Source: Oribacterium sinus (GTDB taxonomy: Bacteria > Bacillota > Clostridia > Lachnospirales > Lachnospiraceae). Taken from it: 64,000 nucleotides of DNA. The stretch is from assembly GCF_014202695.1 (NCBI RefSeq), contig NZ_JACHHH010000006.1, forward strand, positions 1-64,000. Direction: 5' to 3'. The translations under genes were made by a program, and so were the position numbers. Under the pieces are notes generated by a model. The model had not been told where the DNA came from. It saw nothing but the letters and a program-made list of their open reading frames with translations, and did no database searches. Below, one piece after another: positions 1 to 64,000 of the stretch. Each line of letters begins with the position of its first letter. Position 1 is the first letter of the stretch.

Positions 1-74
1 TTTAGACTTTGTTCTATAAAGAGTCGGTCTTCTAAAGAAAGATGTTTTTGGTTACCGGGAATAATTTTACTCAT
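1..74 (-). CDS. IS30-type transposase, N-terminal fragment (runs off left edge)
   Basis: Only the first 24 codons lie in the window. The reading starts at an ATG on the minus strand (74-72) behind a strong ribosome binding site, GGAAGGAG, at 88-81. The translated start MSKIIPGNQKHLSLEDRLFI resembles the N-terminus of IS30-family DDE transposases, where this segment opens the helix-turn-helix that binds the element ends. The catalytic region is outside the window, so I cannot tell whether the copy is intact, and I did not find a clear terminal inverted repeat between 75 and 230. The family call rests on a short stretch; another protein with a similar HTH start is possible. Confidence 0.6.
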   Translation of the reverse strand, partial: MSKIIPGNQKHLSLEDRLFIEQSL

Positions 75-232
75 AATAAACTCCTTCCATTGCTGTCAGA
101 AGGAGCTCTAAACATACCATGAGAAATGTGAAAGAGAAAATATCAACTGTGCAGAAGTAAAATCTACCGGGAGACAGATGAGTGGAATTTACTTTTTCAT
201 TTTTGGAAGCGGAATAAGCTTGTATTTCGCTC

Positions 233-262
233 TTGCCATGGAGAAAGAAGCTGTGCTATACT
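233..262 (+). promoter_or_regulatory. Promoter of the tRNA-Thr gene
   Basis: A -35 box TTGCCA (233-238) is followed after 18 bases by an extended -10, TGC-TATACT (254-262). The tRNA begins 10 bases downstream, as expected for a tRNA transcription unit of its own. Confidence 0.65.
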
Positions 263-271
263 GCGGGGGAT

Positions 272-344
272 GCCACAATAGCACAGTCGGTAGTGCATCT
301 GATTCGTAATCAGAAGGTCACCAGTTCAAGTCTGGTTTGTGGCC
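272..344 (+). tRNA. tRNA-Thr, anticodon CGT
   Basis: The cloverleaf folds completely. Acceptor arm GCCACAA (272-278) pairs with TTGTGGC (337-343). The D arm is GCAC/GTGC (281-284/293-296), the anticodon arm TCTGA/TCAGA (298-302/310-314) with loop TTCGTAA, and the T arm ACCAG/CTGGT (320-324/332-336) with loop TTCAAGT. Anticodon CGT (305-307) reads ACG, threonine. CCA is not encoded. The discriminator base would be C (344), which is unusual for tRNA-Thr. The gene has its own promoter and terminator. Confidence 0.93.
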
Positions 345-354
345 TCTCTTTAGT

Positions 355-386
355 GGGGAAGCAGAGTAGGCTTCCCTGCTTTTTTA
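355..386 (+). terminator. Intrinsic terminator of the tRNA gene
   Basis: GGGAAGC (356-362) pairs with GCTTCCC (370-376), followed by TGC and a run of T. It ends the tRNA transcript just before a palindromic repeat. Confidence 0.8.
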
Positions 387-430
387 TTCATAACGAGTAT
401 CGATTGCAAAGCGTGCGATATCTCGTTTCA
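384..430. repeat. Palindromic intergenic repeat, copy A
   Basis: The core reads AACGAG-TATCG...CGATAT-CTCGTT (392-427), an imperfect inverted repeat of about 36 bases flanked by TTATTCAT on the left and TCA on the right. Near-identical cores occur at 24139-24174, 26606-26641 and 59525-59560, and a diverged one near 15395-15430. This copy is in the opposite orientation to the copies at 24139 and 26606. It lies directly after the tRNA terminator. Confidence 0.85.
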
Positions 431-487
431 TTGGTGATTTTTTTTGAGTAAAACGGTCGATAGATAAGATAGGGAGTTGAAATAGTT

Positions 488-1018
488 ATGGAAGTGCAGG
501 GAAAGGAAGAAAAGAAAACAAGCATGGAGTCGGAGCTTTCTGAAGCAAAGGAAAAGCAGAACTTGGCGGATAAGAATGGTTCACCGGAAGGGGAGAAGAG
601 AAAGGAACAAAAGAGAGTCCTTATCATTCTTCTTCTTGTATGTCTGATGGCAGCTTTATCTTTTTTTCTTCCAAAGGCTTTTGCCAAAAAGGATGCCAGA
701 AAGGTACAGATTTTAAAAAACGGAATTGTTCTGATTGAAAAAAATCTCTCGGAAAACAGCAAAATTTTGATTATGGATAACGAGGCCAGAGAAGTGGACT
801 TTAAGGAAAATCTGGCATCCCTTTCCGAAGATGAGGTAAATCCTGCAAAACATGAGGTGAACTTTATAGAAATTAAGGATGGAAAGGTGCTTTGTACCGA
901 ATCCAACTGTAATAATCAAATCTGTGTACGGACCCCGGCCATCAGTGTGGAAAATCCGGACCTGCCCATTGTGTGTCTGCCCCATGGCTTAATCATTCAA
1001 ATTATTACAAAATCCTAA
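488..1018 (+). CDS. Membrane-anchored NusG domain II (NusG_II) protein
   Basis: The 176-residue protein has a charged cytoplasmic N-terminus, one transmembrane helix at about residues 46-66 and an extracytoplasmic domain. That domain carries the hallmarks of the NusG-II family: a Cys cluster C-x4-C-x4-C in ESNCNNQICVRTPAIS and a second Cys in the IVCLPHGLIIQI segment. The family is common in Clostridia, often near electron-transfer or Apbe-type genes, but its role is not established. The start at 488 follows GGGAGTTG at 471-478. It is the first gene after the tRNA and is followed after 100 bases by a secreted endopeptidase gene with its own likely promoter. Confidence 0.8.
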   Translation: MEVQGKEEKKTSMESELSEAKEKQNLADKNGSPEGEKRKEQKRVLIILLLVCLMAALSFFLPKAFAKKDARKVQILKNGIVLIEKNLSENSKILIMDNEAREVDFKENLASLSEDEVNPAKHEVNFIEIKDGKVLCTESNCNNQICVRTPAISVENPDLPIVCLPHGLIIQIITKS

Positions 1019-1055
1019 CATTTCCCCGGATTAGCTTACAAATCTCATTTCGAAC

Positions 1056-1084
1056 TTGCGAAAAAAGAAGCTATGCTTTATCAT
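1056..1084 (+). promoter_or_regulatory. Candidate promoter of the NlpC/P60 gene
   Basis: TTGCGA (1056-1061), a 17-base spacer and TATCAT (1079-1084) lie 36 bases before the chosen start codon. Match to consensus is moderate. Confidence 0.4.
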
Positions 1085-1119
1085 GCAGATGTATCATTTT
1101 ATTAAAAAAGGAAAAGAAA

Positions 1120-2118
1120 ATGAAGAAGAATTGGAAAATTTTAGTAGTGAACTCTATTTGTCTGATTTCTCTTTTTTCTGCCATCCCGGCTTATGCAGGT
1201 CGTTGGCAGAAGGGAAACGGCAAGAACAGCAATAAATGGTGGTACAATCATCAGGATGGAACCTATCCAAAGGCTACCTGGGCTTGGATTGACGGTAACG
1301 GTGACGGCATTGCAGAGTGCTATTATTTTGATGCCAACGGATGGCTAAAGTCCAATACCACGGTGGAGGGATATAAGGTAGATACTACCGGTGCCTGGCT
1401 TAAAGATGGTGTTGTGCAGGTGAAGGCTATCGGAGAAGCGGGAGTTTATACCAACGGTAAGAGCGAGTCCAGCTCCGGAACCATTGATGTGATGGGTTCT
1501 GACTTGGATTTGGGAACAGCAGTTTCCGATCAGGAAAACCAGAAGCCTTCTGTGGAGAAAAAGAGCTCCGCTTCCAAGAAGGCAAGTGCAAAGGAAGAAA
1601 AGAAGAGCGGACAGGATGTTCTGGAGGTTTCCGGCTCTTATTCCGGCCCCGAAGTGGAAGGGGACAGCAATCTTGCAACGGAAAAACCTGCTAAGAATAA
1701 GGCTGAGAATTTCAGCGGAAATGTTGGAAACAGTGCACAGGATTTAAAGAAGTCCGAGGCAACGGAGTTAATCAGCTATGCCCGTTCCTTCATTGCAGTA
1801 CTTCCCTATAAGGTGGCAGGAACTTCTCTTAGTACCGGTGCGGATTGTTCCGGATTTACCCAGGAGGTATTTAAGAAATTCGGTATTTCCATCCCCAGAG
1901 ATTCCCGTTCCCAGTATGCTTCTGCACAGAAGATTTCCGCGGAAGAGTTACAGCCCGGTGATTTAGTATTTTACGGTTCCTCCCCAAGTACCATTTATCA
2001 TGTGGGAATTTATTCCGGAAACGGAACCATTATTCACTGTACAAGAACCGGTGACTTTGTTCGAGAGCACGATGTTTTCTACAAGAAGCCATACGGATAC
2101 GGAAGATACACAAAATAA
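1120..2118 (+). CDS. Secreted NlpC/P60 cell-wall endopeptidase with aromatic wall-binding-like repeats
   Basis: This 332-residue exported protein probably cuts stem peptides of peptidoglycan. It has a signal peptide (residues 1-26, ending AIPAYA-G), then a Trp/Tyr/Gly-rich region at about 28-95 (NKWWYN, WAWIDGNGDG, CYYFDANGW) that looks like choline- or glucan-binding repeats. A Ser/Lys/Glu-rich linker (about 110-220) leads to a C-terminal NlpC/P60 domain. The catalytic residues are visible: Cys243 in DCSGF, His294 in YHVGIYSG and His306 in IIHCT. The reading frame is open further upstream to 973, but only the ATG at 1120 gives a signal peptide and has AAAGG (1107-1111) in front. A terminator follows at once. 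Confidence 0.87.
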   Translation: MKKNWKILVVNSICLISLFSAIPAYAGRWQKGNGKNSNKWWYNHQDGTYPKATWAWIDGNGDGIAECYYFDANGWLKSNTTVEGYKVDTTGAWLKDGVVQVKAIGEAGVYTNGKSESSSGTIDVMGSDLDLGTAVSDQENQKPSVEKKSSASKKASAKEEKKSGQDVLEVSGSYSGPEVEGDSNLATEKPAKNKAENFSGNVGNSAQDLKKSEATELISYARSFIAVLPYKVAGTSLSTGADCSGFTQEVFKKFGISIPRDSRSQYASAQKISAEELQPGDLVFYGSSPSTIYHVGIYSGNGTIIHCTRTGDFVREHDVFYKKPYGYGRYTK

Positions 2119-2156
2119 TTTTCTTTTCTTAAATTCTATAGATAAAAAAATCAGCA

Positions 2157-2203
2157 AAAAGATCGATAGATTCGGCTCATACGGATTTATCGGTCTTTTT
2201 TTC
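2157..2203 (+). terminator. Terminator after the NlpC/P60 gene
   Basis: AAAGATCGATA (from about 2158) pairs, with one G-T pair, with TATCGGTCTTT ending at about 2198. A seven-T run follows. Confidence 0.65.
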
Positions 2204-2253
2204 ATGTTTGAAACTTTCTGACATTCTTTCAGTTTCATTTCAGCAAAGCTTTC

Positions 2254-2337
2254 TATACTGGGGCTATCTCAAAAAGAAAGGAGATGTTGAAATTGAAAAA
2301 GCAGAACATATTCTTTTTGGGAACAAGAAAAGGATGA
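2254..2337 (+). promoter_or_regulatory. Leader of the repeat-rich lipoprotein gene, with possible leader ORF
   Basis: A -10-like TATACT sits at 2254-2259. A strong Shine-Dalgarno AAAGGAG (2277-2283) is followed by a short frame with possible starts at 2284 (ATG), 2287 or 2293 (TTG). It encodes about 15-18 residues (…KKQNIFFLGTRKG) and stops at TGA 2335-2337. This stop overlaps an ATG (2334) that is in frame with the lipoprotein gene. This could be a coupled leader peptide, but nothing in the peptide shows a regulatory function. Confidence 0.3.
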
Positions 2338-2420
2338 AAAAGGGAATCTATGGAAAAATGAAGAAGGATTATTTTAGGGAGAATTATTTATCTGAAGAGT
2401 ACAGAAAGGAAAAGAAAAAA

Positions 2421-4706
2421 ATGAAGAAGAAAATGAAGGTAAATTACAATAAGCTTGCAGCCTTGGCTTTAGGTCTGGGATTAAGTAGCATTATGGTGGC
2501 CTGTGGAAGTACAGCCAATGCGGCACAGAATAAAACAGTGAGCAATAATACACAAGCTACAAGCCAAAAGCCGGCGGAAAAGTCTACGGGAAGTGAAACC
2601 AAGATTACCGTGGAAAACGGAGAGATTAAAACAAACGGAAATGGCGTTTCTGTAGAGGGGAAAACCATTACCATTTCCGCTGCGGGGAACTACAGACTTT
2701 CCGGAAATTTGGAGGACGGTCAGGTGGTGATTGCGGCGGGAGATACCCATAAGGTCAACTTGGTTTTGGATAACTTCAGCATCAGCAACAAGGAAACAGC
2801 TCCTATTTATGGGAAGACCTCCGGGGATTTCACCCTAACTTTGGCGGAGAATTCCAAGAACTCTGTACAGGATCTTAGAGCGGCCAATACCGCAGAAGAC
2901 AGCAATTCCAATTCTTCCAATAAAAAGACAGAGGATATTCCCGATGCGGCAATTTACAGTAAATCCGATTTAATATTAAGCGGAAGCGGTAGTCTGGATG
3001 TCAAAGGAAATTATGAGGACGGAATTCATGGTAAAGACAGCTTAACGATTGAAGGCGGAAACTATACTGTCGAGGCTACAAAGCACGGCATTAATGGTAA
3101 GGACAATCTGACTATCAATGATGGAAGCTTTACGATTACTGCAGGACAGGACGGCTTTAACACCAATGGAGATATGACGGTATCTAAAGGAAGCTATAGC
3201 CTTTCCGTTTCTGATGACGGTATGCATGCAGACGGTAAGCTGGTGGTAAATGAAGGAACGGTAAATATCGAGAACTCCAATGAGGGACTGGAGGGCGCTT
3301 CTATTGATATTAATGGAGGTACAATTACCGTAAAGTCTCAGGACGACGGTTTAAATGCGGCAAGCGACAGCAATTCAGGAAATGAATTTGCCGCACAGGA
3401 AGGAGTATATATCAATATCAATGGCGGTACCCTTCGGGTAAATGCAGGAGGTGACGGTCTGGATTCCAACGGAGACTTAAACATTAGCGGCGGAACTCTT
3501 ATAGTAGATGGCGCCGGACACGGAAACGGACCTTTAGATTACAATGGAACAGGAACCATTACCGGCGGTACGGTTTTGGTAGCCGGAAACAACGAAATGT
3601 TCCAGACCTTTGACGGAAACAGCTCTACCCAGGCCTTTATGGTAGATTATCTCAGCAATAATCAAAATGCGGGAAGCACAATTAAAATTACTGACAGCAA
3701 GGAAAAAGAAATCTTCAATGTTTCCGATTTGCTAAACAGCTACGGTGTAGTGCTGTTCTCCTCTCCGGAGCTTAGCAATAATCAGAGCTATAAGCTTTCT
3801 ATAGGAGATACTACTGAAGAATTTACCGTAAGTTCTATTGCTAATACTATTGGAAATGGAAATGCTATGGGCGGCGGAATGGGCCATGGCGGCCCACAGG
3901 GAGCTGCTCCAAATAAAGGCTTTAACGGCGGACAAAATGGAGGCCAGAATGGCGGCGGTCCGCAGGGCGGCCCTCCAAACGGAGGCTTTAATGGCGGACA
4001 AAATGGAGGACAGAATGGCGGCGGTCCACAGGGCGGTGCTCCAAACGGAGGCTTTAATGGCGGACAAAATGGAGGACAGAATGGCGGCGGTCCACAGGGT
4101 GGCCCTCCAAACGGAGGATTCCAAGGCGGCATGAACGGCAACCAGGGCATGCCCGGTGATAGGGGCGGATTCTCCGGTGGAGATGGCAACAACTTCCCCG
4201 GTAATCCCCCCGACGACAATGGCATGGGAATGCCTCCAATGAATAACGGTCAAGGAATGGAACGAGGAGGCATGAATGGTGAGCAGGGAATGCCCGGTGA
4301 CAGAGGACAGGGCGGCATGAATGGCAGTCAAGGAATGCCCGGCGGAAGAGGTCAGAGAGGAATGAATGGAAATCAGGGAATGCCCGGTGACAGAGGACAG
4401 GGCAGCATGAACAATGGTCAGGGAATGGAAAGAGGAAGCAGAACGGATGGACAGGAAAGTAAGAAGAATAAGCAGAAGAATTCAAAATCTTCCAATAGTC
4501 AATCTCAAAAGAATTCGAACAAGAAAAATGTAGGTACATCCGATAAGAATGATGGAAATACTTCCAAGAACAATACTAAGAAGAAGTCTGACAACAGTTC
4601 TCAGAATCAGTCCGGCAAGAATTCCAAGAATAATTCTTCAAAGAAGAATACTCAGGCTGGAAATAAACAGGCTACTCAGGGAACAGAGAGTAATCAGGCA
4701 GGATAA
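2421..4706 (+). CDS. Cthe_2159-like beta-helix lipoprotein with Gly/Asn repeats
   Basis: From the start at 2421 the product has 761 residues. A lipoprotein signal ends in the lipobox IMVAC-G. A right-handed beta-helix region follows (to about residue 460), with repeated turns such as SISNKE, GGNYTVEA, NINGGTITV and DDGLNA. These Asp/Asn/Gly turns fit the 'carbohydrate-binding domain' family represented by Clostridium thermocellum Cthe_2159, a calcium- and pectin-binding protein. Next come 22-residue Gly/Asn/Gln repeats, shorter MNGxQGMPGDRG repeats, and a Lys/Asn/Ser tail. I chose 2421 because AAAGGA (2405-2410) precedes it and the signal peptide then begins normally; in-frame ATGs at 2334 and 2358 are alternatives. 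It probably sits on the outer face of the membrane or wall. The partner genes often seen with this family (VTC, CotH) are absent here. Confidence 0.75.
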   Translation: MKKKMKVNYNKLAALALGLGLSSIMVACGSTANAAQNKTVSNNTQATSQKPAEKSTGSETKITVENGEIKTNGNGVSVEGKTITISAAGNYRLSGNLEDGQVVIAAGDTHKVNLVLDNFSISNKETAPIYGKTSGDFTLTLAENSKNSVQDLRAANTAEDSNSNSSNKKTEDIPDAAIYSKSDLILSGSGSLDVKGNYEDGIHGKDSLTIEGGNYTVEATKHGINGKDNLTINDGSFTITAGQDGFNTNGDMTVSKGSYSLSVSDDGMHADGKLVVNEGTVNIENSNEGLEGASIDINGGTITVKSQDDGLNAASDSNSGNEFAAQEGVYININGGTLRVNAGGDGLDSNGDLNISGGTLIVDGAGHGNGPLDYNGTGTITGGTVLVAGNNEMFQTFDGNSSTQAFMVDYLSNNQNAGSTIKITDSKEKEIFNVSDLLNSYGVVLFSSPELSNNQSYKLSIGDTTEEFTVSSIANTIGNGNAMGGGMGHGGPQGAAPNKGFNGGQNGGQNGGGPQGGPPNGGFNGGQNGGQNGGGPQGGAPNGGFNGGQNGGQNGGGPQGGPPNGGFQGGMNGNQGMPGDRGGFSGGDGNNFPGNPPDDNGMGMPPMNNGQGMERGGMNGEQGMPGDRGQGGMNGSQGMPGGRGQRGMNGNQGMPGDRGQGSMNNGQGMERGSRTDGQESKKNKQKNSKSSNSQSQKNSNKKNVGTSDKNDGNTSKNNTKKKSDNSSQNQSGKNSKNNSSKKNTQAGNKQATQGTESNQAG
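3907..4122 (+). repeat. 66-bp tandem repeats inside the lipoprotein gene
   Basis: Three near-identical units of 66 bases (22 codons) plus a partial fourth encode NGGFNGGQNGGQNGGGPQGG followed by PP or AP. Units differ by only a few bases, so the array is recent or kept uniform by recombination and is likely to vary in copy number. A weaker Met/Gly/Gln repeat follows at about 4126-4430. Confidence 0.85.
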
Positions 4707-4820
4707 ATTTAAATAAGCTAAGGGTATGAATTCTATTTTTCCTTTACAAGCTTTCCTGAATTGGATATGATGTTATGGATTGTATCAAGATATTTCAGAG
4801 CGAAAAAGGAAAGGAAAGCT

Positions 4821-5582
4821 ATGAATTTATTCTCTCAAAAGAAACAGCAAAAAAAGACTAAGATGGTACTTACAAGTGTCCTGATTCTTAGTCTTTTTTG
4901 CCTGTCTATGATATTTACAGCATTTGCAGGTCCGGGGGAGCTTTATCAGAAAAAACTGGAATCCCAAACTTCCACGTCCAATAACGATACGGAGATTCGG
5001 ATTGGCAAAAAACTATTCCAAACAGAGGCAGGAAAAAAGGAAGATCAGCTTCTTGTAATGCTGGACCATGAATTAAGCCTTTGGAACAAGGGAGAGGATC
5101 GCTATTATTTACAGTGGAAAACATACAACGGTTATGGCAGAAACGGTTTGAAAGAAGGAACGGAAAGAAAGGAAGGGGACGGAACCACTCCTTTAGGTGC
5201 TTATCCCATTTCCTTTGCCTTCGGCTTTCCTAGCTCTGTAAATACAAAGCTTCCTTATAAGCAGATTCAAAGGACTTCCTATTGGTCCGGAGAGAAAAAT
5301 ACTTACAATACCTGGGTGGAAAGTCCTACGAAGATTACCGGGGAAAGATTGTATTCCTATAAGATTTGCTATGAAAAGGCTTTGGCCATCGGATTTAATC
5401 AAAATCCCGTAGTATTTGGTAGGGGCTCCGCTATTTTCTTACATATCAAGGCGCCGGATACCTGGGAGAGCTCCGGCTGTATCACCATTGAAAAGCAGGC
5501 GATGGAAGACTTACTTCCTTTACTAAAGGAGAAGCTGAGTATTATTACCTTACAAAAAGAGGATGAACTTCAAAAGTATTAA
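4821..5582 (+). CDS. Secreted L,D-transpeptidase (YkuD-like) catalytic-domain protein
   Basis: The 253-residue protein has an N-terminal signal or anchor (residues about 15-36, ending TAFA-G) and a YkuD-type domain. The motif HIKAPDTWESSGCI carries the expected His208 and catalytic Cys220 of L,D-transpeptidases, which make 3-3 cross-links in peptidoglycan or attach proteins to it. The middle segment (GDGTTPLGAYPISFAFG) also fits the family. ATG 4821 has AAAGGAAAG just upstream, whereas the further in-frame ATGs at 4761 onward would add about 20 residues in front of the signal. The gene belongs functionally with the preceding wall-active genes, though a 114-base gap suggests separate transcription from the lipoprotein gene. 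Confidence 0.75.
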   Translation: MNLFSQKKQQKKTKMVLTSVLILSLFCLSMIFTAFAGPGELYQKKLESQTSTSNNDTEIRIGKKLFQTEAGKKEDQLLVMLDHELSLWNKGEDRYYLQWKTYNGYGRNGLKEGTERKEGDGTTPLGAYPISFAFGFPSSVNTKLPYKQIQRTSYWSGEKNTYNTWVESPTKITGERLYSYKICYEKALAIGFNQNPVVFGRGSAIFLHIKAPDTWESSGCITIEKQAMEDLLPLLKEKLSIITLQKEDELQKY

Positions 5583-5722
5583 AATATTAGGAAGCACCTA
5601 AAGAGCTTTAAAGAGTATGAAAGTTTTTGAAGAGCATAAAAGTTTTTAAGGCGTTTTAAGACATTTTTATAAAATGTTGCAAGGAACTATGGAATGGAAT
5701 CCATAGTATTGAAGGAGGAGAA

Positions 5723-6580
5723 ATGGATAACAAGAAAAAACGTTTAATTCGGGACTATTGTTATATGATTATAGGCTCCCTATTAATTTCCATTGCCTCC
5801 AAAAATATTTATGATCCGGCAGGATTAATTATCGGAGGAGTTTCCGGTATATCCATTATCCTTCGACACTTATTCGGTCTGCCCTTGTGGTTAAGTAATA
5901 CCGTTATTAATATTCCGCTTTTTGGTCTTGGATATCTCACTAAGGGATGGAAATTTATTGCCAGAACCATATTTGCCACCATGCTATGCTCCTTTATTTT
6001 GTATGTACTTCCGGATTATACTCTGATTCCTGCAGATGATTTATTTTTAGACTCTGTGATTGGTGCCATTCTTATGGGAATTGGCTGCGGCTTGGTCTTT
6101 GCGGCATCCAGCACTACCGGTGGAACGGATTTGATGGCTGCGATTATTCAAACTCGCTTTAAGCATATATCCATTGCGAAGCTTTTACAGTTCTGCGACG
6201 GTGCTGTAGTGCTTTGGGGATTACAGCTCTTTGGGGTAACCAAGGCCTGCTATGCCATTGTATCCGTATATGTTTTCACCAAACTTTGTGATTCCTTTAT
6301 TGACGGTATGCACTTTGCTAAGGCGGTTACTATTATTTCCAATAAGGGAGAGGAAATTTCTCAATGGATTATGAAAGAGCTGGAACGAGGCGTTACCGGT
6401 ATTGATGCGAAGGGAATGTATACCAGACAGGGAATTACCATGCTGTACTGTGTGCTGAGTCCAAGAGAGGTGACCAGAGTGAAGGACCAGGTTTACAGTA
6501 TGGATGATAAAGCATTCTTTATCATTTCCGATGTGCGGGAAGTACATGGCGAGGGTTTTATCAATCATAATGAAGATTAA
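5723..6580 (+). CDS. YitT family membrane protein (DUF161 plus DUF2179)
   Basis: The 285-residue protein has about five or six hydrophobic segments in residues 10-200 (DUF161/YitT_membrane) and a soluble C-terminal DUF2179 domain (about 205-280) with typical wording: TIISNKGEEISQWIMKELERG, GITMLYCVLSPREV and FFIISDVREVHGEGF. YitT proteins are widespread in Bacillota and thought to be transport-related, but substrates are unknown. A good site GGAGGAG precedes the ATG. A short dyad CTATGGA-TCCATAG lies at about 5689-5708 just upstream. It overlaps the next gene by 11 bases, so the two are probably co-transcribed. Confidence 0.88.
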   Translation: MDNKKKRLIRDYCYMIIGSLLISIASKNIYDPAGLIIGGVSGISIILRHLFGLPLWLSNTVINIPLFGLGYLTKGWKFIARTIFATMLCSFILYVLPDYTLIPADDLFLDSVIGAILMGIGCGLVFAASSTTGGTDLMAAIIQTRFKHISIAKLLQFCDGAVVLWGLQLFGVTKACYAIVSVYVFTKLCDSFIDGMHFAKAVTIISNKGEEISQWIMKELERGVTGIDAKGMYTRQGITMLYCVLSPREVTRVKDQVYSMDDKAFFIISDVREVHGEGFINHNED

Positions 6581-7697
6581 AAGCATTACCATTCGTAAAT
6601 CCAAAAATATTGTATTGCTTATCATGGCAGGATTGGTGCTTCTATCCTGCCTTTTTCAGTATCCGGATTTCTCTTTTCTAAAGGGTTTTCCCGTAGAGAA
6701 GTATTTCTCCATGCTTTCCATTCTGCTTCTGTCCGTGTATTTGATGGAAAGCCAATATTTGCATCATTTGGTGTACAAGCAGTTAAACCGCAGTAAAACA
6801 AGAAAAGGCTTATCCCGCAGACTGATTTTCTTTAGCTTTCTATTTTCTACCTTTTTTGGAGATACTTTGAGTCTGTTTGTGATGATTCCCATCACATTGG
6901 ACAGCCTGGGAAAAGAAAAAAATTGTAAATATCTTTTGGTGCATACTCTGGTTCTACAGGTTTTGGCCGGAGAGATCGGAAGTTTTCTCTTTCCCTACAC
7001 CAGCCTTTCTTCCCTATATTTGTTTTTAGAATATGGCTATAGCTTTCTGTCCTTCTTACGGATTAGCTTTATCTTCTTTCTTTTTGGAGGAATTTTTTTG
7101 CTTCCCTATGTACTGATTTTAAAAGAGGAAGAAAATGACGTATTTCAGGGGAATTTCAGGGAAAGCAGATTGGACACCAATTCCCTGCTTCATTTTTTTG
7201 TGTTTTCCATTTTTATTTTTTTATCCTATCTAAGAATTCTTCCGATTCTTTTGCTTTTCCCCATTCTTAGCTTTTATACGCTTATCTTTCGAAGAAGAAT
7301 TTTCTTAAAGCTGGATGGCTTTCTATTTCTTTTTCTCTTTTTGATTTTGCTGTTAAAGGAAAGTACCTATCATAGTGCATTGCTTAGCCGCTTGTTTGGA
7401 GAATGGATTCTTGCCCATGAGACCGGTAGAGGCTTTATTCTGTCGGAAATTTTCACAAGACTTCCTGCCGCTGTACTGTTGTCCTCCTTCAGCACCAAGG
7501 GAAGACAGCTGATTGTGGCTTCCATATTATCCACGATTCACCCCTTGGCGTTAAACTATAGCAGTATTATGGCTATTGTTTTCTTACGTAAAGCTAAGCT
7601 TGTGAACCTGAAGCTTTTTCTTTTGCATTATCTTATGGTACATGGACAAATGCTGATTATTCTGCTGTTTTTGGCCTTTTTCACCGGAAATTTTTAG
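6570..7697 (+). CDS. Multi-pass membrane protein, possible ion-transporter-type permease
   Basis: From ATG 6570 the product has 375 residues and about nine or ten hydrophobic helices. It has short polar loops such as KQLNRSKTRKGLSRR and DSLGKEKNCKY. The segment FFGDTLSLFVMIPITLDSLG has the flavour of the ArsB/CitM/NhaD ion-transporter superfamily, where a conserved polar break sits in a helix, but I see no diagnostic motif and do not assign a substrate. The frame is open from 6504. I prefer 6570 because the upstream part lies inside yitT; the ribosome site is weak either way. It lies between yitT and a dihydrouridine synthase gene, 8 bases before the latter, so it is part of one transcription unit. 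Confidence 0.6.
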   Translation: MKIKSITIRKSKNIVLLIMAGLVLLSCLFQYPDFSFLKGFPVEKYFSMLSILLLSVYLMESQYLHHLVYKQLNRSKTRKGLSRRLIFFSFLFSTFFGDTLSLFVMIPITLDSLGKEKNCKYLLVHTLVLQVLAGEIGSFLFPYTSLSSLYLFLEYGYSFLSFLRISFIFFLFGGIFLLPYVLILKEEENDVFQGNFRESRLDTNSLLHFFVFSIFIFLSYLRILPILLLFPILSFYTLIFRRRIFLKLDGFLFLFLFLILLLKESTYHSALLSRLFGEWILAHETGRGFILSEIFTRLPAAVLLSSFSTKGRQLIVASILSTIHPLALNYSSIMAIVFLRKAKLVNLKLFLLHYLMVHGQMLIILLFLAFFTGNF

Positions 7698-7705
7698 GAG
7701 AGATT

Positions 7706-8677
7706 ATGAAGTATTATTTTGCCCCATTGGAATCCATTACAGGCTATCCTCTTAGGAATGCCCATAGAGCTTTATTTCCGGAAACGGATGGATATTTTAG
7801 TCCCTTTATTTCTTCCAATGAGGAAGGACATTATACCGGAAGAATTGAACGAGATTGTGCAGTAGAGAACAATAATAGCTTAGTGCTGATTCCCCAAATT
7901 ATGGGAAATCGTCCGGAGTTTGTTCATGCGACTATGGAATATCTTGAGGGGTTGGGATATCAAGAGTGTAATTTAAATCTGGGCTGTCCCAGCGGGACCG
8001 TGGTGGCTAAGGGGAAAGGCTCCGGCATGCTTAGAAATCCAATGGTATTGGAAGACTTCTTTCAAGAGCTTTTTTCCTTGCTGAAGAATTCGAAAATGAA
8101 GGTCTCCATAAAGACAAGAATAGGTTTAAATACAGAAGGAGAATGGGAAGAGCTTTTTGCGGTATTCAATCATTTTCCTTTTTCGGAAATCATCGTTCAT
8201 CCCAGAACCCAAAAGCAGTATTATTCCGGCCGAGTGAATTTATCTTGTTTTCAAAATATTTGTAAATGCTCTAAGCTTCCCCTTGTATATAACGGAGATG
8301 TGGAAACAGGGGAGGATATTTTGTTTCTACAGGAAAAGTTTCCCCGGATTCAGGGGATAATGTGCGGACGAGGGCTCCTGTCCAATCCGGCTCTTTTTCG
8401 GGAGGCTCGAGGCGGAAAGGTTTTGGAGGAAGGAGAGTTTAAGGACTTTCTCAGTTTGGTGGAAGAGAATTTTGCCAAAGAAATTCAAGGAGAAAGAAAT
8501 ATATTGGCAAAGTACAAAGAATTTTGGAGTTATTTTGCCAAGTCCTACCGGGGCGGAGATAAGGGCTTAAAGGAGATTCGAAAGGCTAAAAATTTGGCGG
8601 AATACAAGGCGGCCAAATATCGCTTTTTTGCAGAAAGCCATTTTCAGGTAAGGGAGGGATTAAGCCTATGCTTTTAG
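7706..8677 (+). CDS. tRNA-dihydrouridine synthase family protein
   Basis: FMN-dependent reductase that reduces uridines in tRNA D-loops. The 323-residue protein has the expected TIM-barrel start (YYFAPLESITGYPLRN), the motif NLNLGCPSGTVVAKGKGSGM with catalytic Cys94, the RNA/phosphate-binding segment IKTRIGL, IIVHPRTQKQYYSG, and the FMN site YNGDVET…GIMCGRGLLSNP. A good ribosome site AGGAGA precedes it. It overlaps the next gene by 10 bases. Which D-loop position it modifies cannot be told from the sequence. Confidence 0.9.
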   Translation: MKYYFAPLESITGYPLRNAHRALFPETDGYFSPFISSNEEGHYTGRIERDCAVENNNSLVLIPQIMGNRPEFVHATMEYLEGLGYQECNLNLGCPSGTVVAKGKGSGMLRNPMVLEDFFQELFSLLKNSKMKVSIKTRIGLNTEGEWEELFAVFNHFPFSEIIVHPRTQKQYYSGRVNLSCFQNICKCSKLPLVYNGDVETGEDILFLQEKFPRIQGIMCGRGLLSNPALFREARGGKVLEEGEFKDFLSLVEENFAKEIQGERNILAKYKEFWSYFAKSYRGGDKGLKEIRKAKNLAEYKAAKYRFFAESHFQVREGLSLCF

Positions 8678-9756
8678 AGTATCCTCTTTTTTATCCGGAT
8701 TTTGCCTGTATAGGGAAGGCTTGTAAAGACAGCTGTTGCAAAGACTGGTTAATTGACATTGATTTTGATACTGCGGAAAAATATCAAAAAATGGGCGGTG
8801 CTTTAGGAGAGAAACTTAGCAAGAAGCTCCATAAAAAGGACGGCGAATTTTATTTTGAGGTGGAGAAGGATGGAAGATGTCCATTTCTTCAGGAGGATGG
8901 TCTTTGTGAAATTCAGAGAGAAAGGGGAGAAGAGGAGCTTTCCAAGGTCTGCGATGCTTATCCCAGAAAGGAATATATTGTTCATCCTTATATGCAGCTG
9001 GATCTGCATTTATCCTGTGAAGAGGCAGCTAAGGCTATTCTGTCCTGGAAAGGGGAACTGATTAGGGAAGAGGTGGAGGATGAAAGAATTTCCGAAGAGG
9101 AGGATATGCCGGAAAATAACTTTGACCGTAACGGACAGAATGAAAACCTGGTTTCTCTTTTGGCTTTTCGACAAAGTCTTTGGGAGGCCTTACCCGACTT
9201 TCCTAAGGATATTCATGGATTTTTTGCGGAGCTGAAAACGGTATTTTTACAGGGAGAAGAGATTTTGTTTTATGAAAATACAGCTTTTCCATATTGTAAA
9301 GAATTGGAAGCCTTGGAAAACGGATTAACGGAGCCGTTTTTTTCAGAGGAAAGCTTTAGAGAATATTGCAAAATGAATGAGGAAATTCAAGGGAGAGGCG
9401 AATTGTGGAAGAGTTTTCAGACCATTTTTCATAGGGCGGAAAAGGATTTGCAGAATAAAATGCAAAGCTTTTACAGAGAAAGAGAAAAGCTATATTTGGA
9501 AGAGTTTTGCAGATATTACACGTTTCGCTACTTAATGACAGGGTTAAAGAAAAAATCCATTTTGCCTTTATTTCATCTTATCAGAAAGTGTATTCTTTGG
9601 ATGGTTTATACGGATTCGCTCTTACAATATTATGCAAAGGAAGAGGAAAAAAAGCTTTTCTTCTATGGGGAGGAAAAGGCCTTTTTCAGGGTAGCGGTAT
9701 TCTTTTCCAAAGAGGTGGAACACCAAAAAAAGAATATGGATTTATTTCTGGAATAA
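8668..9756 (+). CDS. FliB-like Cys-cluster protein (flagellin lysine-N-methylase family)
   Basis: The 362-residue protein opens with a Cys-rich cluster (Cys14, Cys19, Cys23, Cys24), followed by GRCPFLQEDGLCEIQ and KVCDAYPR. This pattern is shared by the YkgJ/FliB family, which probably binds a metal or iron-sulfur cluster. FliB methylates flagellin lysines in Salmonella; in Clostridia homologues are usually annotated 'flagellin lysine-N-methylase' on similarity alone. The rest is helical with many Glu/Lys/Phe. Its start overlaps the dihydrouridine synthase gene by 10 bases, so translation is probably coupled. No flagellar gene lies in this window, so a different substrate is possible. Confidence 0.65.
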   Translation: MLLEYPLFYPDFACIGKACKDSCCKDWLIDIDFDTAEKYQKMGGALGEKLSKKLHKKDGEFYFEVEKDGRCPFLQEDGLCEIQRERGEEELSKVCDAYPRKEYIVHPYMQLDLHLSCEEAAKAILSWKGELIREEVEDERISEEEDMPENNFDRNGQNENLVSLLAFRQSLWEALPDFPKDIHGFFAELKTVFLQGEEILFYENTAFPYCKELEALENGLTEPFFSEESFREYCKMNEEIQGRGELWKSFQTIFHRAEKDLQNKMQSFYREREKLYLEEFCRYYTFRYLMTGLKKKSILPLFHLIRKCILWMVYTDSLLQYYAKEEEKKLFFYGEEKAFFRVAVFFSKEVEHQKKNMDLFLE

Positions 9757-9783
9757 AGAATAAAAAAACAGATGCAAAAATTT

Positions 9784-9810
9784 CAAAAAGCAGTATAATA
9801 GCTTTTTTGT
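9784..9810 (+). terminator. Weak terminator after the FliB-like gene
   Basis: CAAAAAGC (9784-9791) pairs with GCTTTTTTG (9801-9809). The loop contains TATAAT (9794-9799), which could instead serve as a -10 box for the next gene, although no good -35 is in place. Confidence 0.4.
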
Positions 9811-9905
9811 TGTAGGGGATTTGGAGTGGATTTCATGCAAAATGAATCTTCCGAAAAGAGCTTTTTTAAAAATGTGGCAGTTTAGTAAAAAAATAGGAGG
9901 GAAAG

Positions 9906-11390
9906 ATGGACAAGATCGGTTTTGATAATGAGCAGTATTTAAAAACCCAGTCAGAGCATATCAAGGAAAGAATTGCGAAGTTCGGCGGGAAGCTATATCT
10001 GGAATTTGGCGGAAAACTCTTTGACGACTATCATGCCAGCAGAGTATTGCCCGGATTTCATCCGGACAGTAAGATTCGGATGCTGGGAGAGCTTAAGGAT
10101 GATGCGGAAATCGTGATTGCTATCCATGCCGGTGATATAGAGAAGAATAAGGTCAGAGGCGATTTGGGCATTACCTATGATATGGATGTGCTTCGTTTAA
10201 TTGACGCCTTCCGGGGATATGGCCTTTATGTGGGTTCCGTGGTTTTAACTCGTTTTACCGGTCAGGAAAGCGCTATTGCTTATCAGCGTAAGCTTGAGTC
10301 CCTGGGAATAAAGGTCTATCGCCACTATTCCATTCCTTCCTATCCCTCCAATGTTCCCCTGATTATCAGTGACGAGGGCTTCGGAAAAAATGATTATATT
10401 GAAACCTCCCGCTCCTTGATTGTGGTAACAGCACCGGGACCGGGGTCAGGAAAGATGGCCGTTTGTCTTTCTCAGCTTTATCAAGAGCATAAGCATGGGG
10501 TAAATGCAGGATATGCCAAGTTTGAGACCTTCCCGATTTGGAATATTCCCTTGCAGCACCCTGTAAACCTGGCCTATGAAGCTGCTACAGCAGATTTAAA
10601 TGATATCAATATGATTGACCCATATCATTTGGAGGCTTACGGTGTAAGCACCGTAAACTATAATCGTGATGTGGAGGTCTTTCCGGTCTTAAAGGCCATG
10701 TTTAATAAAATTTACGGAAGCTCTCCCTACCAGTCACCTACGGATATGGGAGTCAATATGGCCGGAAACTGTATTATCGATGAGGACGCGGTTTGTAAGG
10801 CCTCTCAACAGGAAATTATCCGAAGATATTACGCGGCTTTGGTAGAAAAAAGAAAGGGAAGCATTTCTTCCGATATAGTGGAGAAGGAAGAGCTTTTAAT
10901 GGAGAAAGCCAATATCAGTATTGCGGATCGTCCCGTTGTTGCTGCTGCAAAACAAAAGGCGGAACTGACCAATGGCCCCGCTGCCGCAATTTCTCTTCCG
11001 GATGGCAGTATTGTTACCGGAAAGACCACTCCTTTATTGGGAGCTTGTGCAGCCATGCTGCTTAATGCATTGAAAAAATGTGCGGGACTTCCGGATGATT
11101 TAAAGGTGATTTCTCCGGAAATCATCGAGCCTATTCAGCATTTAAAGGTGGAGCATCTGGGAAATCATAATCCAAGACTTCATACCGATGAGATTTTGAT
11201 TGCTTTAACAATTTCCGCCAATACGGATGAAAATGCGGAGAAGTGTATGGAGCAGCTGGCACAGCTCAATCAGTGTGAAATGCATTCCACGGTGATTCTT
11301 TCTCAGATTGATGAGAAAACCCTTGGAAAATTGGGAATTCGTTTAAGCTGTGAGCCACAGTATCAAAATAAAAAATTATTCCATTCCTAA
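9906..11390 (+). CDS. UPF0371 (DUF1846) family protein
   Basis: The 494-residue protein matches the full length of the UPF0371/DUF1846 family. Typical segments are the start GFDNEQYLKTQSEHIKERI, GGKLYLEFGGKLFDDYHASR, DLGITYDMDVLRLID, and the P-loop-like VTAPGPGSGKMAVCLSQLY. The family has known structures with a nucleotide-binding-like N-terminal domain and is common in Firmicutes and oral or gut anaerobes, but its reaction is not known. It is a single gene with AGGAGGGA in front and a strong terminator behind. Confidence 0.9.
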   Translation: MDKIGFDNEQYLKTQSEHIKERIAKFGGKLYLEFGGKLFDDYHASRVLPGFHPDSKIRMLGELKDDAEIVIAIHAGDIEKNKVRGDLGITYDMDVLRLIDAFRGYGLYVGSVVLTRFTGQESAIAYQRKLESLGIKVYRHYSIPSYPSNVPLIISDEGFGKNDYIETSRSLIVVTAPGPGSGKMAVCLSQLYQEHKHGVNAGYAKFETFPIWNIPLQHPVNLAYEAATADLNDINMIDPYHLEAYGVSTVNYNRDVEVFPVLKAMFNKIYGSSPYQSPTDMGVNMAGNCIIDEDAVCKASQQEIIRRYYAALVEKRKGSISSDIVEKEELLMEKANISIADRPVVAAAKQKAELTNGPAAAISLPDGSIVTGKTTPLLGACAAMLLNALKKCAGLPDDLKVISPEIIEPIQHLKVEHLGNHNPRLHTDEILIALTISANTDENAEKCMEQLAQLNQCEMHSTVILSQIDEKTLGKLGIRLSCEPQYQNKKLFHS

Positions 11391-11460
11391 ACGTCGGATG
11401 CGTAAAGGGAATCAGTACAATAGAGCTATCCTATATTGTTTATCGGATACATAATTTAGA

Positions 11461-11520
11461 AAAAACTGTCGGGGAAATACTTATTGAAAGATAAAATAAG
11501 TCCTTGACGGTTTTTTCTTT
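11461..11520 (+). terminator. Terminator after the UPF0371 gene
   Basis: AAAAACTGTC (11461-11470) pairs with GACGGTTTTT (11506-11515), and an inner stem ACTTATT/AATAAGT (11479-11485/11495-11501) closes the loop. A T-rich tract follows. Confidence 0.8.
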
Positions 11521-11528
11521 TTTTATAA

Positions 11529-11716
11529 TTGTTAGTGTATACTAACAAAAAAACGACCTGTTAATTTTTTGTCTATTATGCACTCTGCACAAAAAATTAA
11601 TTCTTTTTTTAAACAGAAAGAAAAAGTTTTTTGTGTTATACTGCGAGTATGAACCCTAAGCTAGGGATGGAAGAGTCTATAGCAAGACGCAATAGCGTCT
11701 TGGCAAAGGAGAAAAA
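11529..11716 (+). promoter_or_regulatory. Palindrome-rich promoter and leader of the hydrogenase operon
   Basis: Four structures precede the hydrogenase genes. (1) A perfect dyad TTGTTAGT-gtat-ACTAACAA (11529-11548) looks like an operator; it resembles the redox-sensor Rex consensus TTGTTAA-N4-TTAACAA, but its half-sites lie two bases further apart. (2) 12-base inverted repeats, TTAATTTTTTGT (11561-11572) and ACAAAAAATTAA (11589-11600), are separated by 16 bases. (3) An extended -10, TGT-TATACT (11634-11642), has no good -35, which suggests activator dependence. (4) The transcribed leader has CCCTA/TAGGG and a perfect hairpin CAAGACGC-aata-GCGTCTTG ending just before the ribosome site AAAGGAG. 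Confidence 0.6.
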
Positions 11717-13552
11717 ATGAGCAGGTTAATAATTGTAACTGAAAATGAAGCCCAAAAAACCGTAGAAGGCCTTTACCGAGACATAGAGCGAAGAATTCAG
11801 GCGTCCCAGCCTGGTCTTTGTCCTGTTGACTTGGCGGAGGCTTTTGTTCATGTATGTCATTCCCAATCCTGTGGAAAGTGTACTCCCTGTAGAGTGGGAC
11901 TTGGACAGTTGGAAGGTCTGATTGAATCCGTATTGGACGGTTCTGCGGATATGGATACTTTAAAGACCATTGAGAAAACTGCAGAAGGAATCTATAACTC
12001 TGCAGATTGCGCCATCGGATTTGAAGCGGCGAAGATGGTGCTTAGAGGAATCCGCGGTTTCTACGAGGACTATGCGGAGCATGTACAGCATGGACGTTGT
12101 TTTGCCAAGCTAAGCCAGCCGGTTCCTTGCGTATCCCTTTGTCCTGCCCATGTAGACGTTCCCGGATATGTTTCTTTGATTCATGAAGGTCGTTACGGAG
12201 ATGCGGTACAGTTGATTCGAAAGGATAATCCCTTCCCTGCTGCCTGCGGTTTAATCTGCGAGCATCCCTGTGAGCTTCGTTGCAGAAGAACCATGGTGGA
12301 TAAGGCGATTAATATTCGTGGACTTAAGCGCTATGCGGTGGAGCATGAGGGAGAGATTCCCGCACCGAAGATTATGGATAAGACCGGAAAGAAGATTGCT
12401 ATCGTAGGTGGCGGTCCCTCCGGCTTAAGTGCTGCTTATTACCTTAGCATTATGGGACATGATGTTATGGTATATGAGCAGAGAAAGCAGCTGGGAGGAA
12501 TGCTCCGTTATGGAATTCCGGCTTATAGACTTCCCAGAGAAATCCTGGATCACGAAATTGACGGCTTAAAGAAGGCCGGCTTCCAGGTTAAGACGGATGT
12601 CTCCATCGGACATGATATCAGCTTAAAGGATTTAAGAAAGCAGTATGATGCGGTTTACGTATCTATCGGTGCCCACACAGATAAGAAGCTGGGTATTCCG
12701 GGAGAAGATGCTCAGGGCGTAATTTCCGCTGTAGAGATGCTTAGAAATATTGGAGATGATGATTATCCCGATTTTAGCGGCTTGAATGTCATTGTAGTGG
12801 GCGGAGGAAACGTGGCTATGGACGTGGCGCGTTCCGCAATTCGTCTGGGAGCAAAGACCGTAAAGATTGCCTACAGAAGACGTAGAGTAGATATGACCGC
12901 TCTACCGGAAGAGGTAGAGGGCGCAATCGCAGACGGTTGCGATATCGTAGAGCTTCATTCCCCGGTTCGCATTGAGAAGGATGAGAATGGACATTGTAAG
13001 GGTCTGGTGCTTAAGCCCCAGATTATTGGAGGAGTACGTTATGGAAGACCTTCCCCCAAGGATTCTCAGGCACCTGAAGTAGAGCTTAAGGCAGATCTGG
13101 TTCTGGTAGCCATCGGTCAGGGTATCGACTTCCGTAAGTTCGAGGAATATCAGGAAATTCCTATTGAATCCGGAAGAATTAATGCCTTAGATACCTCTGC
13201 ACTGAAGGATGTTGACGGCATTTTTGCAGGAGGAGACTGTGTAACCGGTCCTGCAACCGTAATTCGTGCGATTGCTGCAGGAAAGACTGCTGCGGCTAAC
13301 ATCGATGAGTACCTTGGCTACTGCCATGAGATTACCTCTGAAATCGAACTTCCACCGGTTCGTTTCGATGACAATGCACCTACCGGCCGTGTCAATATGA
13401 AAGAGCGTCCTGCCGATGAGCGGGTTAAGGACTTTAAGCTTATGGAGTACGGCATGACAGATGAAGAGGCTTGCCAAGAGTCGGGCAGATGTCTTCACTG
13501 TGATCACTTTGGTTATGGTATCTTTAAGGGAGGCAGAGAATGCAAATGGTAA
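11717..13552 (+). CDS. NAD(P)-dependent FAD oxidoreductase, NuoF C-terminal/GltD-type fusion, hydrogenase partner
   Basis: The 611-residue protein joins two modules. Residues about 35-110 form the iron-sulfur domain of NuoF/HydB proteins (SCGKCTPCR with Cys52, Cys55, Cys58, later Cys in NSADCAIG). Residues about 130-590 are a GltD/dihydropyrimidine-dehydrogenase type flavoprotein: Cys motifs CVSLCPAH and CGLICEHPCELRCRR for two [4Fe-4S] clusters, FAD site VGGGPSGLSAAYYL (about 229) and NAD(P) site VVGGGNVAMDVARSA (about 358). The N-terminal FMN/NADH-binding part of true NuoF is missing. It overlaps the hydrogenase gene by 13 bases, so it should pass electrons between NAD(P)H and the hydrogenase. 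I recall that HydDB group A2 hydrogenases are linked to such GltD-like proteins; whether it bifurcates electrons is open. Confidence 0.85.
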   Translation: MSRLIIVTENEAQKTVEGLYRDIERRIQASQPGLCPVDLAEAFVHVCHSQSCGKCTPCRVGLGQLEGLIESVLDGSADMDTLKTIEKTAEGIYNSADCAIGFEAAKMVLRGIRGFYEDYAEHVQHGRCFAKLSQPVPCVSLCPAHVDVPGYVSLIHEGRYGDAVQLIRKDNPFPAACGLICEHPCELRCRRTMVDKAINIRGLKRYAVEHEGEIPAPKIMDKTGKKIAIVGGGPSGLSAAYYLSIMGHDVMVYEQRKQLGGMLRYGIPAYRLPREILDHEIDGLKKAGFQVKTDVSIGHDISLKDLRKQYDAVYVSIGAHTDKKLGIPGEDAQGVISAVEMLRNIGDDDYPDFSGLNVIVVGGGNVAMDVARSAIRLGAKTVKIAYRRRRVDMTALPEEVEGAIADGCDIVELHSPVRIEKDENGHCKGLVLKPQIIGGVRYGRPSPKDSQAPEVELKADLVLVAIGQGIDFRKFEEYQEIPIESGRINALDTSALKDVDGIFAGGDCVTGPATVIRAIAAGKTAAANIDEYLGYCHEITSEIELPPVRFDDNAPTGRVNMKERPADERVKDFKLMEYGMTDEEACQESGRCLHCDHFGYGIFKGGRECKW

Positions 13553-15279
13553 ATTGTACAATCGATGGAAAAAAAGTATGTGTTCCGGAGCATACCACCA
13601 TCCTGGAAGCGGCTAAGGAAATTGGCGTTTATATCCCTACCCTCTGCTACTTCAAAGGCTTAAATGAAATTGGTGCTTGCCGTGTCTGCGTTGTAGAGGT
13701 GGAAGGAGACCAGAGACTCCATGCCGCTTGTAACAGCCCTGTGCTGGAGGGAATGGTAGTGCATACCAATTCCAAAAAGGCAAGAGAGGCCAGAAAATGT
13801 AACGTAGAGCTGATTTTATCTCAGCACAATGTTACCTGCACCACCTGTGTTCGTTCCGGGAACTGTGCGTTACAGCACGTTGCCAATGACTTAAATATTA
13901 TGGGAGAAAGCTTTCCTAAGGATTTACCGAAGCAAAAGGGATCCAAAAGCTTCCCCTTGATTCGAGAATATGACAAATGTATTAAGTGTATGCGTTGTAT
14001 TCAGGTCTGCGATAAGATTCAGGCTACCCATGTTTGGGATGTTATCAACAGTGGCGGAAAGAGTACGGTAGATGTTCGGGATTTCTATCGTTTGGAGGAT
14101 TCCCCCTGTTCTCTTTGCGGACAGTGTATTACCCATTGTCCTGTAGGTGCTCTTAGAGAAAGAGATGATACGGATAAGGTTTTGGATGCTTTAGATGATC
14201 CGGAGACCATTGTACTGGCACAGATCGCCCCATCCATTCGTACGGCATGGGGAGAGGAATTCGGCTTGGATGCGGAAGAAGCCTCTGTGCAGAGACTGGC
14301 CAGCTGCTTAAAGGAAATGGGATTTGACTATGTATTCGATACCGACTTTGCAGCGGATTTAACCATTATGGAGGAAGCTTCCGAGTTCTTACATAAGTTA
14401 ACCCATCAGGAAGGGGACTTCCCTATGTTTACCAGCTGCTGTCCGGGTTGGGTTAGATTTATTAAGAGTCATTATCCCGAGTATATTCCGCAGGTTTCTA
14501 CCTCCAAGTCTCCCCAGCAGATGTTCGGTGCTATTGCCAAGAGCTATTATGCGGATATTTTAAAGGTAAGCCCTAAGAAAATCTTCTCTGTCAGCATCAT
14601 GCCTTGTCTTGCGAAAAAAGCGGAATGCTCCTATCCCAATATGACGGACAGCGAAGGCAATTTTGATGTAGATGTAGCTTTAACCACAAGAGAGGTGAAT
14701 CGATTGATTCGGGCTATGCATATTTCACCCAAGAAGATGAAGGATGTAGAGCTGGATATGCCTTTAGGACTGGGCTCCGGTGCAGGTAATATTTTCGGTG
14801 CAACCGGCGGTGTTATGGAGGCGGCTTTACGTTCCGCATATTATCTGGCAACAGGAGAGAATCCGAATCCGGACGCTTTCAAGGATGTAAGAGGAATGGA
14901 CGGCTGGAAAGAATCCTCCTTTGATATTGCCGGCAATAAGCTAAAGATTGCCGTAGTTAACGGATTGGCCAATGCAGATCGCCTTTTAACAGCTCTAAAG
15001 AAGGGACAGGTGCATTATGACTTTGTAGAAGTCATGGCCTGCCCGGGAGGTTGTGTAGGCGGTGGTGGCCAGCCGATTCATGATCAGAAGGAAATGGCTG
15101 CCCATCGTGCACCGGTTCTCTATAAGCAGGATCGGGAAGGAACCCTTCGTTTCTGTCATGAGAATCCTTCTATCAAGCTGGTTTACCAGGATTATCTGGA
15201 GAAACCCCTATCTGAAAGAGCGGAAGAGCTTCTGCATACCAGTCAAAAGGGCTGGCTGATGCCGGGAGAAAGTGAATAA
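13540..15279 (+). CDS. [FeFe]-hydrogenase catalytic subunit (group A type)
   Basis: Makes or oxidises H2. The 579-residue protein has, in order, a plant-type [2Fe-2S] domain (Cys36, Cys47, Cys50, Cys64), a His-Cys cluster domain (SQHNVTCTTCVRSGNC, about 95-110), two [4Fe-4S] ferredoxin motifs (CIKCMRCIQVC and CSLCGQCITHCP), and the H-cluster domain. The three H-cluster signatures are TSCCPGW (about 297), MPCLAKKAE (about 353) and MACPGGCVGGGGQP (about 498). C-terminal end includes the small-subunit-like tail (PLSERAEELLHT). Translation starts inside the previous gene behind GGGAGG (13528-13533). No maturase genes (hydE, hydF, hydG) lie in this window. Cytoplasmic; no signal peptide. Confidence 0.96.
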   Translation: MQMVNCTIDGKKVCVPEHTTILEAAKEIGVYIPTLCYFKGLNEIGACRVCVVEVEGDQRLHAACNSPVLEGMVVHTNSKKAREARKCNVELILSQHNVTCTTCVRSGNCALQHVANDLNIMGESFPKDLPKQKGSKSFPLIREYDKCIKCMRCIQVCDKIQATHVWDVINSGGKSTVDVRDFYRLEDSPCSLCGQCITHCPVGALRERDDTDKVLDALDDPETIVLAQIAPSIRTAWGEEFGLDAEEASVQRLASCLKEMGFDYVFDTDFAADLTIMEEASEFLHKLTHQEGDFPMFTSCCPGWVRFIKSHYPEYIPQVSTSKSPQQMFGAIAKSYYADILKVSPKKIFSVSIMPCLAKKAECSYPNMTDSEGNFDVDVALTTREVNRLIRAMHISPKKMKDVELDMPLGLGSGAGNIFGATGGVMEAALRSAYYLATGENPNPDAFKDVRGMDGWKESSFDIAGNKLKIAVVNGLANADRLLTALKKGQVHYDFVEVMACPGGCVGGGGQPIHDQKEMAAHRAPVLYKQDREGTLRFCHENPSIKLVYQDYLEKPLSERAEELLHTSQKGWLMPGESE

Positions 15280-15320
15280 GATATTTTTCTACCATAGAGT
15301 TTTTTATCCTATACGGAGAT

Positions 15321-15378
15321 GGGACTGTAAAAATCAAAATAGTTTTCTTGTTTTGATTTTTTACAGTCCCTTCTCTTT
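15321..15378 (+). terminator. Strong terminator of the hydrogenase operon
   Basis: A 19-20-base stem runs from GGGACTGTAAAAAT (15321 on) to ATTTTTTACAGTCCC (ending 15370), followed by TTCTCTTTTTTT. Its left arm, 15324-15348, is 24/25 identical to 61210-61234, upstream of a different gene. Confidence 0.92.
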
Positions 15379-15617
15379 TTTTGCTCTAAAGCAGATATTG
15401 CACACCGGGCGGGTAATACTCGTTAAGATTATAAATTCATTTTTATTCATTAGTGCGAATAAAAATGATGAGTTTATGCGATATTAAAGACACAAAATAG
15501 AGTCTTTATTTGGTTGTGTCTTTTGATAAAATTAAAAAATTTATTGATAAAAAGAAAGATTCCAAGAATTGTCTAAAAAAAATGCAATCTGATGCCCAAA
15601 ATTCATTTTATTGTGTC
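15379..15617. other. Intergenic stretch between hydrogenase and opp operons
   Basis: No gene is seen. It holds a diverged copy of the palindromic repeat (about 15395-15430), an inverted repeat TCATTTTTATTC/GAATAAAAATGA (15437-15448/15457-15468), and a second hairpin AAAGACACAA/TTGTGTCTTT (15486-15495/15514-15523) followed by TTGATAAAATT. The last could act as a weak terminator or an operator. Confidence 0.6.
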
Positions 15618-15646
15618 TTGAAAGTCCGGGGCATATCGTGTATATT
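15618..15646 (+). promoter_or_regulatory. Promoter of the opp operon
   Basis: TTGAAA (15618-15623), a 17-base spacer and TATATT (15641-15646) lie 32 bases upstream of oppB, whose ribosome site is AAGGAGGG. Confidence 0.7.
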
Positions 15647-15678
15647 TCTCTGTAAATTCATTAAAGAAGGAGGGCGCT

Positions 15679-16596
15679 ATGCCAAAGTATATTTTAAAAA
15701 GGGCGATTATGTCCTTAATTACAGCCTTTTTGGTAGCAACATTAACATTTTTTGTTATGAATATGGTTCCGGGAGGGCCGTTCTTGTCCGAGAAGGCAGT
15801 AACGCCTCAGGCCCAGGCTGCTATGGAGGCGAAATATGGTTTGGATAAGCCCTTATTTCAGCAATACACCACCTATATGACCGGCATTTTAAAGGGAGAC
15901 TTCGGTTTATCCATTAAGAAGAGGGGAAGAACGGTATCCCAGATTATCGGGACAAAGTTTCCGGTTTCCGCGAAGGTGGGAGGACTTGCCCTAATCCTTG
16001 CAGTTTGCACCGGAATTCCTTTAGGGGCTGTAGCCGCATTTAACAGAGGAAAGTTTATTGATAACCTTTTGGTGGTTTTATCCACTGCAGGAATAGCCAT
16101 TCCTTCCTTTCTGTCCTCTACGATTTTAATTTATATCTTCACCACGAAGTTAAAATGGCTACCTTCTCTTGGCTTAAAGGATGCCCAAAGCTATATTATG
16201 CCGGTGGTGGCCTTGGCTTTATATCCCACCTTCTATATGGCACGATTGATGCGTTCTTCCATGCTGGATGTTATGGGGCAGGATTATATGAGAACCGCAA
16301 AGGCCAAGGGGGTTACAACTTTTAAAGCAATTTTCAAGCATGCCTTACGAAATGCAATCTTACCGGTAATTACTTATCTTGGACCCTTGCTTGCCGCTTT
16401 AATGACCGGTTCTTTCATCATTGAAAAGATTTTCAATATTCCGGGACTTGGTTCGGAGTTCGTAAGCTCTATTACCAGCCGAGATTATCCCATGATTATG
16501 GGAACCACCATTTTCCTGGCGGTATTTATTATTATCATGAACCTTTTCGTGGATATTGCTTATGCGATTGTGGATCCGAGAATTAAATTAAAGTAA
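15679..16596 (+). CDS. oppB: Oligopeptide ABC transporter permease OppB
   Basis: First membrane subunit of an Opp/Dpp-type importer. The 305-residue protein has the usual six transmembrane helices: an N-terminal helix (AIMSLITAFLVATLTFFVMN), the extracellular loop with YGLDKPLFQQY, and the cytoplasmic coupling loop (about residues 200-225: YMRTAKAKGV…FKHALRNAILPVIT) that contacts the ATPases. It heads a five- or six-gene run oppB-oppC-oppD-oppF-oppA with gaps of 0-10 bases through oppF. A promoter is visible upstream. Confidence 0.95.
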   Translation: MPKYILKRAIMSLITAFLVATLTFFVMNMVPGGPFLSEKAVTPQAQAAMEAKYGLDKPLFQQYTTYMTGILKGDFGLSIKKRGRTVSQIIGTKFPVSAKVGGLALILAVCTGIPLGAVAAFNRGKFIDNLLVVLSTAGIAIPSFLSSTILIYIFTTKLKWLPSLGLKDAQSYIMPVVALALYPTFYMARLMRSSMLDVMGQDYMRTAKAKGVTTFKAIFKHALRNAILPVITYLGPLLAALMTGSFIIEKIFNIPGLGSEFVSSITSRDYPMIMGTTIFLAVFIIIMNLFVDIAYAIVDPRIKLK

Positions 16597-16606
16597 GGAG
16601 AATAAA

Positions 16607-17659
16607 ATGGAAGAAATAAAGAATAATCCCTTGAGCCTTCAGTGGAGCTTGGAAGATTTTACTCCGGCTTCTGTGGAGGATAAGGAGTCTCTGGTCTTTA
16701 TGAGAGAATCCGTAAGCTTCTGGAAGGACGGCTTGCATCGTTTCCGGAAAAATAAAATTGCCATGAGTGCCCTGTTTATTGTTTTTTTGATTACTATTTG
16801 CTGCTTTCTGATACCCGGCGTTTATCCCTATAAGTATGAACAGCAGATGAAGGGCTCGGAGCGTTTGGCTCCCATGCAGTACTCAAAGACGGAGCAGAAG
16901 CAAATTGATGCAGGGGAAAAGGTTTTTCCGCATCTTTTGGGAACGGATCAAAATGGTCGTGACTATATGATTCGTGTACTGGTAGGAGGAAGAGTCTCCA
17001 TGACGGTAGGTCTTGTGGCTTCCGTTTTGATCCTGGTCATTGGCTCCATATTTGGGGCAATCGCCGGATACTTCGGCGGATTAGTGGATATGATCATGAT
17101 GCGTATTGTGGATATTATCTACACGGTTCCCGACGTACTGATTATTATTCTTTTGGCCCAGACCTTGAAGTTCCCTCTGGAAGCATTGGCCAGCAAACCG
17201 GGCTTTGCCTGGATGCAAAAGCTTGGCTCCAATATGATTTCCATGTTTATCGTATTTGCTTTGCTGTACTGGGTGGGAATGGCCAGAATCGTCCGTTCTC
17301 AGATTATGGTTTTAAAGCAGAGTGAGTATGTTACCGCGGCAAAGGCTTTGGGTGCAGGATCCGGTCGTATTATCTTTAAGCATTTGATTGTGAACTGTAT
17401 CGGTACCCTGATTGTAACCACTACCTTACAGATTCCCAGTTCCATTTTTACCGAGTCCTTCCTTTCCTTTTTAGGACTGGGTGTACAGGCACCGATGCCA
17501 TCTTTGGGATCTTTGGCCAGTGCCGCTTTAAACGGATTCCAAACCTATCCGGAAAAACTTTTTGCCCCGGCTTTCTTGATTTTTATTATCATTTTAAGCT
17601 TTAACCTTTTGGGAGATGGCCTGCGTGATGCCTTTGACCCGAAATTGAAACAGCAGTAA
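16607..17659 (+). CDS. oppC: Oligopeptide ABC transporter permease OppC
   Basis: Second membrane subunit. The 350-residue protein has a cytoplasmic N-terminal extension of about 50 residues (SFWKDGLHRFRKNKIAM is the OppC_N signature), the LLGTDQNGRDYMIRVLVGGR loop typical of OppC/DppC, and the coupling loop EYVTAAKALGAGSGRIIFKHL. It ends with GDGLRDAFDPKLKQQ, the usual C-terminus of this family. It follows oppB by 10 bases and precedes oppD by 10 bases, each with its own AAGGAG-type site. Confidence 0.95.
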   Translation: MEEIKNNPLSLQWSLEDFTPASVEDKESLVFMRESVSFWKDGLHRFRKNKIAMSALFIVFLITICCFLIPGVYPYKYEQQMKGSERLAPMQYSKTEQKQIDAGEKVFPHLLGTDQNGRDYMIRVLVGGRVSMTVGLVASVLILVIGSIFGAIAGYFGGLVDMIMMRIVDIIYTVPDVLIIILLAQTLKFPLEALASKPGFAWMQKLGSNMISMFIVFALLYWVGMARIVRSQIMVLKQSEYVTAAKALGAGSGRIIFKHLIVNCIGTLIVTTTLQIPSSIFTESFLSFLGLGVQAPMPSLGSLASAALNGFQTYPEKLFAPAFLIFIIILSFNLLGDGLRDAFDPKLKQQ

Positions 17660-17669
17660 GGAGGAAAAT

Positions 17670-18674
17670 ATGTCCGGTCAATATCTTGTGGATATTCAAG
17701 AAGAGCGTTTATCCTTCTTTACTCCGGCAGGAGAGGTAAAGGCTTTAAATAACGTTACCCTGCAAATGCGCGAGGGAGAAGTTTTAGGAATTGTTGGAGA
17801 ATCCGGTTCCGGAAAATCCGTTACCGCCTACTCCATTATGGGACTTACCGCCCAGAATGGTAAGATTGTGGGAGGCTCGGTAGAGTTTAATGGCCATAAA
17901 ATCCATGAAATGAGTGAAAAGGAGCTTCGGAAGATTCGGGGAAATGAGGTCAGCATTATTTTCCAGGATCCTATGACCTCTTTGAATCCGGTATGGACTG
18001 TTGGAAATCAGATTGCGGAAGCGGTTTCCCTTCATACGGATAAAAAGGGAAGAGCGGCTATGGCGAGAGCCAAGGAGCTTTTGGAATTGGTTGGTATCAA
18101 TGAGCCGGAGAAGCGATTAAAGCAGTATCCCCATGAGCTTTCAGGAGGTATGCGGCAAAGAGTAATGATTGCCATTGCCTTAGCCTGTGAACCCAAGCTT
18201 TTAATTGCGGATGAGCCTACTACGGCCTTGGACGTAACCATTCAGGCACAGATTTTAGAGCTGATGCAGGAGTTAAAGCAGAAATTGGGCATGGGAATTA
18301 TTATGATTACCCATGACTTAGGGGTTGTGGCCTCCATGTGCGATTATATTGCAGTAATGTATGCCGGAGAAATCGTGGAATACGGGACAACGGATGATAT
18401 TTTCTATAATCCGAAGCATGAATACACCAAGGGACTGCTGCGTTCCATTCCCAAGTTCCATGAGCATGATTATTCCAAGCTGGTACCTATCGAAGGACAG
18501 CCGGTGGATCTTCTGAATCCCCCAAAGGGTTGCGGCTTTGCGCCAAGATGCAGTAACTGTATGAAGCTTTGTCTAACCCATAAGCCGGAGAAGAATCAGT
18601 ATGAGGGTGTGCATTATGCCAGATGTTTTATGCAACAGAAGGAAGACTTTTTGAAGGAAAGGGGGGAAGCATAA
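17670..18674 (+). CDS. oppD: Oligopeptide ABC transporter ATPase OppD
   Basis: ATP-hydrolysing subunit on the cytoplasmic face. Walker A is GESGSGKS (residues 43-50), signature LSGGMRQR (157-164) and Walker B LLIADEP (177-183), followed by THDLGVV. The C-terminal oligo_HPY extension includes the Cys-rich [16 protein letters not shown] and ARCFMQ, which in OppD/DppD proteins binds an iron-sulfur cluster or metal. Length 334 is normal. The stop codon is followed directly by the oppF start. Confidence 0.96.
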
Positions 18675-19655
18675 ATGCCGGAGCGTTTATTAGAGGTAAG
18701 TCACTTAAAGCAGTATTTTCCTGTGGCAGGAAGCAATAAGGTGGTTAAGGCTGTGGATGATGTTTCCTTCTTTATCAATAAGGGAGAAACCTTTGGTCTG
18801 GTAGGAGAGTCCGGCTGCGGCAAAACTACAACAGGCCGTTCTATCCTTCGTTTAACAGAGCCTACCGGCGGAAGTATCACTTATGGCGGAGAAGTCATCT
18901 TTGATGCGGAAAAGAAAATCAAGAAGAATATGCTTCCCTACAGAAGGAAGATGCAGATTGTTTTCCAAGACCCTTACGCATCTTTGGATCCCAGAATGAC
19001 TGTAGAGGATATTGTTGGGGAGGCTATAGATATTCATAAGCTTTGTAAGTCAAAGGCGGAGCGTAGAGAAAAAATTCTTTCTCTGCTTTCTACAGTAGGT
19101 CTGAACTCGGAGCATGCCAACCGTTATCCTCACGAGTTCTCCGGAGGACAGCGGCAAAGAATCGGCATTGCCAGAGCCCTGGCAGTGGATCCTGAATTTA
19201 TCGTTTGTGATGAGCCGGTTTCTGCTTTGGACGTGTCCATCCAGGCTCAGGTGGTGAATATGTTTGAGGATTTGCAAGAGGAGCTGGGATTGACCTATCT
19301 CTTCATCGCCCATGATTTATCTATCGTAAATCATATTTCCTCCAGAATCGGGGTAATGTATCTGGGGCATTTGGTGGAGCTGGCGGATAGTGATACCATC
19401 ACCTTCCATTCACTGCATCCTTATACCAAGTCCTTAATTTCTGCGGTTCCCATTGCAGATCCAAAGGTGGCCAGAGCATCCCATAGAATTATCTTATCCG
19501 GAGATGTCCCATCCCCGGTAAATCCGCCATCAGGTTGTCCCTTCCGCACCCGTTGTCCCTATGCAGACGGTTTATGTGCGGAGAAGAAGCCGGAATTTAA
19601 AGAGGTGGAAAGCGGACATTTTGCAGCCTGTCATCATTTAGACAGGGTGAATTAA
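18675..19655 (+). CDS. oppF: Oligopeptide ABC transporter ATPase OppF
   Basis: Partner ATPase of OppD. Walker [10 protein letters not shown] (44-52), signature FSGGQRQR (155-162), Walker B FIVCDEP and the oligo_HPY tail with Cys residues ([15 protein letters not shown]) are all present in 326 residues. It starts one base after the oppD stop, behind AAAGGGGGGAA. A 159-base gap separates it from oppA. Confidence 0.96.
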
Positions 19656-19814
19656 GAGATAAAGCCATACTGTCATAATAGGAATAACAGTAAGGTGGGG
19701 TGTTTAATCCTGTTGCAATACATGAGGTTTAGGAGTGATTCGAAAGCTTATGAGCAACGAATAGGCTCCTTCCTATATAGACACTATGACCAATTTTTTA
19801 GAAGGGAGAATTTT
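19656..19814 (+). promoter_or_regulatory. oppF-oppA gap with leader hairpin
   Basis: AGGAG-tg-ATTCG (19731-19742) pairs with CGAAT-agg-CTCCT (19758-19770), giving an interrupted stem without a T run. It may stabilise the downstream oppA message or process the transcript. No clear terminator lies in the gap, so read-through from oppF to oppA is likely. Confidence 0.35.
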
Positions 19815-21491
19815 ATGAGAAAAGCAAAGTACCTACTTCCCATTGCGGCCTTGAGTTTGGCCTTTTTGGTATCCTGTGGTGGAGCCGATAAGAGCAAACA
19901 GGAATCTGCAAAGGGAGAGAGCGGCAGTCAGGCTGCTGAGGCTTCTGAAGCTTCCGCAGGTGGAGAACTTAATGTTCAGGTTGGTTCCTCTCCGGAAACC
20001 ATGGATCCTGCTTTAAACTCTGCATCTGATGGAGCCACCTATATTCTGCATGCCTTTACCGGATTACTCAGCATTGATAAGAATTCCGATGTTGTGCCCG
20101 GACTTGCGGAAAAATGGGAACATTCCGATGACGGACTTACTTGGACTTTTCATCTTCGTCCCGACTTAAAGTGGTCTGACGGAACGGATTTAACGGCGGA
20201 GGACTTCGTATATAGCTGGAAGCGCTTGGCAGATCCCGCCTTGGCAGCTCCCTACGGATATGATTTACTAAGTGTGGTGGCAGGTTATGAAGAGGCTTCC
20301 AACGGGGATCTGGATGCTTTACAGGTTTCCGCTCCGGATAAAGATACCTTTGTGGTAAAGCTAAGTAGCCCCTGCACCTTCTTTGATCAGATTGCAGCAT
20401 TTGTTTCTACAGCTCCCGTACAGAAAAAGACGGTAGAAGAAAATGGAGATGCCTGGGCAACAAAGCCGGAAACTTATGTCAGCAGCGGACCTTATCGCAT
20501 GACGGAATATGTGGATGGGGATAGAATCGTTTATGAGAAGAATCCGTATTATTATGACAAGGATAATATCACCTTTGATAAGATTGTTTGGCATCTGATT
20601 GAAGATGGAAACTCTGTTTATACCGCTTACAATCAGGGAGAATTGGATTTGGCAAAAACCCTTCCTTCCGAGGAGATTCCAAGTCTTAAGGGAAATGAGG
20701 AATTTCACTTGGATCCGATGATGGGTACCTATTATATCAGCTTTAATATCCAGAAGGCTCCCTTTAACGATCCTAAGGTAAGAGAGGCTCTTTCCTTAGC
20801 AGTGGATAGAGATTATGTGGCCAATACCATTATGCAGGGAACCTATACTCCCGCAAACAATCTGGTTGGTCCCGGAATTAGTGATGCCGGGGAGAACTCC
20901 TCCTTTGAAGAGGTGACCAAAGAAAAGTACGGTAATTTCTTTGATAACAGTAAATACGAAGAGAACCTTGCAAAAGCCAAGGAATTACTGGCTGAAGCAG
21001 GCTACCCAAACGGACAGGGATTCCCGACATTTTCCTACCTGACCAATGATGCCAGCTACCATAAGCCTGTAGCAGAGTACCTGCAAAATGCTTGGGGGCA
21101 GTTGGGACTGACCATGAACATCGATATCCAGGAGTGGAAGACTGTAACCGCAAATCGCCGTTCCGGAAACTATGATGTGGCAAGAAACGGTTGGGTAATG
21201 GATTACAACGATCCTTCCAATATGATTAACCTCTTTGAAACCGGAAACGGTAACAATGACGGTAAGTACAGCAATCCGGATTTTGATGCTTTGGTGGACA
21301 AGGCGAGAAAGACTGCAAATGTAGAGGAGCACTATGATTATCTGCATCAGGCGGAGCAGGTTCTGTTAAAGGACTATGGCGCTTGCCCTGTGGCTTACTA
21401 CACGGAGTTTTATCTGGAGAAGCCAAACTTAAGCAATGTTTGGCATACCCCAACGGGATATTTCCTGTTTATGTATGGTAAGAAAGCTTAA
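19815..21491 (+). CDS. oppA: Oligopeptide-binding lipoprotein OppA (first copy)
   Basis: Substrate-binding protein (SBP_bac_5 family) that delivers peptides to OppBC. From ATG 19815, behind GAAGGGAG, it has 558 residues. A lipoprotein signal ends in LVSC-GG. A Ser/Glu/Ala linker follows, then the binding domain with family signatures: SSPETMDPALNSASDGATYI, GLTWTFHLRPDLKWSDGTDLTAEDF and VREALSLAVDRDYVA. The frame is open from 19695, but the earlier starts would put 40 residues in front of the signal. It is followed by a terminator and then by a clear paralogue. Confidence 0.93.
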   Translation: MRKAKYLLPIAALSLAFLVSCGGADKSKQESAKGESGSQAAEASEASAGGELNVQVGSSPETMDPALNSASDGATYILHAFTGLLSIDKNSDVVPGLAEKWEHSDDGLTWTFHLRPDLKWSDGTDLTAEDFVYSWKRLADPALAAPYGYDLLSVVAGYEEASNGDLDALQVSAPDKDTFVVKLSSPCTFFDQIAAFVSTAPVQKKTVEENGDAWATKPETYVSSGPYRMTEYVDGDRIVYEKNPYYYDKDNITFDKIVWHLIEDGNSVYTAYNQGELDLAKTLPSEEIPSLKGNEEFHLDPMMGTYYISFNIQKAPFNDPKVREALSLAVDRDYVANTIMQGTYTPANNLVGPGISDAGENSSFEEVTKEKYGNFFDNSKYEENLAKAKELLAEAGYPNGQGFPTFSYLTNDASYHKPVAEYLQNAWGQLGLTMNIDIQEWKTVTANRRSGNYDVARNGWVMDYNDPSNMINLFETGNGNNDGKYSNPDFDALVDKARKTANVEEHYDYLHQAEQVLLKDYGACPVAYYTEFYLEKPNLSNVWHTPTGYFLFMYGKKA

Positions 21492-21515
21492 AAGAAATTT
21501 AAAAAGTATATAAAA

Positions 21516-21550
21516 GAAAAACGGTCGGGCATTGTCCTGACCGTTTTTCT
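21516..21550 (+). terminator. Terminator between the two oppA genes
   Basis: AAAAACGGTC (21517-21526) pairs with GACCGTTTTT (21539-21548). A second dyad GTTTCG/CGAAAC at 21586-21604 lies further down and could be part of the leader of the second gene. Confidence 0.85.
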
Positions 21551-21631
21551 ATGGTAGAATCTCAAAGGTTTTTAACTTAACGATTGTTTCGAGTTTTTCG
21601 AAACGCTTCGTTTCATTGAAGAGGAGGAGTA

Positions 21632-23302
21632 ATGAAGAAAAAAATTTTTCTGGGACTTTCCATGGCTGTAGCTGTATCCTTGGCGGCTTGCGGAGGACAA
21701 AAATCAGCAGACAACGGAAAGCAGGGAAGTGATGCAACAAAGGCGGAGGGAGCAGAGGCTTCCGATAAATCCGTATTAAACGTGGAAATCGGACCACCCC
21801 AAGAGACAATTGATCCTGCATTAAACAATGCCAGAGAAGCGGCAAACATGATTAACCACACCTTTGAAGGACTTTTACGCTATGATAAGGACGGAAACAT
21901 CGTTCCCGCTCAGGCGGAAAGCTATGAGAAGAGTGATGACGGATTAACTTATACCTTCCATTTACGGGATGGCTTAAAGTGGTCTGACGGTACTGATTTA
22001 ACCGCTAAGGATTTTCTTTATTCTTGGAAGAGAGTAGCCGATCCTGCCACTGCAGCGCCCTATGCGGAAGAGCTTTTGGGCATGGTGAAGGGCTATAAGG
22101 AGGCCTCTGCAGGCAATCTGGATGCTTTGGGAATAGAAGCACCGGATGATAAGACCTTTGTTATCCATCTTGCCTATCCCTGTAGCTATTTCGAGCAAAT
22201 CTGTGCTTTTGCGGTAATGGTTCCGGTACAGGAGGCTACCATTGAAGCAAACGGAGACGCTTGGACCAACACTGCCGAGACTTACGTTTCCAACGGTCCA
22301 TACTATGTATCCGCCTATACCCAGGATGAGCAGTATGTTTTGACCAAGAACCCGAATTACTGGGATAAGGATAACGTTACCTTTGAAACCATTAACTGGC
22401 TTTTGGTAAAGGACTCCAATGCAGCTTATACCGCTTACAATCAGGGAGACCTGGATTTTTCCAGAGATTTCCCCAAGGAGGAGTTAGAGAGTGTTCAAAA
22501 GACAGCGGATTATCATATTGATCCCCTGCGCGGAACCTATTTTATGATTTTCAACTGCAATAAGGAGCCTTTCAACAATCCTAAGGTGAGAGCAGCATTA
22601 TCCTTGGCATTGGATCGTGATTATATTGCCAACAGCATTATGCAGGGGCTTTACAGTCCGGCAACCAACTTCGTGGGAACCGGTGTTTCCGATGCGGAGG
22701 AAGGAAGTTCCTTTGAGAAGGTTACCGAGGAAAAGTATGGCAATGCTTTTGATTTAAAGGGTTATGACGCACAGCTTGCAAAGGCAAAGGAGCTTTTGGC
22801 TGAGGCAGGTTACCCCAACGGAGAGGGCTTCCCTGCATTTACCTATTCCACCAATGATACGGATTATCATAAGCCGGTAGCGGAGTATGCTCAGGATGTA
22901 TGGAAAAAGGAGCTTGGATTAAATTGCTCTATCAGCATTTTGGAGTGGGCAAGCTTCACTGCGGACCGTCGTTCCGGAAACTTTGACATTGCAAGACAGG
23001 GATGGCTTTATGACTGGGATGATCCTGCCAATATGTTAAATCTTTTGGTAACAACAAACGGAAACAACGACGGTAAGTATTCCAGCACGGAATATGACTC
23101 CATTATGGATAAGGCAAAGACCCTTACCGACAAGGCAGCTTACTATGATGCTATGCATGAGGCAGAGCAGTTAGCTCTTAAGGATGCCGCTATTGCTCCT
23201 ATTGCCTACTACAATGATACCTGGTTACAGAAAGAGAATTTAAAGAATGTATGGCATCATCCAAACGGTTTCTGGTATTTCATGCATGCTACAAAGGAAT
23301 AA
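21632..23302 (+). CDS. Oligopeptide-binding lipoprotein, second OppA paralogue
   Basis: The 556-residue protein is a close relative of the preceding OppA: lipobox LAAC-GG and the same order of motifs (GPPQETIDPALNNAREAANM, GLTYTFHLRDGLKWSDGTDL, VRAALSLALDRDYIANSIMQG). The linker and ligand-pocket segments differ (for example DWDDPANMLNLLVTTNG against DYNDPSNMINLFETGNG), so it may bind a different peptide set for the same permease. A terminator separates the two copies, so the second may have its own promoter. It ends the opp region with another terminator. Confidence 0.92.
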   Translation: MKKKIFLGLSMAVAVSLAACGGQKSADNGKQGSDATKAEGAEASDKSVLNVEIGPPQETIDPALNNAREAANMINHTFEGLLRYDKDGNIVPAQAESYEKSDDGLTYTFHLRDGLKWSDGTDLTAKDFLYSWKRVADPATAAPYAEELLGMVKGYKEASAGNLDALGIEAPDDKTFVIHLAYPCSYFEQICAFAVMVPVQEATIEANGDAWTNTAETYVSNGPYYVSAYTQDEQYVLTKNPNYWDKDNVTFETINWLLVKDSNAAYTAYNQGDLDFSRDFPKEELESVQKTADYHIDPLRGTYFMIFNCNKEPFNNPKVRAALSLALDRDYIANSIMQGLYSPATNFVGTGVSDAEEGSSFEKVTEEKYGNAFDLKGYDAQLAKAKELLAEAGYPNGEGFPAFTYSTNDTDYHKPVAEYAQDVWKKELGLNCSISILEWASFTADRRSGNFDIARQGWLYDWDDPANMLNLLVTTNGNNDGKYSSTEYDSIMDKAKTLTDKAAYYDAMHEAEQLALKDAAIAPIAYYNDTWLQKENLKNVWHHPNGFWYFMHATKE

Positions 23303-23336
23303 TTAAGGAATCATTCGTAAAGTTTATTTTTACAGG

Positions 23337-23371
23337 AAAAAGCCTCGGAAGAATTGCCGAGGCTTTTTTTG
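23337..23371 (+). terminator. Terminator after the second oppA
   Basis: AAAAAGCCTCGG pairs with CCGAGGCTTTTT (to about 23370), with a GC-rich stem and a T run. Confidence 0.9.
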
Positions 23372-23382
23372 TATGGTAAACT
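23354..23382 (+). promoter_or_regulatory. Candidate pyrH promoter overlapping the terminator
   Basis: TTGCCG (23354-23359) lies in the right arm of the terminator. After 17 bases comes TAAACT (23377-23382), 26 bases before pyrH. Confidence 0.4.
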
Positions 23383-23407
23383 AGGGAAAGTCAAAAGGGA
23401 GGTTAGT

Positions 23408-24112
23408 ATGCCAAATAGAAGAGTGATGTTAAAGCTTTCCGGAGAAGCCCTGGCAGGGGAAAAGCACTTCGGATTTTCCGATGATGTGATTTTTGCCGTT
23501 GCCAAGCAGGTGAAGGAAGCCGTAAGCCAAGGTGTGGAAGTTGCCATTGTGATTGGCGGAGGCAATTTCTGGAGAGGAAGACAGTCGGAGCAGGTGGACC
23601 GCTACAAAGCAGATCAGGTGGGAATTTTAGCCACCATGATGAACTGTATTTATGTTTCTGAAATTTTCCGTATCAGCGGATTGAAAACAAAGATTATGTC
23701 CTCCATTGCCGTAGGAGATATGGCTGAGCTTTTTTCCAAGGATAAGGCGGTGAAGGCTTTGAAAAAAGGACAGGTGGTATTTTGCGCCGGAGGTACGGGA
23801 CATCCCTTCTTTTCTACGGATACCGGAGTAGTGCTTCGGGCATTGGAATTGGAATGTAAGGAGATTCTTTTGGCTAAGGCCATTGACGGCGTTTATGATA
23901 AGGATCCCAAAAAGTTCCCGGATGCAAAGAAATATGAAAGCTTAAGCATTGATGAGGTAGTGGAGAAAAAACTGCAGGTAATTGACCTGTCCGCATCCAT
24001 TCTTTGCTTGGAAAACAGACTTCCTTTGTCCGTATTTTCTTTAGAAGAGGAAGACGGTATTGCCAAGGCTCTTTTGGGAGAGCATAGAGGAACCAGAGTT
24101 ACAGCGGATTGA
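23408..24112 (+). CDS. pyrH: UMP kinase
   Basis: Phosphorylates UMP to UDP in pyrimidine synthesis. The 234-residue protein shows MLKLSGEALAG at the N-terminus, VIGGGNFWRG, GVLATMMN-type segment, CAGGTGHPFFSTDTG and the C-terminal IDLSASILCLENRLPLSVF. The start at 23408 has AAAAGGGAGG at 23393-23402; the in-frame ATG at 23354 lies in the upstream terminator and is not used. In many Clostridia rpsB and tsf stand upstream of pyrH; here the opp operon does. Confidence 0.95.
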   Translation: MPNRRVMLKLSGEALAGEKHFGFSDDVIFAVAKQVKEAVSQGVEVAIVIGGGNFWRGRQSEQVDRYKADQVGILATMMNCIYVSEIFRISGLKTKIMSSIAVGDMAELFSKDKAVKALKKGQVVFCAGGTGHPFFSTDTGVVLRALELECKEILLAKAIDGVYDKDPKKFPDAKKYESLSIDEVVEKKLQVIDLSASILCLENRLPLSVFSLEEEDGIAKALLGEHRGTRVTAD

Positions 24113-24135
24113 TATTCAAAAAGAATCATTGTCCT

Positions 24136-24209
24136 ATAAACGAGATATCGCACGCTTTGCGAGCGATACTCGTTATGAATAAAGCTTTGTTCCATGAAAT
24201 GAAGCTTTA
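24136..24209. repeat. Palindromic intergenic repeat, copy B, plus adjoining hairpin
   Basis: The core AACGAG…CTCGTT spans 24139-24174 and is followed by ATGAATAAAG. Directly after it, TAAAGCTT (24180-24187) and AAGCTTTA (24202-24209) form a second perfect dyad. The element lies in the 131-base pyrH-frr gap, where it could affect termination or RNA stability. Confidence 0.85.
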
Positions 24210-24243
24210 GTATACAAGATAAGAAGAGCCGGAGGAAAGAAAG

Positions 24244-24798
24244 ATGGATGATCAATTTACCATTTACATTGAGAAGATGCACAAGACTCACGATAACCTG
24301 ATGAGTGAGCTGGGAACTATTCGTGCAGGAAGAGCCAACCCCCACGTTTTAGACCGTATTATGGTGGATTACTATGGTACACCCACCCCGATTCAGCAGG
24401 TAGGAAACGTATCTGTACCGGAGGCGAGAATTCTTCAGATTCAGCCTTGGGATAAGTCTGTTATGAAGGAAATTGAAAAAGCAATCAATATGTCTGAACT
24501 GGGAATCAATCCTACCAATGACGGACAGGTAATTCGTCTGGTTTTTCCGGAGCTTACCGAGGAGAGACGTAAAGAATTAACCAAGGATGTAAAGAAAAAG
24601 GGAGAGGCCGCTAAGATTGCCATTCGAAATATTCGTAGAGATGCTATGGATTTAGCGAAGAAGCTGGAAAAGAATGCGGAAATCACCGAGGATGACCTGA
24701 GCAGACAAACCAAGGATATTCAGGAGCTTACAGACCATATGATTGAGAAAATTGACAAGTCTGTTGAGGCTAAGAATAAGGAATTAATGACTGTATGA
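24244..24798 (+). CDS. frr: Ribosome recycling factor
   Basis: Splits post-termination ribosomes with EF-G. Length 184 is standard. The N-terminal helix (MHKTHDNLMSELGTIRAGRA), the VSVPEARILQIQPWD segment and ELTEERRKELTKDVKKKGEAAKIAIRNIRRDA are typical. Behind GGAGGAAAG. Its last four bases overlap the uppS start (ATGA), so the two are translationally coupled. Confidence 0.97.
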   Translation: MDDQFTIYIEKMHKTHDNLMSELGTIRAGRANPHVLDRIMVDYYGTPTPIQQVGNVSVPEARILQIQPWDKSVMKEIEKAINMSELGINPTNDGQVIRLVFPELTEERRKELTKDVKKKGEAAKIAIRNIRRDAMDLAKKLEKNAEITEDDLSRQTKDIQELTDHMIEKIDKSVEAKNKELMTV

Positions 24799-25532
24799 TT
24801 TTTCAAAATAATCAAGAGCAAAGAAGCCTTCCAAGGCACATTGCCATCATCTTGGATGGCAATGGTCGTTGGGCGGCTTCTCATGCGTTACCAAGGGCTT
24901 TAGGACATAAAAAGGGTTGTGAGACCCTGGAACAAACCGTGGAAGACTGTGCAAGGCTTGGCATAGAGTATTTAACAGTTTACGGCTTTTCTACGGAAAA
25001 CTGGAAACGTTCCGAGGAAGAAGTGGGAGCTTTGATGCAGCTCTTTCGTTTCTATATGAAAAAGTTAATTACCGTAGCCAATGCCAACAATGTTCGAGCG
25101 AAAATGATAGGAGAAAGAAGCCGTTTTCCGGAAGACATTCAAAAGGGAATTGCCGAGCTGGAAGAGAGCACCAAGGCAAATACCGGTATGCTCTTCAGCT
25201 TCGCCGTAAATTATGGGGGAAGAGATGAGATAATCAGGGCGATTCACAGAATAGCGTTGGAAAGCCCTCCTTCAGAGCTCACAGAAAAGCTTTCTCACCT
25301 TACGGAAGAAGAGTTCTCGAAGTATCTGGATACTGCAGGAACGCCGGATCCGGATTTAGTGATTCGCACCTCCGGAGAGTTTCGTACCTCCAACTTCCTC
25401 CTGTGGCAGTCCGCTTATGCAGAGTATTATATAAGCTCGGTATACTGGCCGGATTTTAACTTGGAAGAGCTGGAAAAGGCCATTTCCTCCTATCAGAAGA
25501 GGGAACGGCGCTTTGGTGGACGGAAAGCATAA
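24795..25532 (+). CDS. uppS: Isoprenyl transferase (undecaprenyl diphosphate synthase)
   Basis: Makes the C55 lipid carrier for cell-wall synthesis. The 245-residue protein has the cis-prenyltransferase motifs IILDGNGRWA (catalytic Asp), ALGHKKGCETLE, YLTVYGFSTENWKR, FAVNYGGRDEI, DLVIRTSGEFRTSNFLLWQSAYAE and YWPDF. It starts inside the frr stop. A 111-base gap follows before cdsA. Confidence 0.96.
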   Translation: MIFQNNQEQRSLPRHIAIILDGNGRWAASHALPRALGHKKGCETLEQTVEDCARLGIEYLTVYGFSTENWKRSEEEVGALMQLFRFYMKKLITVANANNVRAKMIGERSRFPEDIQKGIAELEESTKANTGMLFSFAVNYGGRDEIIRAIHRIALESPPSELTEKLSHLTEEEFSKYLDTAGTPDPDLVIRTSGEFRTSNFLLWQSAYAEYYISSVYWPDFNLEELEKAISSYQKRERRFGGRKA

Positions 25533-25643
25533 ACAATTTGTCTTTCTTTCACAGGAACTTTTATTCCATGAAGCTAGGAGTGTAAGGAAGAATAACTTTG
25601 AAAATTGTTTAGGGATTATAGAAATTATAGTAAAGGGTAGTAT

Positions 25644-26519
25644 ATGGTAGAACAAAAGGAAAATAGGACGGAACAAAGTAAGGGACAAAATGAACACAAG
25701 TTGAGTTCTTTTCTGACAAGGCTGATTAGCGGTATTGCTCTGCTTTTACTGTTATTTGGAATTCTTCCTCTGGGAGGTTTTCCGGTCTTGTTTTTTTGCT
25801 TGTTTTTATCCCTCTTTGCCTCTTATGAATTGTTGCATTGCTTTTCCTTGGATAAGAAGGGGATTTCTTTCTTGTCTTATTTTTTTGTTGTTCTTTACTA
25901 TTCAGCCTTATTTTTGCACCTTCCTATTTCTTTCTTTTTGCTTCTTTCTTATCTTTTTCTTTTGGGATTCTATTATGTATTAAGCTATCCCAAGGCGGAT
26001 ATTCGGGAGATTGCACTGTTCTTTTTGGTTTTTCCCTACGCGGGAATTCTTTTATCGTATATTTATCTGTGTAGGAGTCTTCCCCATGGGAAGATTCTGG
26101 TCTGGCTGGTGTTTTTATCCAGCTGGGGAGCGGATACCTGTGCCTACTGCACAGGACTTCTCTTAGGAAGGCATAAAATGACACCGGTTTTAAGTCCAAA
26201 AAAGACCTGGGAAGGTGCTGTGGGAGGCATTCTGGGATCGGGGATTTTATCCTTCATTTTTGCAATTATCTTTAAGGGACACGGACTTCCTCTGCATTTA
26301 TCCCCCTATTTATTAGCCCTGGCGGTTTCTCTTGCCGCCTTATTTTCCATAGGCGGAGATTTGATGGCCTCCGGAATGAAAAGAGATTTTCAAATTAAAG
26401 ACTACAGTCATTTGATTCCGGGGCATGGAGGAATTTTGGATCGTTTTGATTCTGTTTTGTTTACGGCGCCCATCATTTACTATGGCATAACAGTTTTAGA
26501 TTATTTTAAAAAGATTTAA
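25644..26519 (+). CDS. cdsA: Phosphatidate cytidylyltransferase
   Basis: Makes CDP-diacylglycerol for phospholipid synthesis. The 291-residue protein has a charged N-terminus and about seven or eight membrane helices. The C-terminal catalytic region carries SPKKTWEGAVGG, GDLMASGMKRDFQIKDYSHLIPGHGGILDRFDS, the CdsA signature with its acidic pair. The ATG at 25644 has AAAGGG in front at about 25633. Confidence 0.95.
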   Translation: MVEQKENRTEQSKGQNEHKLSSFLTRLISGIALLLLLFGILPLGGFPVLFFCLFLSLFASYELLHCFSLDKKGISFLSYFFVVLYYSALFLHLPISFFLLLSYLFLLGFYYVLSYPKADIREIALFFLVFPYAGILLSYIYLCRSLPHGKILVWLVFLSSWGADTCAYCTGLLLGRHKMTPVLSPKKTWEGAVGGILGSGILSFIFAIIFKGHGLPLHLSPYLLALAVSLAALFSIGGDLMASGMKRDFQIKDYSHLIPGHGGILDRFDSVLFTAPIIYYGITVLDYFKKI

Positions 26520-26600
26520 TACAAAAGAAGGAAAAACAATCGTCCCTCTCTTTATAATAAGCAAGAAAAACATAGATAAGAACTGATGAGATCAAAAACT

Positions 26601-26676
26601 CATGAAACGAGATATCGCACGCTTTGCGCACGATACTCGTTATGAATAAAGAATAACGACATATTTAATAATGTCG
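26601..26676. repeat. Palindromic intergenic repeat, copy C, plus hairpin
   Basis: The core AACGAG…CTCGTT spans 26606-26641, with TGA before it and ATGAATAAAG after it, the same flanks and orientation as copy B. A further dyad CGACAT/ATGTCG lies at 26657-26676. It occupies the 239-base cdsA-dxr gap. Confidence 0.85.
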
Positions 26677-26694
26677 CAATACTAAATCGTCATG

Positions 26695-26732
26695 TTAGAC
26701 TTATCCTTGATATACTTTAATAAAGTAAGTCT
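26695..26732 (+). promoter_or_regulatory. Candidate dxr promoter inside an inverted repeat
   Basis: TTAGAC (26695-26700), 17 bases, TAATAA (26718-26723). AGACTTA (26697-26703) and TAAGTCT (26726-26732) bracket the -10, an operator-like placement. Confidence 0.35.
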
Positions 26733-26758
26733 TCAGTGTAATTTGGGGAAGGTAGAGA

Positions 26759-27910
26759 ATGAATATCGTAATTTTAGGGAGTAGCGGTTCCATCGGAACC
26801 CAGTGTCTATCCCTTTTAAAGGATCATCCAGAGCATAAGGTCATTGGACTTTCGGTGAAATCCAAAATAGAGCTTTTGAAGGAGCAGGCTAAAGAATGGC
26901 AGGTTCCCAGGCTTTGTGTATATGAAGAAGCTTTAGCGGAAAAGCTTTCCAACGATTTGGATATGCCGGTGTCTTCCGGAATGGAGGGCTTGATAGAACT
27001 GGCCACACTTCCGGAGGCAGATATGGTGGTGATTGCTTTAGTGGGAATGATTGGGATTCTCCCCACAATTTCCGCGATCAAAGCAGGGAAAAAAATTGCA
27101 TTAGCCAATAAAGAAACGCTGGTTTGTGCAGGGCATTTGATTATGCCTATGCTTTCGGAATACCGGGCGAAGCTCTTTCCCATTGACTCGGAACATTCCG
27201 CCATCTGGCAATGCCTTCGGGGGGAAGAAGAAAAATCTGTGGAATCCCTCTTGTTAACGGCTTCCGGCGGTCCTTTTTTCGGACTAAAAAAGGAAGAGAT
27301 GGAAGGGAAAACCAAGGCGGATGCCTTAAAGCACCCTAATTGGTCCATGGGACAAAAAATCACCATTGACTCCGCTACCATGGTGAATAAGGGTCTGGAA
27401 ATGATGGAAGCCCACTGGCTCTTTAATATTCCCATGGAGAAGATTCAGGTAGTGATTCAGCGGGAAAGCATTTTACATTCTGCGGTGGTCTTTCAGGATG
27501 GCGCAGTAAAGGGACAGATGGGGGTACCGGATATGCGCCTGCCCATTGCCTACGCTCTTTTTCAAGAGGAAAGGGAGTGTTACCGGGAACAAAGAATAGA
27601 TTTTTCCAAGGTCTTTTCCCTGCATTTCTTTCCTCCTTCCTTGGAGGATTTTCCGGGGCTTGCTTTGGGAATGGAGGCCGGTGCCAAGGGAGGCAGTATG
27701 CCTACGGTATATAATGCGGCTAACGAAGAATCGGTTCGCTTGTTCTTAGAGGATAAAATTCGTTTCATGGAGATTCCAAGAAGCATTGCCCATTGCATGG
27801 AGGAACACGAAAAAACTTGGATAGAATTTCCTTCTGTAGAGGAAATTTTCGAAACGGAACAGTGGGCTAGAGAAGAAGTAAGAAGATTACATAAGGAGGA
27901 TAAGAATTGA
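26759..27910 (+). CDS. dxr: 1-deoxy-D-xylulose 5-phosphate reductoisomerase
   Basis: Converts DXP to MEP, the first committed step of the non-mevalonate isoprenoid pathway, using NADPH. The 383-residue protein has the Rossmann start ILGSSGSIGTQ, ALANKETLVCAG, PIDSEHSAIWQCL, LTASGGPFFG, HPNWSMGQKITIDSATMVNKGLEM and PDMRLPIAYALF. It sits with ispG in the same run, two steps of one pathway, and with uppS, which uses the product. It overlaps rseP by four bases. Confidence 0.96.
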   Translation: MNIVILGSSGSIGTQCLSLLKDHPEHKVIGLSVKSKIELLKEQAKEWQVPRLCVYEEALAEKLSNDLDMPVSSGMEGLIELATLPEADMVVIALVGMIGILPTISAIKAGKKIALANKETLVCAGHLIMPMLSEYRAKLFPIDSEHSAIWQCLRGEEEKSVESLLLTASGGPFFGLKKEEMEGKTKADALKHPNWSMGQKITIDSATMVNKGLEMMEAHWLFNIPMEKIQVVIQRESILHSAVVFQDGAVKGQMGVPDMRLPIAYALFQEERECYREQRIDFSKVFSLHFFPPSLEDFPGLALGMEAGAKGGSMPTVYNAANEESVRLFLEDKIRFMEIPRSIAHCMEEHEKTWIEFPSVEEIFETEQWAREEVRRLHKEDKN

Positions 27911-29082
27911 GTATAGTTTTGGCCATACTTGCCCTGTCATTTTTAGTTTTTTTTCATGAACTGGGGCATTTTCTTGCGGCTAAGTTTTTTCATGTAGGGG
28001 TAAATGAGTTTTCTATTGGGATGGGACCCAGACTCCTATCCTTTTTATATAAAAATACCCGATACAGCTTAAAGTTACTTCCCTTGGGCGGAAGCTGTGC
28101 CATGCTGGGAGAGGATGCGGCAGGCTCCGGTGATTTTCTGGCTCCAAAGCAGGAGGATAACGCGGAAAATGTCTATGATTTTGACGGAGTAATCTATAGC
28201 GAAGAAGAATTAAAGACGAAGAGCTTTGAAGGAAAGCCGGCCTGGCAGCGTTTTATTATCTGTATTGCCGGCGTTTTCAACAACTTCCTTTTAGGCTTTT
28301 TGATTGCCCTTTTCCTCACCGGAACGATTGGGGTACAGCTTCCGAAAATTGCCGCCTCCAATGTATCTACTCCTGCCATGGAAAGCGGTTTACAGGAGGG
28401 AGATGAGATTCGCTTCATTAAAATCGGAAATGCCAAAGGAAGAACTGTTCATAGCTACTCCGAGCTTGCCATGTATATGGAGCTTCATAAGGAGGAGGTG
28501 CAAGAAGGAGAAGTCAGTCTTACGGTTCTTCGAGATGGGGAAAAGCTTAGTTTTCAGTTCCCTGCCTATAAGGATCCTTCTACAGGACTTTATCGTATGG
28601 GCGTGGCTCTTTCCTCTGAGCGCGTGAAGTTTCAAAATCCTTTGAAGACTATAGAGTACAGCTTTTATGAACTGGCCTTTAATGCCAGAGTGGTGATTGA
28701 CAGTTTGGCATTGATTAGTAAGGGAAAGGTAAGCAGACAGGAAGTTATGGGTCCGGTGGGTACGGTTGCGGTTATCGGAGAAAGTGTTTCCAGCTCCAGC
28801 CAATACGGATTTTTCGTAATGCTACTGGTTTTACTAAACTTAAGTATGATGTTGAGCGTAAATCTGGCGGTAATGAATCTTTTACCGATTCCCGCCCTGG
28901 ATGGAGGACGACTGCTGTTCATTCTTTTGGAAATGCTGGCAAGAAAGAGGCTTAATCCCAAGTGGGAGGAGCGAATCAATACCGTAGGGATGGTTTTTCT
29001 GCTAGCCCTTATGGTATTGATTGTCGGAAATGATGTGTTTAATTTGTTGACCGGAGCCTATTCGAAATATTTTAGCTCATAA
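27907..29082 (+). CDS. rseP: Site-2 intramembrane zinc metalloprotease RseP/RasP
   Basis: Cleaves membrane-embedded anti-sigma factors and leftover signal peptides. The 391-residue protein has the zinc motif HELGH (residues 17-21) in the first helix, a PDZ domain in the middle (about 150-240), and the C-terminal NLLPIPALDGGRLLF segment with the third zinc ligand. The start codon is TTG (27907), overlapping the dxr stop as TTGA behind AAGGAGGA (27893-27900); no ATG is better placed. Confidence 0.93.
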   Translation: MSIVLAILALSFLVFFHELGHFLAAKFFHVGVNEFSIGMGPRLLSFLYKNTRYSLKLLPLGGSCAMLGEDAAGSGDFLAPKQEDNAENVYDFDGVIYSEEELKTKSFEGKPAWQRFIICIAGVFNNFLLGFLIALFLTGTIGVQLPKIAASNVSTPAMESGLQEGDEIRFIKIGNAKGRTVHSYSELAMYMELHKEEVQEGEVSLTVLRDGEKLSFQFPAYKDPSTGLYRMGVALSSERVKFQNPLKTIEYSFYELAFNARVVIDSLALISKGKVSRQEVMGPVGTVAVIGESVSSSSQYGFFVMLLVLLNLSMMLSVNLAVMNLLPIPALDGGRLLFILLEMLARKRLNPKWEERINTVGMVFLLALMVLIVGNDVFNLLTGAYSKYFSS

Positions 29083-29104
29083 GTTTATTGTATAAAGGAA
29101 TACT

Positions 29105-30169
29105 ATGTTCAAAAGAGAAGATACTAGGGTAGTAGAAGTAGGAAAACTTAAAATCGGCGGTGGAAATCCGGTGGTTTTACAGTCCATGTGTAATACCAAG
29201 ACGGAGGATATCAAGGGAAGTATAGCCCAAATTCTTAGACTGGCAGAGGCGGGATGTGAACTCATCAGACTTACCGTACCTACAAAGGAAGCGGCATTTG
29301 CTTTAAAGGAAATTAAGGCGGCTTCTCCGATTCCGGTGGTTGCAGATATTCATTTCGATTACCGTATGGCAATCCTTGCCATGGAGAATGGTGCGGATAA
29401 GATTCGTATTAATCCGGGAAATATCGGCTCCCGGGAAAGACTTCAGGCTGTTGTGGACTGTGCCAAGGAAAGAAAGATTCCCATTCGAATCGGGGTAAAT
29501 TCCGGCTCCTTAGAAAAGGAAGTTTTGGAAAAATATCAGGGAAGAGTAACTGCCCAGGGACTTGCGGAGTCAGCCTTGGCGAATTTACGTTTGGTAGAGG
29601 AAATGGGCTATCAGGAGCTGGTACTTTCCATGAAGTCCTCCGATGTTTTGATGGCGGTGGAAGCCCATAAAATTGTGGCGGAATCCTGTCCCTATCCTTT
29701 GCATGTGGGAATTACCGAGTCCGGAACGGTTTGGTCCGGAAACATCAAATCCGCCATGGGACTGGCTATGATTTTGGGTGAAGGAATCGGGGATACGATT
29801 CGTGTAAGTCTTTCTGCGGATCCTGTGGAGGAAATAAAAACCGGTCGATTGATTTTGGAAACCCTGGGACTGAAAAAGGGAGGTATCCATGTGGTTTCCT
29901 GTCCTACCTGCGGAAGAACCGACATTGACCTGATTTCTCTGGCCAATGCTGTGGAAAAGCTGGTCCAGTCTTATCCGGAGAAGTCCTTAAAGCTTGCCGT
30001 AATGGGCTGTGTGGTAAACGGCCCGGGAGAGGCTAAGGAAGCGGACCTGGCTATTGCCGGGGGTAAGGGTGTGGGACTTTTGATGAAACACGGTGAAGTG
30101 ATTCGCAAGGTGGAGGAGAAGGATTTGCTCTCCGCCCTTAAAGAGGAAATCGAAAAATACCCTGATTAA
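29105..30169 (+). CDS. ispG: 4-hydroxy-3-methylbut-2-enyl diphosphate synthase (flavodoxin)
   Basis: Iron-sulfur enzyme of the MEP isoprenoid pathway. The 354-residue protein has the TIM-barrel portion (VVLQSMCNTKTED, PVVADIHFDYRMA, RINPGNIGS) and the C-terminal [4Fe-4S] ligands in SCPTCGRTDIDL and VMGCVVNGPGEA. It follows rseP by 22 bases and precedes polC by 19, in the usual Firmicutes order. Confidence 0.96.
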   Translation: MFKREDTRVVEVGKLKIGGGNPVVLQSMCNTKTEDIKGSIAQILRLAEAGCELIRLTVPTKEAAFALKEIKAASPIPVVADIHFDYRMAILAMENGADKIRINPGNIGSRERLQAVVDCAKERKIPIRIGVNSGSLEKEVLEKYQGRVTAQGLAESALANLRLVEEMGYQELVLSMKSSDVLMAVEAHKIVAESCPYPLHVGITESGTVWSGNIKSAMGLAMILGEGIGDTIRVSLSADPVEEIKTGRLILETLGLKKGGIHVVSCPTCGRTDIDLISLANAVEKLVQSYPEKSLKLAVMGCVVNGPGEAKEADLAIAGGKGVGLLMKHGEVIRKVEEKDLLSALKEEIEKYPD

Positions 30170-30188
30170 ATAAACAGAAAGGATAGGC

Positions 30189-33100
30189 ATGAAGCAGTTT
30201 TTTCAAGTATTTCAGGAATTAACGGTATCGGAGCATTTAAGGGGAATGTTTTTGAATACCACCATAAGCAGAATCACCTTGAAAAAAGACAGGTCGAAGC
30301 TGAGTATTTATTTGCATAGCGACCATTTACTGGAGAGAAGTGATATTCGGGAAATGGAGGAGGCTATCTATAAGCAGCTTTTTATCGGGAAAAAAATTGC
30401 GATATGTATTCGGGAAAGCTTCCACCTATCCAGTCAATATACGGCAAAAGTGCTTTATGAATTCTATGAAAAATCCCTTTTGGAGGAATTAAAGGAAAGA
30501 AACATTCTCCTGTATCAGATGATGAAGCAGGGGGAAATGGAATGGAGAGAGGACGATCGTCTCTCTCTTATTTTAGAGGAACAAATTCTTTTTCAAAAGG
30601 AAGAAAAGGAATGTGTTAGGGTCATTCAAAAGATTTTTGAAGAGCGTTGCGGCGTTCCTATCCATTTTACTATTCAGTTTGTGCCTGCAAAGAAAAAAGA
30701 TGAGGAGGAAGCGGATAGGGCGATTGCCTCTCTGTATTCTTCCGGGAATCCGGGATATTCAGAAGAAGGATTGTCCGATATTTATCCAGGGGCAGAGGAA
30801 AGTGCAGCTTATCCCGGAACAGCAGATAGGGCAATACAGGATGGAGAAGCAGCTTCACTAAGCCAAGAGAGTTCCGCACTTTCTGATGGAAACAGCTCGT
30901 CAGAGAAATTTGCAGGACAAGGCCAAGACTTTGATGCTGTGAAAAATGCAGGAAATACTCATGACGTTTTAGCAAAAAATAGTGCTAATACTGCTTTAGA
31001 GAAGAAATCCATAGAAGATTCTCTCAAGCAGAAGACAAGCTCCGGGGAAAAATCCTTTGAAAAGAAGGGCTTTGAGAAAAAAGGCTTTAACAAAGGAAAG
31101 TTCCAGTTTAAGCGTTCCGACCATAGTGATGTGTACTATGGCAGAGACTTTAGCGATACCCCCATTCCTTTAAAAGATATTCCGGAGGATGGAGGTTTGG
31201 TAACGGTGGAAGGTCTGATTATTCAGGTGGATGAACGGACCACCCGTTCCGGAAAAACCATTTTCAGCTTCTCCTTTACGGATGATACGGATTCTTTGGC
31301 CTCTAAGATTTTTGTGGAGGAAGAGAATCTGGATGAGGCCAGAGCCTTTCTCAAAAAGGATAATTCCATTTGCATCAAGGGAACTATGGAGTATGACAGC
31401 TACGACCAGGAGATGGAGCTGGCCCATGTGCAGGGAATCAAGAAATCTTCCTTCACCCGGAAAAAGAGGGAAGATTTAGAGAAAGAAAAGCGGGTAGAAC
31501 TGCATTTACATACCAAGATGTCGGATATGGACGGGGTTTCGGATATTGAAAAATATATCGACAGAGCCCTGGATTTTGGCATGCCTGCAATGGCTATTAC
31601 GGATCATGGTGTAGTACAGGCCTTTCCGGATGCCATGGCTTATTTGAAGAAAATTGGAAGACAGAAGGATTTACAGCTGATTTACGGTATGGAAGGCTAC
31701 CTGGTCAATGACCTGGATTCCATTGTAAAAAATGCTTGCAAGAGAGATCTAAGCAGTACCACCGTGGTCTTTGATTTGGAGACCACCGGTTTTGATCCGA
31801 GAGTCAATCATATTATTGAAATCGGTGCGGTGAAGATTGAAAACGGAAAAATCATTGACCGGATGGATGTTTTTGTAAATCCGGGTGTACCGATTCCCTT
31901 TCGAATTACCCAATTAACTTCCATTGATGATTCCATGGTAATGGATGCCAAGGGAATCGAAGAGGTACTTCCACAATTTTTGGACTTTGCCAAGGATGCG
32001 ATTTTGGTGGCTCATAATGCGGACTTTGACTATCACTTTGTCAGTACCAAAGCTAAGGCCTTAAACATTCCTTTTTCAGCACCGGTGATTGATACGGTGG
32101 CCTTGTCCCGCCTGCTTTTACCCAGGTTAAATCGTTTTAAGTTAGACACTGTGGCTAAGGAATTAAAGATTGAGCTTTTGCATCACCATAGGGCGGTGGA
32201 TGATGCGGAGGCTACCGCAAGAATCTACCTAAAGGAACTGGAGATTTTAGAGCAAAGAGGGGTAAGCTCCTTAGAGGAAATCGACAGTCTGGAGGTAGAT
32301 CAGGTGGGGAAGGTGCGGAAGCTTCCCAGCTATCATATTATCCTGCTGGCCAAAAATGATATTGGAAGAATCAACCTCTATCGTCTGGTTTCTCTGTCCC
32401 ATTTGCAGTATTTCCGAATGAAGCCGAGAATTCCCAAGTCTTTGCTGAAAAAATATCGGGAAGGACTGATTATCGGCTCAGCCTGTTCCAGCGGAGAGCT
32501 TTTTCAGGCTATGGTGAGAGGGGCGGACGACCAACAGCTTTTGGAAATTGCCTCTTTTTATGATTATCTGGAAATTCAGCCCTTGGGAAACAATGCCTAT
32601 ATGCTGGAATCAGACCGTTTTTCCGCAGAAACGGAAGAGGATTTGATTGCTTACAATAAAAAGATTATTGCCTTGGGAGAGCAGCTGAAAAAGCCGGTTT
32701 GTGCTACCTGCGATGCCCATTATGCGGATGAGGAAAATGATGTTCTTCGGAGAATCGTTTTGGCTACCAAGGGAATGACAGATGAGGAAGGAGAGGCAAG
32801 ACTCTTTTTTAGAAGTACCACGGAGATGCTGGAGGAATTTTCCTATCTGGACAGCAATACCCAAAAGCAGGTGGTTATTGACAATCCCTTGAAAATCATG
32901 AAAATGTGTGAGCCGATAAAGCCGGTGCGGCCCGACAAGTGTCCTCCGATTATTGAACATTCAGACGAAACTTTACGGCAGATTTGCTACGAAACCGCCC
33001 ATAAAATCTATGGGCCAAACTTACCGGCCATGGTAGAAAACCGCTTGGAGACGGAATTAAATTCTATTATCTCCAACGGTTATTCCGTGATGTATATTAT

Positions 33101-34835
33101 TGCCCAAAAACTGGTGGATAAGTCCAATGAGGACGGCTATCTGGTAGGTTCCCGAGGTTCTGTAGGATCCTCCTTTGCCGCTACCATGGCCCATATTACC
33201 GAGGTAAATCCCTTGCCTCCCCACTATGTTTGCCCCAACTGCTACTACACGGACTTTGACTCGGAGGAGGTAAAGTCCTATTCCGGTATGGCAGGTTATG
33301 ATATGCCAAGTAAAATCTGTCCCCACTGCGGTACGGTTTTAAATCGTCTGGGCTTTGATATTCCCTTTGAAACCTTTCTGGGCTTTGACGGAGACAAGGA
33401 GCCGGATATTGACTTAAACTTCTCCGGAGAATATCAGGCCAGGGCCCATGCCTATACCGGAGCTATTTTTGGAGAGGAAAATACCTACAAGGCGGGAACT
33501 ATCGGTACTTTAGCTGAAAAAACCGCCTATGGTATGATTAAGAAATTTTATGAAGAGCGGGGGGAGAAGAAGAGAACTGCAGAACTGAATCGTCTAGTAG
33601 CGGGAATCACCGGAATCAGAAGAACCACCGGACAGCATCCGGGAGGAATTGTGGTGCTTCCCCACGGAGAGGATATCAATACCTTTACCCCGGTACAGCA
33701 TCCTGCCAACGACACGGAAAGCCCCATTATCACTACTCACTTTGACTACCATAAAATCGACCATAACCTTTTAAAGTTGGATATTCTGGGACATGATGAT
33801 CCTACCATGATTCGAAAGTTACAGGATTTGACAGGCTTGGATCCGGTAAAGGACATTCCCTTGGATTCTCCCGAGGTGATGTCTTTATTCCAATCCACGG
33901 AAGCTTTAGGCATTTCCCCGGCGGATATTCAGGGAGTGGAATTGGGCTGCCTGGGTATTCCGGAGTTTGGTACCCAGTTTGCTATGCAAATGGTGCAGGA
34001 TACCAAACCGAAATACCTTTCCGACCTGATTCGTATCTCCGGACTTTCCCATGGAACGGATGTCTATCTGAACAATGCCCAGGATCTTATCCTAAGCGGG
34101 GTAACCACCCTTCGTGAAGCTATTTGCTGTCGTGACGATATCATGGTGTATTTGATGCACATGGGCTTGGAGCCGGGAGAAAGCTTTAACATTATGGAGG
34201 CTACCAGAAAGCATAAGCCCTTAAAGGATGAGTGGTGCGAGCACATGCTGGAGCATGGAGTGCCTCAGTGGTACATTGATGCCTGTAAAAAAATTAAATA
34301 TATGTTCCCTAAGGCCCATGCGGCAGCCTATGTTATGATGGCTTATCGTGTAGCCTATTGTAAGGTTTTCTATCCTAAGGAATACTATACCGCCTATTAT
34401 ACGGTTAGAGCGGACGGCTTTGATTTTGACAAGATGTGCTTCGGTGTGGAGAAGCTTCGTTTTCATATTAAGGAGTATTCTGCTAGAGAGAAGCTTTCCG
34501 CAACAGATCAACTCTGTCTTAGAGATATGAAGATTTGTGAGGAAATGTATGCCAGAGGAATTCAATTTGCTCCTTTAGACATCTACAAGGCGAAGGCAAA
34601 GGACTTCCAAATCACGGAAAATGGAGAGATTATGCCTTCTTTCAGTTGTATTGCCGGTTTGGGAGAAGCGGTGGCCCAGGGATTAGAAGAGGGAGCAAAA
34701 TACGGAAAATACCTCTCCAAGGATGATTTTATCCAAAGAACCCACTGCCCCAAGGCCTTTGCGGACAAATTCCACGAATTGGGGCTTCTAGGTGACATTC
34801 CCCTATCCAATCAGATGTCCCTCTTTGACTTATAA
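30189..34835 (+). CDS. polC: DNA polymerase III, PolC-type alpha subunit
   Basis: Main replicative polymerase of low-GC Gram-positives. The 1548-residue protein has an N-terminal domain, an OB-fold (about 325-425), a PHP domain (ELHLHTKMSDMDG, about 437) that is interrupted by a DnaQ-like 3'-5' exonuclease (VVFDLETTGFDP, about 525; HHHRAVDDAEAT), then the polymerase core with a four-Cys zinc motif (CPNC…CPHC, about 1014-1045). The C-terminus YMFPKAHAAAYVMMAYR is the PolC signature. Residues about 175-310 are a long low-complexity Ser/Ala/Glu/Lys linker ending in FEKKGFEKKGFNKGKF. Confidence 0.97.
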   Translation: MKQFFQVFQELTVSEHLRGMFLNTTISRITLKKDRSKLSIYLHSDHLLERSDIREMEEAIYKQLFIGKKIAICIRESFHLSSQYTAKVLYEFYEKSLLEELKERNILLYQMMKQGEMEWREDDRLSLILEEQILFQKEEKECVRVIQKIFEERCGVPIHFTIQFVPAKKKDEEEADRAIASLYSSGNPGYSEEGLSDIYPGAEESAAYPGTADRAIQDGEAASLSQESSALSDGNSSSEKFAGQGQDFDAVKNAGNTHDVLAKNSANTALEKKSIEDSLKQKTSSGEKSFEKKGFEKKGFNKGKFQFKRSDHSDVYYGRDFSDTPIPLKDIPEDGGLVTVEGLIIQVDERTTRSGKTIFSFSFTDDTDSLASKIFVEEENLDEARAFLKKDNSICIKGTMEYDSYDQEMELAHVQGIKKSSFTRKKREDLEKEKRVELHLHTKMSDMDGVSDIEKYIDRALDFGMPAMAITDHGVVQAFPDAMAYLKKIGRQKDLQLIYGMEGYLVNDLDSIVKNACKRDLSSTTVVFDLETTGFDPRVNHIIEIGAVKIENGKIIDRMDVFVNPGVPIPFRITQLTSIDDSMVMDAKGIEEVLPQFLDFAKDAILVAHNADFDYHFVSTKAKALNIPFSAPVIDTVALSRLLLPRLNRFKLDTVAKELKIELLHHHRAVDDAEATARIYLKELEILEQRGVSSLEEIDSLEVDQVGKVRKLPSYHIILLAKNDIGRINLYRLVSLSHLQYFRMKPRIPKSLLKKYREGLIIGSACSSGELFQAMVRGADDQQLLEIASFYDYLEIQPLGNNAYMLESDRFSAETEEDLIAYNKKIIALGEQLKKPVCATCDAHYADEENDVLRRIVLATKGMTDEEGEARLFFRSTTEMLEEFSYLDSNTQKQVVIDNPLKIMKMCEPIKPVRPDKCPPIIEHSDETLRQICYETAHKIYGPNLPAMVENRLETELNSIISNGYSVMYIIAQKLVDKSNEDGYLVGSRGSVGSSFAATMAHITEVNPLPPHYVCPNCYYTDFDSEEVKSYSGMAGYDMPSKICPHCGTVLNRLGFDIPFETFLGFDGDKEPDIDLNFSGEYQARAHAYTGAIFGEENTYKAGTIGTLAEKTAYGMIKKFYEERGEKKRTAELNRLVAGITGIRRTTGQHPGGIVVLPHGEDINTFTPVQHPANDTESPIITTHFDYHKIDHNLLKLDILGHDDPTMIRKLQDLTGLDPVKDIPLDSPEVMSLFQSTEALGISPADIQGVELGCLGIPEFGTQFAMQMVQDTKPKYLSDLIRISGLSHGTDVYLNNAQDLILSGVTTLREAICCRDDIMVYLMHMGLEPGESFNIMEATRKHKPLKDEWCEHMLEHGVPQWYIDACKKIKYMFPKAHAAAYVMMAYRVAYCKVFYPKEYYTAYYTVRADGFDFDKMCFGVEKLRFHIKEYSAREKLSATDQLCLRDMKICEEMYARGIQFAPLDIYKAKAKDFQITENGEIMPSFSCIAGLGEAVAQGLEEGAKYGKYLSKDDFIQRTHCPKAFADKFHELGLLGDIPLSNQMSLFDL

Positions 34836-34854
34836 TACAAAACAACGGATTTTC

Positions 34855-34883
34855 TTGTAATATTGCCTTTTTTCATATACAAT
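34855..34883 (+). promoter_or_regulatory. Promoter of the EF-G-like gene
   Basis: TTGTAA (34855-34860), a 17-base spacer and TACAAT (34878-34883). The leader is about 50 bases long, ending in AGGAGGA. Confidence 0.65.
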
Positions 34884-34943
34884 ACAACTATATATCTTGC
34901 GACATGCAATAGACTGCATTGTTAGAAATAGGAGGAAGGATCT

Positions 34944-37037
34944 ATGAAAGTTTATGAAACCGGCAGTATTCGTAACGTAGTTCTTTTAGGTCATGGAGGT
35001 GCCGGAAAAACCACCATTGCAGAAGCATTAGCTTATGTAACTTCTGGAATTAATAGAATGGGCAGTGTTGATGACGGGAACACCTTGTCTGACTTTGATA
35101 AAGAAGAAAAGAAGCGGAAGTTTTCAATTTCCACTTCCGTGATTCCTATCGAGTATAAGGGAGAGTCCGGAGAGCTGAAGATGAATATTTTGGATACTCC
35201 CGGATACTTCGACTTTGTAGGAGAGGTGGAAGAGGCTGTTTCTGCAGCGGATGCGGCGATTATCGTGGTAAACGGTAAGGCGGGGATTGAGCCGGGAACG
35301 GTACGGGCCTGGGAGCTATGCGAAGCCAATGCTCTTCCCAGACTGTTCTTTGTCAGCAATATGGATGATGATAAGGCTTCCTTCAGACAGCTGGTTTTGG
35401 ATCTGGAAAAGCAGTTTGGTAAGTCCGTAGCACCTTTCCAGCTTCCTATCCGTGAAAATGAGAAATTCGTGGGCTTTGTAAACGTGGTAAAGATGGCTGG
35501 AAGACGATTTACAAAGATGAATGAATATGAGGCTTGTCCTATTCCCGACTATGTTGAGAAGCACTTAACCATTGCCCGTTCCGCCTTGCTGGAGGCAGTA
35601 GCGGAAAGTTCCGATGAACTGATGGAGAAGTATTTTGCCGGAGAAGAGTTTACGGTAGAAGAGATTCAGGCGGCTTTACGGGAGAATGTAGAAGCCTGCA
35701 AGATTGCTCCGGTGCTTATGGGATCCGGGCCAAATGTTCAGGGCTTTAATGTATTGCTTCAGGTTTTGGAGAAATACTTCCCCTCTCCTGAGTCCTTGGA
35801 ATCCATCGGTGTGGATGCTTCTACAGGAGAACACTTTAGAGCAAAGTATCAGTCCGATAAGAGCCTTAGTGCAAAGATTTGGAAGACCATCGCAGATCCT
35901 TTCCTTGGAAAATACAGTCTATTTAAGATTTGTACCGGTGTATTAAAGGCCAATTCCGAGATTTACAATGTGAACAAAGAAAGCATGGAAAAGGTGGGAA
36001 AGCTCTATCTTCTTCGGGGAAATACCCCTATCGAAGTGCCTGAATTAAAGAGTGGAGACATCGGTGCGGTAGCGAAGTTAAATATCAGTGAAACAGGAGA
36101 CAGTATCTCCGTTCGTAATGCACCTATTTTGTATCATGGACCCAAGCTTTCCGAGCCCTTTACCTTTATGGCTTATCGTGCAGAGCAAAAGGCGGATGAG
36201 GATAAGCTTTCCACTGCTTTACAGAAGATGATGGACGAGGATAGAACCATCAGATTACAGGCTGACCCTGAAAACAGACAGAGCTTAATTTATGCTATCG
36301 GAGAACAGCAGTTAGAGGTTTTGGCTTCCCGATTAAAGGATAGATACAATGTTTCCATTAACCTGGAAAAGCCTCGCTTTGCTTATCGGGAGACCATTAA
36401 GAAGACCGTAAAGGTTCAGGGCAAATATAAGAAGCAGTCCGGTGGACACGGACAGTATGGAGATGTTGTTATGGAATTCTCTCCAAGCTTTGACTATGAC
36501 CAGGCCTATACTTTTAAAGAGCAGGTATTCGGCGGTGCAGTACCGAAGAACTACTTCCCGGCTGTTGAAAAGGGAATTGCAGAGTCCTGCAAGAAGGGAC
36601 CTTTGGCAGGATATCCTGTTGTAGGTGTCAATGCCACCTTGTTGGACGGCTCCTACCACCCTGTAGACTCCTCCGAGCAGGCCTTTAAGACAGCGGCTTC
36701 CATGGCTTTTAAGGATGCTTTCCTTCAGGCAAGCCCCATGCTTTTAGAGCCGATTGCACACCTGAATGTTACTGTTCCGGATGCCTTTACCGGAGATATT
36801 ATGGGAGATCTGAATAAGCGTAGAGGAAAGATTTTGGGTATGACCGCTCTTAGAGACGGAAAGCAGCTGGTTGAGGCTGAGCTTCCCATGAGTAACCTCT
36901 ATCTTTATAACACCGACCTTCGTTCCATGACCGGAGGAGCAGGAAGCTTTTCCTTCTACTTCGTTCGCTATGAGCAGGCTCCCGGAGATATCCAGAATCG
37001 TGTAGTGGAAGAGTCCAAGAAGATGATGGAAGAGTAA
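34944..37037 (+). CDS. Elongation factor G-like translation GTPase (FusA2 type)
   Basis: The 697-residue protein has all five EF-G domains in order: G domain (1-about 270), domain II, and domains III-V, including GGHGQYGDVVMEFSP and GDIMGDLNKRRGKILGM. It differs from canonical EF-G in the GTPase motifs: G1 is GHGGAGKTT (16-24) instead of AHIDAGKTT, G3 is DTPGYFDF (84-91), and G4 reads SNMD (138-141) instead of NKMD. This marks the EF-G-like paralogues common in Clostridia, whose role (an alternative elongation or recycling step, or ribosome rescue) is not settled. It is not next to rpsL/rpsG/tuf, where the main fusA normally lies. Confidence 0.88.
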   Translation: MKVYETGSIRNVVLLGHGGAGKTTIAEALAYVTSGINRMGSVDDGNTLSDFDKEEKKRKFSISTSVIPIEYKGESGELKMNILDTPGYFDFVGEVEEAVSAADAAIIVVNGKAGIEPGTVRAWELCEANALPRLFFVSNMDDDKASFRQLVLDLEKQFGKSVAPFQLPIRENEKFVGFVNVVKMAGRRFTKMNEYEACPIPDYVEKHLTIARSALLEAVAESSDELMEKYFAGEEFTVEEIQAALRENVEACKIAPVLMGSGPNVQGFNVLLQVLEKYFPSPESLESIGVDASTGEHFRAKYQSDKSLSAKIWKTIADPFLGKYSLFKICTGVLKANSEIYNVNKESMEKVGKLYLLRGNTPIEVPELKSGDIGAVAKLNISETGDSISVRNAPILYHGPKLSEPFTFMAYRAEQKADEDKLSTALQKMMDEDRTIRLQADPENRQSLIYAIGEQQLEVLASRLKDRYNVSINLEKPRFAYRETIKKTVKVQGKYKKQSGGHGQYGDVVMEFSPSFDYDQAYTFKEQVFGGAVPKNYFPAVEKGIAESCKKGPLAGYPVVGVNATLLDGSYHPVDSSEQAFKTAASMAFKDAFLQASPMLLEPIAHLNVTVPDAFTGDIMGDLNKRRGKILGMTALRDGKQLVEAELPMSNLYLYNTDLRSMTGGAGSFSFYFVRYEQAPGDIQNRVVEESKKMMEE

Positions 37038-37043
37038 AAAGAA

Positions 37044-37214
37044 ATGCTTACAATACTTAAGATAATATATCCCATTATAGTCGTGGTGGTAGGGTTTGCT
37101 CTTTCTTGTGTATTTTATGTTTGGAAACCAAGAGGAGTACTTGGGTTTTTTGTGTATTGCCTTATTATTATTTTGATGATTATAGTGGGCAAAAAAATAT
37201 ACCATAAGAGTTAG
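37044..37214 (+). CDS. Small membrane protein, 56 residues
   Basis: A short frame begins six bases after the EF-G-like stop and ends at TAG 37212-37214. The product is very hydrophobic: helix 1 is IIYPIIVVVVGFALSCVFYV, a short WKPRGVLG loop follows, then helix 2 FFVYCLIIILMIIVG and a KKIYHKS tail. The two-helix shape with basic ends is what a real small membrane protein looks like. The ribosome site is weak (GGAAGAG, inside the upstream gene), so it depends on coupling. A terminator follows 29 bases later, supporting co-transcription. I do not recognise a family. Confidence 0.5.
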   Translation: MLTILKIIYPIIVVVVGFALSCVFYVWKPRGVLGFFVYCLIIILMIIVGKKIYHKS

Positions 37215-37243
37215 AATTGCATTTCAAACCAAATATCAAACTT

Positions 37244-37275
37244 AAAGGTAGCTATAGTTTTGGCTACCTTTTTTT
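37244..37275 (+). terminator. Terminator after the EF-G-like operon
   Basis: AAAGGTAGC (37244-37252) pairs with GCTACCTTT (37263-37271), followed by T5 and AT-rich sequence. Confidence 0.85.
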
Positions 37276-37516
37276 ATATTTACAAGGAAGAAATGAGCGT
37301 TATAGGACAAAACGTGTGTAAAAAAATATTTCAAAATTTAGCAGTAAATACTTGAAAATAAACTACAATAATGATAAACCTCTAATAAGTTAATTATAAC
37401 AAATTCGGGATGTAGTAAATTTATTGGATATCACTTGAGAAAAATGTAATTTAAGATTGTATTAATTTACTTCAAAATAGGGAAATAGCTATTAGAAGAA
37501 GGCAGGAGCGACGACT
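37276..37516. other. AT-rich intergenic stretch at the left of the small-gene islet
   Basis: No gene is seen. It contains a 40-base sequence at 37386-37425 (TAAGTTAATTATAACAAATT…) that recurs with 33/40 identity at 37871-37910, right at the end of the small membrane-protein gene downstream. Base composition is clearly more AT-rich than in the flanking housekeeping genes. Confidence 0.6.
37386..37425. repeat. Direct repeat bracketing a two-gene cassette, left copy
   Basis: Aligned without gaps to 37871-37910, 33 of 40 bases match. The two copies lie 485 bases apart and bracket the cassette 37517-37873. The right copy starts on the stop codon of the second gene. Confidence 0.65.
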
Positions 37517-37666
37517 TTGCCGAATTATTTATATGTGACAAGTGATATATATACAAGCCACAGCGTGGATAAAATTTATACTAGATATGAAAACAAATAT
37601 TATTTAGATTCGGCGAGAACACAGTATGTGGGTTCTTGGTCATTCAGTAAACGATGGGGACATTAA
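37517..37666 (+). CDS. Unrecognised 49-residue peptide gene (TTG start)
   Basis: A TTG codon at 37517 lies eight bases after GCAGGAG and opens a 49-residue frame ending at TAA 37664-37666. The peptide is rich in Tyr and Ser (NYLYVTSDIYTSHSVDKIYT…YVGSWSFSKRWGH), with no signal peptide or membrane segment. The next gene begins three bases after its stop and uses a ribosome site (GGGGA) inside this frame, which supports translation of both. The pairing of a short polar peptide with a small membrane protein recalls bacteriocin/immunity or toxin/antitoxin pairs, but I see no motif of a known family. It could also be the remnant of a longer gene. Confidence 0.35.
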   Translation: MPNYLYVTSDIYTSHSVDKIYTRYENKYYLDSARTQYVGSWSFSKRWGH

Positions 37667-37669
37667 AGT

Positions 37670-37873
37670 ATGAAATTTGCGAAACAGGAGATATTACGTG
37701 CACTTTTAATACTGGTAGTACAAATGCTAACAAGCTTTATGATAGCATATTTTACCGATAGAACATGGAGTTTAAAGAACTTCATTTCTAACGATACATT
37801 AATAGTATTTTGGGTTACTTATTTAGTTTGTACAATAGCTTTTGCATTTTTTAAGAAAGCCAATTTAAAATAA
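37670..37873 (+). CDS. Small membrane protein, 67 residues
   Basis: The product has two membrane helices (ILRALLILVVQMLTSFMIAYF and TLIVFWVTYLVCTIAFAFF) joined by a short polar loop (TDRTWSLKNFISND), with a basic tail KKANLK. Both ends probably face the cytoplasm. It starts three bases after the 49-residue frame, suggesting an operon. Size and topology fit immunity-type or holin-like proteins, but there is no identifying motif, so no function is assigned. Confidence 0.55.
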   Translation: MKFAKQEILRALLILVVQMLTSFMIAYFTDRTWSLKNFISNDTLIVFWVTYLVCTIAFAFFKKANLK

Positions 37874-37910
37874 GTTAGTTATAGCAAATTCAGGATATAC
37901 GAAATTAATT
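37871..37910. repeat. Direct repeat bracketing a two-gene cassette, right copy
   Basis: Counterpart of 37386-37425. It begins on the stop codon of the 67-residue gene, so the left copy may mark where an earlier duplicate of this gene's end once stood. Confidence 0.65.
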
Positions 37911-38048
37911 TCTTGTAAATGAAACGCATATTGATCGAGATTTGTCTGTGCGGTGAAGAATCATTTAGAAACAGTTCCTCTTGGTCAGCACATTCCAGCT
38001 GTGTCTTGGCTCAAAGTGTAAATATATTATAATAAAGGAGCAAATAAG

Positions 38049-38414
38049 ATGTTAACAATATTCACGATAGTAGTATGTGTGGTTTGCTATTTGATGAATA
38101 TTAGTGCGTTTTTAACGTATTTTTCTTATGTTCTTGCCTTTACAATATTGAAAGCATTTCTATCGAAAAGATTAAAAGATGTATACAATATAAGAAAAGC
38201 TGAAGCAATTTATACAGAAGTCGGATTTATGAATACTCTGGATTCATTTATTTCGCTCCTTTTCATAACGCTTTATTATGTGTTTAGAGAGTATGAGCAT
38301 TTTGGTATTGAGTATATGCTTCCGGTTCTTTTGTGCTATATCTTGATTTATAGATTTTTGTTTTGGGATGTAGGGTATAAAGTAAAGCAATTATTTAGAA
38401 AGAGCCATCAGTAA
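38049..38414 (+). CDS. Membrane protein of 121 residues, unknown family
   Basis: Starts behind a strong AAAGGAG (38034-38040). It has three or four hydrophobic segments: residues 1-20, 21-40 (AFLTYFSYVLAFTILKAFL), 70-90 (SFISLLFITLYYVF) and 98-115 (MLPVLLCYILIYRFLFW), with a polar, charged stretch SKRLKDVYNIRKAEAIYTEVG between the second and third. A TATAAT at 38028-38033 is too close to the ribosome site to be a normal promoter. It is the third small membrane-protein gene in this AT-rich islet and is followed by a terminator. No family recognised. Confidence 0.6.
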   Translation: MLTIFTIVVCVVCYLMNISAFLTYFSYVLAFTILKAFLSKRLKDVYNIRKAEAIYTEVGFMNTLDSFISLLFITLYYVFREYEHFGIEYMLPVLLCYILIYRFLFWDVGYKVKQLFRKSHQ

Positions 38415-38440
38415 ACAGAATACTATAAACGATCAGTTTG

Positions 38441-38478
38441 GAGGATATTTGTGTAAATGCAGAAATCCTCCTTTTTGA
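38441..38478 (+). terminator. Terminator at the right end of the islet
   Basis: GGAGGAT-TTT (38441 on) pairs, with one bulge, with AAATCCTCC ending at about 38472, followed by TTTTTG. Confidence 0.65.
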
Positions 38479-38754
38479 AGTTTCAAGGCGGGCACATGTT
38501 TGAGCCCGAAGGGCGAGTTTGCGCAGGAGCCTGAGTGAAAAAGCGAGTGCAGTGAGTAGGAAACGTAGTGTGTCTTTGAGGCAGAGCCTAAGCAAAGCAA
38601 GGCATTCATTAGTCTGCATGATGGAGTTGCCAACGATTACTTGACAGTAATCTAGCAAGAAATGACTTGCTGCTTTCATTGACAGAAAATCAAGAATACT
38701 CTATCATATCTCTGATTCCTTAAGAAGAAATAACGAGTTTCAGATGAGGTGAAT
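38479..38754. other. Unassigned intergenic sequence before plsX
   Basis: No convincing gene. The first part (about 38484-38600) is richer in G and C than the islet, with short dyads GCCCGAAGGGC (38511-38521) and AGGCAGAGCCT (38579-38589) and purine-rich wording, as in structured RNA or a decayed element. AGCAAG/CTTGCT (38654-38671) is another dyad. AACGAGTTTCA at 38732-38742 equals the two ends of the palindromic repeat joined without its centre and may be a deletion remnant. Confidence 0.4.
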
Positions 38755-39783
38755 ATGATTCGTATAGCCATTGATGCCATGGGAGGGGACTTAGCACCTG
38801 CTGCCATTGTAAAAGGGGCAATTGACAGCCTTTCTTCCTGCCTGAATACCAAGCTTCTTCTCTATGGAGAGGAGAAAGCCATTCAGGAGGAATGTGCCAA
38901 ATACCAATATGATACAGAAAGAATTGAGATTATTCCCTGTAGCGAGAATATCAGCTTGCATGAGTCTCCGGTTATGGCCATTCGGAGAAAAAAGGATTCC
39001 AGCATTGTTAGGGGAATGAAGGCGGTAAAAGAGGGAGAGGCAGAGGCCTTTCTTTCTGCCGGTTCCACCGGAGCAATTTTAGCCGGAGGACAGCTGATTG
39101 TAGGAAGAGAAAAGGGGGTACTCCGTCCTCCTCTTGCGGCTTTAATGCCCACAAGACAGGGGGTAACTCTACTTACTGACTGCGGCGCCAATGTGGATGC
39201 CCATCCGGAGTGGCTGGTACAGTTTGCCAAGATGGGTGCCATCTATATGAAGGAAATGCTGGGCGTTCCCTCCCCAACAGTAGGCCTGGTAAATATCGGT
39301 GCGGAAGAAGAAAAGGGAAATGCTCTGGTAAAGGCTGCCATGGAGAAGTGTAAGGAGGAAAAGGACTTAAACTTTATCGGTTCTGTGGAGGCCAGAGATA
39401 TTGTGGAAGGAAACTGTTCCGTAGTGGTGGCAGATGCCTTTGTGGGAAATGTGGTTTTGAAAATGTACGAGGGTGTAGGAAAGATGCTTCTTTCTGAGAT
39501 CAAGTCCGGCATTAAAGAGGGTGGCCCTCTTTCTTTGGTAGGCGGTGCTTTGATTTCTTCTGCCCTACGAAAGAGAATGACAAAATTTGATGCCAAAAGC
39601 TATGGAGGAGCTCCCATCCTGGGCTTGAAGGGCTTGGTAGTTAAAGTTCACGGCAATACGGACGGGGTGGAGATTACTACGGCCATTCGACAGGCCAAGG
39701 AATTTGCAGAAAAGGGCTTGACTAAGAAGATTGCGGAAGCCTTGGATTTCTCTGATAAAGAAGAGGAAAGCAAGGAAGAATAG
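38755..39783 (+). CDS. plsX: Phosphate acyltransferase PlsX
   Basis: Makes acyl-phosphate from acyl-ACP for phospholipid synthesis. From ATG 38755 the product has 342 residues and the family segments RIAIDAMGGDLAP, FLSAGSTGAILAGG, LLTDCGANVD and GNVVLKMYEGVGKML. GTG at 38749, two codons earlier, is possible, but GAGGTG then becomes part of the start itself. It is 21 bases from acpP, whose product supplies its substrate. Confidence 0.95.
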   Translation: MIRIAIDAMGGDLAPAAIVKGAIDSLSSCLNTKLLLYGEEKAIQEECAKYQYDTERIEIIPCSENISLHESPVMAIRRKKDSSIVRGMKAVKEGEAEAFLSAGSTGAILAGGQLIVGREKGVLRPPLAALMPTRQGVTLLTDCGANVDAHPEWLVQFAKMGAIYMKEMLGVPSPTVGLVNIGAEEEKGNALVKAAMEKCKEEKDLNFIGSVEARDIVEGNCSVVVADAFVGNVVLKMYEGVGKMLLSEIKSGIKEGGPLSLVGGALISSALRKRMTKFDAKSYGGAPILGLKGLVVKVHGNTDGVEITTAIRQAKEFAEKGLTKKIAEALDFSDKEEESKEE

Positions 39784-39804
39784 ATTACAGGAAAGGACAG
39801 TAAT

Positions 39805-40041
39805 ATGGAATTAGATAAGTTAAAAGAAATTATTGCCAGAGAATTACAGCATGTCAAGAAAGAGGAGATTACGGAGGATTCTCGTTTTGTAGAGGATTTA
39901 AATGCTGATTCCTTGGATATTGTACAGATTATTATGGGAATTGAGGAAGAGTTCGGCATTGAAATTCCGGAAGAAGCAAGCTTTCAAATTAAGACCGTTG
40001 GAGAAGCACACAAAGCTATTTTAAAGGCTTTAGGAAAATAA
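39805..40041 (+). CDS. acpP: Acyl carrier protein
   Basis: Carrier of growing fatty acids. The 78-residue acidic protein has the phosphopantetheine site ADSLDIV with Ser36. It lies between plsX and rnc in the usual order, with AGGAAAGGA upstream. Confidence 0.97.
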   Translation: MELDKLKEIIARELQHVKKEEITEDSRFVEDLNADSLDIVQIIMGIEEEFGIEIPEEASFQIKTVGEAHKAILKALGK

Positions 40042-40043
40042 AA

Positions 40044-40769
40044 ATGATGGAAAACATGGGCAGCACTCCGTCTCTTTCCAGGCTGGAAGAGGATTTGGGG
40101 TACCACTTTCAAGATCAGAAGCTTTTATTGCACGCCTTAACCCATCCTTCCTATTCCAATGAGATGGGGCATCCCAAGGAAGCCTCCAATCAAAGGCTGG
40201 AATTTCTGGGGGATGCGGTGTTGGAGCTGGTTTCCAGTACCCTTCTTTACCATAAAAAACCGGTGATTCAAGAGGGGCGGATGACCAAGCTTCGGGCGGC
40301 ATTGGTATGCGAATCGGCTCTGGCTGTGGTGGCAAAATCGCTACAGCTTTCTTCTTATCTTCTTTTAGGAAAGGGAGAGGAAAGAGAGGGGATTCAATTT
40401 CGGGATTCCGTTTTATCCGATGCTTTGGAAGCGGTGATTGGAGCCATTTATCTTGACGGCGGTATGGAAAAGGCGGAAGGCTTTGTTCGGGGAAAGGTTT
40501 TATCCGATATTGAGCATAAAACCCTCTTCCAGGATGCGAAAACCATGTTGCAGGAGTATTGTACGGCAAAACATTATCCTCTGGAGTATGATTTATTGGA
40601 GGAAAGCGGTCCCTTTCATCAGCGTTTTTACAAGGTGTCCGTAAAGGTAAATGAAGAAGTTTACGGCATCGGAGAGGGAAGTTCCAAAAAGAAGGCAGAG
40701 CAGGCGGCTGCCTATTTTGCATTAGAAAAAATAAAGGTGGAAACAGGGGATGTATTTAAAGTCTATTGA
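40044..40769 (+). CDS. rnc: Ribonuclease III
   Basis: Cuts double-stranded RNA in rRNA and mRNA processing. The 241-residue protein has the endonuclease motif NQRLEFLGDAVLELV, the acidic DALEAVIGAIYLDGG, and a C-terminal dsRNA-binding domain (DAKTMLQEYC…YGIGEGSSKKKAEQAAA). It overlaps smc by 20 bases. Given the long palindromes in this window, it is also the enzyme most likely to act on their transcripts. Confidence 0.96.
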   Translation: MMENMGSTPSLSRLEEDLGYHFQDQKLLLHALTHPSYSNEMGHPKEASNQRLEFLGDAVLELVSSTLLYHKKPVIQEGRMTKLRAALVCESALAVVAKSLQLSSYLLLGKGEEREGIQFRDSVLSDALEAVIGAIYLDGGMEKAEGFVRGKVLSDIEHKTLFQDAKTMLQEYCTAKHYPLEYDLLEESGPFHQRFYKVSVKVNEEVYGIGEGSSKKKAEQAAAYFALEKIKVETGDVFKVY

Positions 40770-43700
40770 AATTCAAGGATTTAAGTCCTTTGCCAATAAA
40801 ACTGTTTTGGATTTTTCTCCCGGAATTACCGGGATCGTAGGGCCTAACGGCTCCGGAAAATCCAATATTTCTGATGCGGTTCGTTGGGTTTTGGGAGAAC
40901 AGAAGGTAAAACAGCTTCGTGGGAATTCCATGCAGGATGTTATTTTCTCAGGAACTGCCTTAAGAAGAGCCCAGGGCTATGCCTATGTAAGCATGTGTTT
41001 TGACAATGCAGACCATGCCTTAAATCTTCCTTATGAAGAAATTACCGTTAGTAGAAGACTGTATCGTTCCGGAGAATCGGAATATCGTTTAAATGATGCG
41101 GAATGCCGTTTAAAGGATATTCACGAGCTTTTTTATGATACCGGAATCGGAAAAGAAGGCTATTCCCTAATCGGACAGGGGCAGATTGATAAGATTTTGT
41201 CCGGAAAGGCGGAAGAGCGAAGGGCTCTCTTTGATGAGGCGGTGGGAATTGTTAAGTTCAAAAGAAGAAAGGACATTTCCCAGAAAAAGCTGGAAGAAGA
41301 GCAGGCCAATATGGAGCGTATTCAGGATATTCTTTCTGAGCTGGAAAAGCAGCTGGCCCCATTGGAGAGACAGTCCGGAAAGGCAAAGAATTATCTACAG
41401 CTTAGAGATAAGCTCTTACTTTATGAAGCCAATCTTTTCCTTCTGGAAATGAAGGAGGCGGAGAAGGGCTTAGAGGAATTAGCGAAAAAAATTGAGAATT
41501 TAAGCTATTACCAAAAGGAAGAGGAAGAGAAACAGAATCGTTTAACCCAAGCCTTTTTAGCAATGGAAAGGGAGGGGGACGCCTTAGAGGCGGAGGAACA
41601 GAGAATTCGACAGCGGGAAGAAGAGTATCTGTCGGAAAAGGCGGAGATAGAACGCCGGATTTCTCAGCTTCGAGAGGATATTTCCGGAAAAGAAAGCAGT
41701 AAAAAGCATTTTCAGGATCAAATTGAAAAGCTAAAGGAGGAAAGTAGCCGGCTTCTTGGAAAGATGGAGGATTTGGCGGCTACTTTATTTGCTATGCAGG
41801 AGCAGTTTTCCTCTTTGCTCCCTTTTAGTAAGGACAAGTCAGAAGTTCAGCTGGACATTGATTTTATTCGTTCCACCATTAAGGAAGCGGAAAGAACCAT
41901 TCAAAACTGCTTCGAGAATAACTTTGCTTTTGAAGAGGCTCCAAAGCTGTCTAAGGGCGAGGAAGAGAATCTTGGAGAGCAGTTTTTAGCCTTTCAGGAA
42001 AAAGAGGAGGAGCTGAAAAAAGCCAAGGAAGCATTTCAGTCTTTACTGCAAACAATGCAGGGACTTTCCCGGGAATTGCAGGGAAAAAGACAGGAGCTGG
42101 AATCTGAAAAGAGTCGTTTGGCCCTTCAGGAGAGGGCGGTAGAAAATCAAAGCCTTCGCCTTGACAATCTGGAAAATCTTGCGGAGCGTTATGAGGGCTT
42201 CGGAAATGCGGTTCGTTTCTGCATGAGGGAAAAGGATAGAGAAAAAGGCCTTATCGGTGTTGTGGCTGAGCTGATATCCGTTCCCAAAGACTATGAACTG
42301 GCACTGGAAACGGTACTTGGTTCCGGTCTGCAACAGTTGGTTTGTGAAGATGAAGGCACTGCAAAACGATTGATTGAAAAGTTAAAAAGGGAGAGGCAGG
42401 GGAGAGCCAGTTTCCTTCCTTTGCCTTCCCTTCGGAAAAACAGAGATGAAAAATATGATAGTTTAAAAAAGGAAGCGGGAGTGATTGGGGTATTTGCAGA
42501 CCTGATTAAGGTTCCGGATTCCTGTAAGGGCTTAGAAAATTATCTTTTATCCAGAGTGCTTTTGGTGAAAAGCATGGAGGAGGCCCTTAGCTTAGAAAAG
42601 AAATATCATCATAGCCTAAGGATAGTTACTCTGGAAGGAGAGCTTTTACAGGCAGGAGGAGCTATTTCCGGAGGTGCCTATAAAAATAATTCCTCTCTTA
42701 TGGGAAGAAAAAGAGAGATGGAAGAACTTAAGGAGAGCATTGAGAAGGGAAAGGAAGCCTGCAACACTATTCGGAAGGCTGTAGAGGAGAAGGTGAAGGC
42801 CTGCAATAGGCTGGAACAGGAGCTCTCCGCTAAAGAAGAAGAAAGGCATCAACAGGAAAAGGGGCTTTCTGAGCTGGAGCTTATGTTACAGGCGAAGATG
42901 CAGTTAGAGTATCAAACCCTGTCCACCAAGACGGATTTTCTGACGGAGCAGATGCATGGCTACAGCGATGCTTTGGAAAAACTCTTTGCGGAAAAATTTG
43001 ATCTGGAAGAGGCGGAAAAGCAGTCAAAGGAATCCGTATTGCATCAGGAAGAGGAAATTCTAAAGCTGCAGAAAAAGCTTTCCGATGGAGAAAAAGCATT
43101 TTCCGATAGAAAGGAAAGCCTGCAAAGTATTCAGGAGCAGAAGCAAAAGATTGCCGAAAAACAAAAGGCATATTTTGCGGAAAAGGAGAAGTTTGCAGAG
43201 GCTCAGTTAAATCAGGAAAAGGAAGCTCTTCGTCTGGAAAATCAAAAGGAAAAATTAGAGGAGCAAAGCGCCAAGTCCGCCCAATATATTTTGGAAGAGT
43301 ACGGTCTAAAGTTCTCCGAGGTGAAGCAGTATTACCGGGAGGAGCTTTGCGAAGATCCTGCGCTTTCCAAGGAAATTCAGGAAATGAAGGGGAATATTCG
43401 GAGTCTGGGACCTATCAATCTGGACAGCATTCAGCAATTTGAAGAAGTTTCGGAGCGTTACAGCTTCCTGCATCAACAGGTGGAGGATCTTCTTGCTTCC
43501 GAAAAATCTTTACAGGAGATTATCGCCGACCTGGATCGGGGGATGCGAAAGCAGTTCCATGAAAATTTCTCCAAGATTCAAGTGGAGTTCAACAAGGTTT
43601 TTCGGGTTCTCTTTGGGGGAGGACAGGGAAGACTGGAAATGGAAGAGGGGGAGGATGTGCTGGAAAGCGGTATTCGTATCGTGGCAGAGCCTCCCGGAAA

Positions 43701-44013
43701 GAAATTACAAAATATGATGCAGCTCTCCGGAGGAGAAAAGGCTCTTACCGCTATTTCCCTGCTTTTTGCTTTGCAAAGTCTAAAGCCTTCTCCCTTCTGT
43801 TTATTGGATGAGATTGAGGCGGCACTGGATGATTCCAATGTGGTACGCTTTGCGGAGTATTTGCATCATTTGATTAAGAACACCCAGTTTATTGTCATTA
43901 CCCATAGAAGAGGAACTATGGAAAGGGCAGACAGACTTTTTGGTGTTACCATGCAGGAAAAGGGTATTTCCACCCTGGTATCTGTTGACCTGGTAGAAGA
44001 CCAGCTGCAATAA
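40750..44013 (+). CDS. smc: Chromosome segregation protein SMC
   Basis: Condensin ATPase that organises the chromosome. Walker A is GPNGSGKSN (31-39), signature LSGGEKALTA and Walker B CLLDEIEAALDD near the C-terminus, with two long coiled coils (about 165-480 and 650-960) around a hinge (EKGLIGVVAELISVPKDYE…ALETVLGSG). At 1087 residues it is about 100 shorter than Bacillus subtilis Smc (1186), and the shortening must lie in the arms. It starts within rnc and precedes ftsY by nine bases. Confidence 0.96.
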   Translation: MYLKSIEIQGFKSFANKTVLDFSPGITGIVGPNGSGKSNISDAVRWVLGEQKVKQLRGNSMQDVIFSGTALRRAQGYAYVSMCFDNADHALNLPYEEITVSRRLYRSGESEYRLNDAECRLKDIHELFYDTGIGKEGYSLIGQGQIDKILSGKAEERRALFDEAVGIVKFKRRKDISQKKLEEEQANMERIQDILSELEKQLAPLERQSGKAKNYLQLRDKLLLYEANLFLLEMKEAEKGLEELAKKIENLSYYQKEEEEKQNRLTQAFLAMEREGDALEAEEQRIRQREEEYLSEKAEIERRISQLREDISGKESSKKHFQDQIEKLKEESSRLLGKMEDLAATLFAMQEQFSSLLPFSKDKSEVQLDIDFIRSTIKEAERTIQNCFENNFAFEEAPKLSKGEEENLGEQFLAFQEKEEELKKAKEAFQSLLQTMQGLSRELQGKRQELESEKSRLALQERAVENQSLRLDNLENLAERYEGFGNAVRFCMREKDREKGLIGVVAELISVPKDYELALETVLGSGLQQLVCEDEGTAKRLIEKLKRERQGRASFLPLPSLRKNRDEKYDSLKKEAGVIGVFADLIKVPDSCKGLENYLLSRVLLVKSMEEALSLEKKYHHSLRIVTLEGELLQAGGAISGGAYKNNSSLMGRKREMEELKESIEKGKEACNTIRKAVEEKVKACNRLEQELSAKEEERHQQEKGLSELELMLQAKMQLEYQTLSTKTDFLTEQMHGYSDALEKLFAEKFDLEEAEKQSKESVLHQEEEILKLQKKLSDGEKAFSDRKESLQSIQEQKQKIAEKQKAYFAEKEKFAEAQLNQEKEALRLENQKEKLEEQSAKSAQYILEEYGLKFSEVKQYYREELCEDPALSKEIQEMKGNIRSLGPINLDSIQQFEEVSERYSFLHQQVEDLLASEKSLQEIIADLDRGMRKQFHENFSKIQVEFNKVFRVLFGGGQGRLEMEEGEDVLESGIRIVAEPPGKKLQNMMQLSGGEKALTAISLLFALQSLKPSPFCLLDEIEAALDDSNVVRFAEYLHHLIKNTQFIVITHRRGTMERADRLFGVTMQEKGISTLVSVDLVEDQLQ

Positions 44014-44022
44014 GGAGGAATC

Positions 44023-44898
44023 ATGGCAAATATTTTTACCAAAATACTGAATAATATTTTTCAATCCAATGAGGTGGCGGATGAGGCCTTTTATGAAGAG
44101 TTGGAAGAGGCCATGATTCTCAGTGATGTTTCCTATAGCAGCTGTATGCGTATTATTGATGCGGTAAAGCATGAAGCCAATCAGCGGGGGGTAAATCTGA
44201 CCCGGGATGTGCAAAAGATTCTAAAGGACTATATCTTGGATCTGATGATGGTGGAGGAAGGCTATTACGCCTTTGAACAGGAGAAAAGCATTATCTCCGT
44301 AATCGGCGTAAATGGCGTAGGAAAAACCACATCTATCGGAAAGCTGGCCTATCATTTAAAGAAAAAAGGAAAGAAGGTTATCCTTGCGGCGGCGGATACT
44401 TTCCGTGCCGGAGCCATTGAACAGCTGGTGGAATGGGGGAACCGTGTAGGGGTGGATGTTATTCACCAAAAGGAGGGCTCCGACCCTGCGGCAGTAGTTT
44501 TCGATGCTCTTCAGTCCTTTAAGGCGAAAAATGCGGATGTTTTGATTATTGATACCGCAGGTAGACTGCACAATAAGAAAAACCTGATGCAGGAGCTTGG
44601 AAAAATCAACCGCATCATTGACCGGGAATTTGCGGAAGGCTATAGAGAAACTCTGGTGGTTTTGGATGCCACCACAGGACAGAATGCCATGAGCCAAGCA
44701 AAGCTCTTTAAAGAATGTAGTCAGGTTACCGGTGTAATCTTAAGTAAGATGGACTCCACTGCTAAAGGCGGCATGGCCCTATCCATACAGGCAGAGCTTG
44801 GCCTTCCGGTAAAATACATGGGCACCGGGGAAAGAGTTGAAAACCTACAGCGCTTCGATGCCAAGCGATATGTTGAGGATATTTTTGACTTGCATTAA
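44023..44898 (+). CDS. ftsY: Signal recognition particle receptor FtsY
   Basis: GTPase that docks SRP-ribosome complexes at the membrane. The 291-residue protein has the NG domain only: GVNGVGKTTSIGKLAYHL, ADTFRAGAIEQL, IIDTAGRLHNKKNLM, LSKMDSTAKGG and GTGERVENLQRFDA. The acidic N-terminal A domain of E. coli FtsY is absent, as is usual in Firmicutes. It stands in front of a very large palindrome and two genes upstream of ffh, its partner. Confidence 0.96.
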   Translation: MANIFTKILNNIFQSNEVADEAFYEELEEAMILSDVSYSSCMRIIDAVKHEANQRGVNLTRDVQKILKDYILDLMMVEEGYYAFEQEKSIISVIGVNGVGKTTSIGKLAYHLKKKGKKVILAAADTFRAGAIEQLVEWGNRVGVDVIHQKEGSDPAAVVFDALQSFKAKNADVLIIDTAGRLHNKKNLMQELGKINRIIDREFAEGYRETLVVLDATTGQNAMSQAKLFKECSQVTGVILSKMDSTAKGGMALSIQAELGLPVKYMGTGERVENLQRFDAKRYVEDIFDLH

Positions 44899-44903
44899 GG
44901 CAA

Positions 44904-45272
44904 AGGGGCTGTACTTCTTCAATAGTAGTCTTATGCAGTATAGGTCTGAAAGAGGGGCATGCTCCCGCTAACATTTCTATAAATTGAAGGACTGTATACT
45001 TTAAAATTTGCTTTTATGCAACATCGGTCTAAAAGTGGGGCACGCTCTCGCTAACCTCGCCACGCAGCGGTACTAACTTCAAGCTTCGCTTTCAGTAAGT
45101 ACCGGCGGGCTCAGATTACCCCTTTTTTAGACCGATGTTGCATCTAAAGCAATCCATAGATTAAGTTTTACAGTCCTTCAATTTTATTGTTAACGAACCG
45201 TCAACACTAGATTAACCCTTTTCAGACCTATACTGCATATATACTATTACAAAGGATTACAGCCCGTTTTTC
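44904..45272. repeat. Large four-level nested palindrome
   Basis: A non-coding block of about 365 bases is built of inverted repeats inside each other. Outermost GGGCTGTA (44906-44913) pairs with TACAGCCC (45258-45265), which is followed by GTTTTT. Next, TATGCAGTATAGGTCTGAAA (44932-44951) matches 45220-45239 perfectly. Then AAATTGAAGGACTGTA (44981-44996) matches 45169-45184. Then ATGCAACATCGGTCTAAAA (45016-45034) matches 45125-45143. A GC-richer centre with CGGTACT/AGTACCG (from 45068 to about 45104) closes it. The transcript could form one very long hairpin ending ftsY. The second and fourth arms are themselves similar (GCA…GGTCTrAAA), suggesting growth by insertion of related units into each other. 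No frame of note is inside. Confidence 0.9.
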
Positions 45273-45278
45273 TTTATG

Positions 45279-45323
45279 CTGTCAACAAAAATGCTTGACA
45301 GTAGGAAGCTTTTTTGTTAATTT
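45279..45323 (+). promoter_or_regulatory. Candidate ylxM-ffh promoter with dyad
   Basis: CTGTCAA (45279-45285) and TTGACAG (45295-45301) form a perfect dyad. The right half contains a consensus -35 TTGACA (45295-45300), with a poor -10 TAATTT after 17 bases. ylxM follows behind GAGGTGA. Confidence 0.4.
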
Positions 45324-45343
45324 ACTATATCGTGAGGTGAAGT

Positions 45344-45658
45344 ATGGAAGCTTTTGTGGAAAAGGGAAACCTGTTTTTGCTGTATTCCGGCTTGTTAAAG
45401 GAGAAGCAAAGACAGATTTATGAATACCATATTTTGGAAGACATGAGCTTTACGGAGATTGGCTTGGAAATGGGTATCACCAGGCAGGCAGCCCAGGCGG
45501 TATTTCGAAAGGCGGACGAAAAGCTAAAGTTCATCGAAGAGAATCTTCACCTGGCAGAAAAGTGGCTCAGTATACGGCGTTGTGCGGAAGAAATTCAGAA
45601 CAAGGCACGGGATGCGGAAATCAAAGCATTAGCAGGAGAAATCATTCATGGCATTTGA
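45344..45658 (+). CDS. ylxM: YlxM, HTH protein linked to the SRP pathway (UPF0122)
   Basis: A 104-residue helix-turn-helix protein of the sigma-70 region 4 type (YHILEDMSFTEIGLEMGITRQAAQAVFRKADEKL). YlxM is almost always in front of ffh and is thought to modulate SRP assembly, though its biochemical role is only partly known. Its stop overlaps the ffh start by 11 bases. Confidence 0.92.
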   Translation: MEAFVEKGNLFLLYSGLLKEKQRQIYEYHILEDMSFTEIGLEMGITRQAAQAVFRKADEKLKFIEENLHLAEKWLSIRRCAEEIQNKARDAEIKALAGEIIHGI

Positions 45659-47027
45659 AAGTTTATCCGATCGTTTAAGTGATATATTTCAAAATTTATC
45701 CGGAAAGGGAAAGCTTTCCGAGGAGGATGTAAACCTTGCCTTAAAGGAAGTTCGAATGGCTTTGTTGGAAGCAGACGTGAACTTCAAGCTGGTAAAGGAT
45801 TTCATTGCCAAGGTTAAGGAATCCGCCATCGGAGAAGAGGTATTTTCCTCTTTAAGTCCGGCCCAGACAGTGATTAAGATTGTTCGGGATGAACTGACCA
45901 AGATGATGGGGGAGGAAAATACGGAGCTGAAGCTTCGCCCTCAAAGTGAGATCACGGTTTTGATGATGGTGGGCTTACAGGGAGCCGGAAAAACCACTAC
46001 TGCGGCAAAGCTTGCAGGTAAGTTCCAAAAGCAGCATAGAAAGCCTTTACTGGTAGCCTGCGACATTTATAGACCGGCAGCTATTGAACAGCTTCGTGTC
46101 AATGCGGAAAAGCTTTCCATCCCCTTCTTTAGCTTGGGAAATCAAGTAAAGCCGGAGGAAATTGCAAAGAAAGCCTATGAAGAGGCCAAGGCAAAGGGCT
46201 ATAACCTTTTGATTTTGGATACCGCCGGAAGATTGCAGATTGATGATGCTTTGATGGAAGAACTAAAGCGGATGAAATCTGCTGTACCTGTTGACTGGAC
46301 CATCCTTACTGTGGACGCCATGACCGGACAGGAAGCGGTAAATGTTGCGGAGAGCTTTAGCAAGGAAGTAGGCGTTAACGGCGTAATCCTCAGTAAGTGC
46401 GACGGAGATACCAGAGGAGGAGCTGCCTTATCCATTAAGGCCATGACCGGACAGCCTATTCTATACCTTGGTATGGGAGAAAAGCTTTCTGATTTAGAGC
46501 CCTTCTATCCGGATCGTATGGCAGGTCGAATTCTGGGAATGGGAGATGTACTTTCCCTCATTGAAAAAGCCCAGAGCGAAATGGATGAGGAAAAGGCCAA
46601 GGAATCCGTTCGGAAATTGTCCAAGGGACAGTTTAACTATGATGATTTCCTGGATCAGATGAATCAGTTGCAAAAGCTTGGAGGAATCGCAGGGATTTTA
46701 AAGATGCTTCCCGGCATGAACAAGGCTATGCAGGGGATTGATCTGGAAGATTCGGAAAAGAAGATGAAGCAGGTAAAATCCATGATTCAGTCCATGACCT
46801 TCAAGGAAAGAGCCAATCCGAAGCTTATGAATCCCTCCCGTAAGAAAAGAATTGCTCAGGGAGCCGGAGTGGATATTGCAGAAGTCAACAAGCTGGTAAA
46901 GCAGTTTGAAGAGATGCAGAAGATGATGAAGCAATTTGGCGGTTCCATGAAGGGAAAGCACGGAGGTTTCCCGGGAATGGGTATGGGCAAGAACCCCTTC
47001 GGAAGAGGAGGCGGGTTTCCCTTCTAA
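45648..47027 (+). CDS. ffh: Signal recognition particle protein Ffh
   Basis: SRP54 homologue that binds SRP RNA and signal peptides. The 459-residue protein has the N domain, the G domain (GLQGAGKTTTAAKLAGKF, DIYRPAAIEQL, LDTAGRLQID, LSKCDGDTRGGAAL) and the Met-rich M domain (about 325-440) with a Gly/Met/Phe tail (GMGMGKNPFGRGGGFPF). The SRP RNA gene is not in this window. Confidence 0.97.
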   Translation: MAFESLSDRLSDIFQNLSGKGKLSEEDVNLALKEVRMALLEADVNFKLVKDFIAKVKESAIGEEVFSSLSPAQTVIKIVRDELTKMMGEENTELKLRPQSEITVLMMVGLQGAGKTTTAAKLAGKFQKQHRKPLLVACDIYRPAAIEQLRVNAEKLSIPFFSLGNQVKPEEIAKKAYEEAKAKGYNLLILDTAGRLQIDDALMEELKRMKSAVPVDWTILTVDAMTGQEAVNVAESFSKEVGVNGVILSKCDGDTRGGAALSIKAMTGQPILYLGMGEKLSDLEPFYPDRMAGRILGMGDVLSLIEKAQSEMDEEKAKESVRKLSKGQFNYDDFLDQMNQLQKLGGIAGILKMLPGMNKAMQGIDLEDSEKKMKQVKSMIQSMTFKERANPKLMNPSRKKRIAQGAGVDIAEVNKLVKQFEEMQKMMKQFGGSMKGKHGGFPGMGMGKNPFGRGGGFPF

Positions 47028-47074
47028 AGAGATGGACTCCCCTTCTAAAGAATAGGTGGATTACCTTCTAAAGA
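47021..47074 (+). repeat. Short tandem repeat at the ffh 3' end
   Basis: CTTCTAAAGA occurs three times, at 47021, 47042 and 47065 (spacings 21 and 23), with longer shared context CCTTCTAAAGAATAGG in the last two. The first copy includes the ffh stop codon. Confidence 0.7.
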
Positions 47075-47171
47075 ATAGGAAACTTGTTTTTTCATCAAGC
47101 ATTTTATGTAGCGTTTCAACAGCTAGTCTGTAGAAATAAATTTATCTAAACACACACAAAGGAGAAAAGAA

Positions 47172-47411
47172 ATGGCAGTTAAGATCAGATTAAGAAGAAT
47201 GGGACAGATTCACGCACCTTACTATCGTGTTATTGTGGCAGATTCCAGAAGCCCAAGAAACGGTAAGTTCATTGCAGAGCTTGGATATTATGATCCAACT
47301 AAGGAGCCAACAGTATTTAAGGTAGACGCAGAAGAGACAAAGAAATGGTTACAAAACGGAGCACAGCCAACAGAAACTGTTGCAAGACTTCTGAAGAAGT
47401 TTGACATCTAA
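47172..47411 (+). CDS. rpsP: 30S ribosomal protein S16
   Basis: Standard 79-residue S16: [40 protein letters not shown] and the C-terminal [12 protein letters not shown]. Strong AAAGGAG site. It opens the rpsP-khpA-rimM-trmD-rplS ribosome-maturation cluster. Confidence 0.98.
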
Positions 47412-47437
47412 GTCTACTTTTAAAGGAGGATGCTGTC

Positions 47438-47665
47438 GTGAAGGAATTACTGGAAACCATTGCAAAGGCATTGGTTCAGTTTCCTGAAGATGTTCATGCT
47501 GAGATGGAAGAGAAGGAGGGAGAAATCCACCTGACTCTTTCCGTAAATGAGCAAGACATGGGAAAGGTGATTGGACGTTCAGGTCGTATCGCCAAGGCGA
47601 TCCGTTCTGTCATGAATGCTGCTGCATCCAAGCAAAATCTCAGAATATCCATCGATATTCAGTAA
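47438..47665 (+). CDS. khpA: KH-domain RNA-binding protein (KhpA/YlqC)
   Basis: The 75-residue protein is one KH domain with the GxxG-type loop in VIGRSGRIAKAIRSVM. It binds RNA and in Firmicutes pairs with KhpB/Jag. The start is GTG (47438) behind AAAGGAGGA. It lies between rpsP and rimM, its usual place, and a terminator follows. Confidence 0.94.
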   Translation: MKELLETIAKALVQFPEDVHAEMEEKEGEIHLTLSVNEQDMGKVIGRSGRIAKAIRSVMNAAASKQNLRISIDIQ

Positions 47666-47669
47666 GGAG

Positions 47670-47698
47670 AAGGTATGTCTTAGGGCATACCTTTTCTT
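47670..47698 (+). terminator. Terminator (possibly attenuating) between khpA and rimM
   Basis: AAGGTATGTC (47670-47679) pairs with GGCATACCTT (47684-47693) around a TTAG loop, then TTCTT. It starts five bases after the khpA stop and would separate rpsP-khpA from rimM-trmD expression. Confidence 0.75.
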
Positions 47699-47716
47699 CA
47701 CGCTAGGGGAGGGAAG

Positions 47717-48241
47717 ATGTTAAAAGAGCTACGAGTAGGAACGATTTTGAAACCCCATGGTTTAAAGGGGGAAATGAAGGTTTTTCCCACAACGGAAGAT
47801 CCAAGACGTTTTACTCAATTAAAGGAATTGATTTTACGAAGAGAAAGTAAGGGGCTTCGAGATACTTCCTTTTCTGAAAGCAGAAAAATCAAGTCCGTTC
47901 GCTTTCAGGGAGAATTCCTGCTTTTACAATTAGAGGGGATTGACTCTGTGGAAATGGTGGAAAAATATCGTAACGTATCTTTAATGATTCCTAGAGAGCA
48001 GGCTCTTCCTTTAGGGGAAAATGAGTTTTTCCTTGGGGATTATATCGGTATGGAAGTCTATATTGAGGGAAAAGAGCTCTTGGGAGAAGTGAAGGAAGTG
48101 ATTGAAACCGGGGCAAACCTGGTATTTTCCGTAGAAGGAAAGGAAAAAGAATATCTTATTCCTCATATTCCTCCGGTGGTATATGAAATCAAGGACAATC
48201 GTATTGCCATTCACCTGATGGAAGGATTGCTGGAGCTATGA
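47717..48241 (+). CDS. rimM: 16S rRNA processing protein RimM
   Basis: Assists maturation of the 30S head. The 174-residue protein starts LRVGTILKPHGLKGEMKVFPTT, the RimM signature, with a C-terminal PRC-barrel (FFLGDYIGMEVY…YLIPHIPPVVYEI). It overlaps trmD by four bases. Confidence 0.95.
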   Translation: MLKELRVGTILKPHGLKGEMKVFPTTEDPRRFTQLKELILRRESKGLRDTSFSESRKIKSVRFQGEFLLLQLEGIDSVEMVEKYRNVSLMIPREQALPLGENEFFLGDYIGMEVYIEGKELLGEVKEVIETGANLVFSVEGKEKEYLIPHIPPVVYEIKDNRIAIHLMEGLLEL

Positions 48242-48990
48242 GTAAATTTACTGTTTTTACTCTGTTCCCGGAACAGATTGAAAATGCCCTATCCCATTCC
48301 ATTATGAAAAGAGCCATGGAAGACGAGAAGTTATCCTTAAATTGCGTCAATATTCGTGATTTCACAGAGGATCCTCACGGCCATGTGGATGATGCCCCAT
48401 TTGGGGGAGGGGCAGGAATGTTAATGCAGGTTCAGCCCATTGTTTCCGCCTTTGAGGACTTGGTAAGAAGAGAAGGAAGACCGGATAGAGTCATTTACTG
48501 CTCCCCCAGGGGAAAGGTATTTCAGCAAAGTATGGCCATGGAATTGGCCAAAGAGGAGCATATTCTCTTTCTTTGCGGGCATTACGAAGGCATAGACCAA
48601 AGAGCCTTGGATATTCTGGAGGTAGAAGAGGTTTCCATCGGAGACTATGTGCTTACGGGAGGAGAGCTTCCGGCAGTGATTATGATTGATGCCATAGCCC
48701 GCTTACAGGATGGGGTTTTAAACAAAAAGGAAAGCTTCGAAGAGGAAAGCTTTTCCCAGGGGCTTTTAGAATATCCCCAATATACCCGTCCCAGAAGCTT
48801 TCAGGATAGAGAGGTTCCCGAAATTCTTCTTTCCGGAGATCATAAAAAAATCCGGCAGTGGAGGTGGGAAGAAAGTCTTAGAGTCACGAAGGAACAAAGA
48901 CCGGAGCTGTATGAAAAGTACAGAGAGGAAAATCCCGAGCTTTTTATCGAAAAAAAGAAGCGGAAGAGATCAAAAATTAAAGCGGAGTAG
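48238..48990 (+). CDS. trmD: tRNA (guanine-N1)-methyltransferase
   Basis: Methylates G37 of tRNAs to prevent frameshifting. The 250-residue SPOUT enzyme has FTLFPEQIE, FGGGAGMLMQVQPI, LCGHYEGIDQRAL and the trefoil-knot loop IGDYVLTGGELPAVIMIDA. A Lys/Arg-rich C-terminus (EKKKRKRSKIKAE) extends slightly beyond the usual end. Confidence 0.97.
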   Translation: MSKFTVFTLFPEQIENALSHSIMKRAMEDEKLSLNCVNIRDFTEDPHGHVDDAPFGGGAGMLMQVQPIVSAFEDLVRREGRPDRVIYCSPRGKVFQQSMAMELAKEEHILFLCGHYEGIDQRALDILEVEEVSIGDYVLTGGELPAVIMIDAIARLQDGVLNKKESFEEESFSQGLLEYPQYTRPRSFQDREVPEILLSGDHKKIRQWRWEESLRVTKEQRPELYEKYREENPELFIEKKKRKRSKIKAE

Positions 48991-49151
48991 ATGAAAAAAA
49001 TAAAGCAAAGTCAAGGATTTTGCTTGCAATTCTAGCTGCTTTGTGGTAATTTATTGAGGCTGTTTTGTAATAGGACAAAACGAAAACCGTATCATATGTT
49101 CCGCTGACGCAAGACGTGTATGAACATGGAATCATTATGGAGGACAAAGAA
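48991..49151 (+). promoter_or_regulatory. rplS leader, possible L19 autoregulatory structure
   Basis: The 161-base trmD-rplS gap is long for this tight cluster. AGCAAA/TTTGCT near 49002-49023 could be a terminator of trmD. Closer to rplS, CATATGTTC (49093-49101) pairs with GAACATG (about 49122-49128) around CGCTGACGCAAGACGTG. An 'L19 leader' RNA is known upstream of rplS in Gram-positives; position and a compact hairpin before the ribosome site fit, but I could not match its consensus reliably. Confidence 0.35.
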
Positions 49152-49505
49152 ATGTCAAATTATGAAATCATTAAGGGAATTGAAGATGCTCAGCTGAGAA
49201 AAGAAGCATTGGCAGACTTCAACACAGGAGATACCGTAAAGGTATACAACAAGATTAAAGAGGGTAACAGAGAGAGAACTCAGGTTTTCGAGGGAACTGT
49301 TCTGAAGATTCAGGGTGGATCCAACAGAGAAACCTTTACTATTCGTAAGACATCCAACGGTGTGGGTGTAGAGAAGACTTGGCCAATCCACAGCCCATTC
49401 GTAGAGAAGATTGAAGTGGTTCGTAGAGGTAAGGTAAGAAGAGCTAAGTTGAACTACCTTCGTGACCGTGTTGGTAAGGCTGCTAAGGTTAAGGCTGCAA
49501 AATAA
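49152..49505 (+). CDS. rplS: 50S ribosomal protein L19
   Basis: 117 residues with the L19 core [26 protein letters not shown] and [36 protein letters not shown]-type wording. ATG 49152 is chosen because GGAGGA (49139-49144) lies seven bases upstream; the in-frame ATG at 49137 overlaps that site. Confidence 0.96.
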
Positions 49506-49513
49506 GAGTAAAA

Positions 49514-49541
49514 GCGGTGTTCCTCAGGGGACACCTTTTTT
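49514..49541 (+). terminator. Terminator after rplS
   Basis: GGTGTTCC (49516-49523) pairs, with one G-T pair, with GGGACACC (49528-49535), then T6. Confidence 0.85.
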
Positions 49542-49568
49542 ATTATCGATGCAATGTGTAGAATAGAG

Positions 49569-49598
49569 TTGATGCACTTTAAAAATAGTTGCTATGCT
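49569..49598 (+). promoter_or_regulatory. Promoter of the lepB-rbgA-rnhB-yraN run
   Basis: TTGATG (49569-49574), 18 bases, extended -10 TGC-TATGCT (49590-49598); the gene starts 35 bases later. Confidence 0.55.
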
Positions 49599-49632
49599 TT
49601 AGAAACGAAAAATAAAAAGGAAAAGGAGCCCC

Positions 49633-50160
49633 ATGAAAGAACAAGCAATACTGCAAAAATGGATTCGTAATTTAGTGGATTTTATTGTTATCCTTTCCTT
49701 GGCCTGGTTTGTGGTGCATAGCTTTTTTTCTTTGGCGAGAGTTTCCGGTCACAGCATGGAGCCCTCCCTTTCTGCAGGAGATACGGTATTGGTGGATGAA
49801 TTCTTCTACCAGTTTAAAAAGCCTAAACGCTATGATGTGGTGCTATTTCAAAAAAAGGATAAGTCCAACAATATAAAACGTATCATCGGACTGCCCGGAG
49901 AAACCGTGATAATCCAAAACGGTCGTGTGTATATCAACGGCACTCTTTTGGAAACAGACAAGCTTTCTCCCATTGTCCTTGAGGGAGTAGCCAAGAATCC
50001 GGTGGAGCTGGGGGAAAATGAATATTTTCTTTTGGGAGATAACACGGACTCTTCAGAGGACAGTCGTTTTCAAAATATGGGAAATATACAGGAGAGCCAG
50101 ATTGTAGGCAGGGTTTGGTTCAGGATTTTTCCTTTTCGGAAAATATCCTTGATTGGCTAA
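49633..50160 (+). CDS. lepB: Signal peptidase I
   Basis: Removes signal peptides from exported proteins. The 175-residue protein has one N-terminal helix (residues 14-34), the catalytic Ser41 in VSGHSMEPSL and Lys82 in NIKRIIGLPGE, plus YFLLGDNTDSSEDSRF. Gram-positive size. It follows the SRP genes and rplS, in the common Clostridia order, and precedes rbgA by nine bases. Confidence 0.95.
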   Translation: MKEQAILQKWIRNLVDFIVILSLAWFVVHSFFSLARVSGHSMEPSLSAGDTVLVDEFFYQFKKPKRYDVVLFQKKDKSNNIKRIIGLPGETVIIQNGRVYINGTLLETDKLSPIVLEGVAKNPVELGENEYFLLGDNTDSSEDSRFQNMGNIQESQIVGRVWFRIFPFRKISLIG

Positions 50161-50169
50161 GGAGGAAAA

Positions 50170-51057
50170 ATGAAGATACAGTGGTATCCCGGTCATATGG
50201 CAAAAGCCAAGCGGAAAATGAAAGAGGATTTGCCTTTATGTGACGTAATCGTAGAGGTTATTGACAGCCGTTGTCCCAATTCCTCCAGAAATCCGGAAAT
50301 CGACCAGCTGGCTAAGGATAAAATCAGAATTTTATTGTTTAATAAGCTGGACTTGGCGGATGACGAGCGTAGCAAGCTCTTTATGGAGGACTTTCATAGA
50401 AGAGGATTCTTTACTTTAGGGATTGATGCCAGAAACAGAGCCAGTGTAAAAAGAGTAAGTAAATTGATTCAAGAAGCCTCTCAACCTCTTTATGAAAAAA
50501 ATAGAAAAAAAGGGATTTCCTCTCAAATGGTTAGAGCTATGGTGCTGGGAATCCCCAATGTAGGAAAATCTACATTTATCAATGCCTTTGTAGGTCGTTC
50601 TACTGCTAAAACCGGGAATAAGCCCGGAGTTACCAGAGGGAATCAGTGGATTAAGCTGGATAAAAATGTACAGCTATTGGATACTCCCGGAATTACCTGG
50701 CCGAAGTTTGAACGGAAAATTGTGGGCTATAACTTGGCGCTGATTGGTTCCATCAATGATGATATTTTGCCAATAGAGGATCTGGTTTTTTATTTCTTGA
50801 AATATCTTGTCCGCTACTATCCTAAAGCCATTCTTGAGCGTTATGGAATAGAGCCGGAGGAGGGGGAAGCGGCTCTTTCCATTATGGATAAGATTGCCGT
50901 AAAAAGAGCCTGTATCAAAAAGGGAGGAGATGTGGATTACACCAGAGTCTCCCGTCTGATTTTAGATGATTTTCGCAGTGGCAGACTGGGGAAGATCAGC
51001 CTGGAACATCCCGGTAAGTGGTATGATGAAGGGGATGAGGATTCAGCAGTAGAATAA
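50170..51057 (+). CDS. rbgA: Ribosome biogenesis GTPase RbgA (YlqF)
   Basis: Helps late 50S assembly. The 295-residue protein has the circularly permuted GTPase order: G4 NKLD (about residue 59) comes before G1 GIPNVGKSTFINAF (about 128), then GVTRGNQWIKL and DTPGITWPK. The start IQWYPGHMAKAKR is the family signature. Confidence 0.96.
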   Translation: MKIQWYPGHMAKAKRKMKEDLPLCDVIVEVIDSRCPNSSRNPEIDQLAKDKIRILLFNKLDLADDERSKLFMEDFHRRGFFTLGIDARNRASVKRVSKLIQEASQPLYEKNRKKGISSQMVRAMVLGIPNVGKSTFINAFVGRSTAKTGNKPGVTRGNQWIKLDKNVQLLDTPGITWPKFERKIVGYNLALIGSINDDILPIEDLVFYFLKYLVRYYPKAILERYGIEPEEGEAALSIMDKIAVKRACIKKGGDVDYTRVSRLILDDFRSGRLGKISLEHPGKWYDEGDEDSAVE

Positions 51058-51108
51058 AGTGGAAAGATAATACCGGGAAGAAGCGCTTTACAGAAATGAG
51101 GCCAAGGC

Positions 51109-51762
51109 ATGACAGATGCACAAAGACTTAAAGAGGAAGCCCGTTTAAAGGAAATGTGGAAATTGGAGGAAGAACATACACATCTTCCCTATGTTGCCGG
51201 TGTTGATGAAGCAGGGAGAGGACCATTAGCCGGACCGGTAGTAGCGGCTACCGCCATTTTACCAAAAGAGCATCTGTTTTATTTTCTCAATGATTCCAAG
51301 AAAATGACGGAAAAGCGAAGGGAAGCTCTCTTTCTTGAAATTAAGGAAAATGCGATAGCCTATGGAATCGGCATCGTTTCTCCTGAAAGAATTGATGAAA
51401 TAAATATCCTGCAGGCGACTTATGAGGCTATGCGACTGGCTATAGAGGAGATGGAGAAGAACTTTTCTATTATCCCTTCCCTTATGCTAAATGATGCGGT
51501 AAGGATTCCTATGGTGGATATCCCCCAAATTCCGATTGTTCACGGGGATGCCAAGTCTTTGTCCATTGCGGCAGCCAGTGTTTTGGCCAAGGTCAGTAGG
51601 GATCATCTTATGCTGGACTATGCCAAGGAATATCCGGAATATGGCTTTGAGAAACATAAGGGATATGGAACCAAAGCCCATACAGAAGCTATTTTAGAGT
51701 ATGGCCCCTGTCCTATACACCGGCGAAGCTTTTTAAAAAAGCTTTATGCCGGAGAATCGTAA
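51109..51762 (+). CDS. rnhB: Ribonuclease HII
   Basis: Removes RNA from RNA-DNA hybrids and single ribonucleotides. The 217-residue enzyme has GVDEAGRGPLAGPVVAAT with the catalytic Asp-Glu pair, IVHGDAKSLSIAAASVLAKVSRD and YGFEKHKGYGTKAHTE. It is followed by yraN, as in many bacteria. Confidence 0.96.
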   Translation: MTDAQRLKEEARLKEMWKLEEEHTHLPYVAGVDEAGRGPLAGPVVAATAILPKEHLFYFLNDSKKMTEKRREALFLEIKENAIAYGIGIVSPERIDEINILQATYEAMRLAIEEMEKNFSIIPSLMLNDAVRIPMVDIPQIPIVHGDAKSLSIAAASVLAKVSRDHLMLDYAKEYPEYGFEKHKGYGTKAHTEAILEYGPCPIHRRSFLKKLYAGES

Positions 51763-51778
51763 AACTTTAGGAGTACAG

Positions 51779-52231
51779 ATGGGAAAGACAGAAGAAGACA
51801 AAATACAGAAGGTAAATGACTCAAAAAGGAAGCTTCTTCATTTAAAATCCTCTGTGAAGGCTACAGATAGTTTAAAGTCTTCCAATACCTCCAATGTCAT
51901 CAAAGGAAAGGCCTTTGAAGACAGAGCAGTAGCCTTTTTGGAAGAAAAGGGCTATGAAATTCTGGAGCGTAACAGTCGTTTTCATCATCTGGAGATGGAT
52001 GTGGTGGCTAGAGATGGAGACACACTCTGCTTTATAGAGGTGAAGGGCAGGAAGGAGCATAGCCTTGTGCCGGGCCTTTATGCGGTGGATAGAGCGAAAC
52101 AAAAGCGACTTCGTAACTGGGCCACAGCCTATCTTTGTAAACATGGCTATTCTTTGACAGAAACAGCCTGTCGCTTTGATGTGGTCAGTATAGAAGGAGA
52201 GAAGATTCAGCTGATTCAAAATGCCTTTTAA
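51779..52231 (+). CDS. yraN: YraN family protein (UPF0102)
   Basis: A restriction-endonuclease-fold protein; the motifs GKAFEDRAVAFLEEKGYEILERN, LEMDVVARDGDTLCFIEVKGR carry the Glu/Asp/Lys of that fold. Its DNA or RNA substrate is not known. The 150-residue product from ATG 51779 (GGAG at 51770-51773) has a Ser/Lys-rich N-terminal extension of about 38 residues before the domain. An ATG at 51746, inside rnhB, would add 11 residues but lacks a ribosome site. Confidence 0.88.
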   Translation: MGKTEEDKIQKVNDSKRKLLHLKSSVKATDSLKSSNTSNVIKGKAFEDRAVAFLEEKGYEILERNSRFHHLEMDVVARDGDTLCFIEVKGRKEHSLVPGLYAVDRAKQKRLRNWATAYLCKHGYSLTETACRFDVVSIEGEKIQLIQNAF

Positions 52232-52337
52232 GAGAATCTATGGTATACTGGGCAAGGTTATAAATAAGAAGAAAGGCTTTCGATTATTATAAATACTTCA
52301 AGAAATAAAGAAGTATCTAAGGTTTAAGGAGAGAAAA

Positions 52338-53477
52338 ATGGGAAGTACAGGAAAGAAAATCATTTTAACCGGAGACCGTCCTACAGGAAAATTACATCTG
52401 GGACATTATGTGGGTTCTCTACGAAGAAGAGTGGATTTACAGAATTCCGGAGAATATGATCAGATCAATATTTTGATTGCAGACGACCAGGCATTAACGG
52501 ATAACTACGATAATCCCAAGAAGATTCGGGATAATATTATCGAAGTGGCCTTGGACTATCTTTCCGTTGGGCTTGATCCCAAGGTAAGTACCATTTGTAT
52601 CCAGTCCGGATTACCGGCTCTCCATACCCTTAGCTTTTATTATTTGAATCTGGTCACAACCCAAAGACTGAGCCGTAACCCCACCGTAAAGGCGGAGATG
52701 AAGCTCCGGGGCTTCCATGGGGGAGAAAGTGTCAATGACAATGAAGTAGGCCTTCCGGCGGGATTTTTCACCTACCCTGTTTCTCAGGCTGCGGACATTA
52801 CTGCCTTTAAGGCGACTACCGTGCCGGTAGGAGAAGATCAGCTTCCTATGATTGAGCAATGTAAGGAAATCGTTCGTAAGTTTAATCAGCTTTATCAAAA
52901 GGAAGTGCTTTTAGAGCCGGAAATTCTTCTGCCGGAGCATTCCAGCCAAAGAAGACTGCCGGGTACGGACGGTAAGGCGAAGATGAGTAAGTCCTTAGGT
53001 AACGGCATTTACCTTTCCGATGACCCAAGCACGGTAAAAACCAAGATTATGAGTATGTATACAGATCCTACTCATATCAATGTGGCGGATCCGGGACATG
53101 TGGAAGGCAATGCCGTATTTACCTATCTGGATGCCTTTGCACCCAAGGAGGATTTCTCTCGTTTCTGTCCGGATTATCAGAATCTGGAGGAGATGAAGGA
53201 GCATTATATGCGAGGCGGTCTTGGGGATGTTAAATGTAAGAAGACCTTACTGGCTGTAATGGAAGAAATTCTACAGCCTATCCGAGAAAAGAGAAAGCAC
53301 TGGGAGAATAACATCCCGGAGGTCTATGAGATTCTCTTGGAAGGTACGAAGCTGGCCAGACAGCGGACAGAGGAAACCTTGGGAGAAGTATGTGAAGCCA
53401 TGAAAATCAATTACTTCCAGGGCAATTCCATCATTCAGGAATGGGAAACATGGGTACATGGAAGTCACGAGGGCTAA
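52338..53477 (+). CDS. trpS: Tryptophan-tRNA ligase
   Basis: Class I synthetase charging tRNA-Trp. [17 protein letters not shown] contains the HIGH-type motif and [10 protein letters not shown] the KMSKS loop. Length 379 includes about 15 extra C-terminal residues ([15 protein letters not shown]) after the usual MKINYF end; this tail overlaps the recU start. A short dyad ATACTTC/GAAGTAT (52293-52316) precedes the ribosome site; I see no T-box. Confidence 0.95.
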
Positions 53478-54001
53478 GAGGCTCTCTTTTGGAAGAGGAA
53501 ATTAATCATACCATTGCGCTTTATGAGGAAAAGAATTTAGCTCTCATTCAAAAGATTCCTACTCCCATTACTCCTATTAAGCTGGCTCAAAGCCATAAAC
53601 AAATCACCCTGGCCTATTTTGATAAGAAGTCAACGGTGGATTATATGGGAATCGTTCAGGGGATTCCCATTTGTTTTGATGCTAAGGAATGTCACAAGGA
53701 CTCCTTTCCCTTGCAAAACCTTCATGCTCATCAAATGGATTTTATGAAGCGTTTTATGCTGCAAGGCGGCATCAGCTTCATTATCCTATCCTTCAGCAAA
53801 AGAGGAGAGAAGTACTATGTTCCTTACCGGGAGCTGGAATACTTCTATCAGAGGATGGAAGAGGGGGGAAAGAAGAGTTTTCGCTATGATGAACTTAGGG
53901 AGGCTTTTTTGGTAGAGGCGAAAAGGGATTTGCTGGTTCATTTTTTAGAGGCTTTAAATCAGGATATTTCCGTATTAAATGAGCTATCGAAAAAGGATTG
54001 A
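53441..54001 (+). CDS. recU: Holliday junction resolvase RecU
   Basis: Resolves recombination intermediates in Firmicutes. Family segments are [56 protein letters not shown] (with the metal-binding Asp and Glu-x-Lys) and [14 protein letters not shown]. The protein has 186 residues from 53441, or 183 from ATG 53450, which matches the usual MGTW start better; both lie inside the end of trpS. Confidence 0.93.
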
Positions 54002-54078
54002 AAGATCCGGTTTCCATTGGAATAGCAGGAGTATGGTCGTATTTATTTTGTTTTATATCTGTAAAATGAGGAAAAGTC

Positions 54079-55473
54079 ATGAATATTATTGTGGTAGGTT
54101 GCGGTAAGGTAGGTCTTACCCTGGCAGATCAGTTGAACAAAGAAGGGCATGATATTACCATTGTGGACCAGGATGAGAAGGTTCTTCGCCATGCGGTGGA
54201 TTTTCTGGATATTATGGGAATCCATGGAAACGGTGCCATGCTTCAGACGCTAAGGGAAGCCGGAGTGCAAAATGCGGATGTTTTAATTGCGGCAACCAGC
54301 CGGGATGAAGTCAATATGCTTTGTTGCCTCTTTGCCAAAAAAGAGGGAAATTGTCGTACCATTGCCAGAATCCGTGATCCTCAATATACTACGGAAATCT
54401 CTTATCTTCGAGATGAATTGAACCTGGCCATGGTAATCAACCCGGATATGGCTGCAGCAAAGGAAATTGAGCGTCTGCTTCGTTTTCCTTCTGCAATGAA
54501 GGTAGACAGCTTTTCTCGAGGAAAACTGGATTTGATTCGTGTAAAGGTACCCAAGGAGAGTCAGCTGATTGGTATTCCTCTTCATACCTTTCAAAAGGAT
54601 ACGGGCTTAAATGTACTTATTACTTTGATCCAAAGAGGAGAGGATATTCTTATTCCAAACGGTTTTGATGCTTTGGAAGCGGATGATTTGATGAGCTTTA
54701 TTGCAGCACCCAAGGATGTAAGCAAGTTCTTTATTAAGTTGGGTGTGGATTATACCCCTGTAAGGGATTGTATTATCGTAGGGGGAGGACGAATCAGCTA
54801 TTATATTGCTCGCTATATTGATGAAATGCATTTAAATATGCGTTTGAAAATCATTGATTCTAACAAGGAGCGATGTGAGTATCTGGCAGATGTACTTCCG
54901 GATAGTATTATCATAAACGGTGACGGTATTGATGCCGAGCTTTTAAAGAAGGAAGGAATAGAAAATACGGATGCCTTTTGTTCTTTGACAGGATTTGATG
55001 AGGAAAATATCATGCTTTCTCTTTATGCGGGAAAGCTTTCCGATGCCCGTTTGATTACCAAAATCAATCGTATTGCCTTTGAAAATGTTACCAATGAAAT
55101 GAATTTGGGTTCTGTCATTTATCCGAAGCAGATTGTTGCAGAGAGTATTCTTCGATATGTAAGGGCTTTGGAGAATTCCAAGGGCTCCAATGTAGAGACC
55201 TTGTATAAGCTTGCTGACGGAAAGGCAGAAGCTTTGGAGTTTAAGGTATTAAATGATCCGGACTTAATCAATATTCCATTCGCGGAGCTGTCCTTTAAGC
55301 AAGGAGTTTTAATCTGCGGAATTATACGACAGAATAAAATTATTACCCCTAGAGGAGCTGATGTTATGAAGGTGGGAGACCGGGTGATTGTGGTTACCAC
55401 CAACACAGGTTTTAATGATTTACGAGATATTTTGGAAATAAAGAAGGAAGAGGATATTCATTATGAACTTTAG
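54079..55473 (+). CDS. trkA: Trk system potassium transporter, NAD-binding subunit TrkA
   Basis: Cytoplasmic gating subunit for TrkH. The 464-residue protein has two tandem RCK units, each with a Rossmann fold: IIVVGCGKVGLTLADQLNKE at the start and IIVGGGRISYYIARYI at about 232, each followed by a TrkA-C domain. It starts behind TGAGGAAAAG and overlaps trkH by 11 bases. Confidence 0.96.
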   Translation: MNIIVVGCGKVGLTLADQLNKEGHDITIVDQDEKVLRHAVDFLDIMGIHGNGAMLQTLREAGVQNADVLIAATSRDEVNMLCCLFAKKEGNCRTIARIRDPQYTTEISYLRDELNLAMVINPDMAAAKEIERLLRFPSAMKVDSFSRGKLDLIRVKVPKESQLIGIPLHTFQKDTGLNVLITLIQRGEDILIPNGFDALEADDLMSFIAAPKDVSKFFIKLGVDYTPVRDCIIVGGGRISYYIARYIDEMHLNMRLKIIDSNKERCEYLADVLPDSIIINGDGIDAELLKKEGIENTDAFCSLTGFDEENIMLSLYAGKLSDARLITKINRIAFENVTNEMNLGSVIYPKQIVAESILRYVRALENSKGSNVETLYKLADGKAEALEFKVLNDPDLINIPFAELSFKQGVLICGIIRQNKIITPRGADVMKVGDRVIVVTTNTGFNDLRDILEIKKEEDIHYEL

Positions 55474-56911
55474 TATGATTGTCTACATCCTGGCTTGGGT
55501 ACTGAGAATAGAGGGAATCAGCTTATTGCTTCCCTTTATTTGTGCCATAATATATCGGGAGCATAGTTCTGCCGCGGCTATATTATCCGTGTCGGCGATG
55601 TCCTTGGTTGTAGGGGCGGTTTTAACACGAAAAAAACCGAAAAAAATTGCCTTTTATACCAGAGAAGGCTTTGTCATCGTGGCAGGTTGCTGGTTGGTGC
55701 TTTCTTTAGTGGGAGCTTTACCCTTCTATATTAGCGGAAAAATTCCCCATTATATCGATGCGGTTTTTGAAATTGTTTCCGGCTTTACCACTACAGGTTC
55801 TTCCATCTTAAGCGATGTGGAGGCCTTAGGAAAGGGATTGATTTTTTGGCGCTCCTTTTCCCATTGGATGGGAGGCATGGGGGTATTAGTCCTTGTTTTA
55901 ACGGTTCTTCCCCTAGGTGGCGGTTATAACATGATGATTATGAAGGCGGAATCTCCGGGACCGGATGTGTCCAAGATGGTGCCTAGAGTAGCAGATACCG
56001 CTAAAGCCCTTTATAAGATTTATTTTGTTCTAACGGTAATTTGTATTTTTGCCTTTTTACTTTCCGGAATGCCGTTTTTTGATGCTTTGTGTATCGGCTT
56101 CGGAACGGCGGGAACAGGGGGATTTGCCATCAGGAATTCCGGAATGGCGGATTATTCCATGTTTAGCCAGTTCTTGATTACCATTTTTATGATTTTGTTC
56201 GGTATTAACTTCAATGTTTATTATCTTTTACAAAGAAGGAAGTGGAAAGATGCTTTTTCCTCAGAAGAAGCCAGAACCTATCTTTTGATTATCCTTTGCT
56301 CAACTTTATTCATTGCTTTTAATAATCTAAAAGAAATGGGAAATGGCCTGTTATTTGCCCTTCACCATGCTTTTTTTACGGTAGGAAGTATTATTACCAC
56401 AACAGGCTTTTCAACTCTGGATTACAATCATTGGGCAGTACCCAGTCAAATGGTGATTTTATTCTTAATGATTTCCGGTGCCTGTGCAGGCTCTACAGGT
56501 GGCGGTATAAAGGTTTCCCGATTGATTATCTTATTGAAGAATATGGGGAAGGAGTTGCACCTCATTATTCACCCGGAAGCCATCAAGAGAATTCGTTTGG
56601 AAGGAAAAAGCCTGGATTACAATGTGGTACGTTCGGTAAGTACGTATTTGATTGCATATTGCTTTGTCTATATAATATCCATTTTTCTTATCAGCTTTGA
56701 CGGTTTTGATTTTACTACAAACTTTTCAGCAATTTCCGCAACCTTTAACAATATCGGACCGGGATTGGCAAAGGTTGGACCAATAGAAAATTTCTCGATT
56801 TATTCGCCATTTTCAAAGGCAGTCATGATTTTTGACATGTTGGCAGGAAGATTGGAAATATTTCCTATGTTGATTCTGTTTTCTCCAAAGACCTGGAAAA
56901 GAACGAATTAG
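55463..56911 (+). CDS. trkH: Potassium uptake protein TrkH/KtrB
   Basis: Membrane pore for K+ uptake. The 482-residue protein has about ten helices and four pore loops with filter motifs such as FTTTGSS, FGTAGTGGFA, TTTGFST and NIGPG. It is translationally coupled to trkA. The stop codon lies at the start of a terminator stem. Confidence 0.96.
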   Translation: MNFSMIVYILAWVLRIEGISLLLPFICAIIYREHSSAAAILSVSAMSLVVGAVLTRKKPKKIAFYTREGFVIVAGCWLVLSLVGALPFYISGKIPHYIDAVFEIVSGFTTTGSSILSDVEALGKGLIFWRSFSHWMGGMGVLVLVLTVLPLGGGYNMMIMKAESPGPDVSKMVPRVADTAKALYKIYFVLTVICIFAFLLSGMPFFDALCIGFGTAGTGGFAIRNSGMADYSMFSQFLITIFMILFGINFNVYYLLQRRKWKDAFSSEEARTYLLIILCSTLFIAFNNLKEMGNGLLFALHHAFFTVGSIITTTGFSTLDYNHWAVPSQMVILFLMISGACAGSTGGGIKVSRLIILLKNMGKELHLIIHPEAIKRIRLEGKSLDYNVVRSVSTYLIAYCFVYIISIFLISFDGFDFTTNFSAISATFNNIGPGLAKVGPIENFSIYSPFSKAVMIFDMLAGRLEIFPMLILFSPKTWKRTN

Positions 56912-56960
56912 CAATAACTATTCGCTAAACTCTTGTTTAACGAATAGTTATTGCTTTTTA
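56911..56960 (+). terminator. Strong terminator after trkH
   Basis: GCAATAACTATTCG (56911-56924) pairs with CGAATAGTTATTGC (56941-56954); with an inner TAAAC/GTTTA, a T5 run follows. Confidence 0.92.
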
Positions 56961-56980
56961 AAAAGGGATTATGCTATAAT
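56951..56980 (+). promoter_or_regulatory. Promoter of the tyrosine recombinase gene
   Basis: TTGCTT (56951-56956) in the terminator's right arm, 18 bases, extended -10 TGC-TATAAT (56972-56980). It leaves a 5' leader of about 135 bases before 57122; I see no structure in that leader. Confidence 0.6.
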
Positions 56981-57121
56981 CTACTAAAATTAAGATGCAT
57001 TGGCTTGAATATGGCTTTGGTATGCTATCAAATTTGATTTCAAGCTAAAACGATTTACTCTGTATTGATCATGGAGAAAAAACCTTATTAGAGTGAATAA
57101 CATTATTAGAGAGAATAAGCT

Positions 57122-58198
57122 ATGCCATTACAATATCATTTAGAATTAGATAAACAGAATACTTTAAAGCTTCGTCAGTTACAAAAGGATTTACCCTCCT
57201 TTTGTGCTTCTTTTTTTCGTGGTATTGATCAAGTTACTTCCTCCAGAACTAAGATTGCCTATGCCTATGATTTAAAGGTGTTTTTTCAATTTTTATTAGA
57301 GGAAAAAAAGCTTCGTTCCGATATTTATGATTTTGAAGCTCGGGATTTAGATCGTTTATCCCTGGTGGATTTAGAGGAATATATGGAATTTTTGAAATAT
57401 AGAACGAAAAAAAAGACCGGTAAAGAGGGACAAATTGAAGAAGTTGAAGTCTTAAATCATAACAAGAGCATCAAAAGGAAAATTTCCAGCTTAAAAAGCT
57501 TCTTTGGCTATCTATATAAAACTGAGCAAATCAAAGAGAATAAGACCGCTCTTCTCTCCTTACCGAAGCTTTCTCAGGAAGATATTGTTCGTATGGATCA
57601 AGGAGAAGTTGCACAGTTTCTGGATCAGGTAGAGTCCGGAGAAGATTTAAGCAAAAAGGAAAAGCTTTACCATGAGAAGAATCAAGTCAGAGACCTGGCT
57701 ATGATGCAGTTAATGCTGGGAACCGGAATCCGTGTGTCGGAATGCGTAGGTTTAAATTGCTCCGATGTAGATTTCCAAAATAATGCCATTCGTATCCATA
57801 GAAAGGGAGGCAAGGAGGTTTCCATCTACTTTTCCGACGAGGTGGAACAAGGCTTACGGGCTTATATGGAGGAAAGAAAGAGTAAAATTCCGGCTGCCGG
57901 ACACGAAAATGCTTTATTCCTATCCTTACAAAATAAAAGAATGTCTGTTCGAACCGTAGAACTGATGGTAAAAAAATATGCGCAAAAGGTTACCCCTCTT
58001 AAGCATATTACTCCACATAAATTACGAAGTAGCTATGGTACCAATCTATACCAGGAAACCGGAGATATCTATCTTGTTGCGGATGTACTGGGACACAGTG
58101 ACGTAAATACTACCAAGAAGCATTATGCAGCTTTGGAAGAAGAAAGACGCCGCAGTGTCAGAAACTTGGTAAGACTCAGAAAAGAAGAAGGGGAATAA
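57122..58198 (+). CDS. Tyrosine recombinase (XerC/XerD type)
   Basis: Site-specific recombinase. The 358-residue protein has an N-terminal SAM-like core-binding domain (about 20-150) and the catalytic domain with Arg204 in GTGIRVSE, the HKLR motif, HSDVNTTKKHY with the Tyr335 nucleophile. Size, housekeeping neighbours and the place beside lexA suggest a chromosomal enzyme for dimer resolution rather than an integrase; no attachment sites or phage genes are near. It converges on the lexA operon and shares its terminator. Confidence 0.88.
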   Translation: MPLQYHLELDKQNTLKLRQLQKDLPSFCASFFRGIDQVTSSRTKIAYAYDLKVFFQFLLEEKKLRSDIYDFEARDLDRLSLVDLEEYMEFLKYRTKKKTGKEGQIEEVEVLNHNKSIKRKISSLKSFFGYLYKTEQIKENKTALLSLPKLSQEDIVRMDQGEVAQFLDQVESGEDLSKKEKLYHEKNQVRDLAMMQLMLGTGIRVSECVGLNCSDVDFQNNAIRIHRKGGKEVSIYFSDEVEQGLRAYMEERKSKIPAAGHENALFLSLQNKRMSVRTVELMVKKYAQKVTPLKHITPHKLRSSYGTNLYQETGDIYLVADVLGHSDVNTTKKHYAALEEERRRSVRNLVRLRKEEGE

Positions 58199-58216
58199 GA
58201 ACGGAGTAAGATTGAA

Positions 58217-58245
58217 AAGGGAAGGCTAAAAAAAAGCCTTCTCTT
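58217..58245. terminator. Bidirectional terminator between recombinase and lexA operon
   Basis: GAAGGCT (58221-58227) pairs with AGCCTTC (58235-58241) around A7. It overlaps the stop codon of the minus-strand HTH gene and can serve both converging genes. Confidence 0.7.
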
Positions 58246-58633
58246 CTTCTGTCCAACGTCCTTCTTCTTTATACTTCTTCACTCTTCTTTGATAAGAACG
58301 TAGAGGGAGTCCGGAATACAAAGCTGTTTCTTTACTGTTATGCTCTTTACGATACAGATAAACGGCTCCTATGCTCTTATGAGTACCGTATTCCCGTTTT
58401 TTACCGGCATCTCTCTTCATATGCTTTAGAGATAATTCCAGGCTGCAGGAACATTGCTTGTCATCCTTTAAACTTCCCAGGCGCAGTTTAATCCCTTGTT
58501 TTTCCAGTTGGCCATTCAGCTGTGTGAATTCTTTCTGTAGTTTCTGAAACTCTTCTTCTCCGGCTTTACAGCTGATGGAAAAGCTTTCTTTTATAAATTG
58601 ACCGATGCCCGGTTCGGACCATTTTTCCAGCAT
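58226..58633 (-). CDS. HTH-like protein downstream of lexA, unknown function
   Basis: From ATG 58633, with GAGG seven bases upstream, the product has 135 residues; a TTG at 58654 would add seven. The N-terminal half is helical and charged (about 10-60), a Cys pair sits in QCSCSLEL, and the C-terminal half ends in a helix-turn-helix-like unit (SKETALYSGLPLRSYQRRVKKYKEEGRW) resembling DNA-binding ends of resolvases or regulators. It lies 50 bases behind lexA on the same strand with no terminator between, so it should be induced with lexA in the SOS response. I do not recognise the family. Confidence 0.6.
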   Translation of the reverse strand: MLEKWSEPGIGQFIKESFSISCKAGEEEFQKLQKEFTQLNGQLEKQGIKLRLGSLKDDKQCSCSLELSLKHMKRDAGKKREYGTHKSIGAVYLYRKEHNSKETALYSGLPLRSYQRRVKKYKEEGRWTEEEKAFF

Positions 58634-58683
58634 TTTATTCCTCAAAAACGACAATATTAATTTAGTCGCATCTATTTATCAGT

Positions 58684-59385
58684 TTATAGTCCAACACGAA
58701 TCAGCCCAATCGCCTTTCCTAAAATCTGACAGTCATTTACAATAATATCTTCCATAGTATCATTCTCCGGCTGTAGACGAATATATCCTTTTTCTTTGTA
58801 GAAACGCTTAACCGTAGCACTATCTTCTACCAAAGCCACTACCACTTCACCGTCACTGCAGGTATTTTGCTTTGCAACCATCAGATAGTCTCCATCAAAA
58901 ATTCCTACATTAATCATGGAGTCTCCCTTTACCTTCAGAATAAAGGTTTCCTGATTCGGTAAAATCTCTGTGGGCAGGGGGAAATGGTCGCTAACGTTCT
59001 CTTCGGCAAAGATAGGGGTACCGGCGGCTACGGTACCGATTACCGGTACAGACACCATCTCCTTCATCGTTTCTTCTACTTCCGGAGTTTTTGTAGCAGA
59101 GATATCCTTTGTCTTATTGCTTTTAGGAGCTTTTCCGCTATGGCTTTTGTCCAAGATCTCTATGGCTCTGGGATGCGAAGGATCCTTACGAATCAATCCT
59201 GCCTGCTCAAGATCATTTAAATAACTAAAAACACTGGAAGTGGACTTTAAGCCGACCTCTGTGCAAATATCTCTAACAGAAGGAGGATAGTTTCTAATCT
59301 GAACACATTCTTTTATGTAGTTGTAAATGGCTAATTGCTTCTCTGTTAAATTATCTTTATTTGGTACTTTTCTTGGTCTTCCCAT
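58684..59385 (-). CDS. lexA: SOS repressor LexA
   Basis: Represses DNA-damage genes and cleaves itself when RecA is active. The N-terminal winged HTH (LTEKQLAIYNYIKECVQIRNYPPSVRDICTEVGLKS region) binds DNA. The C-terminal S24 domain has the cleavage site Ala121-Gly122 in TVAAGTP, Ser156 in KGDSMINVG and Lys193 in ATVKRF. At 233 residues it is about 30 longer than usual; the extra sequence is a Ser/Lys/Thr-rich linker at about residues 79-110. Its promoter carries an SOS-box-like site. Confidence 0.96.
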   Translation of the reverse strand: MGRPRKVPNKDNLTEKQLAIYNYIKECVQIRNYPPSVRDICTEVGLKSTSSVFSYLNDLEQAGLIRKDPSHPRAIEILDKSHSGKAPKSNKTKDISATKTPEVEETMKEMVSVPVIGTVAAGTPIFAEENVSDHFPLPTEILPNQETFILKVKGDSMINVGIFDGDYLMVAKQNTCSDGEVVVALVEDSATVKRFYKEKGYIRLQPENDTMEDIIVNDCQILGKAIGLIRVGL

Positions 59386-59421
59386 CCTGGCCTCTTTTCT
59401 TAGAATTTAAAACTTAGAAAA

Positions 59422-59461
59422 AGTATAGCATATTCTTTCTTTTTATGCAAACATTTGTACG
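59422..59461 (-). promoter_or_regulatory. lexA promoter with SOS-box-like operator
   Basis: On the minus strand, TTGCAT (59450-59445), a 17-base spacer and TATACT (59427-59422). CAAACATTTGTACG (59448-59461) differs at two positions from the Firmicutes LexA site CGAAC-N4-GTTCG and overlaps the -35, as expected for autoregulation. Confidence 0.65.
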
Positions 59462-59518
59462 AAAAAATCTCCGATGTTTCTTGACTTATAGAAGTCTTTG
59501 AAATATCGGAGATTTCTT
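59462..59518 (-). terminator. Terminator of the POT transporter gene
   Basis: AAATCTCCGAT-GTTTC (59465-59480) pairs with GAAATATCGGAGATTT (59500-59515). Read on the minus strand, the stem is followed by T6, just before the lexA promoter. Confidence 0.8.
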
Positions 59519-59519
59519 A

Positions 59520-59565
59520 TTCTTAACGAGTATCGCACGCGTAGTGTGCGATATCTCGTTTCACA
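59520..59565. repeat. Palindromic intergenic repeat, copy D
   Basis: The core AACGAG-TATCGCACGC…GTGTGCGATAT-CTCGTT spans 59525-59560 and has the most perfect arms of the family, with TCA on the right flank as in copy A. Confidence 0.88.
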
Positions 59566-59641
59566 CTATAGTATTCCATACAAGCATTAAGCTTGATACG
59601 AATGACGCTTCACTGAGAGATGAAAAGAGTCATTTTTAAAG

Positions 59642-61063
59642 CTATTCTGCAGTCTCTGTAGCTGTTTCCTCTGAACTTAACTTATCTACAGCAATAAGCT
59701 TCTCGATAAAGGGCATAATCACCAACATAACTACACCACTGATGAGAAGGGCTGCACCTAAGATATTCAGAATCTTTCCATATCCCCAAACCTTAGTTAC
59801 AGCCACCAGATATCCGGAAGCAATACCGGAGAAGGTGTAGGTTAAATACCATACGCTCATAGCTAAGGAGGAGAAACGCTCCGGAGTCAGCTTATTAAAT
59901 AAAGCCATACCTACAGGAGATACCAAAAGCTCTCCCACTGTTAATACGGTATAAGCCACAAGCATATACCAAAGATCCATCTTTACAGTCTTATCCAATA
60001 CACCATGTAAGGTATTGAAACCGATTAAAATAATATAGAAAGCAAGACCTGTAATAATCATTCCCACAGCCATCTTTAAGCTTACAGGAGGATCCAATTT
60101 CTTCTGAGAAAGAGTCATCCAAAGATTTCCAAGAAGCGGAGCAAGAATGATACATAAAATTCCGTTAAAGGAAATCAACCATACTACAGGCACATGGAAG
60201 CCGCCTACATTAAGGTTAACATAATCATTTGCCAGGGTATTAATGGTATAAGAAGTCTGGAAGTACACTGTCCAGTAAACGGTTACCAGGATGAAAATAA
60301 TACCCATTCCTACCAAACGTGTTTTCTCTACCGGACTAAACTTGAACTCTACCTTCTGCTTCTCTTCTTTGTTAGCGCCCTTTGCGTTTGCAGGGTGCTT
60401 TCCTACCTCTCCCAACCACTTTGGAATTAAAACAAGGAAAATCAGGAATACGATAAACATACCGATGGCAACCATCAGGTAAGCATACTTATAACCGTAT
60501 TTAACAATATTCCCCTCTGCATCCTTAACAGCCATCCAGTGGTCTGTAAGAAGTCCTCCGAAAATCGGTCCAAAGAAGCTTCCGATATTTACCGCCATAT
60601 AGAAGATACCGTAAGCTGCATCCTTTCGGGCATGCTCTTTATTAGAGTAGAGCATACCTACAATGGCTGTTAAGTTGTTGTTCATAAAAGCCATGGAGCA
60701 CATGTTAATCACGATACCAACAATAATCATGGGAACATGGGGGGTAAAGAAGAAGAAAATGGCATAGGCAACACTCTGTAAGAAGAATGCCATAATCATC
60801 GCTTTCTGCATACCCAGAAAACGGTCTGTAATAATGGAGCCTAAGAGTGGCAGCACGGAACCGAAAGCTCCGGCGATGGAAATGATTAGTCCTGCTTGTT
60901 TATCGCTTAAACCAAGACCGCCCATTGCTACAGAATAGGTGTAGAAAAAAATAGTAATACCGGATACCGCATACTTCAAATAGCTGGAACCGGCCATACC
61001 AATGCAGGCTAACCAAAGCCCTTTAGGATGATGGAATTTCTCTTTCTTTTGAACTTCCTCCAT
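59642..61063 (-). CDS. POT family proton-dependent di-/tripeptide transporter
   Basis: The 473-residue membrane protein has about 12-14 helices and typical POT segments: GSVLPLLGSIITDRFLG (the loop between helices 2 and 3), YGIFYMAVNIGSFFGPIFGG (PTR2 signature) and LTVGELLVSPVGMALFNKL. It imports small peptides with protons. ATG 61063 is favoured by AAGGAGG five to six bases upstream; a TTG at 61078 overlaps that site. A promoter (TTGCGA, 17 bases, TAGAAT; minus strand, 61131-61103) precedes it. Confidence 0.93.
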   Translation of the reverse strand: MEEVQKKEKFHHPKGLWLACIGMAGSSYLKYAVSGITIFFYTYSVAMGGLGLSDKQAGLIISIAGAFGSVLPLLGSIITDRFLGMQKAMIMAFFLQSVAYAIFFFFTPHVPMIIVGIVINMCSMAFMNNNLTAIVGMLYSNKEHARKDAAYGIFYMAVNIGSFFGPIFGGLLTDHWMAVKDAEGNIVKYGYKYAYLMVAIGMFIVFLIFLVLIPKWLGEVGKHPANAKGANKEEKQKVEFKFSPVEKTRLVGMGIIFILVTVYWTVYFQTSYTINTLANDYVNLNVGGFHVPVVWLISFNGILCIILAPLLGNLWMTLSQKKLDPPVSLKMAVGMIITGLAFYIILIGFNTLHGVLDKTVKMDLWYMLVAYTVLTVGELLVSPVGMALFNKLTPERFSSLAMSVWYLTYTFSGIASGYLVAVTKVWGYGKILNILGAALLISGVVMLVIMPFIEKLIAVDKLSSEETATETAE

Positions 61064-61102
61064 ACTGTCCTCCTTCAAAATAAAAATGTTTGTTACTTGT
61101 CA

Positions 61103-61131
61103 ATTCTATAACAAAATTGGACAAATCGCAA
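61103..61131 (-). promoter_or_regulatory. Promoter of the POT transporter gene
   Basis: On the minus strand TTGCGA (61131-61126), a 17-base spacer, TAGAAT (61108-61103). Confidence 0.55.
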
Positions 61132-61204
61132 GTAGAGCCTTAAATAGAAGCTTATTTATAGGTAATTATTATTGCAAAAATTTCCCACTATACAAAAAAA
61201 GGAG

Positions 61205-61285
61205 AAGAAACTGTAAAAATTAAAATAGTTTTCTAAGCAATATAGGTCTGAAAACTTCTATATTTTAATTTTTTACAGTAACTTC
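61205..61285 (-). terminator. Terminator of the yqeK-rsfS-pepF operon, repeat-related
   Basis: ACTGTAAAAATTAAAATA (61210-61227) pairs with TATTTTAATTTTTTACAGT (ending about 61279). The left arm and adjoining loop, 61210-61234, are 24/25 identical to the hydrogenase terminator at 15324-15348. The loop here carries an extra piece, GCAATATAGGTCTGAAAA (61237-61254), that matches the second arm of the large palindrome at 44904-45272. Confidence 0.8.
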
Positions 61286-61306
61286 CCCTGTAAAGATCGT
61301 GGGAAA

Positions 61307-63103
61307 TTATGCTTTATGATATAAGTCTCTCATTTCCTGAACGATGCTATGGAACATACTGATGGCATCCACCATGGGCTTTTCCGTGGAAAGATCCACT
61401 CCTGCAAGCTGTAATAAGGATACCGGATCATTGGTACAACCGCTGGACAGGAACTTCTTGTATTGCTCCAGTGCCCCCTCTTCCTTGGCTAAAATTCTTT
61501 TGGCAATAGCACAGGATACGGCAAAGCTTGTAGCATACTGGTATACGTAGAAGTTATAGTAAAAATGAGGGATTCTGCTCCACTCTACGGAAATCAGATC
61601 ATCAATCTTCATATCCGGACCAAAGTAATAGCTATTCAAATCATGATAGACCTTCTCCAAGCTATCTGCAGTGATGGCCTCTCCTGCTTCTAACATAGAA
61701 GCGGCTTTGCGCTCAAACTCGGAAAGCATAGTTTGTCTAAAGAAGGTTCCTTTAAAGCTCTCCAGGAAATGGTTGTAAAGATAAAGCTTCTCTTCCTTGT
61801 TTTTTGCCTGTTCCATCAGATAATATAACAGCAGCACTTCATTGGTGGTGGAAGCTACTTCCGCAACAAAAAGCTTGTATTGAGAATTCAGGAATCCCTG
61901 CTTTTGCTCAGAATAATAGGAATGCATAGCATGTCCCAGCTCATGGGCTAAGGTAAAGAGATCATCCATGGTGCCTTGATAGCTCATAAGAATAAAGGGA
62001 TGGACACCGAAAACAGGGTTACAATAAGCTCCCACACGTTTTCCGTCATTTTCCTTGGCATCAATCCAATATTCGGAATAAGCTTTTTTCAAAAGCTCCT
62101 GATAGTCCTCTCCCAAAGGCTTGAGACCCTTTAAAATCACTTCCTTGGCTTCCTCAAAATCAATATGGTATTCGTAATCCTTTACCATGGGAGCGTAGAC
62201 GTCATACATGGAAAGGTCTTCTAAGCCAAGCATTTCCTTTCGAAGAGATACATAATCATGGAAGGCGGAAATCTTCTTGTGAACGGCAGAAATCAAATGC
62301 TCCCAAACCTTTTCCGAAACATCCACTTCTCCTACGGAAGCGGCAAAGGCTGTAGGATAATTTCTGGCTTTGGCAAAGAAATACTGTTGCTTCAGTTGTG
62401 CATCAAACAAAGCGGCAAAGGTGTTTCTATGCTCCTGATAAACCTTGTAAAAAGCTTCATAGACTGCTTTACGTAATGCTCGGTTATTGCCGGTCTGTAA
62501 GGGAACAAAACGGGCATTACTGACGGGAATTTCTTCCCCGTTCATTTCTACGGAAGGAAATTGAAGATCGGCATTTTGCAGCATGGAAAATGCCTGATAA
62601 GGACCACTGGCCATGGACTGAGCCGATGCCAAAAGCTTTTCGGCATTCTTATCCAAAGTATGCTCTTTTAATCTTCTAACGTCCTTAATATAAACGGAAT
62701 ACTTCTCCAGTTCCCTACATTCTGTAAATGCTCTATCTAGATATTCCGAAGACAAGGAAAGAATCTCCGGATCGAAAAATGCCAATTTCTCTCCGTTTCG
62801 AACCTCTACAGCCATTGCTCTTTGATTTAAGCTTAAGGCTTCCTGATCTTTGGTATCCACATCGCTTTTCATCATGCTGTAAGCCAAAAAGTGGCTGGAT
62901 AATAAGGACAATGCCTCTTTCTTCTTCAAAGCCTTCAATAAAACTTCTGGAGAACTGCCGAGACGTCCCTCATAGGAAGCAATTTCTGTTGCTTTCTCTT
63001 CGGATTCCGCCAATGCCTTTAAAAATGTTTCGTCATTGGCATATAAATCATCAAAGTGCCAAACTTCTTCTCTACTTAGCTCCTGTCTTTTTACACTTTT
63101 CAT
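61307..63103 (-). CDS. pepF: Oligoendopeptidase F
   Basis: Intracellular M3 zinc metallopeptidase that cuts short peptides after uptake. The 598-residue protein has HELGHAMHSYYSE with the zinc-binding HExxH, the downstream Glu (VAEVASTTNEVL), and the PepF N-terminal domain. It follows rsfS by 13 bases and fits with the peptide importers at both ends of the window. Confidence 0.96.
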   Translation of the reverse strand: MKSVKRQELSREEVWHFDDLYANDETFLKALAESEEKATEIASYEGRLGSSPEVLLKALKKKEALSLLSSHFLAYSMMKSDVDTKDQEALSLNQRAMAVEVRNGEKLAFFDPEILSLSSEYLDRAFTECRELEKYSVYIKDVRRLKEHTLDKNAEKLLASAQSMASGPYQAFSMLQNADLQFPSVEMNGEEIPVSNARFVPLQTGNNRALRKAVYEAFYKVYQEHRNTFAALFDAQLKQQYFFAKARNYPTAFAASVGEVDVSEKVWEHLISAVHKKISAFHDYVSLRKEMLGLEDLSMYDVYAPMVKDYEYHIDFEEAKEVILKGLKPLGEDYQELLKKAYSEYWIDAKENDGKRVGAYCNPVFGVHPFILMSYQGTMDDLFTLAHELGHAMHSYYSEQKQGFLNSQYKLFVAEVASTTNEVLLLYYLMEQAKNKEEKLYLYNHFLESFKGTFFRQTMLSEFERKAASMLEAGEAITADSLEKVYHDLNSYYFGPDMKIDDLISVEWSRIPHFYYNFYVYQYATSFAVSCAIAKRILAKEEGALEQYKKFLSSGCTNDPVSLLQLAGVDLSTEKPMVDAISMFHSIVQEMRDLYHKA

Positions 63104-63116
63104 GCTATAGCCTTTC

Positions 63117-63446
63117 TTATAATTCTACTCTCTTGGCATCAGACCAGATTTTTTCCAGGTTGTAAAAGGATCTGGTTTCCTTGTCAAAAAGATGCACGAT
63201 AACGTCCTTATAATCTAAAAGAATCCAGCCGGAGCTGCTCTCTCCCTCTGCTTTACGGTTATCCAAATGAACGGTTTCTTCCAAAGCATCCTTCAGGGCG
63301 TCCAGCTGTCTTACATTATCTGCAGAAACTAGCACAAAATAATCCGATAACACGGAAATTTCGGAAATGTCCAGAATAATTATGTCACTTCCTTTTTTCT
63401 CGTCTAAAACAGATACAATTTTTTTACATAAGTCCAAAGATTCCAT
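63117..63446 (-). CDS. rsfS: Ribosomal silencing factor RsfS
   Basis: Binds L14 and blocks subunit joining in starvation. The 109-residue protein shows DIIILDISEISVLSDYFVLVSADNVRQLDAL and SSSGWILLDYKDVIVHLFDKETRSFYNLE, the family core. It directly follows yqeK, its usual neighbour. Confidence 0.96.
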   Translation of the reverse strand: MESLDLCKKIVSVLDEKKGSDIIILDISEISVLSDYFVLVSADNVRQLDALKDALEETVHLDNRKAEGESSSGWILLDYKDVIVHLFDKETRSFYNLEKIWSDAKRVEL

Positions 63447-64000
63447 TTATACCTCCTTTTTCTCTTGATAGTATGCTAACGCATCCAGGGATAAAGAGCA
63501 ACAATGCTGTCCTTTTTCTTTTACATAGGCAATACTTGCTTCCAAACAGAGCATTACCGCCAAATCCAAATCTTTAAAGGCAATTTCCCGAATAGCTGTT
63601 AAGTCCTCCCGATTCCCTCTTCTTACCTCAATATAATCAGCCAAATATACAATCTTTTCCAGAGTGGTCATCGCCGGTTTTCCCAGAGTATGGTAGTAAA
63701 TGGCGGAGAGTATTTCTTCATTATCGATTTGAAAATGTTTTTTGGCATAACAGGCACCGTAAATACCGTGAAGAACCTGTGGCGCCTCCAAATACTCGGG
63801 AAGCAGAGGGATATGATCTCTTTGACAAGCTTCCAATAATTCTTTTTTACCCATGTATTTCGCGCAATCATGGCAAAGCCCTGCAAGCTCCGCCTTTTGG
63901 AGATCCACCCCGTGGGCCATAGCCAGACAAATGCTGGTAAAGGCAACACTTAGAGAATGTTCATATCGCTCCTTCTTTAAATGCTCCTGTAAATGCTTTC
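63447..64000 (-). CDS. yqeK: YqeK, HD-domain Ap4A hydrolase (start lies beyond the window)
   Basis: HD-superfamily enzyme of the YqeK type, known to split Ap4A symmetrically. The frame stays open to the right edge: before the internal Met at 63920 it reads ERYEHSLSVAFTSICLAMAHG, the typical YqeK beginning with the first metal-binding His, so 63920 is not the start. LAGLCHDCAKYM carries the HD pair; YHTLGKPAMTTLEKIVYLADYIE carries further metal ligands. The nadD gene that usually precedes it would lie outside. Confidence 0.9.
   Translation of the reverse strand, partial: KHLQEHLKKERYEHSLSVAFTSICLAMAHGVDLQKAELAGLCHDCAKYMGKKELLEACQRDHIPLLPEYLEAPQVLHGIYGACYAKKHFQIDNEEILSAIYYHTLGKPAMTTLEKIVYLADYIEVRRGNREDLTAIREIAFKDLDLAVMLCLEASIAYVKEKGQHCCSLSLDALAYYQEKKEV

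Follow-up and report, generated by a model that had tools for sequence, protein, structure and literature searches.

The intergenic region between ftsY and ylxM of the mouth bacterium Oribacterium sinus contains a nested palindrome. We propose, with a probability of about 0.6, that it consists of two nested copies of a dispersed palindromic DNA element without coding capacity, which would be mobile in the manner of REPs or MITEs, served by an enzyme in trans, and whose arms would be recopied from one another. Copies of the element are dispersed over the genome, in which they lie behind stop codons and are devoid of target duplications. Further units join at the hairpin of the core, the two arms of a copy vary together and the core is found across the family Lachnospiraceae.

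Architecture of the palindrome between ftsY and ylxM

In the window, that is the whole 64,000-nucleotide stretch of DNA that was analysed, the complete two-level element occupies positions 44906..45265 between ftsY and ylxM and has no strand of its own. Its outer shell GGGCTGTA (44906..44913, plus strand), found in the same form in many copies, is answered by TACAGCCC (45258..45265, minus strand), behind which a G and five T follow, the T tract being read from the sequence at 45267..45271 (plus strand). The outer unit possesses a left arm of 20 nt (44932..44951, plus strand) that is 100% complementary to the right arm (45220..45239, minus strand). It also retains what appears to be a remnant of the core motif (44952..45004, plus strand), which the model matches weakly (12.9 bits, E 0.18) and which runs into the inner unit and forms a direct repeat with 45037-45055. 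The shell of the inner unit starts with AAATTGAAGGACTGTA (44981..45004, plus strand) and pairs with its right counterpart (45161..45184, minus strand) over 24 nt (88%, of which 16 nt are perfect). The left arm of the inner unit (45016..45040, plus strand) likewise pairs over 25 nt at 92%, 19 of them perfect, with the right arm (45119..45143, minus strand). These arms enclose an intact core (45035..45124, plus strand) that matches the family model over its full length (98 bits, E 5.1e-30), this copy being one of the 23 sequences of the model. At the centre of the core, 45068-45084 and 45088-45104 form the hairpin CGGTACTAA..TAAGTACCG (45068..45104, plus strand) at 82%.

The first-pass annotation had reported the palindrome with four pairs of arms, all of which were recovered as claimed together with a fifth pair, the central hairpin, that it had missed. 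It had also taken the second and fourth arms for related variants. This was borne out by a self-comparison of the window, in which 44906-44972 recurs in direct orientation, at 72%, as 44989-45055, so that the two arms resemble each other because the whole unit is repeated. Judged from the sequence, layers 1 and 2, like layers 3 and 4, make up the left half of one and the same element, with the right halves mirrored, which amounts to one element inside another. An assembly artefact is an unlikely source of the palindrome, since the nested design recurs at many places of the genome and in Oribacterium parvum (L038).

Folding of 44880-45300 as RNA gave -175.9 kcal/mol versus a mean of -90.85 (sd 5.57) for shuffled sequences, corresponding to a z of -15.27, and none of 100 shuffles was as good. 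A transcript of the palindrome would accordingly be predicted as strongly double-stranded, which makes it a possible candidate substrate of RNase III. The open reading frames that enter the palindrome are all small, for example 44 and 70 aa. Nothing was found in favour of a replication or recombination structure, another of the natures initially suggested for it. Within the window, the core is present solely in the ftsY-ylxM copy. Relics of the outer shell that are devoid of a core were observed at 15316-15375 and 61200-61289 as simple hairpins with T tracts, and are perhaps trimmed remnants or the ancestral state.

Copies in the genome and nesting of units

A BLAST search with the palindrome against its own genome returned at least 99 matches, with 40 of the 154 candidates scored. 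In parallel, the pattern of the right core, with up to three mismatches allowed, was matched 151 times in this genome and 0 times by the reversed control. Matches were present in 4 of the 17 Oribacterium genomes searched, among which O. parvum (G001) was the second richest. The best 100 of the 151 pattern matches and 8 BLAST places gave 108 places in 86 clusters, from which 102 cores were dissected, a set that is biased towards well-conserved copies.

From these sequences, one unit can be described as a core of about 95 nt with complementary arms and outer shells, for a total of about 200 bp. The core consists of a conserved and mostly unpaired internal loop (GGCACGCTCTCGCT.. / ..GGGCTCAGATTACC) flanking the hairpin. 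In most dissected copies the core is single, with about 70 nt between the starts of its left and right motifs. Around single cores, additional left motifs recur at about -88 (at most three per copy) and additional right motifs at about +98 (at most four or five). The 29 left and 27 right linkers that were collected are mostly of one kind, one of each stemming from a neighbouring separate core. The common nested junctions are alike (left CTCGCC..GAAGGACTGTA, right TACAGTCCTTCACTTCGCCGG..AAGTACCG), which indicates that part of the central hairpin of the host unit is lost where the inner unit sits. Moreover, the linker TAA(T/A)CC....TATTGAAG is common to 6 of the 29 left junctions, and composites therefore seem to have spread as units. 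The numbers of left and right units, as detected, are often unequal, which suggests that slippage probably adds to nesting. The inner junction of the window differs from the common type. It reads as a diverged version of it, and the window copy as a diverged two-level example. The many copies, the recurrent nested junction and the common linker support the initial proposals of related palindromic units inserted into loops and of a composite mobile palindromic element.

A different hairpin-rich module of about 104-114 bp was also observed inside the core of 7 of the 102 copies of this genome (L112:1645-1765; L109, L111, L115, L123, L132). It is present in 2 of the 17 genomes of the genus (11 and 21 matches), including the O. 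parvum loci L181-L190, with up to 96% identity between the two species.

Placement relative to genes

The 102 cores lie between convergent genes in 40 cases, between tandem genes in 53 and between divergent genes in 3, with 6 without class, which leaves a divergent share of 3/96 among those classed. Where the upstream gene points at the core, the distance from stop codon to palindrome has a median of -1 nt and 67 of 70 copies are within 80 nt. Genes were called with a home-made scorer for the contexts and gaps of this genome and as plain open reading frames in other genera. Counted by gaps, those bearing an element (n=88) are convergent in 36, tandem in 49 and divergent in 3 cases, versus 1, 59 and 18, respectively, for element-free gaps of 40 bases or more within the same segments (n=78), a biased control as these segments had been chosen around elements. 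In a set of 43 rows of shells, some of which are not true shells, T is the commonest base behind the right shell (35 to 24 rows, depending on which of the first six positions is counted), and A is the commonest ahead of the left shell. The orientation of the core with respect to tandem genes showed no significant preference (30 to 23, p 0.41).

In other genera, 92 cores were distributed as 13 convergent, 53 tandem, 11 divergent, 12 inside open reading frames of at least 80 aa and 3 at an edge. Placement behind stop codons is thus weaker outside Oribacterium. At the window copy, a simple terminator scan called no terminator, its T tract notwithstanding. Behind ftsY, the giant stem and its T tail may in addition terminate transcription of that gene.

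Distribution of the core among Lachnospiraceae

From 22 Oribacterium cores and one from another genus, a covariance model was built. At E<=1e-3 it matched 142 of 397 Lachnospiraceae genomes and 126 of 334 genera, with at most 10 candidates scored per genome and with E-values that are rough, the search being confined to the family. By hand count, the best E was above 1e-8 in 50 of the 142 matching genomes. Confinement to the genus, to which the exact pattern had pointed with matches in 2/397 genomes, was overturned by the model. When 39 local sources were checked, the model recovered the window copy, which is among its own sequences, as well as distant copies from G002 and G009; 33 of the 39 gave no match at E<=1.

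The 78 family loci that were fetched yielded 92 cores in 36 genomes. Long complementary arms accompany 78 of these 92 cores versus 7 of 92 in swapped pairs. Arms are 0.63 alike within a genome and 0.80 between own left and right, and cores are 0.82 alike within genomes and 0.67 between them. This pattern argues for an element made of core plus arms, with fast and paired change of the arms. A known structured RNA was also considered, and no Rfam match was obtained at the core stretches scanned (E<=1). A T-box leader (L226:1670-1914) and a glycine riboswitch (L259:1673-1766) were seen 87 and 235 bases, respectively, from family cores. In G328, which belongs to another genus, a left half-unit with the CACGCTCTCGCT motif occurs twice in a row to the left of the core (L206); half-unit repetition extends beyond Oribacterium. 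No published description of the repeat was present among the open-licence literature matches listed.

Covariation of the arms

In the Oribacterium genome, the left and right arms of the same copy are 0.87 alike versus 0.68 for arms of different copies, which indicates that the arms change together. By a strict rank test, the own right arm was closer than 95% of foreign ones in only 43 of 102 copies. Under selection for an RNA helix, the transcribed strand should accept G.U much more readily than A.C. Across 88 copies, those with other core lengths or N being left out, the core strand displayed 512 compensated cells, together with 52 G.T and 81 A.C that were one-sided. Viewed from the opposite strand, the latter counts become a mild G.U excess of 81 to 52 (p 0.015). 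For the transcribed strand in tandem contexts, G.U amounted to 6 versus 11 for A.C, and arms in 36 other genomes gave 12 G.T versus 23 A.C. At 14 core pairs of a diverse set, 24 double changes and 0 one-sided wobble were counted, with 5 A.C among 13 broken cells. In the family-wide alignment, 5 of 12 column pairs were out of register, so that the total of 77 G.T and 48 A.C was disregarded and seven hairpin pairs were kept (G.T 8, A.C 6). A control on 10 tRNAs (G.T 6, A.C 2) was too small to carry weight.

Compensatory changes, which the first-pass annotation had expected of an RNA, are hence abundant, yet they come without the wobble bias of RNA. Arms that co-vary with G.T not favoured over A.C favour a DNA-level palindrome over a conserved RNA, and the arms would then be read as staying complementary because one serves as template for the other at the DNA level. 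Some RNA constraint is possible, in view of the hairpin pairs of the family and of the opposite-strand excess.

Signs of mobility and search for an enzyme

With MITEs the repeat shares terminal inverted repeats, absence of coding capacity, short length and many copies. Movement itself we infer; no insertion was seen between close strains. Target duplications, which had been set as an expectation for a mobile element, did not appear, since none of at least 4 bases was found in 43 rows. Shorter flanking duplications numbered 1 for 3 bases (0.28 expected) and 3 for 2 bases (1.66 expected). The element is missing in all 4 of the O. parvum spacers with both flanks alignable, and of 13 readable ftsY-ylxM spacers that were compared, only the window's own contains it. 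The ftsY-ylxM spacers of G003 (L094) and G013 (L100) hold a long palindrome of unrelated sequence. A scan of genome contigs with YlxM gave no match. In O. parvum (L086), another short gene precedes ylxM in the place of ftsY, the end of which presumably resembles a PIN-domain toxin.

Several candidates for a mover or a carrier were considered. Stem-loop replacement of the IS1182 type by a resident transposase was rejected, the domains PF13751 and PF05598 having no match in the own genome (G000) and in O. parvum (G001). With PF01797, G000 gave two frames of IS200 type and G001 four Y1 frames (152-164 aa); length served to assign the type, together with sequence in the case of G000. The two elements of the own genome (L048 and L049) are near-identical, with 99% over 810 bases. 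Y1_Tnp is found in 9 of the 17 genomes of the genus and does not track the repeat. The host IS200 TnpA was therefore discarded as mover, its element ends being unlike the repeat as well. Among the open reading frames beside the 78 family loci there was no Y1, and no transposase-like frame was found beside family cores. In the same way, a partner gene was not retained, as six proteins from shared clusters of these frames resemble, by eye, parts of ABC transporters and Mur ligases. A search for shells returned 22 matches, and the nine core-less places viewed are hairpins or trimmed shells, with no insertion sequence with the same ends between them. Finally, spread on phages or plasmids was set aside, for searches of phages and plasmids gave no match and scans of viral contigs gave one, to the short pattern only and in coding-looking sequence, which was taken as chance. 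The form of the element itself points to a putative hairpin-acting enzyme.

Relation to known repeat systems

REP sequences, with their BIME and REPIN arrangements and the RAYT (TnpA-REP) transposase, are described as high-copy intergenic palindromes at mostly non-divergent places, with a hairpin that carries conserved unpaired bases and is often joined into larger hairpins, all of which recalls the present repeat (PMC3733652, PMC6006769). According to the same papers, REPs are species-specific and measure 20-40 or 21-65 nt (PMC3733652, PMC6006769), whereas the present repeat measures about 200 bp and its core is common to many genera. Many intergenic copies with few between divergent genes are likewise found here, more weakly in other genera. 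The canonical GTAG/GTGG foot tetranucleotide is not characteristic of the repeat, for GTAG ahead of the hairpin is a minority tag, counted in 28 of 92 family cores, versus 34 with GCAG, and in 39 of 102 own cores, versus 15 with GCAG. Furthermore, no RAYT was recognised in G000 or G001, where the Y1 matches are of IS200 type by length. The REP/RAYT system is thus the closest in its manner of working, but the repeat does not qualify as a member, given the minority of GTAG, the lack of a recognised RAYT and the spread of the core over several genera.

The BOX, RUP and SPRITE repeats of Streptococcus pneumoniae (PMC3049150) similarly amount to about a hundred dispersed stem-loop copies with an excess between convergent genes. 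BOX shares modular growth with the present repeat, and SPRITE its terminator-like position close to gene ends (PMC3049150). Compared by description, BOX grows by one-sided boxB arrays whereas the repeat here nests on both sides, and BOX and RUP are reported to leave target duplications (PMC3049150). IS1272 and IS1182 target inverted repeats at gene ends with no target duplication and with loss of the target hairpin, as seems to happen here (PMC5678879). By contrast, the repeat has no gene and the two rich genomes have no IS1182-type domain. The subterminal hairpins of IS200/IS605, which are described as read by a HUH transposase through conserved unpaired bases, are comparable as well (PMC6006769), but the ends of the two IS200-type copies of the host do not resemble the repeat.

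Interpretation and significance

In the explanation that we prefer, copies would spread as single-stranded or cruciform hairpins. An enzyme supplied in trans would move them by recognising the conserved core, much as with the hairpins of REP/RAYT or IS200/IS605. Its favoured targets would be hairpins at gene ends and the centre of the element itself, with the result that units nest. The complementarity of the arms would arise from template switching, by which one arm is recopied from the other, rather than from a need for RNA folding.

The well-conserved loop columns between co-varying stems and the strong fold could also be expected of a conserved structured RNA that multiplied, such as a 3' UTR element, a regulator or a ribozyme, with a functional core and the arms as its first stem. 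The G.U excess opposite the core strand and the hairpin counts of the family point the same way, yet neither the core strand nor the transcribed strand displays a wobble bias, no orientation to tandem genes is significant and the cores scanned have no Rfam match, so that we hold this explanation to be unlikely. Slightly less likely still are oversized terminators of common ancestry, grown by slippage and spread by recombination without an enzyme of their own. They would account for copies that abut stop codons, avoid divergent gaps and are followed by T runs, for core-less shells that are plain hairpins and for left and right unit numbers that, as detected, often differ. Nevertheless, they leave unexplained a full-length core in so many genera, placement behind stops is weaker in other genera and the simple scan calls no terminator at the window copy.

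The inverted ends, the lack of target duplication and the stem-loop places, along with the half of the host hairpin lost at nested junctions, recall what is reported of IS1272 (PMC5678879). They would suit a MITE of a stem-loop-targeting DDE insertion sequence whose parent has been lost here. As PF13751 and PF05598 are missing from both rich genomes and no insertion sequence lay between the shells of the core-less places viewed, this origin appears improbable, the most so of the three. A REP- or MITE-like element moved in trans, with recopied arms, hence remains our favoured explanation. More tentatively, and with somewhat less than even odds, the repeat could represent a Lachnospiraceae superfamily of palindromic mobile elements of about 200 bp, with a single conserved hairpin core, a structure-reading enzyme, insertion into their own centre like nested dolls and arms recopied at the DNA level. 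Such a superfamily would belong neither with REP/RAYT nor with the MITEs derived from insertion sequences, but form a third kind.

Among small dispersed palindromic repeats, the element is notable for its self-nesting and for its family-wide core. With matches in over one third of the genera sampled, and none in Rfam where scanned, this core would amount to a substantial unannotated fraction of these genomes. The repeat makes it possible to test directly by which routes long palindromes form in bacterial DNA, come to nest and keep their perfect pairing, and the co-occurrence of genes with its core is a way towards a new hairpin-acting enzyme. It also bears on the transcript ends of genes in the bacteria that host it.
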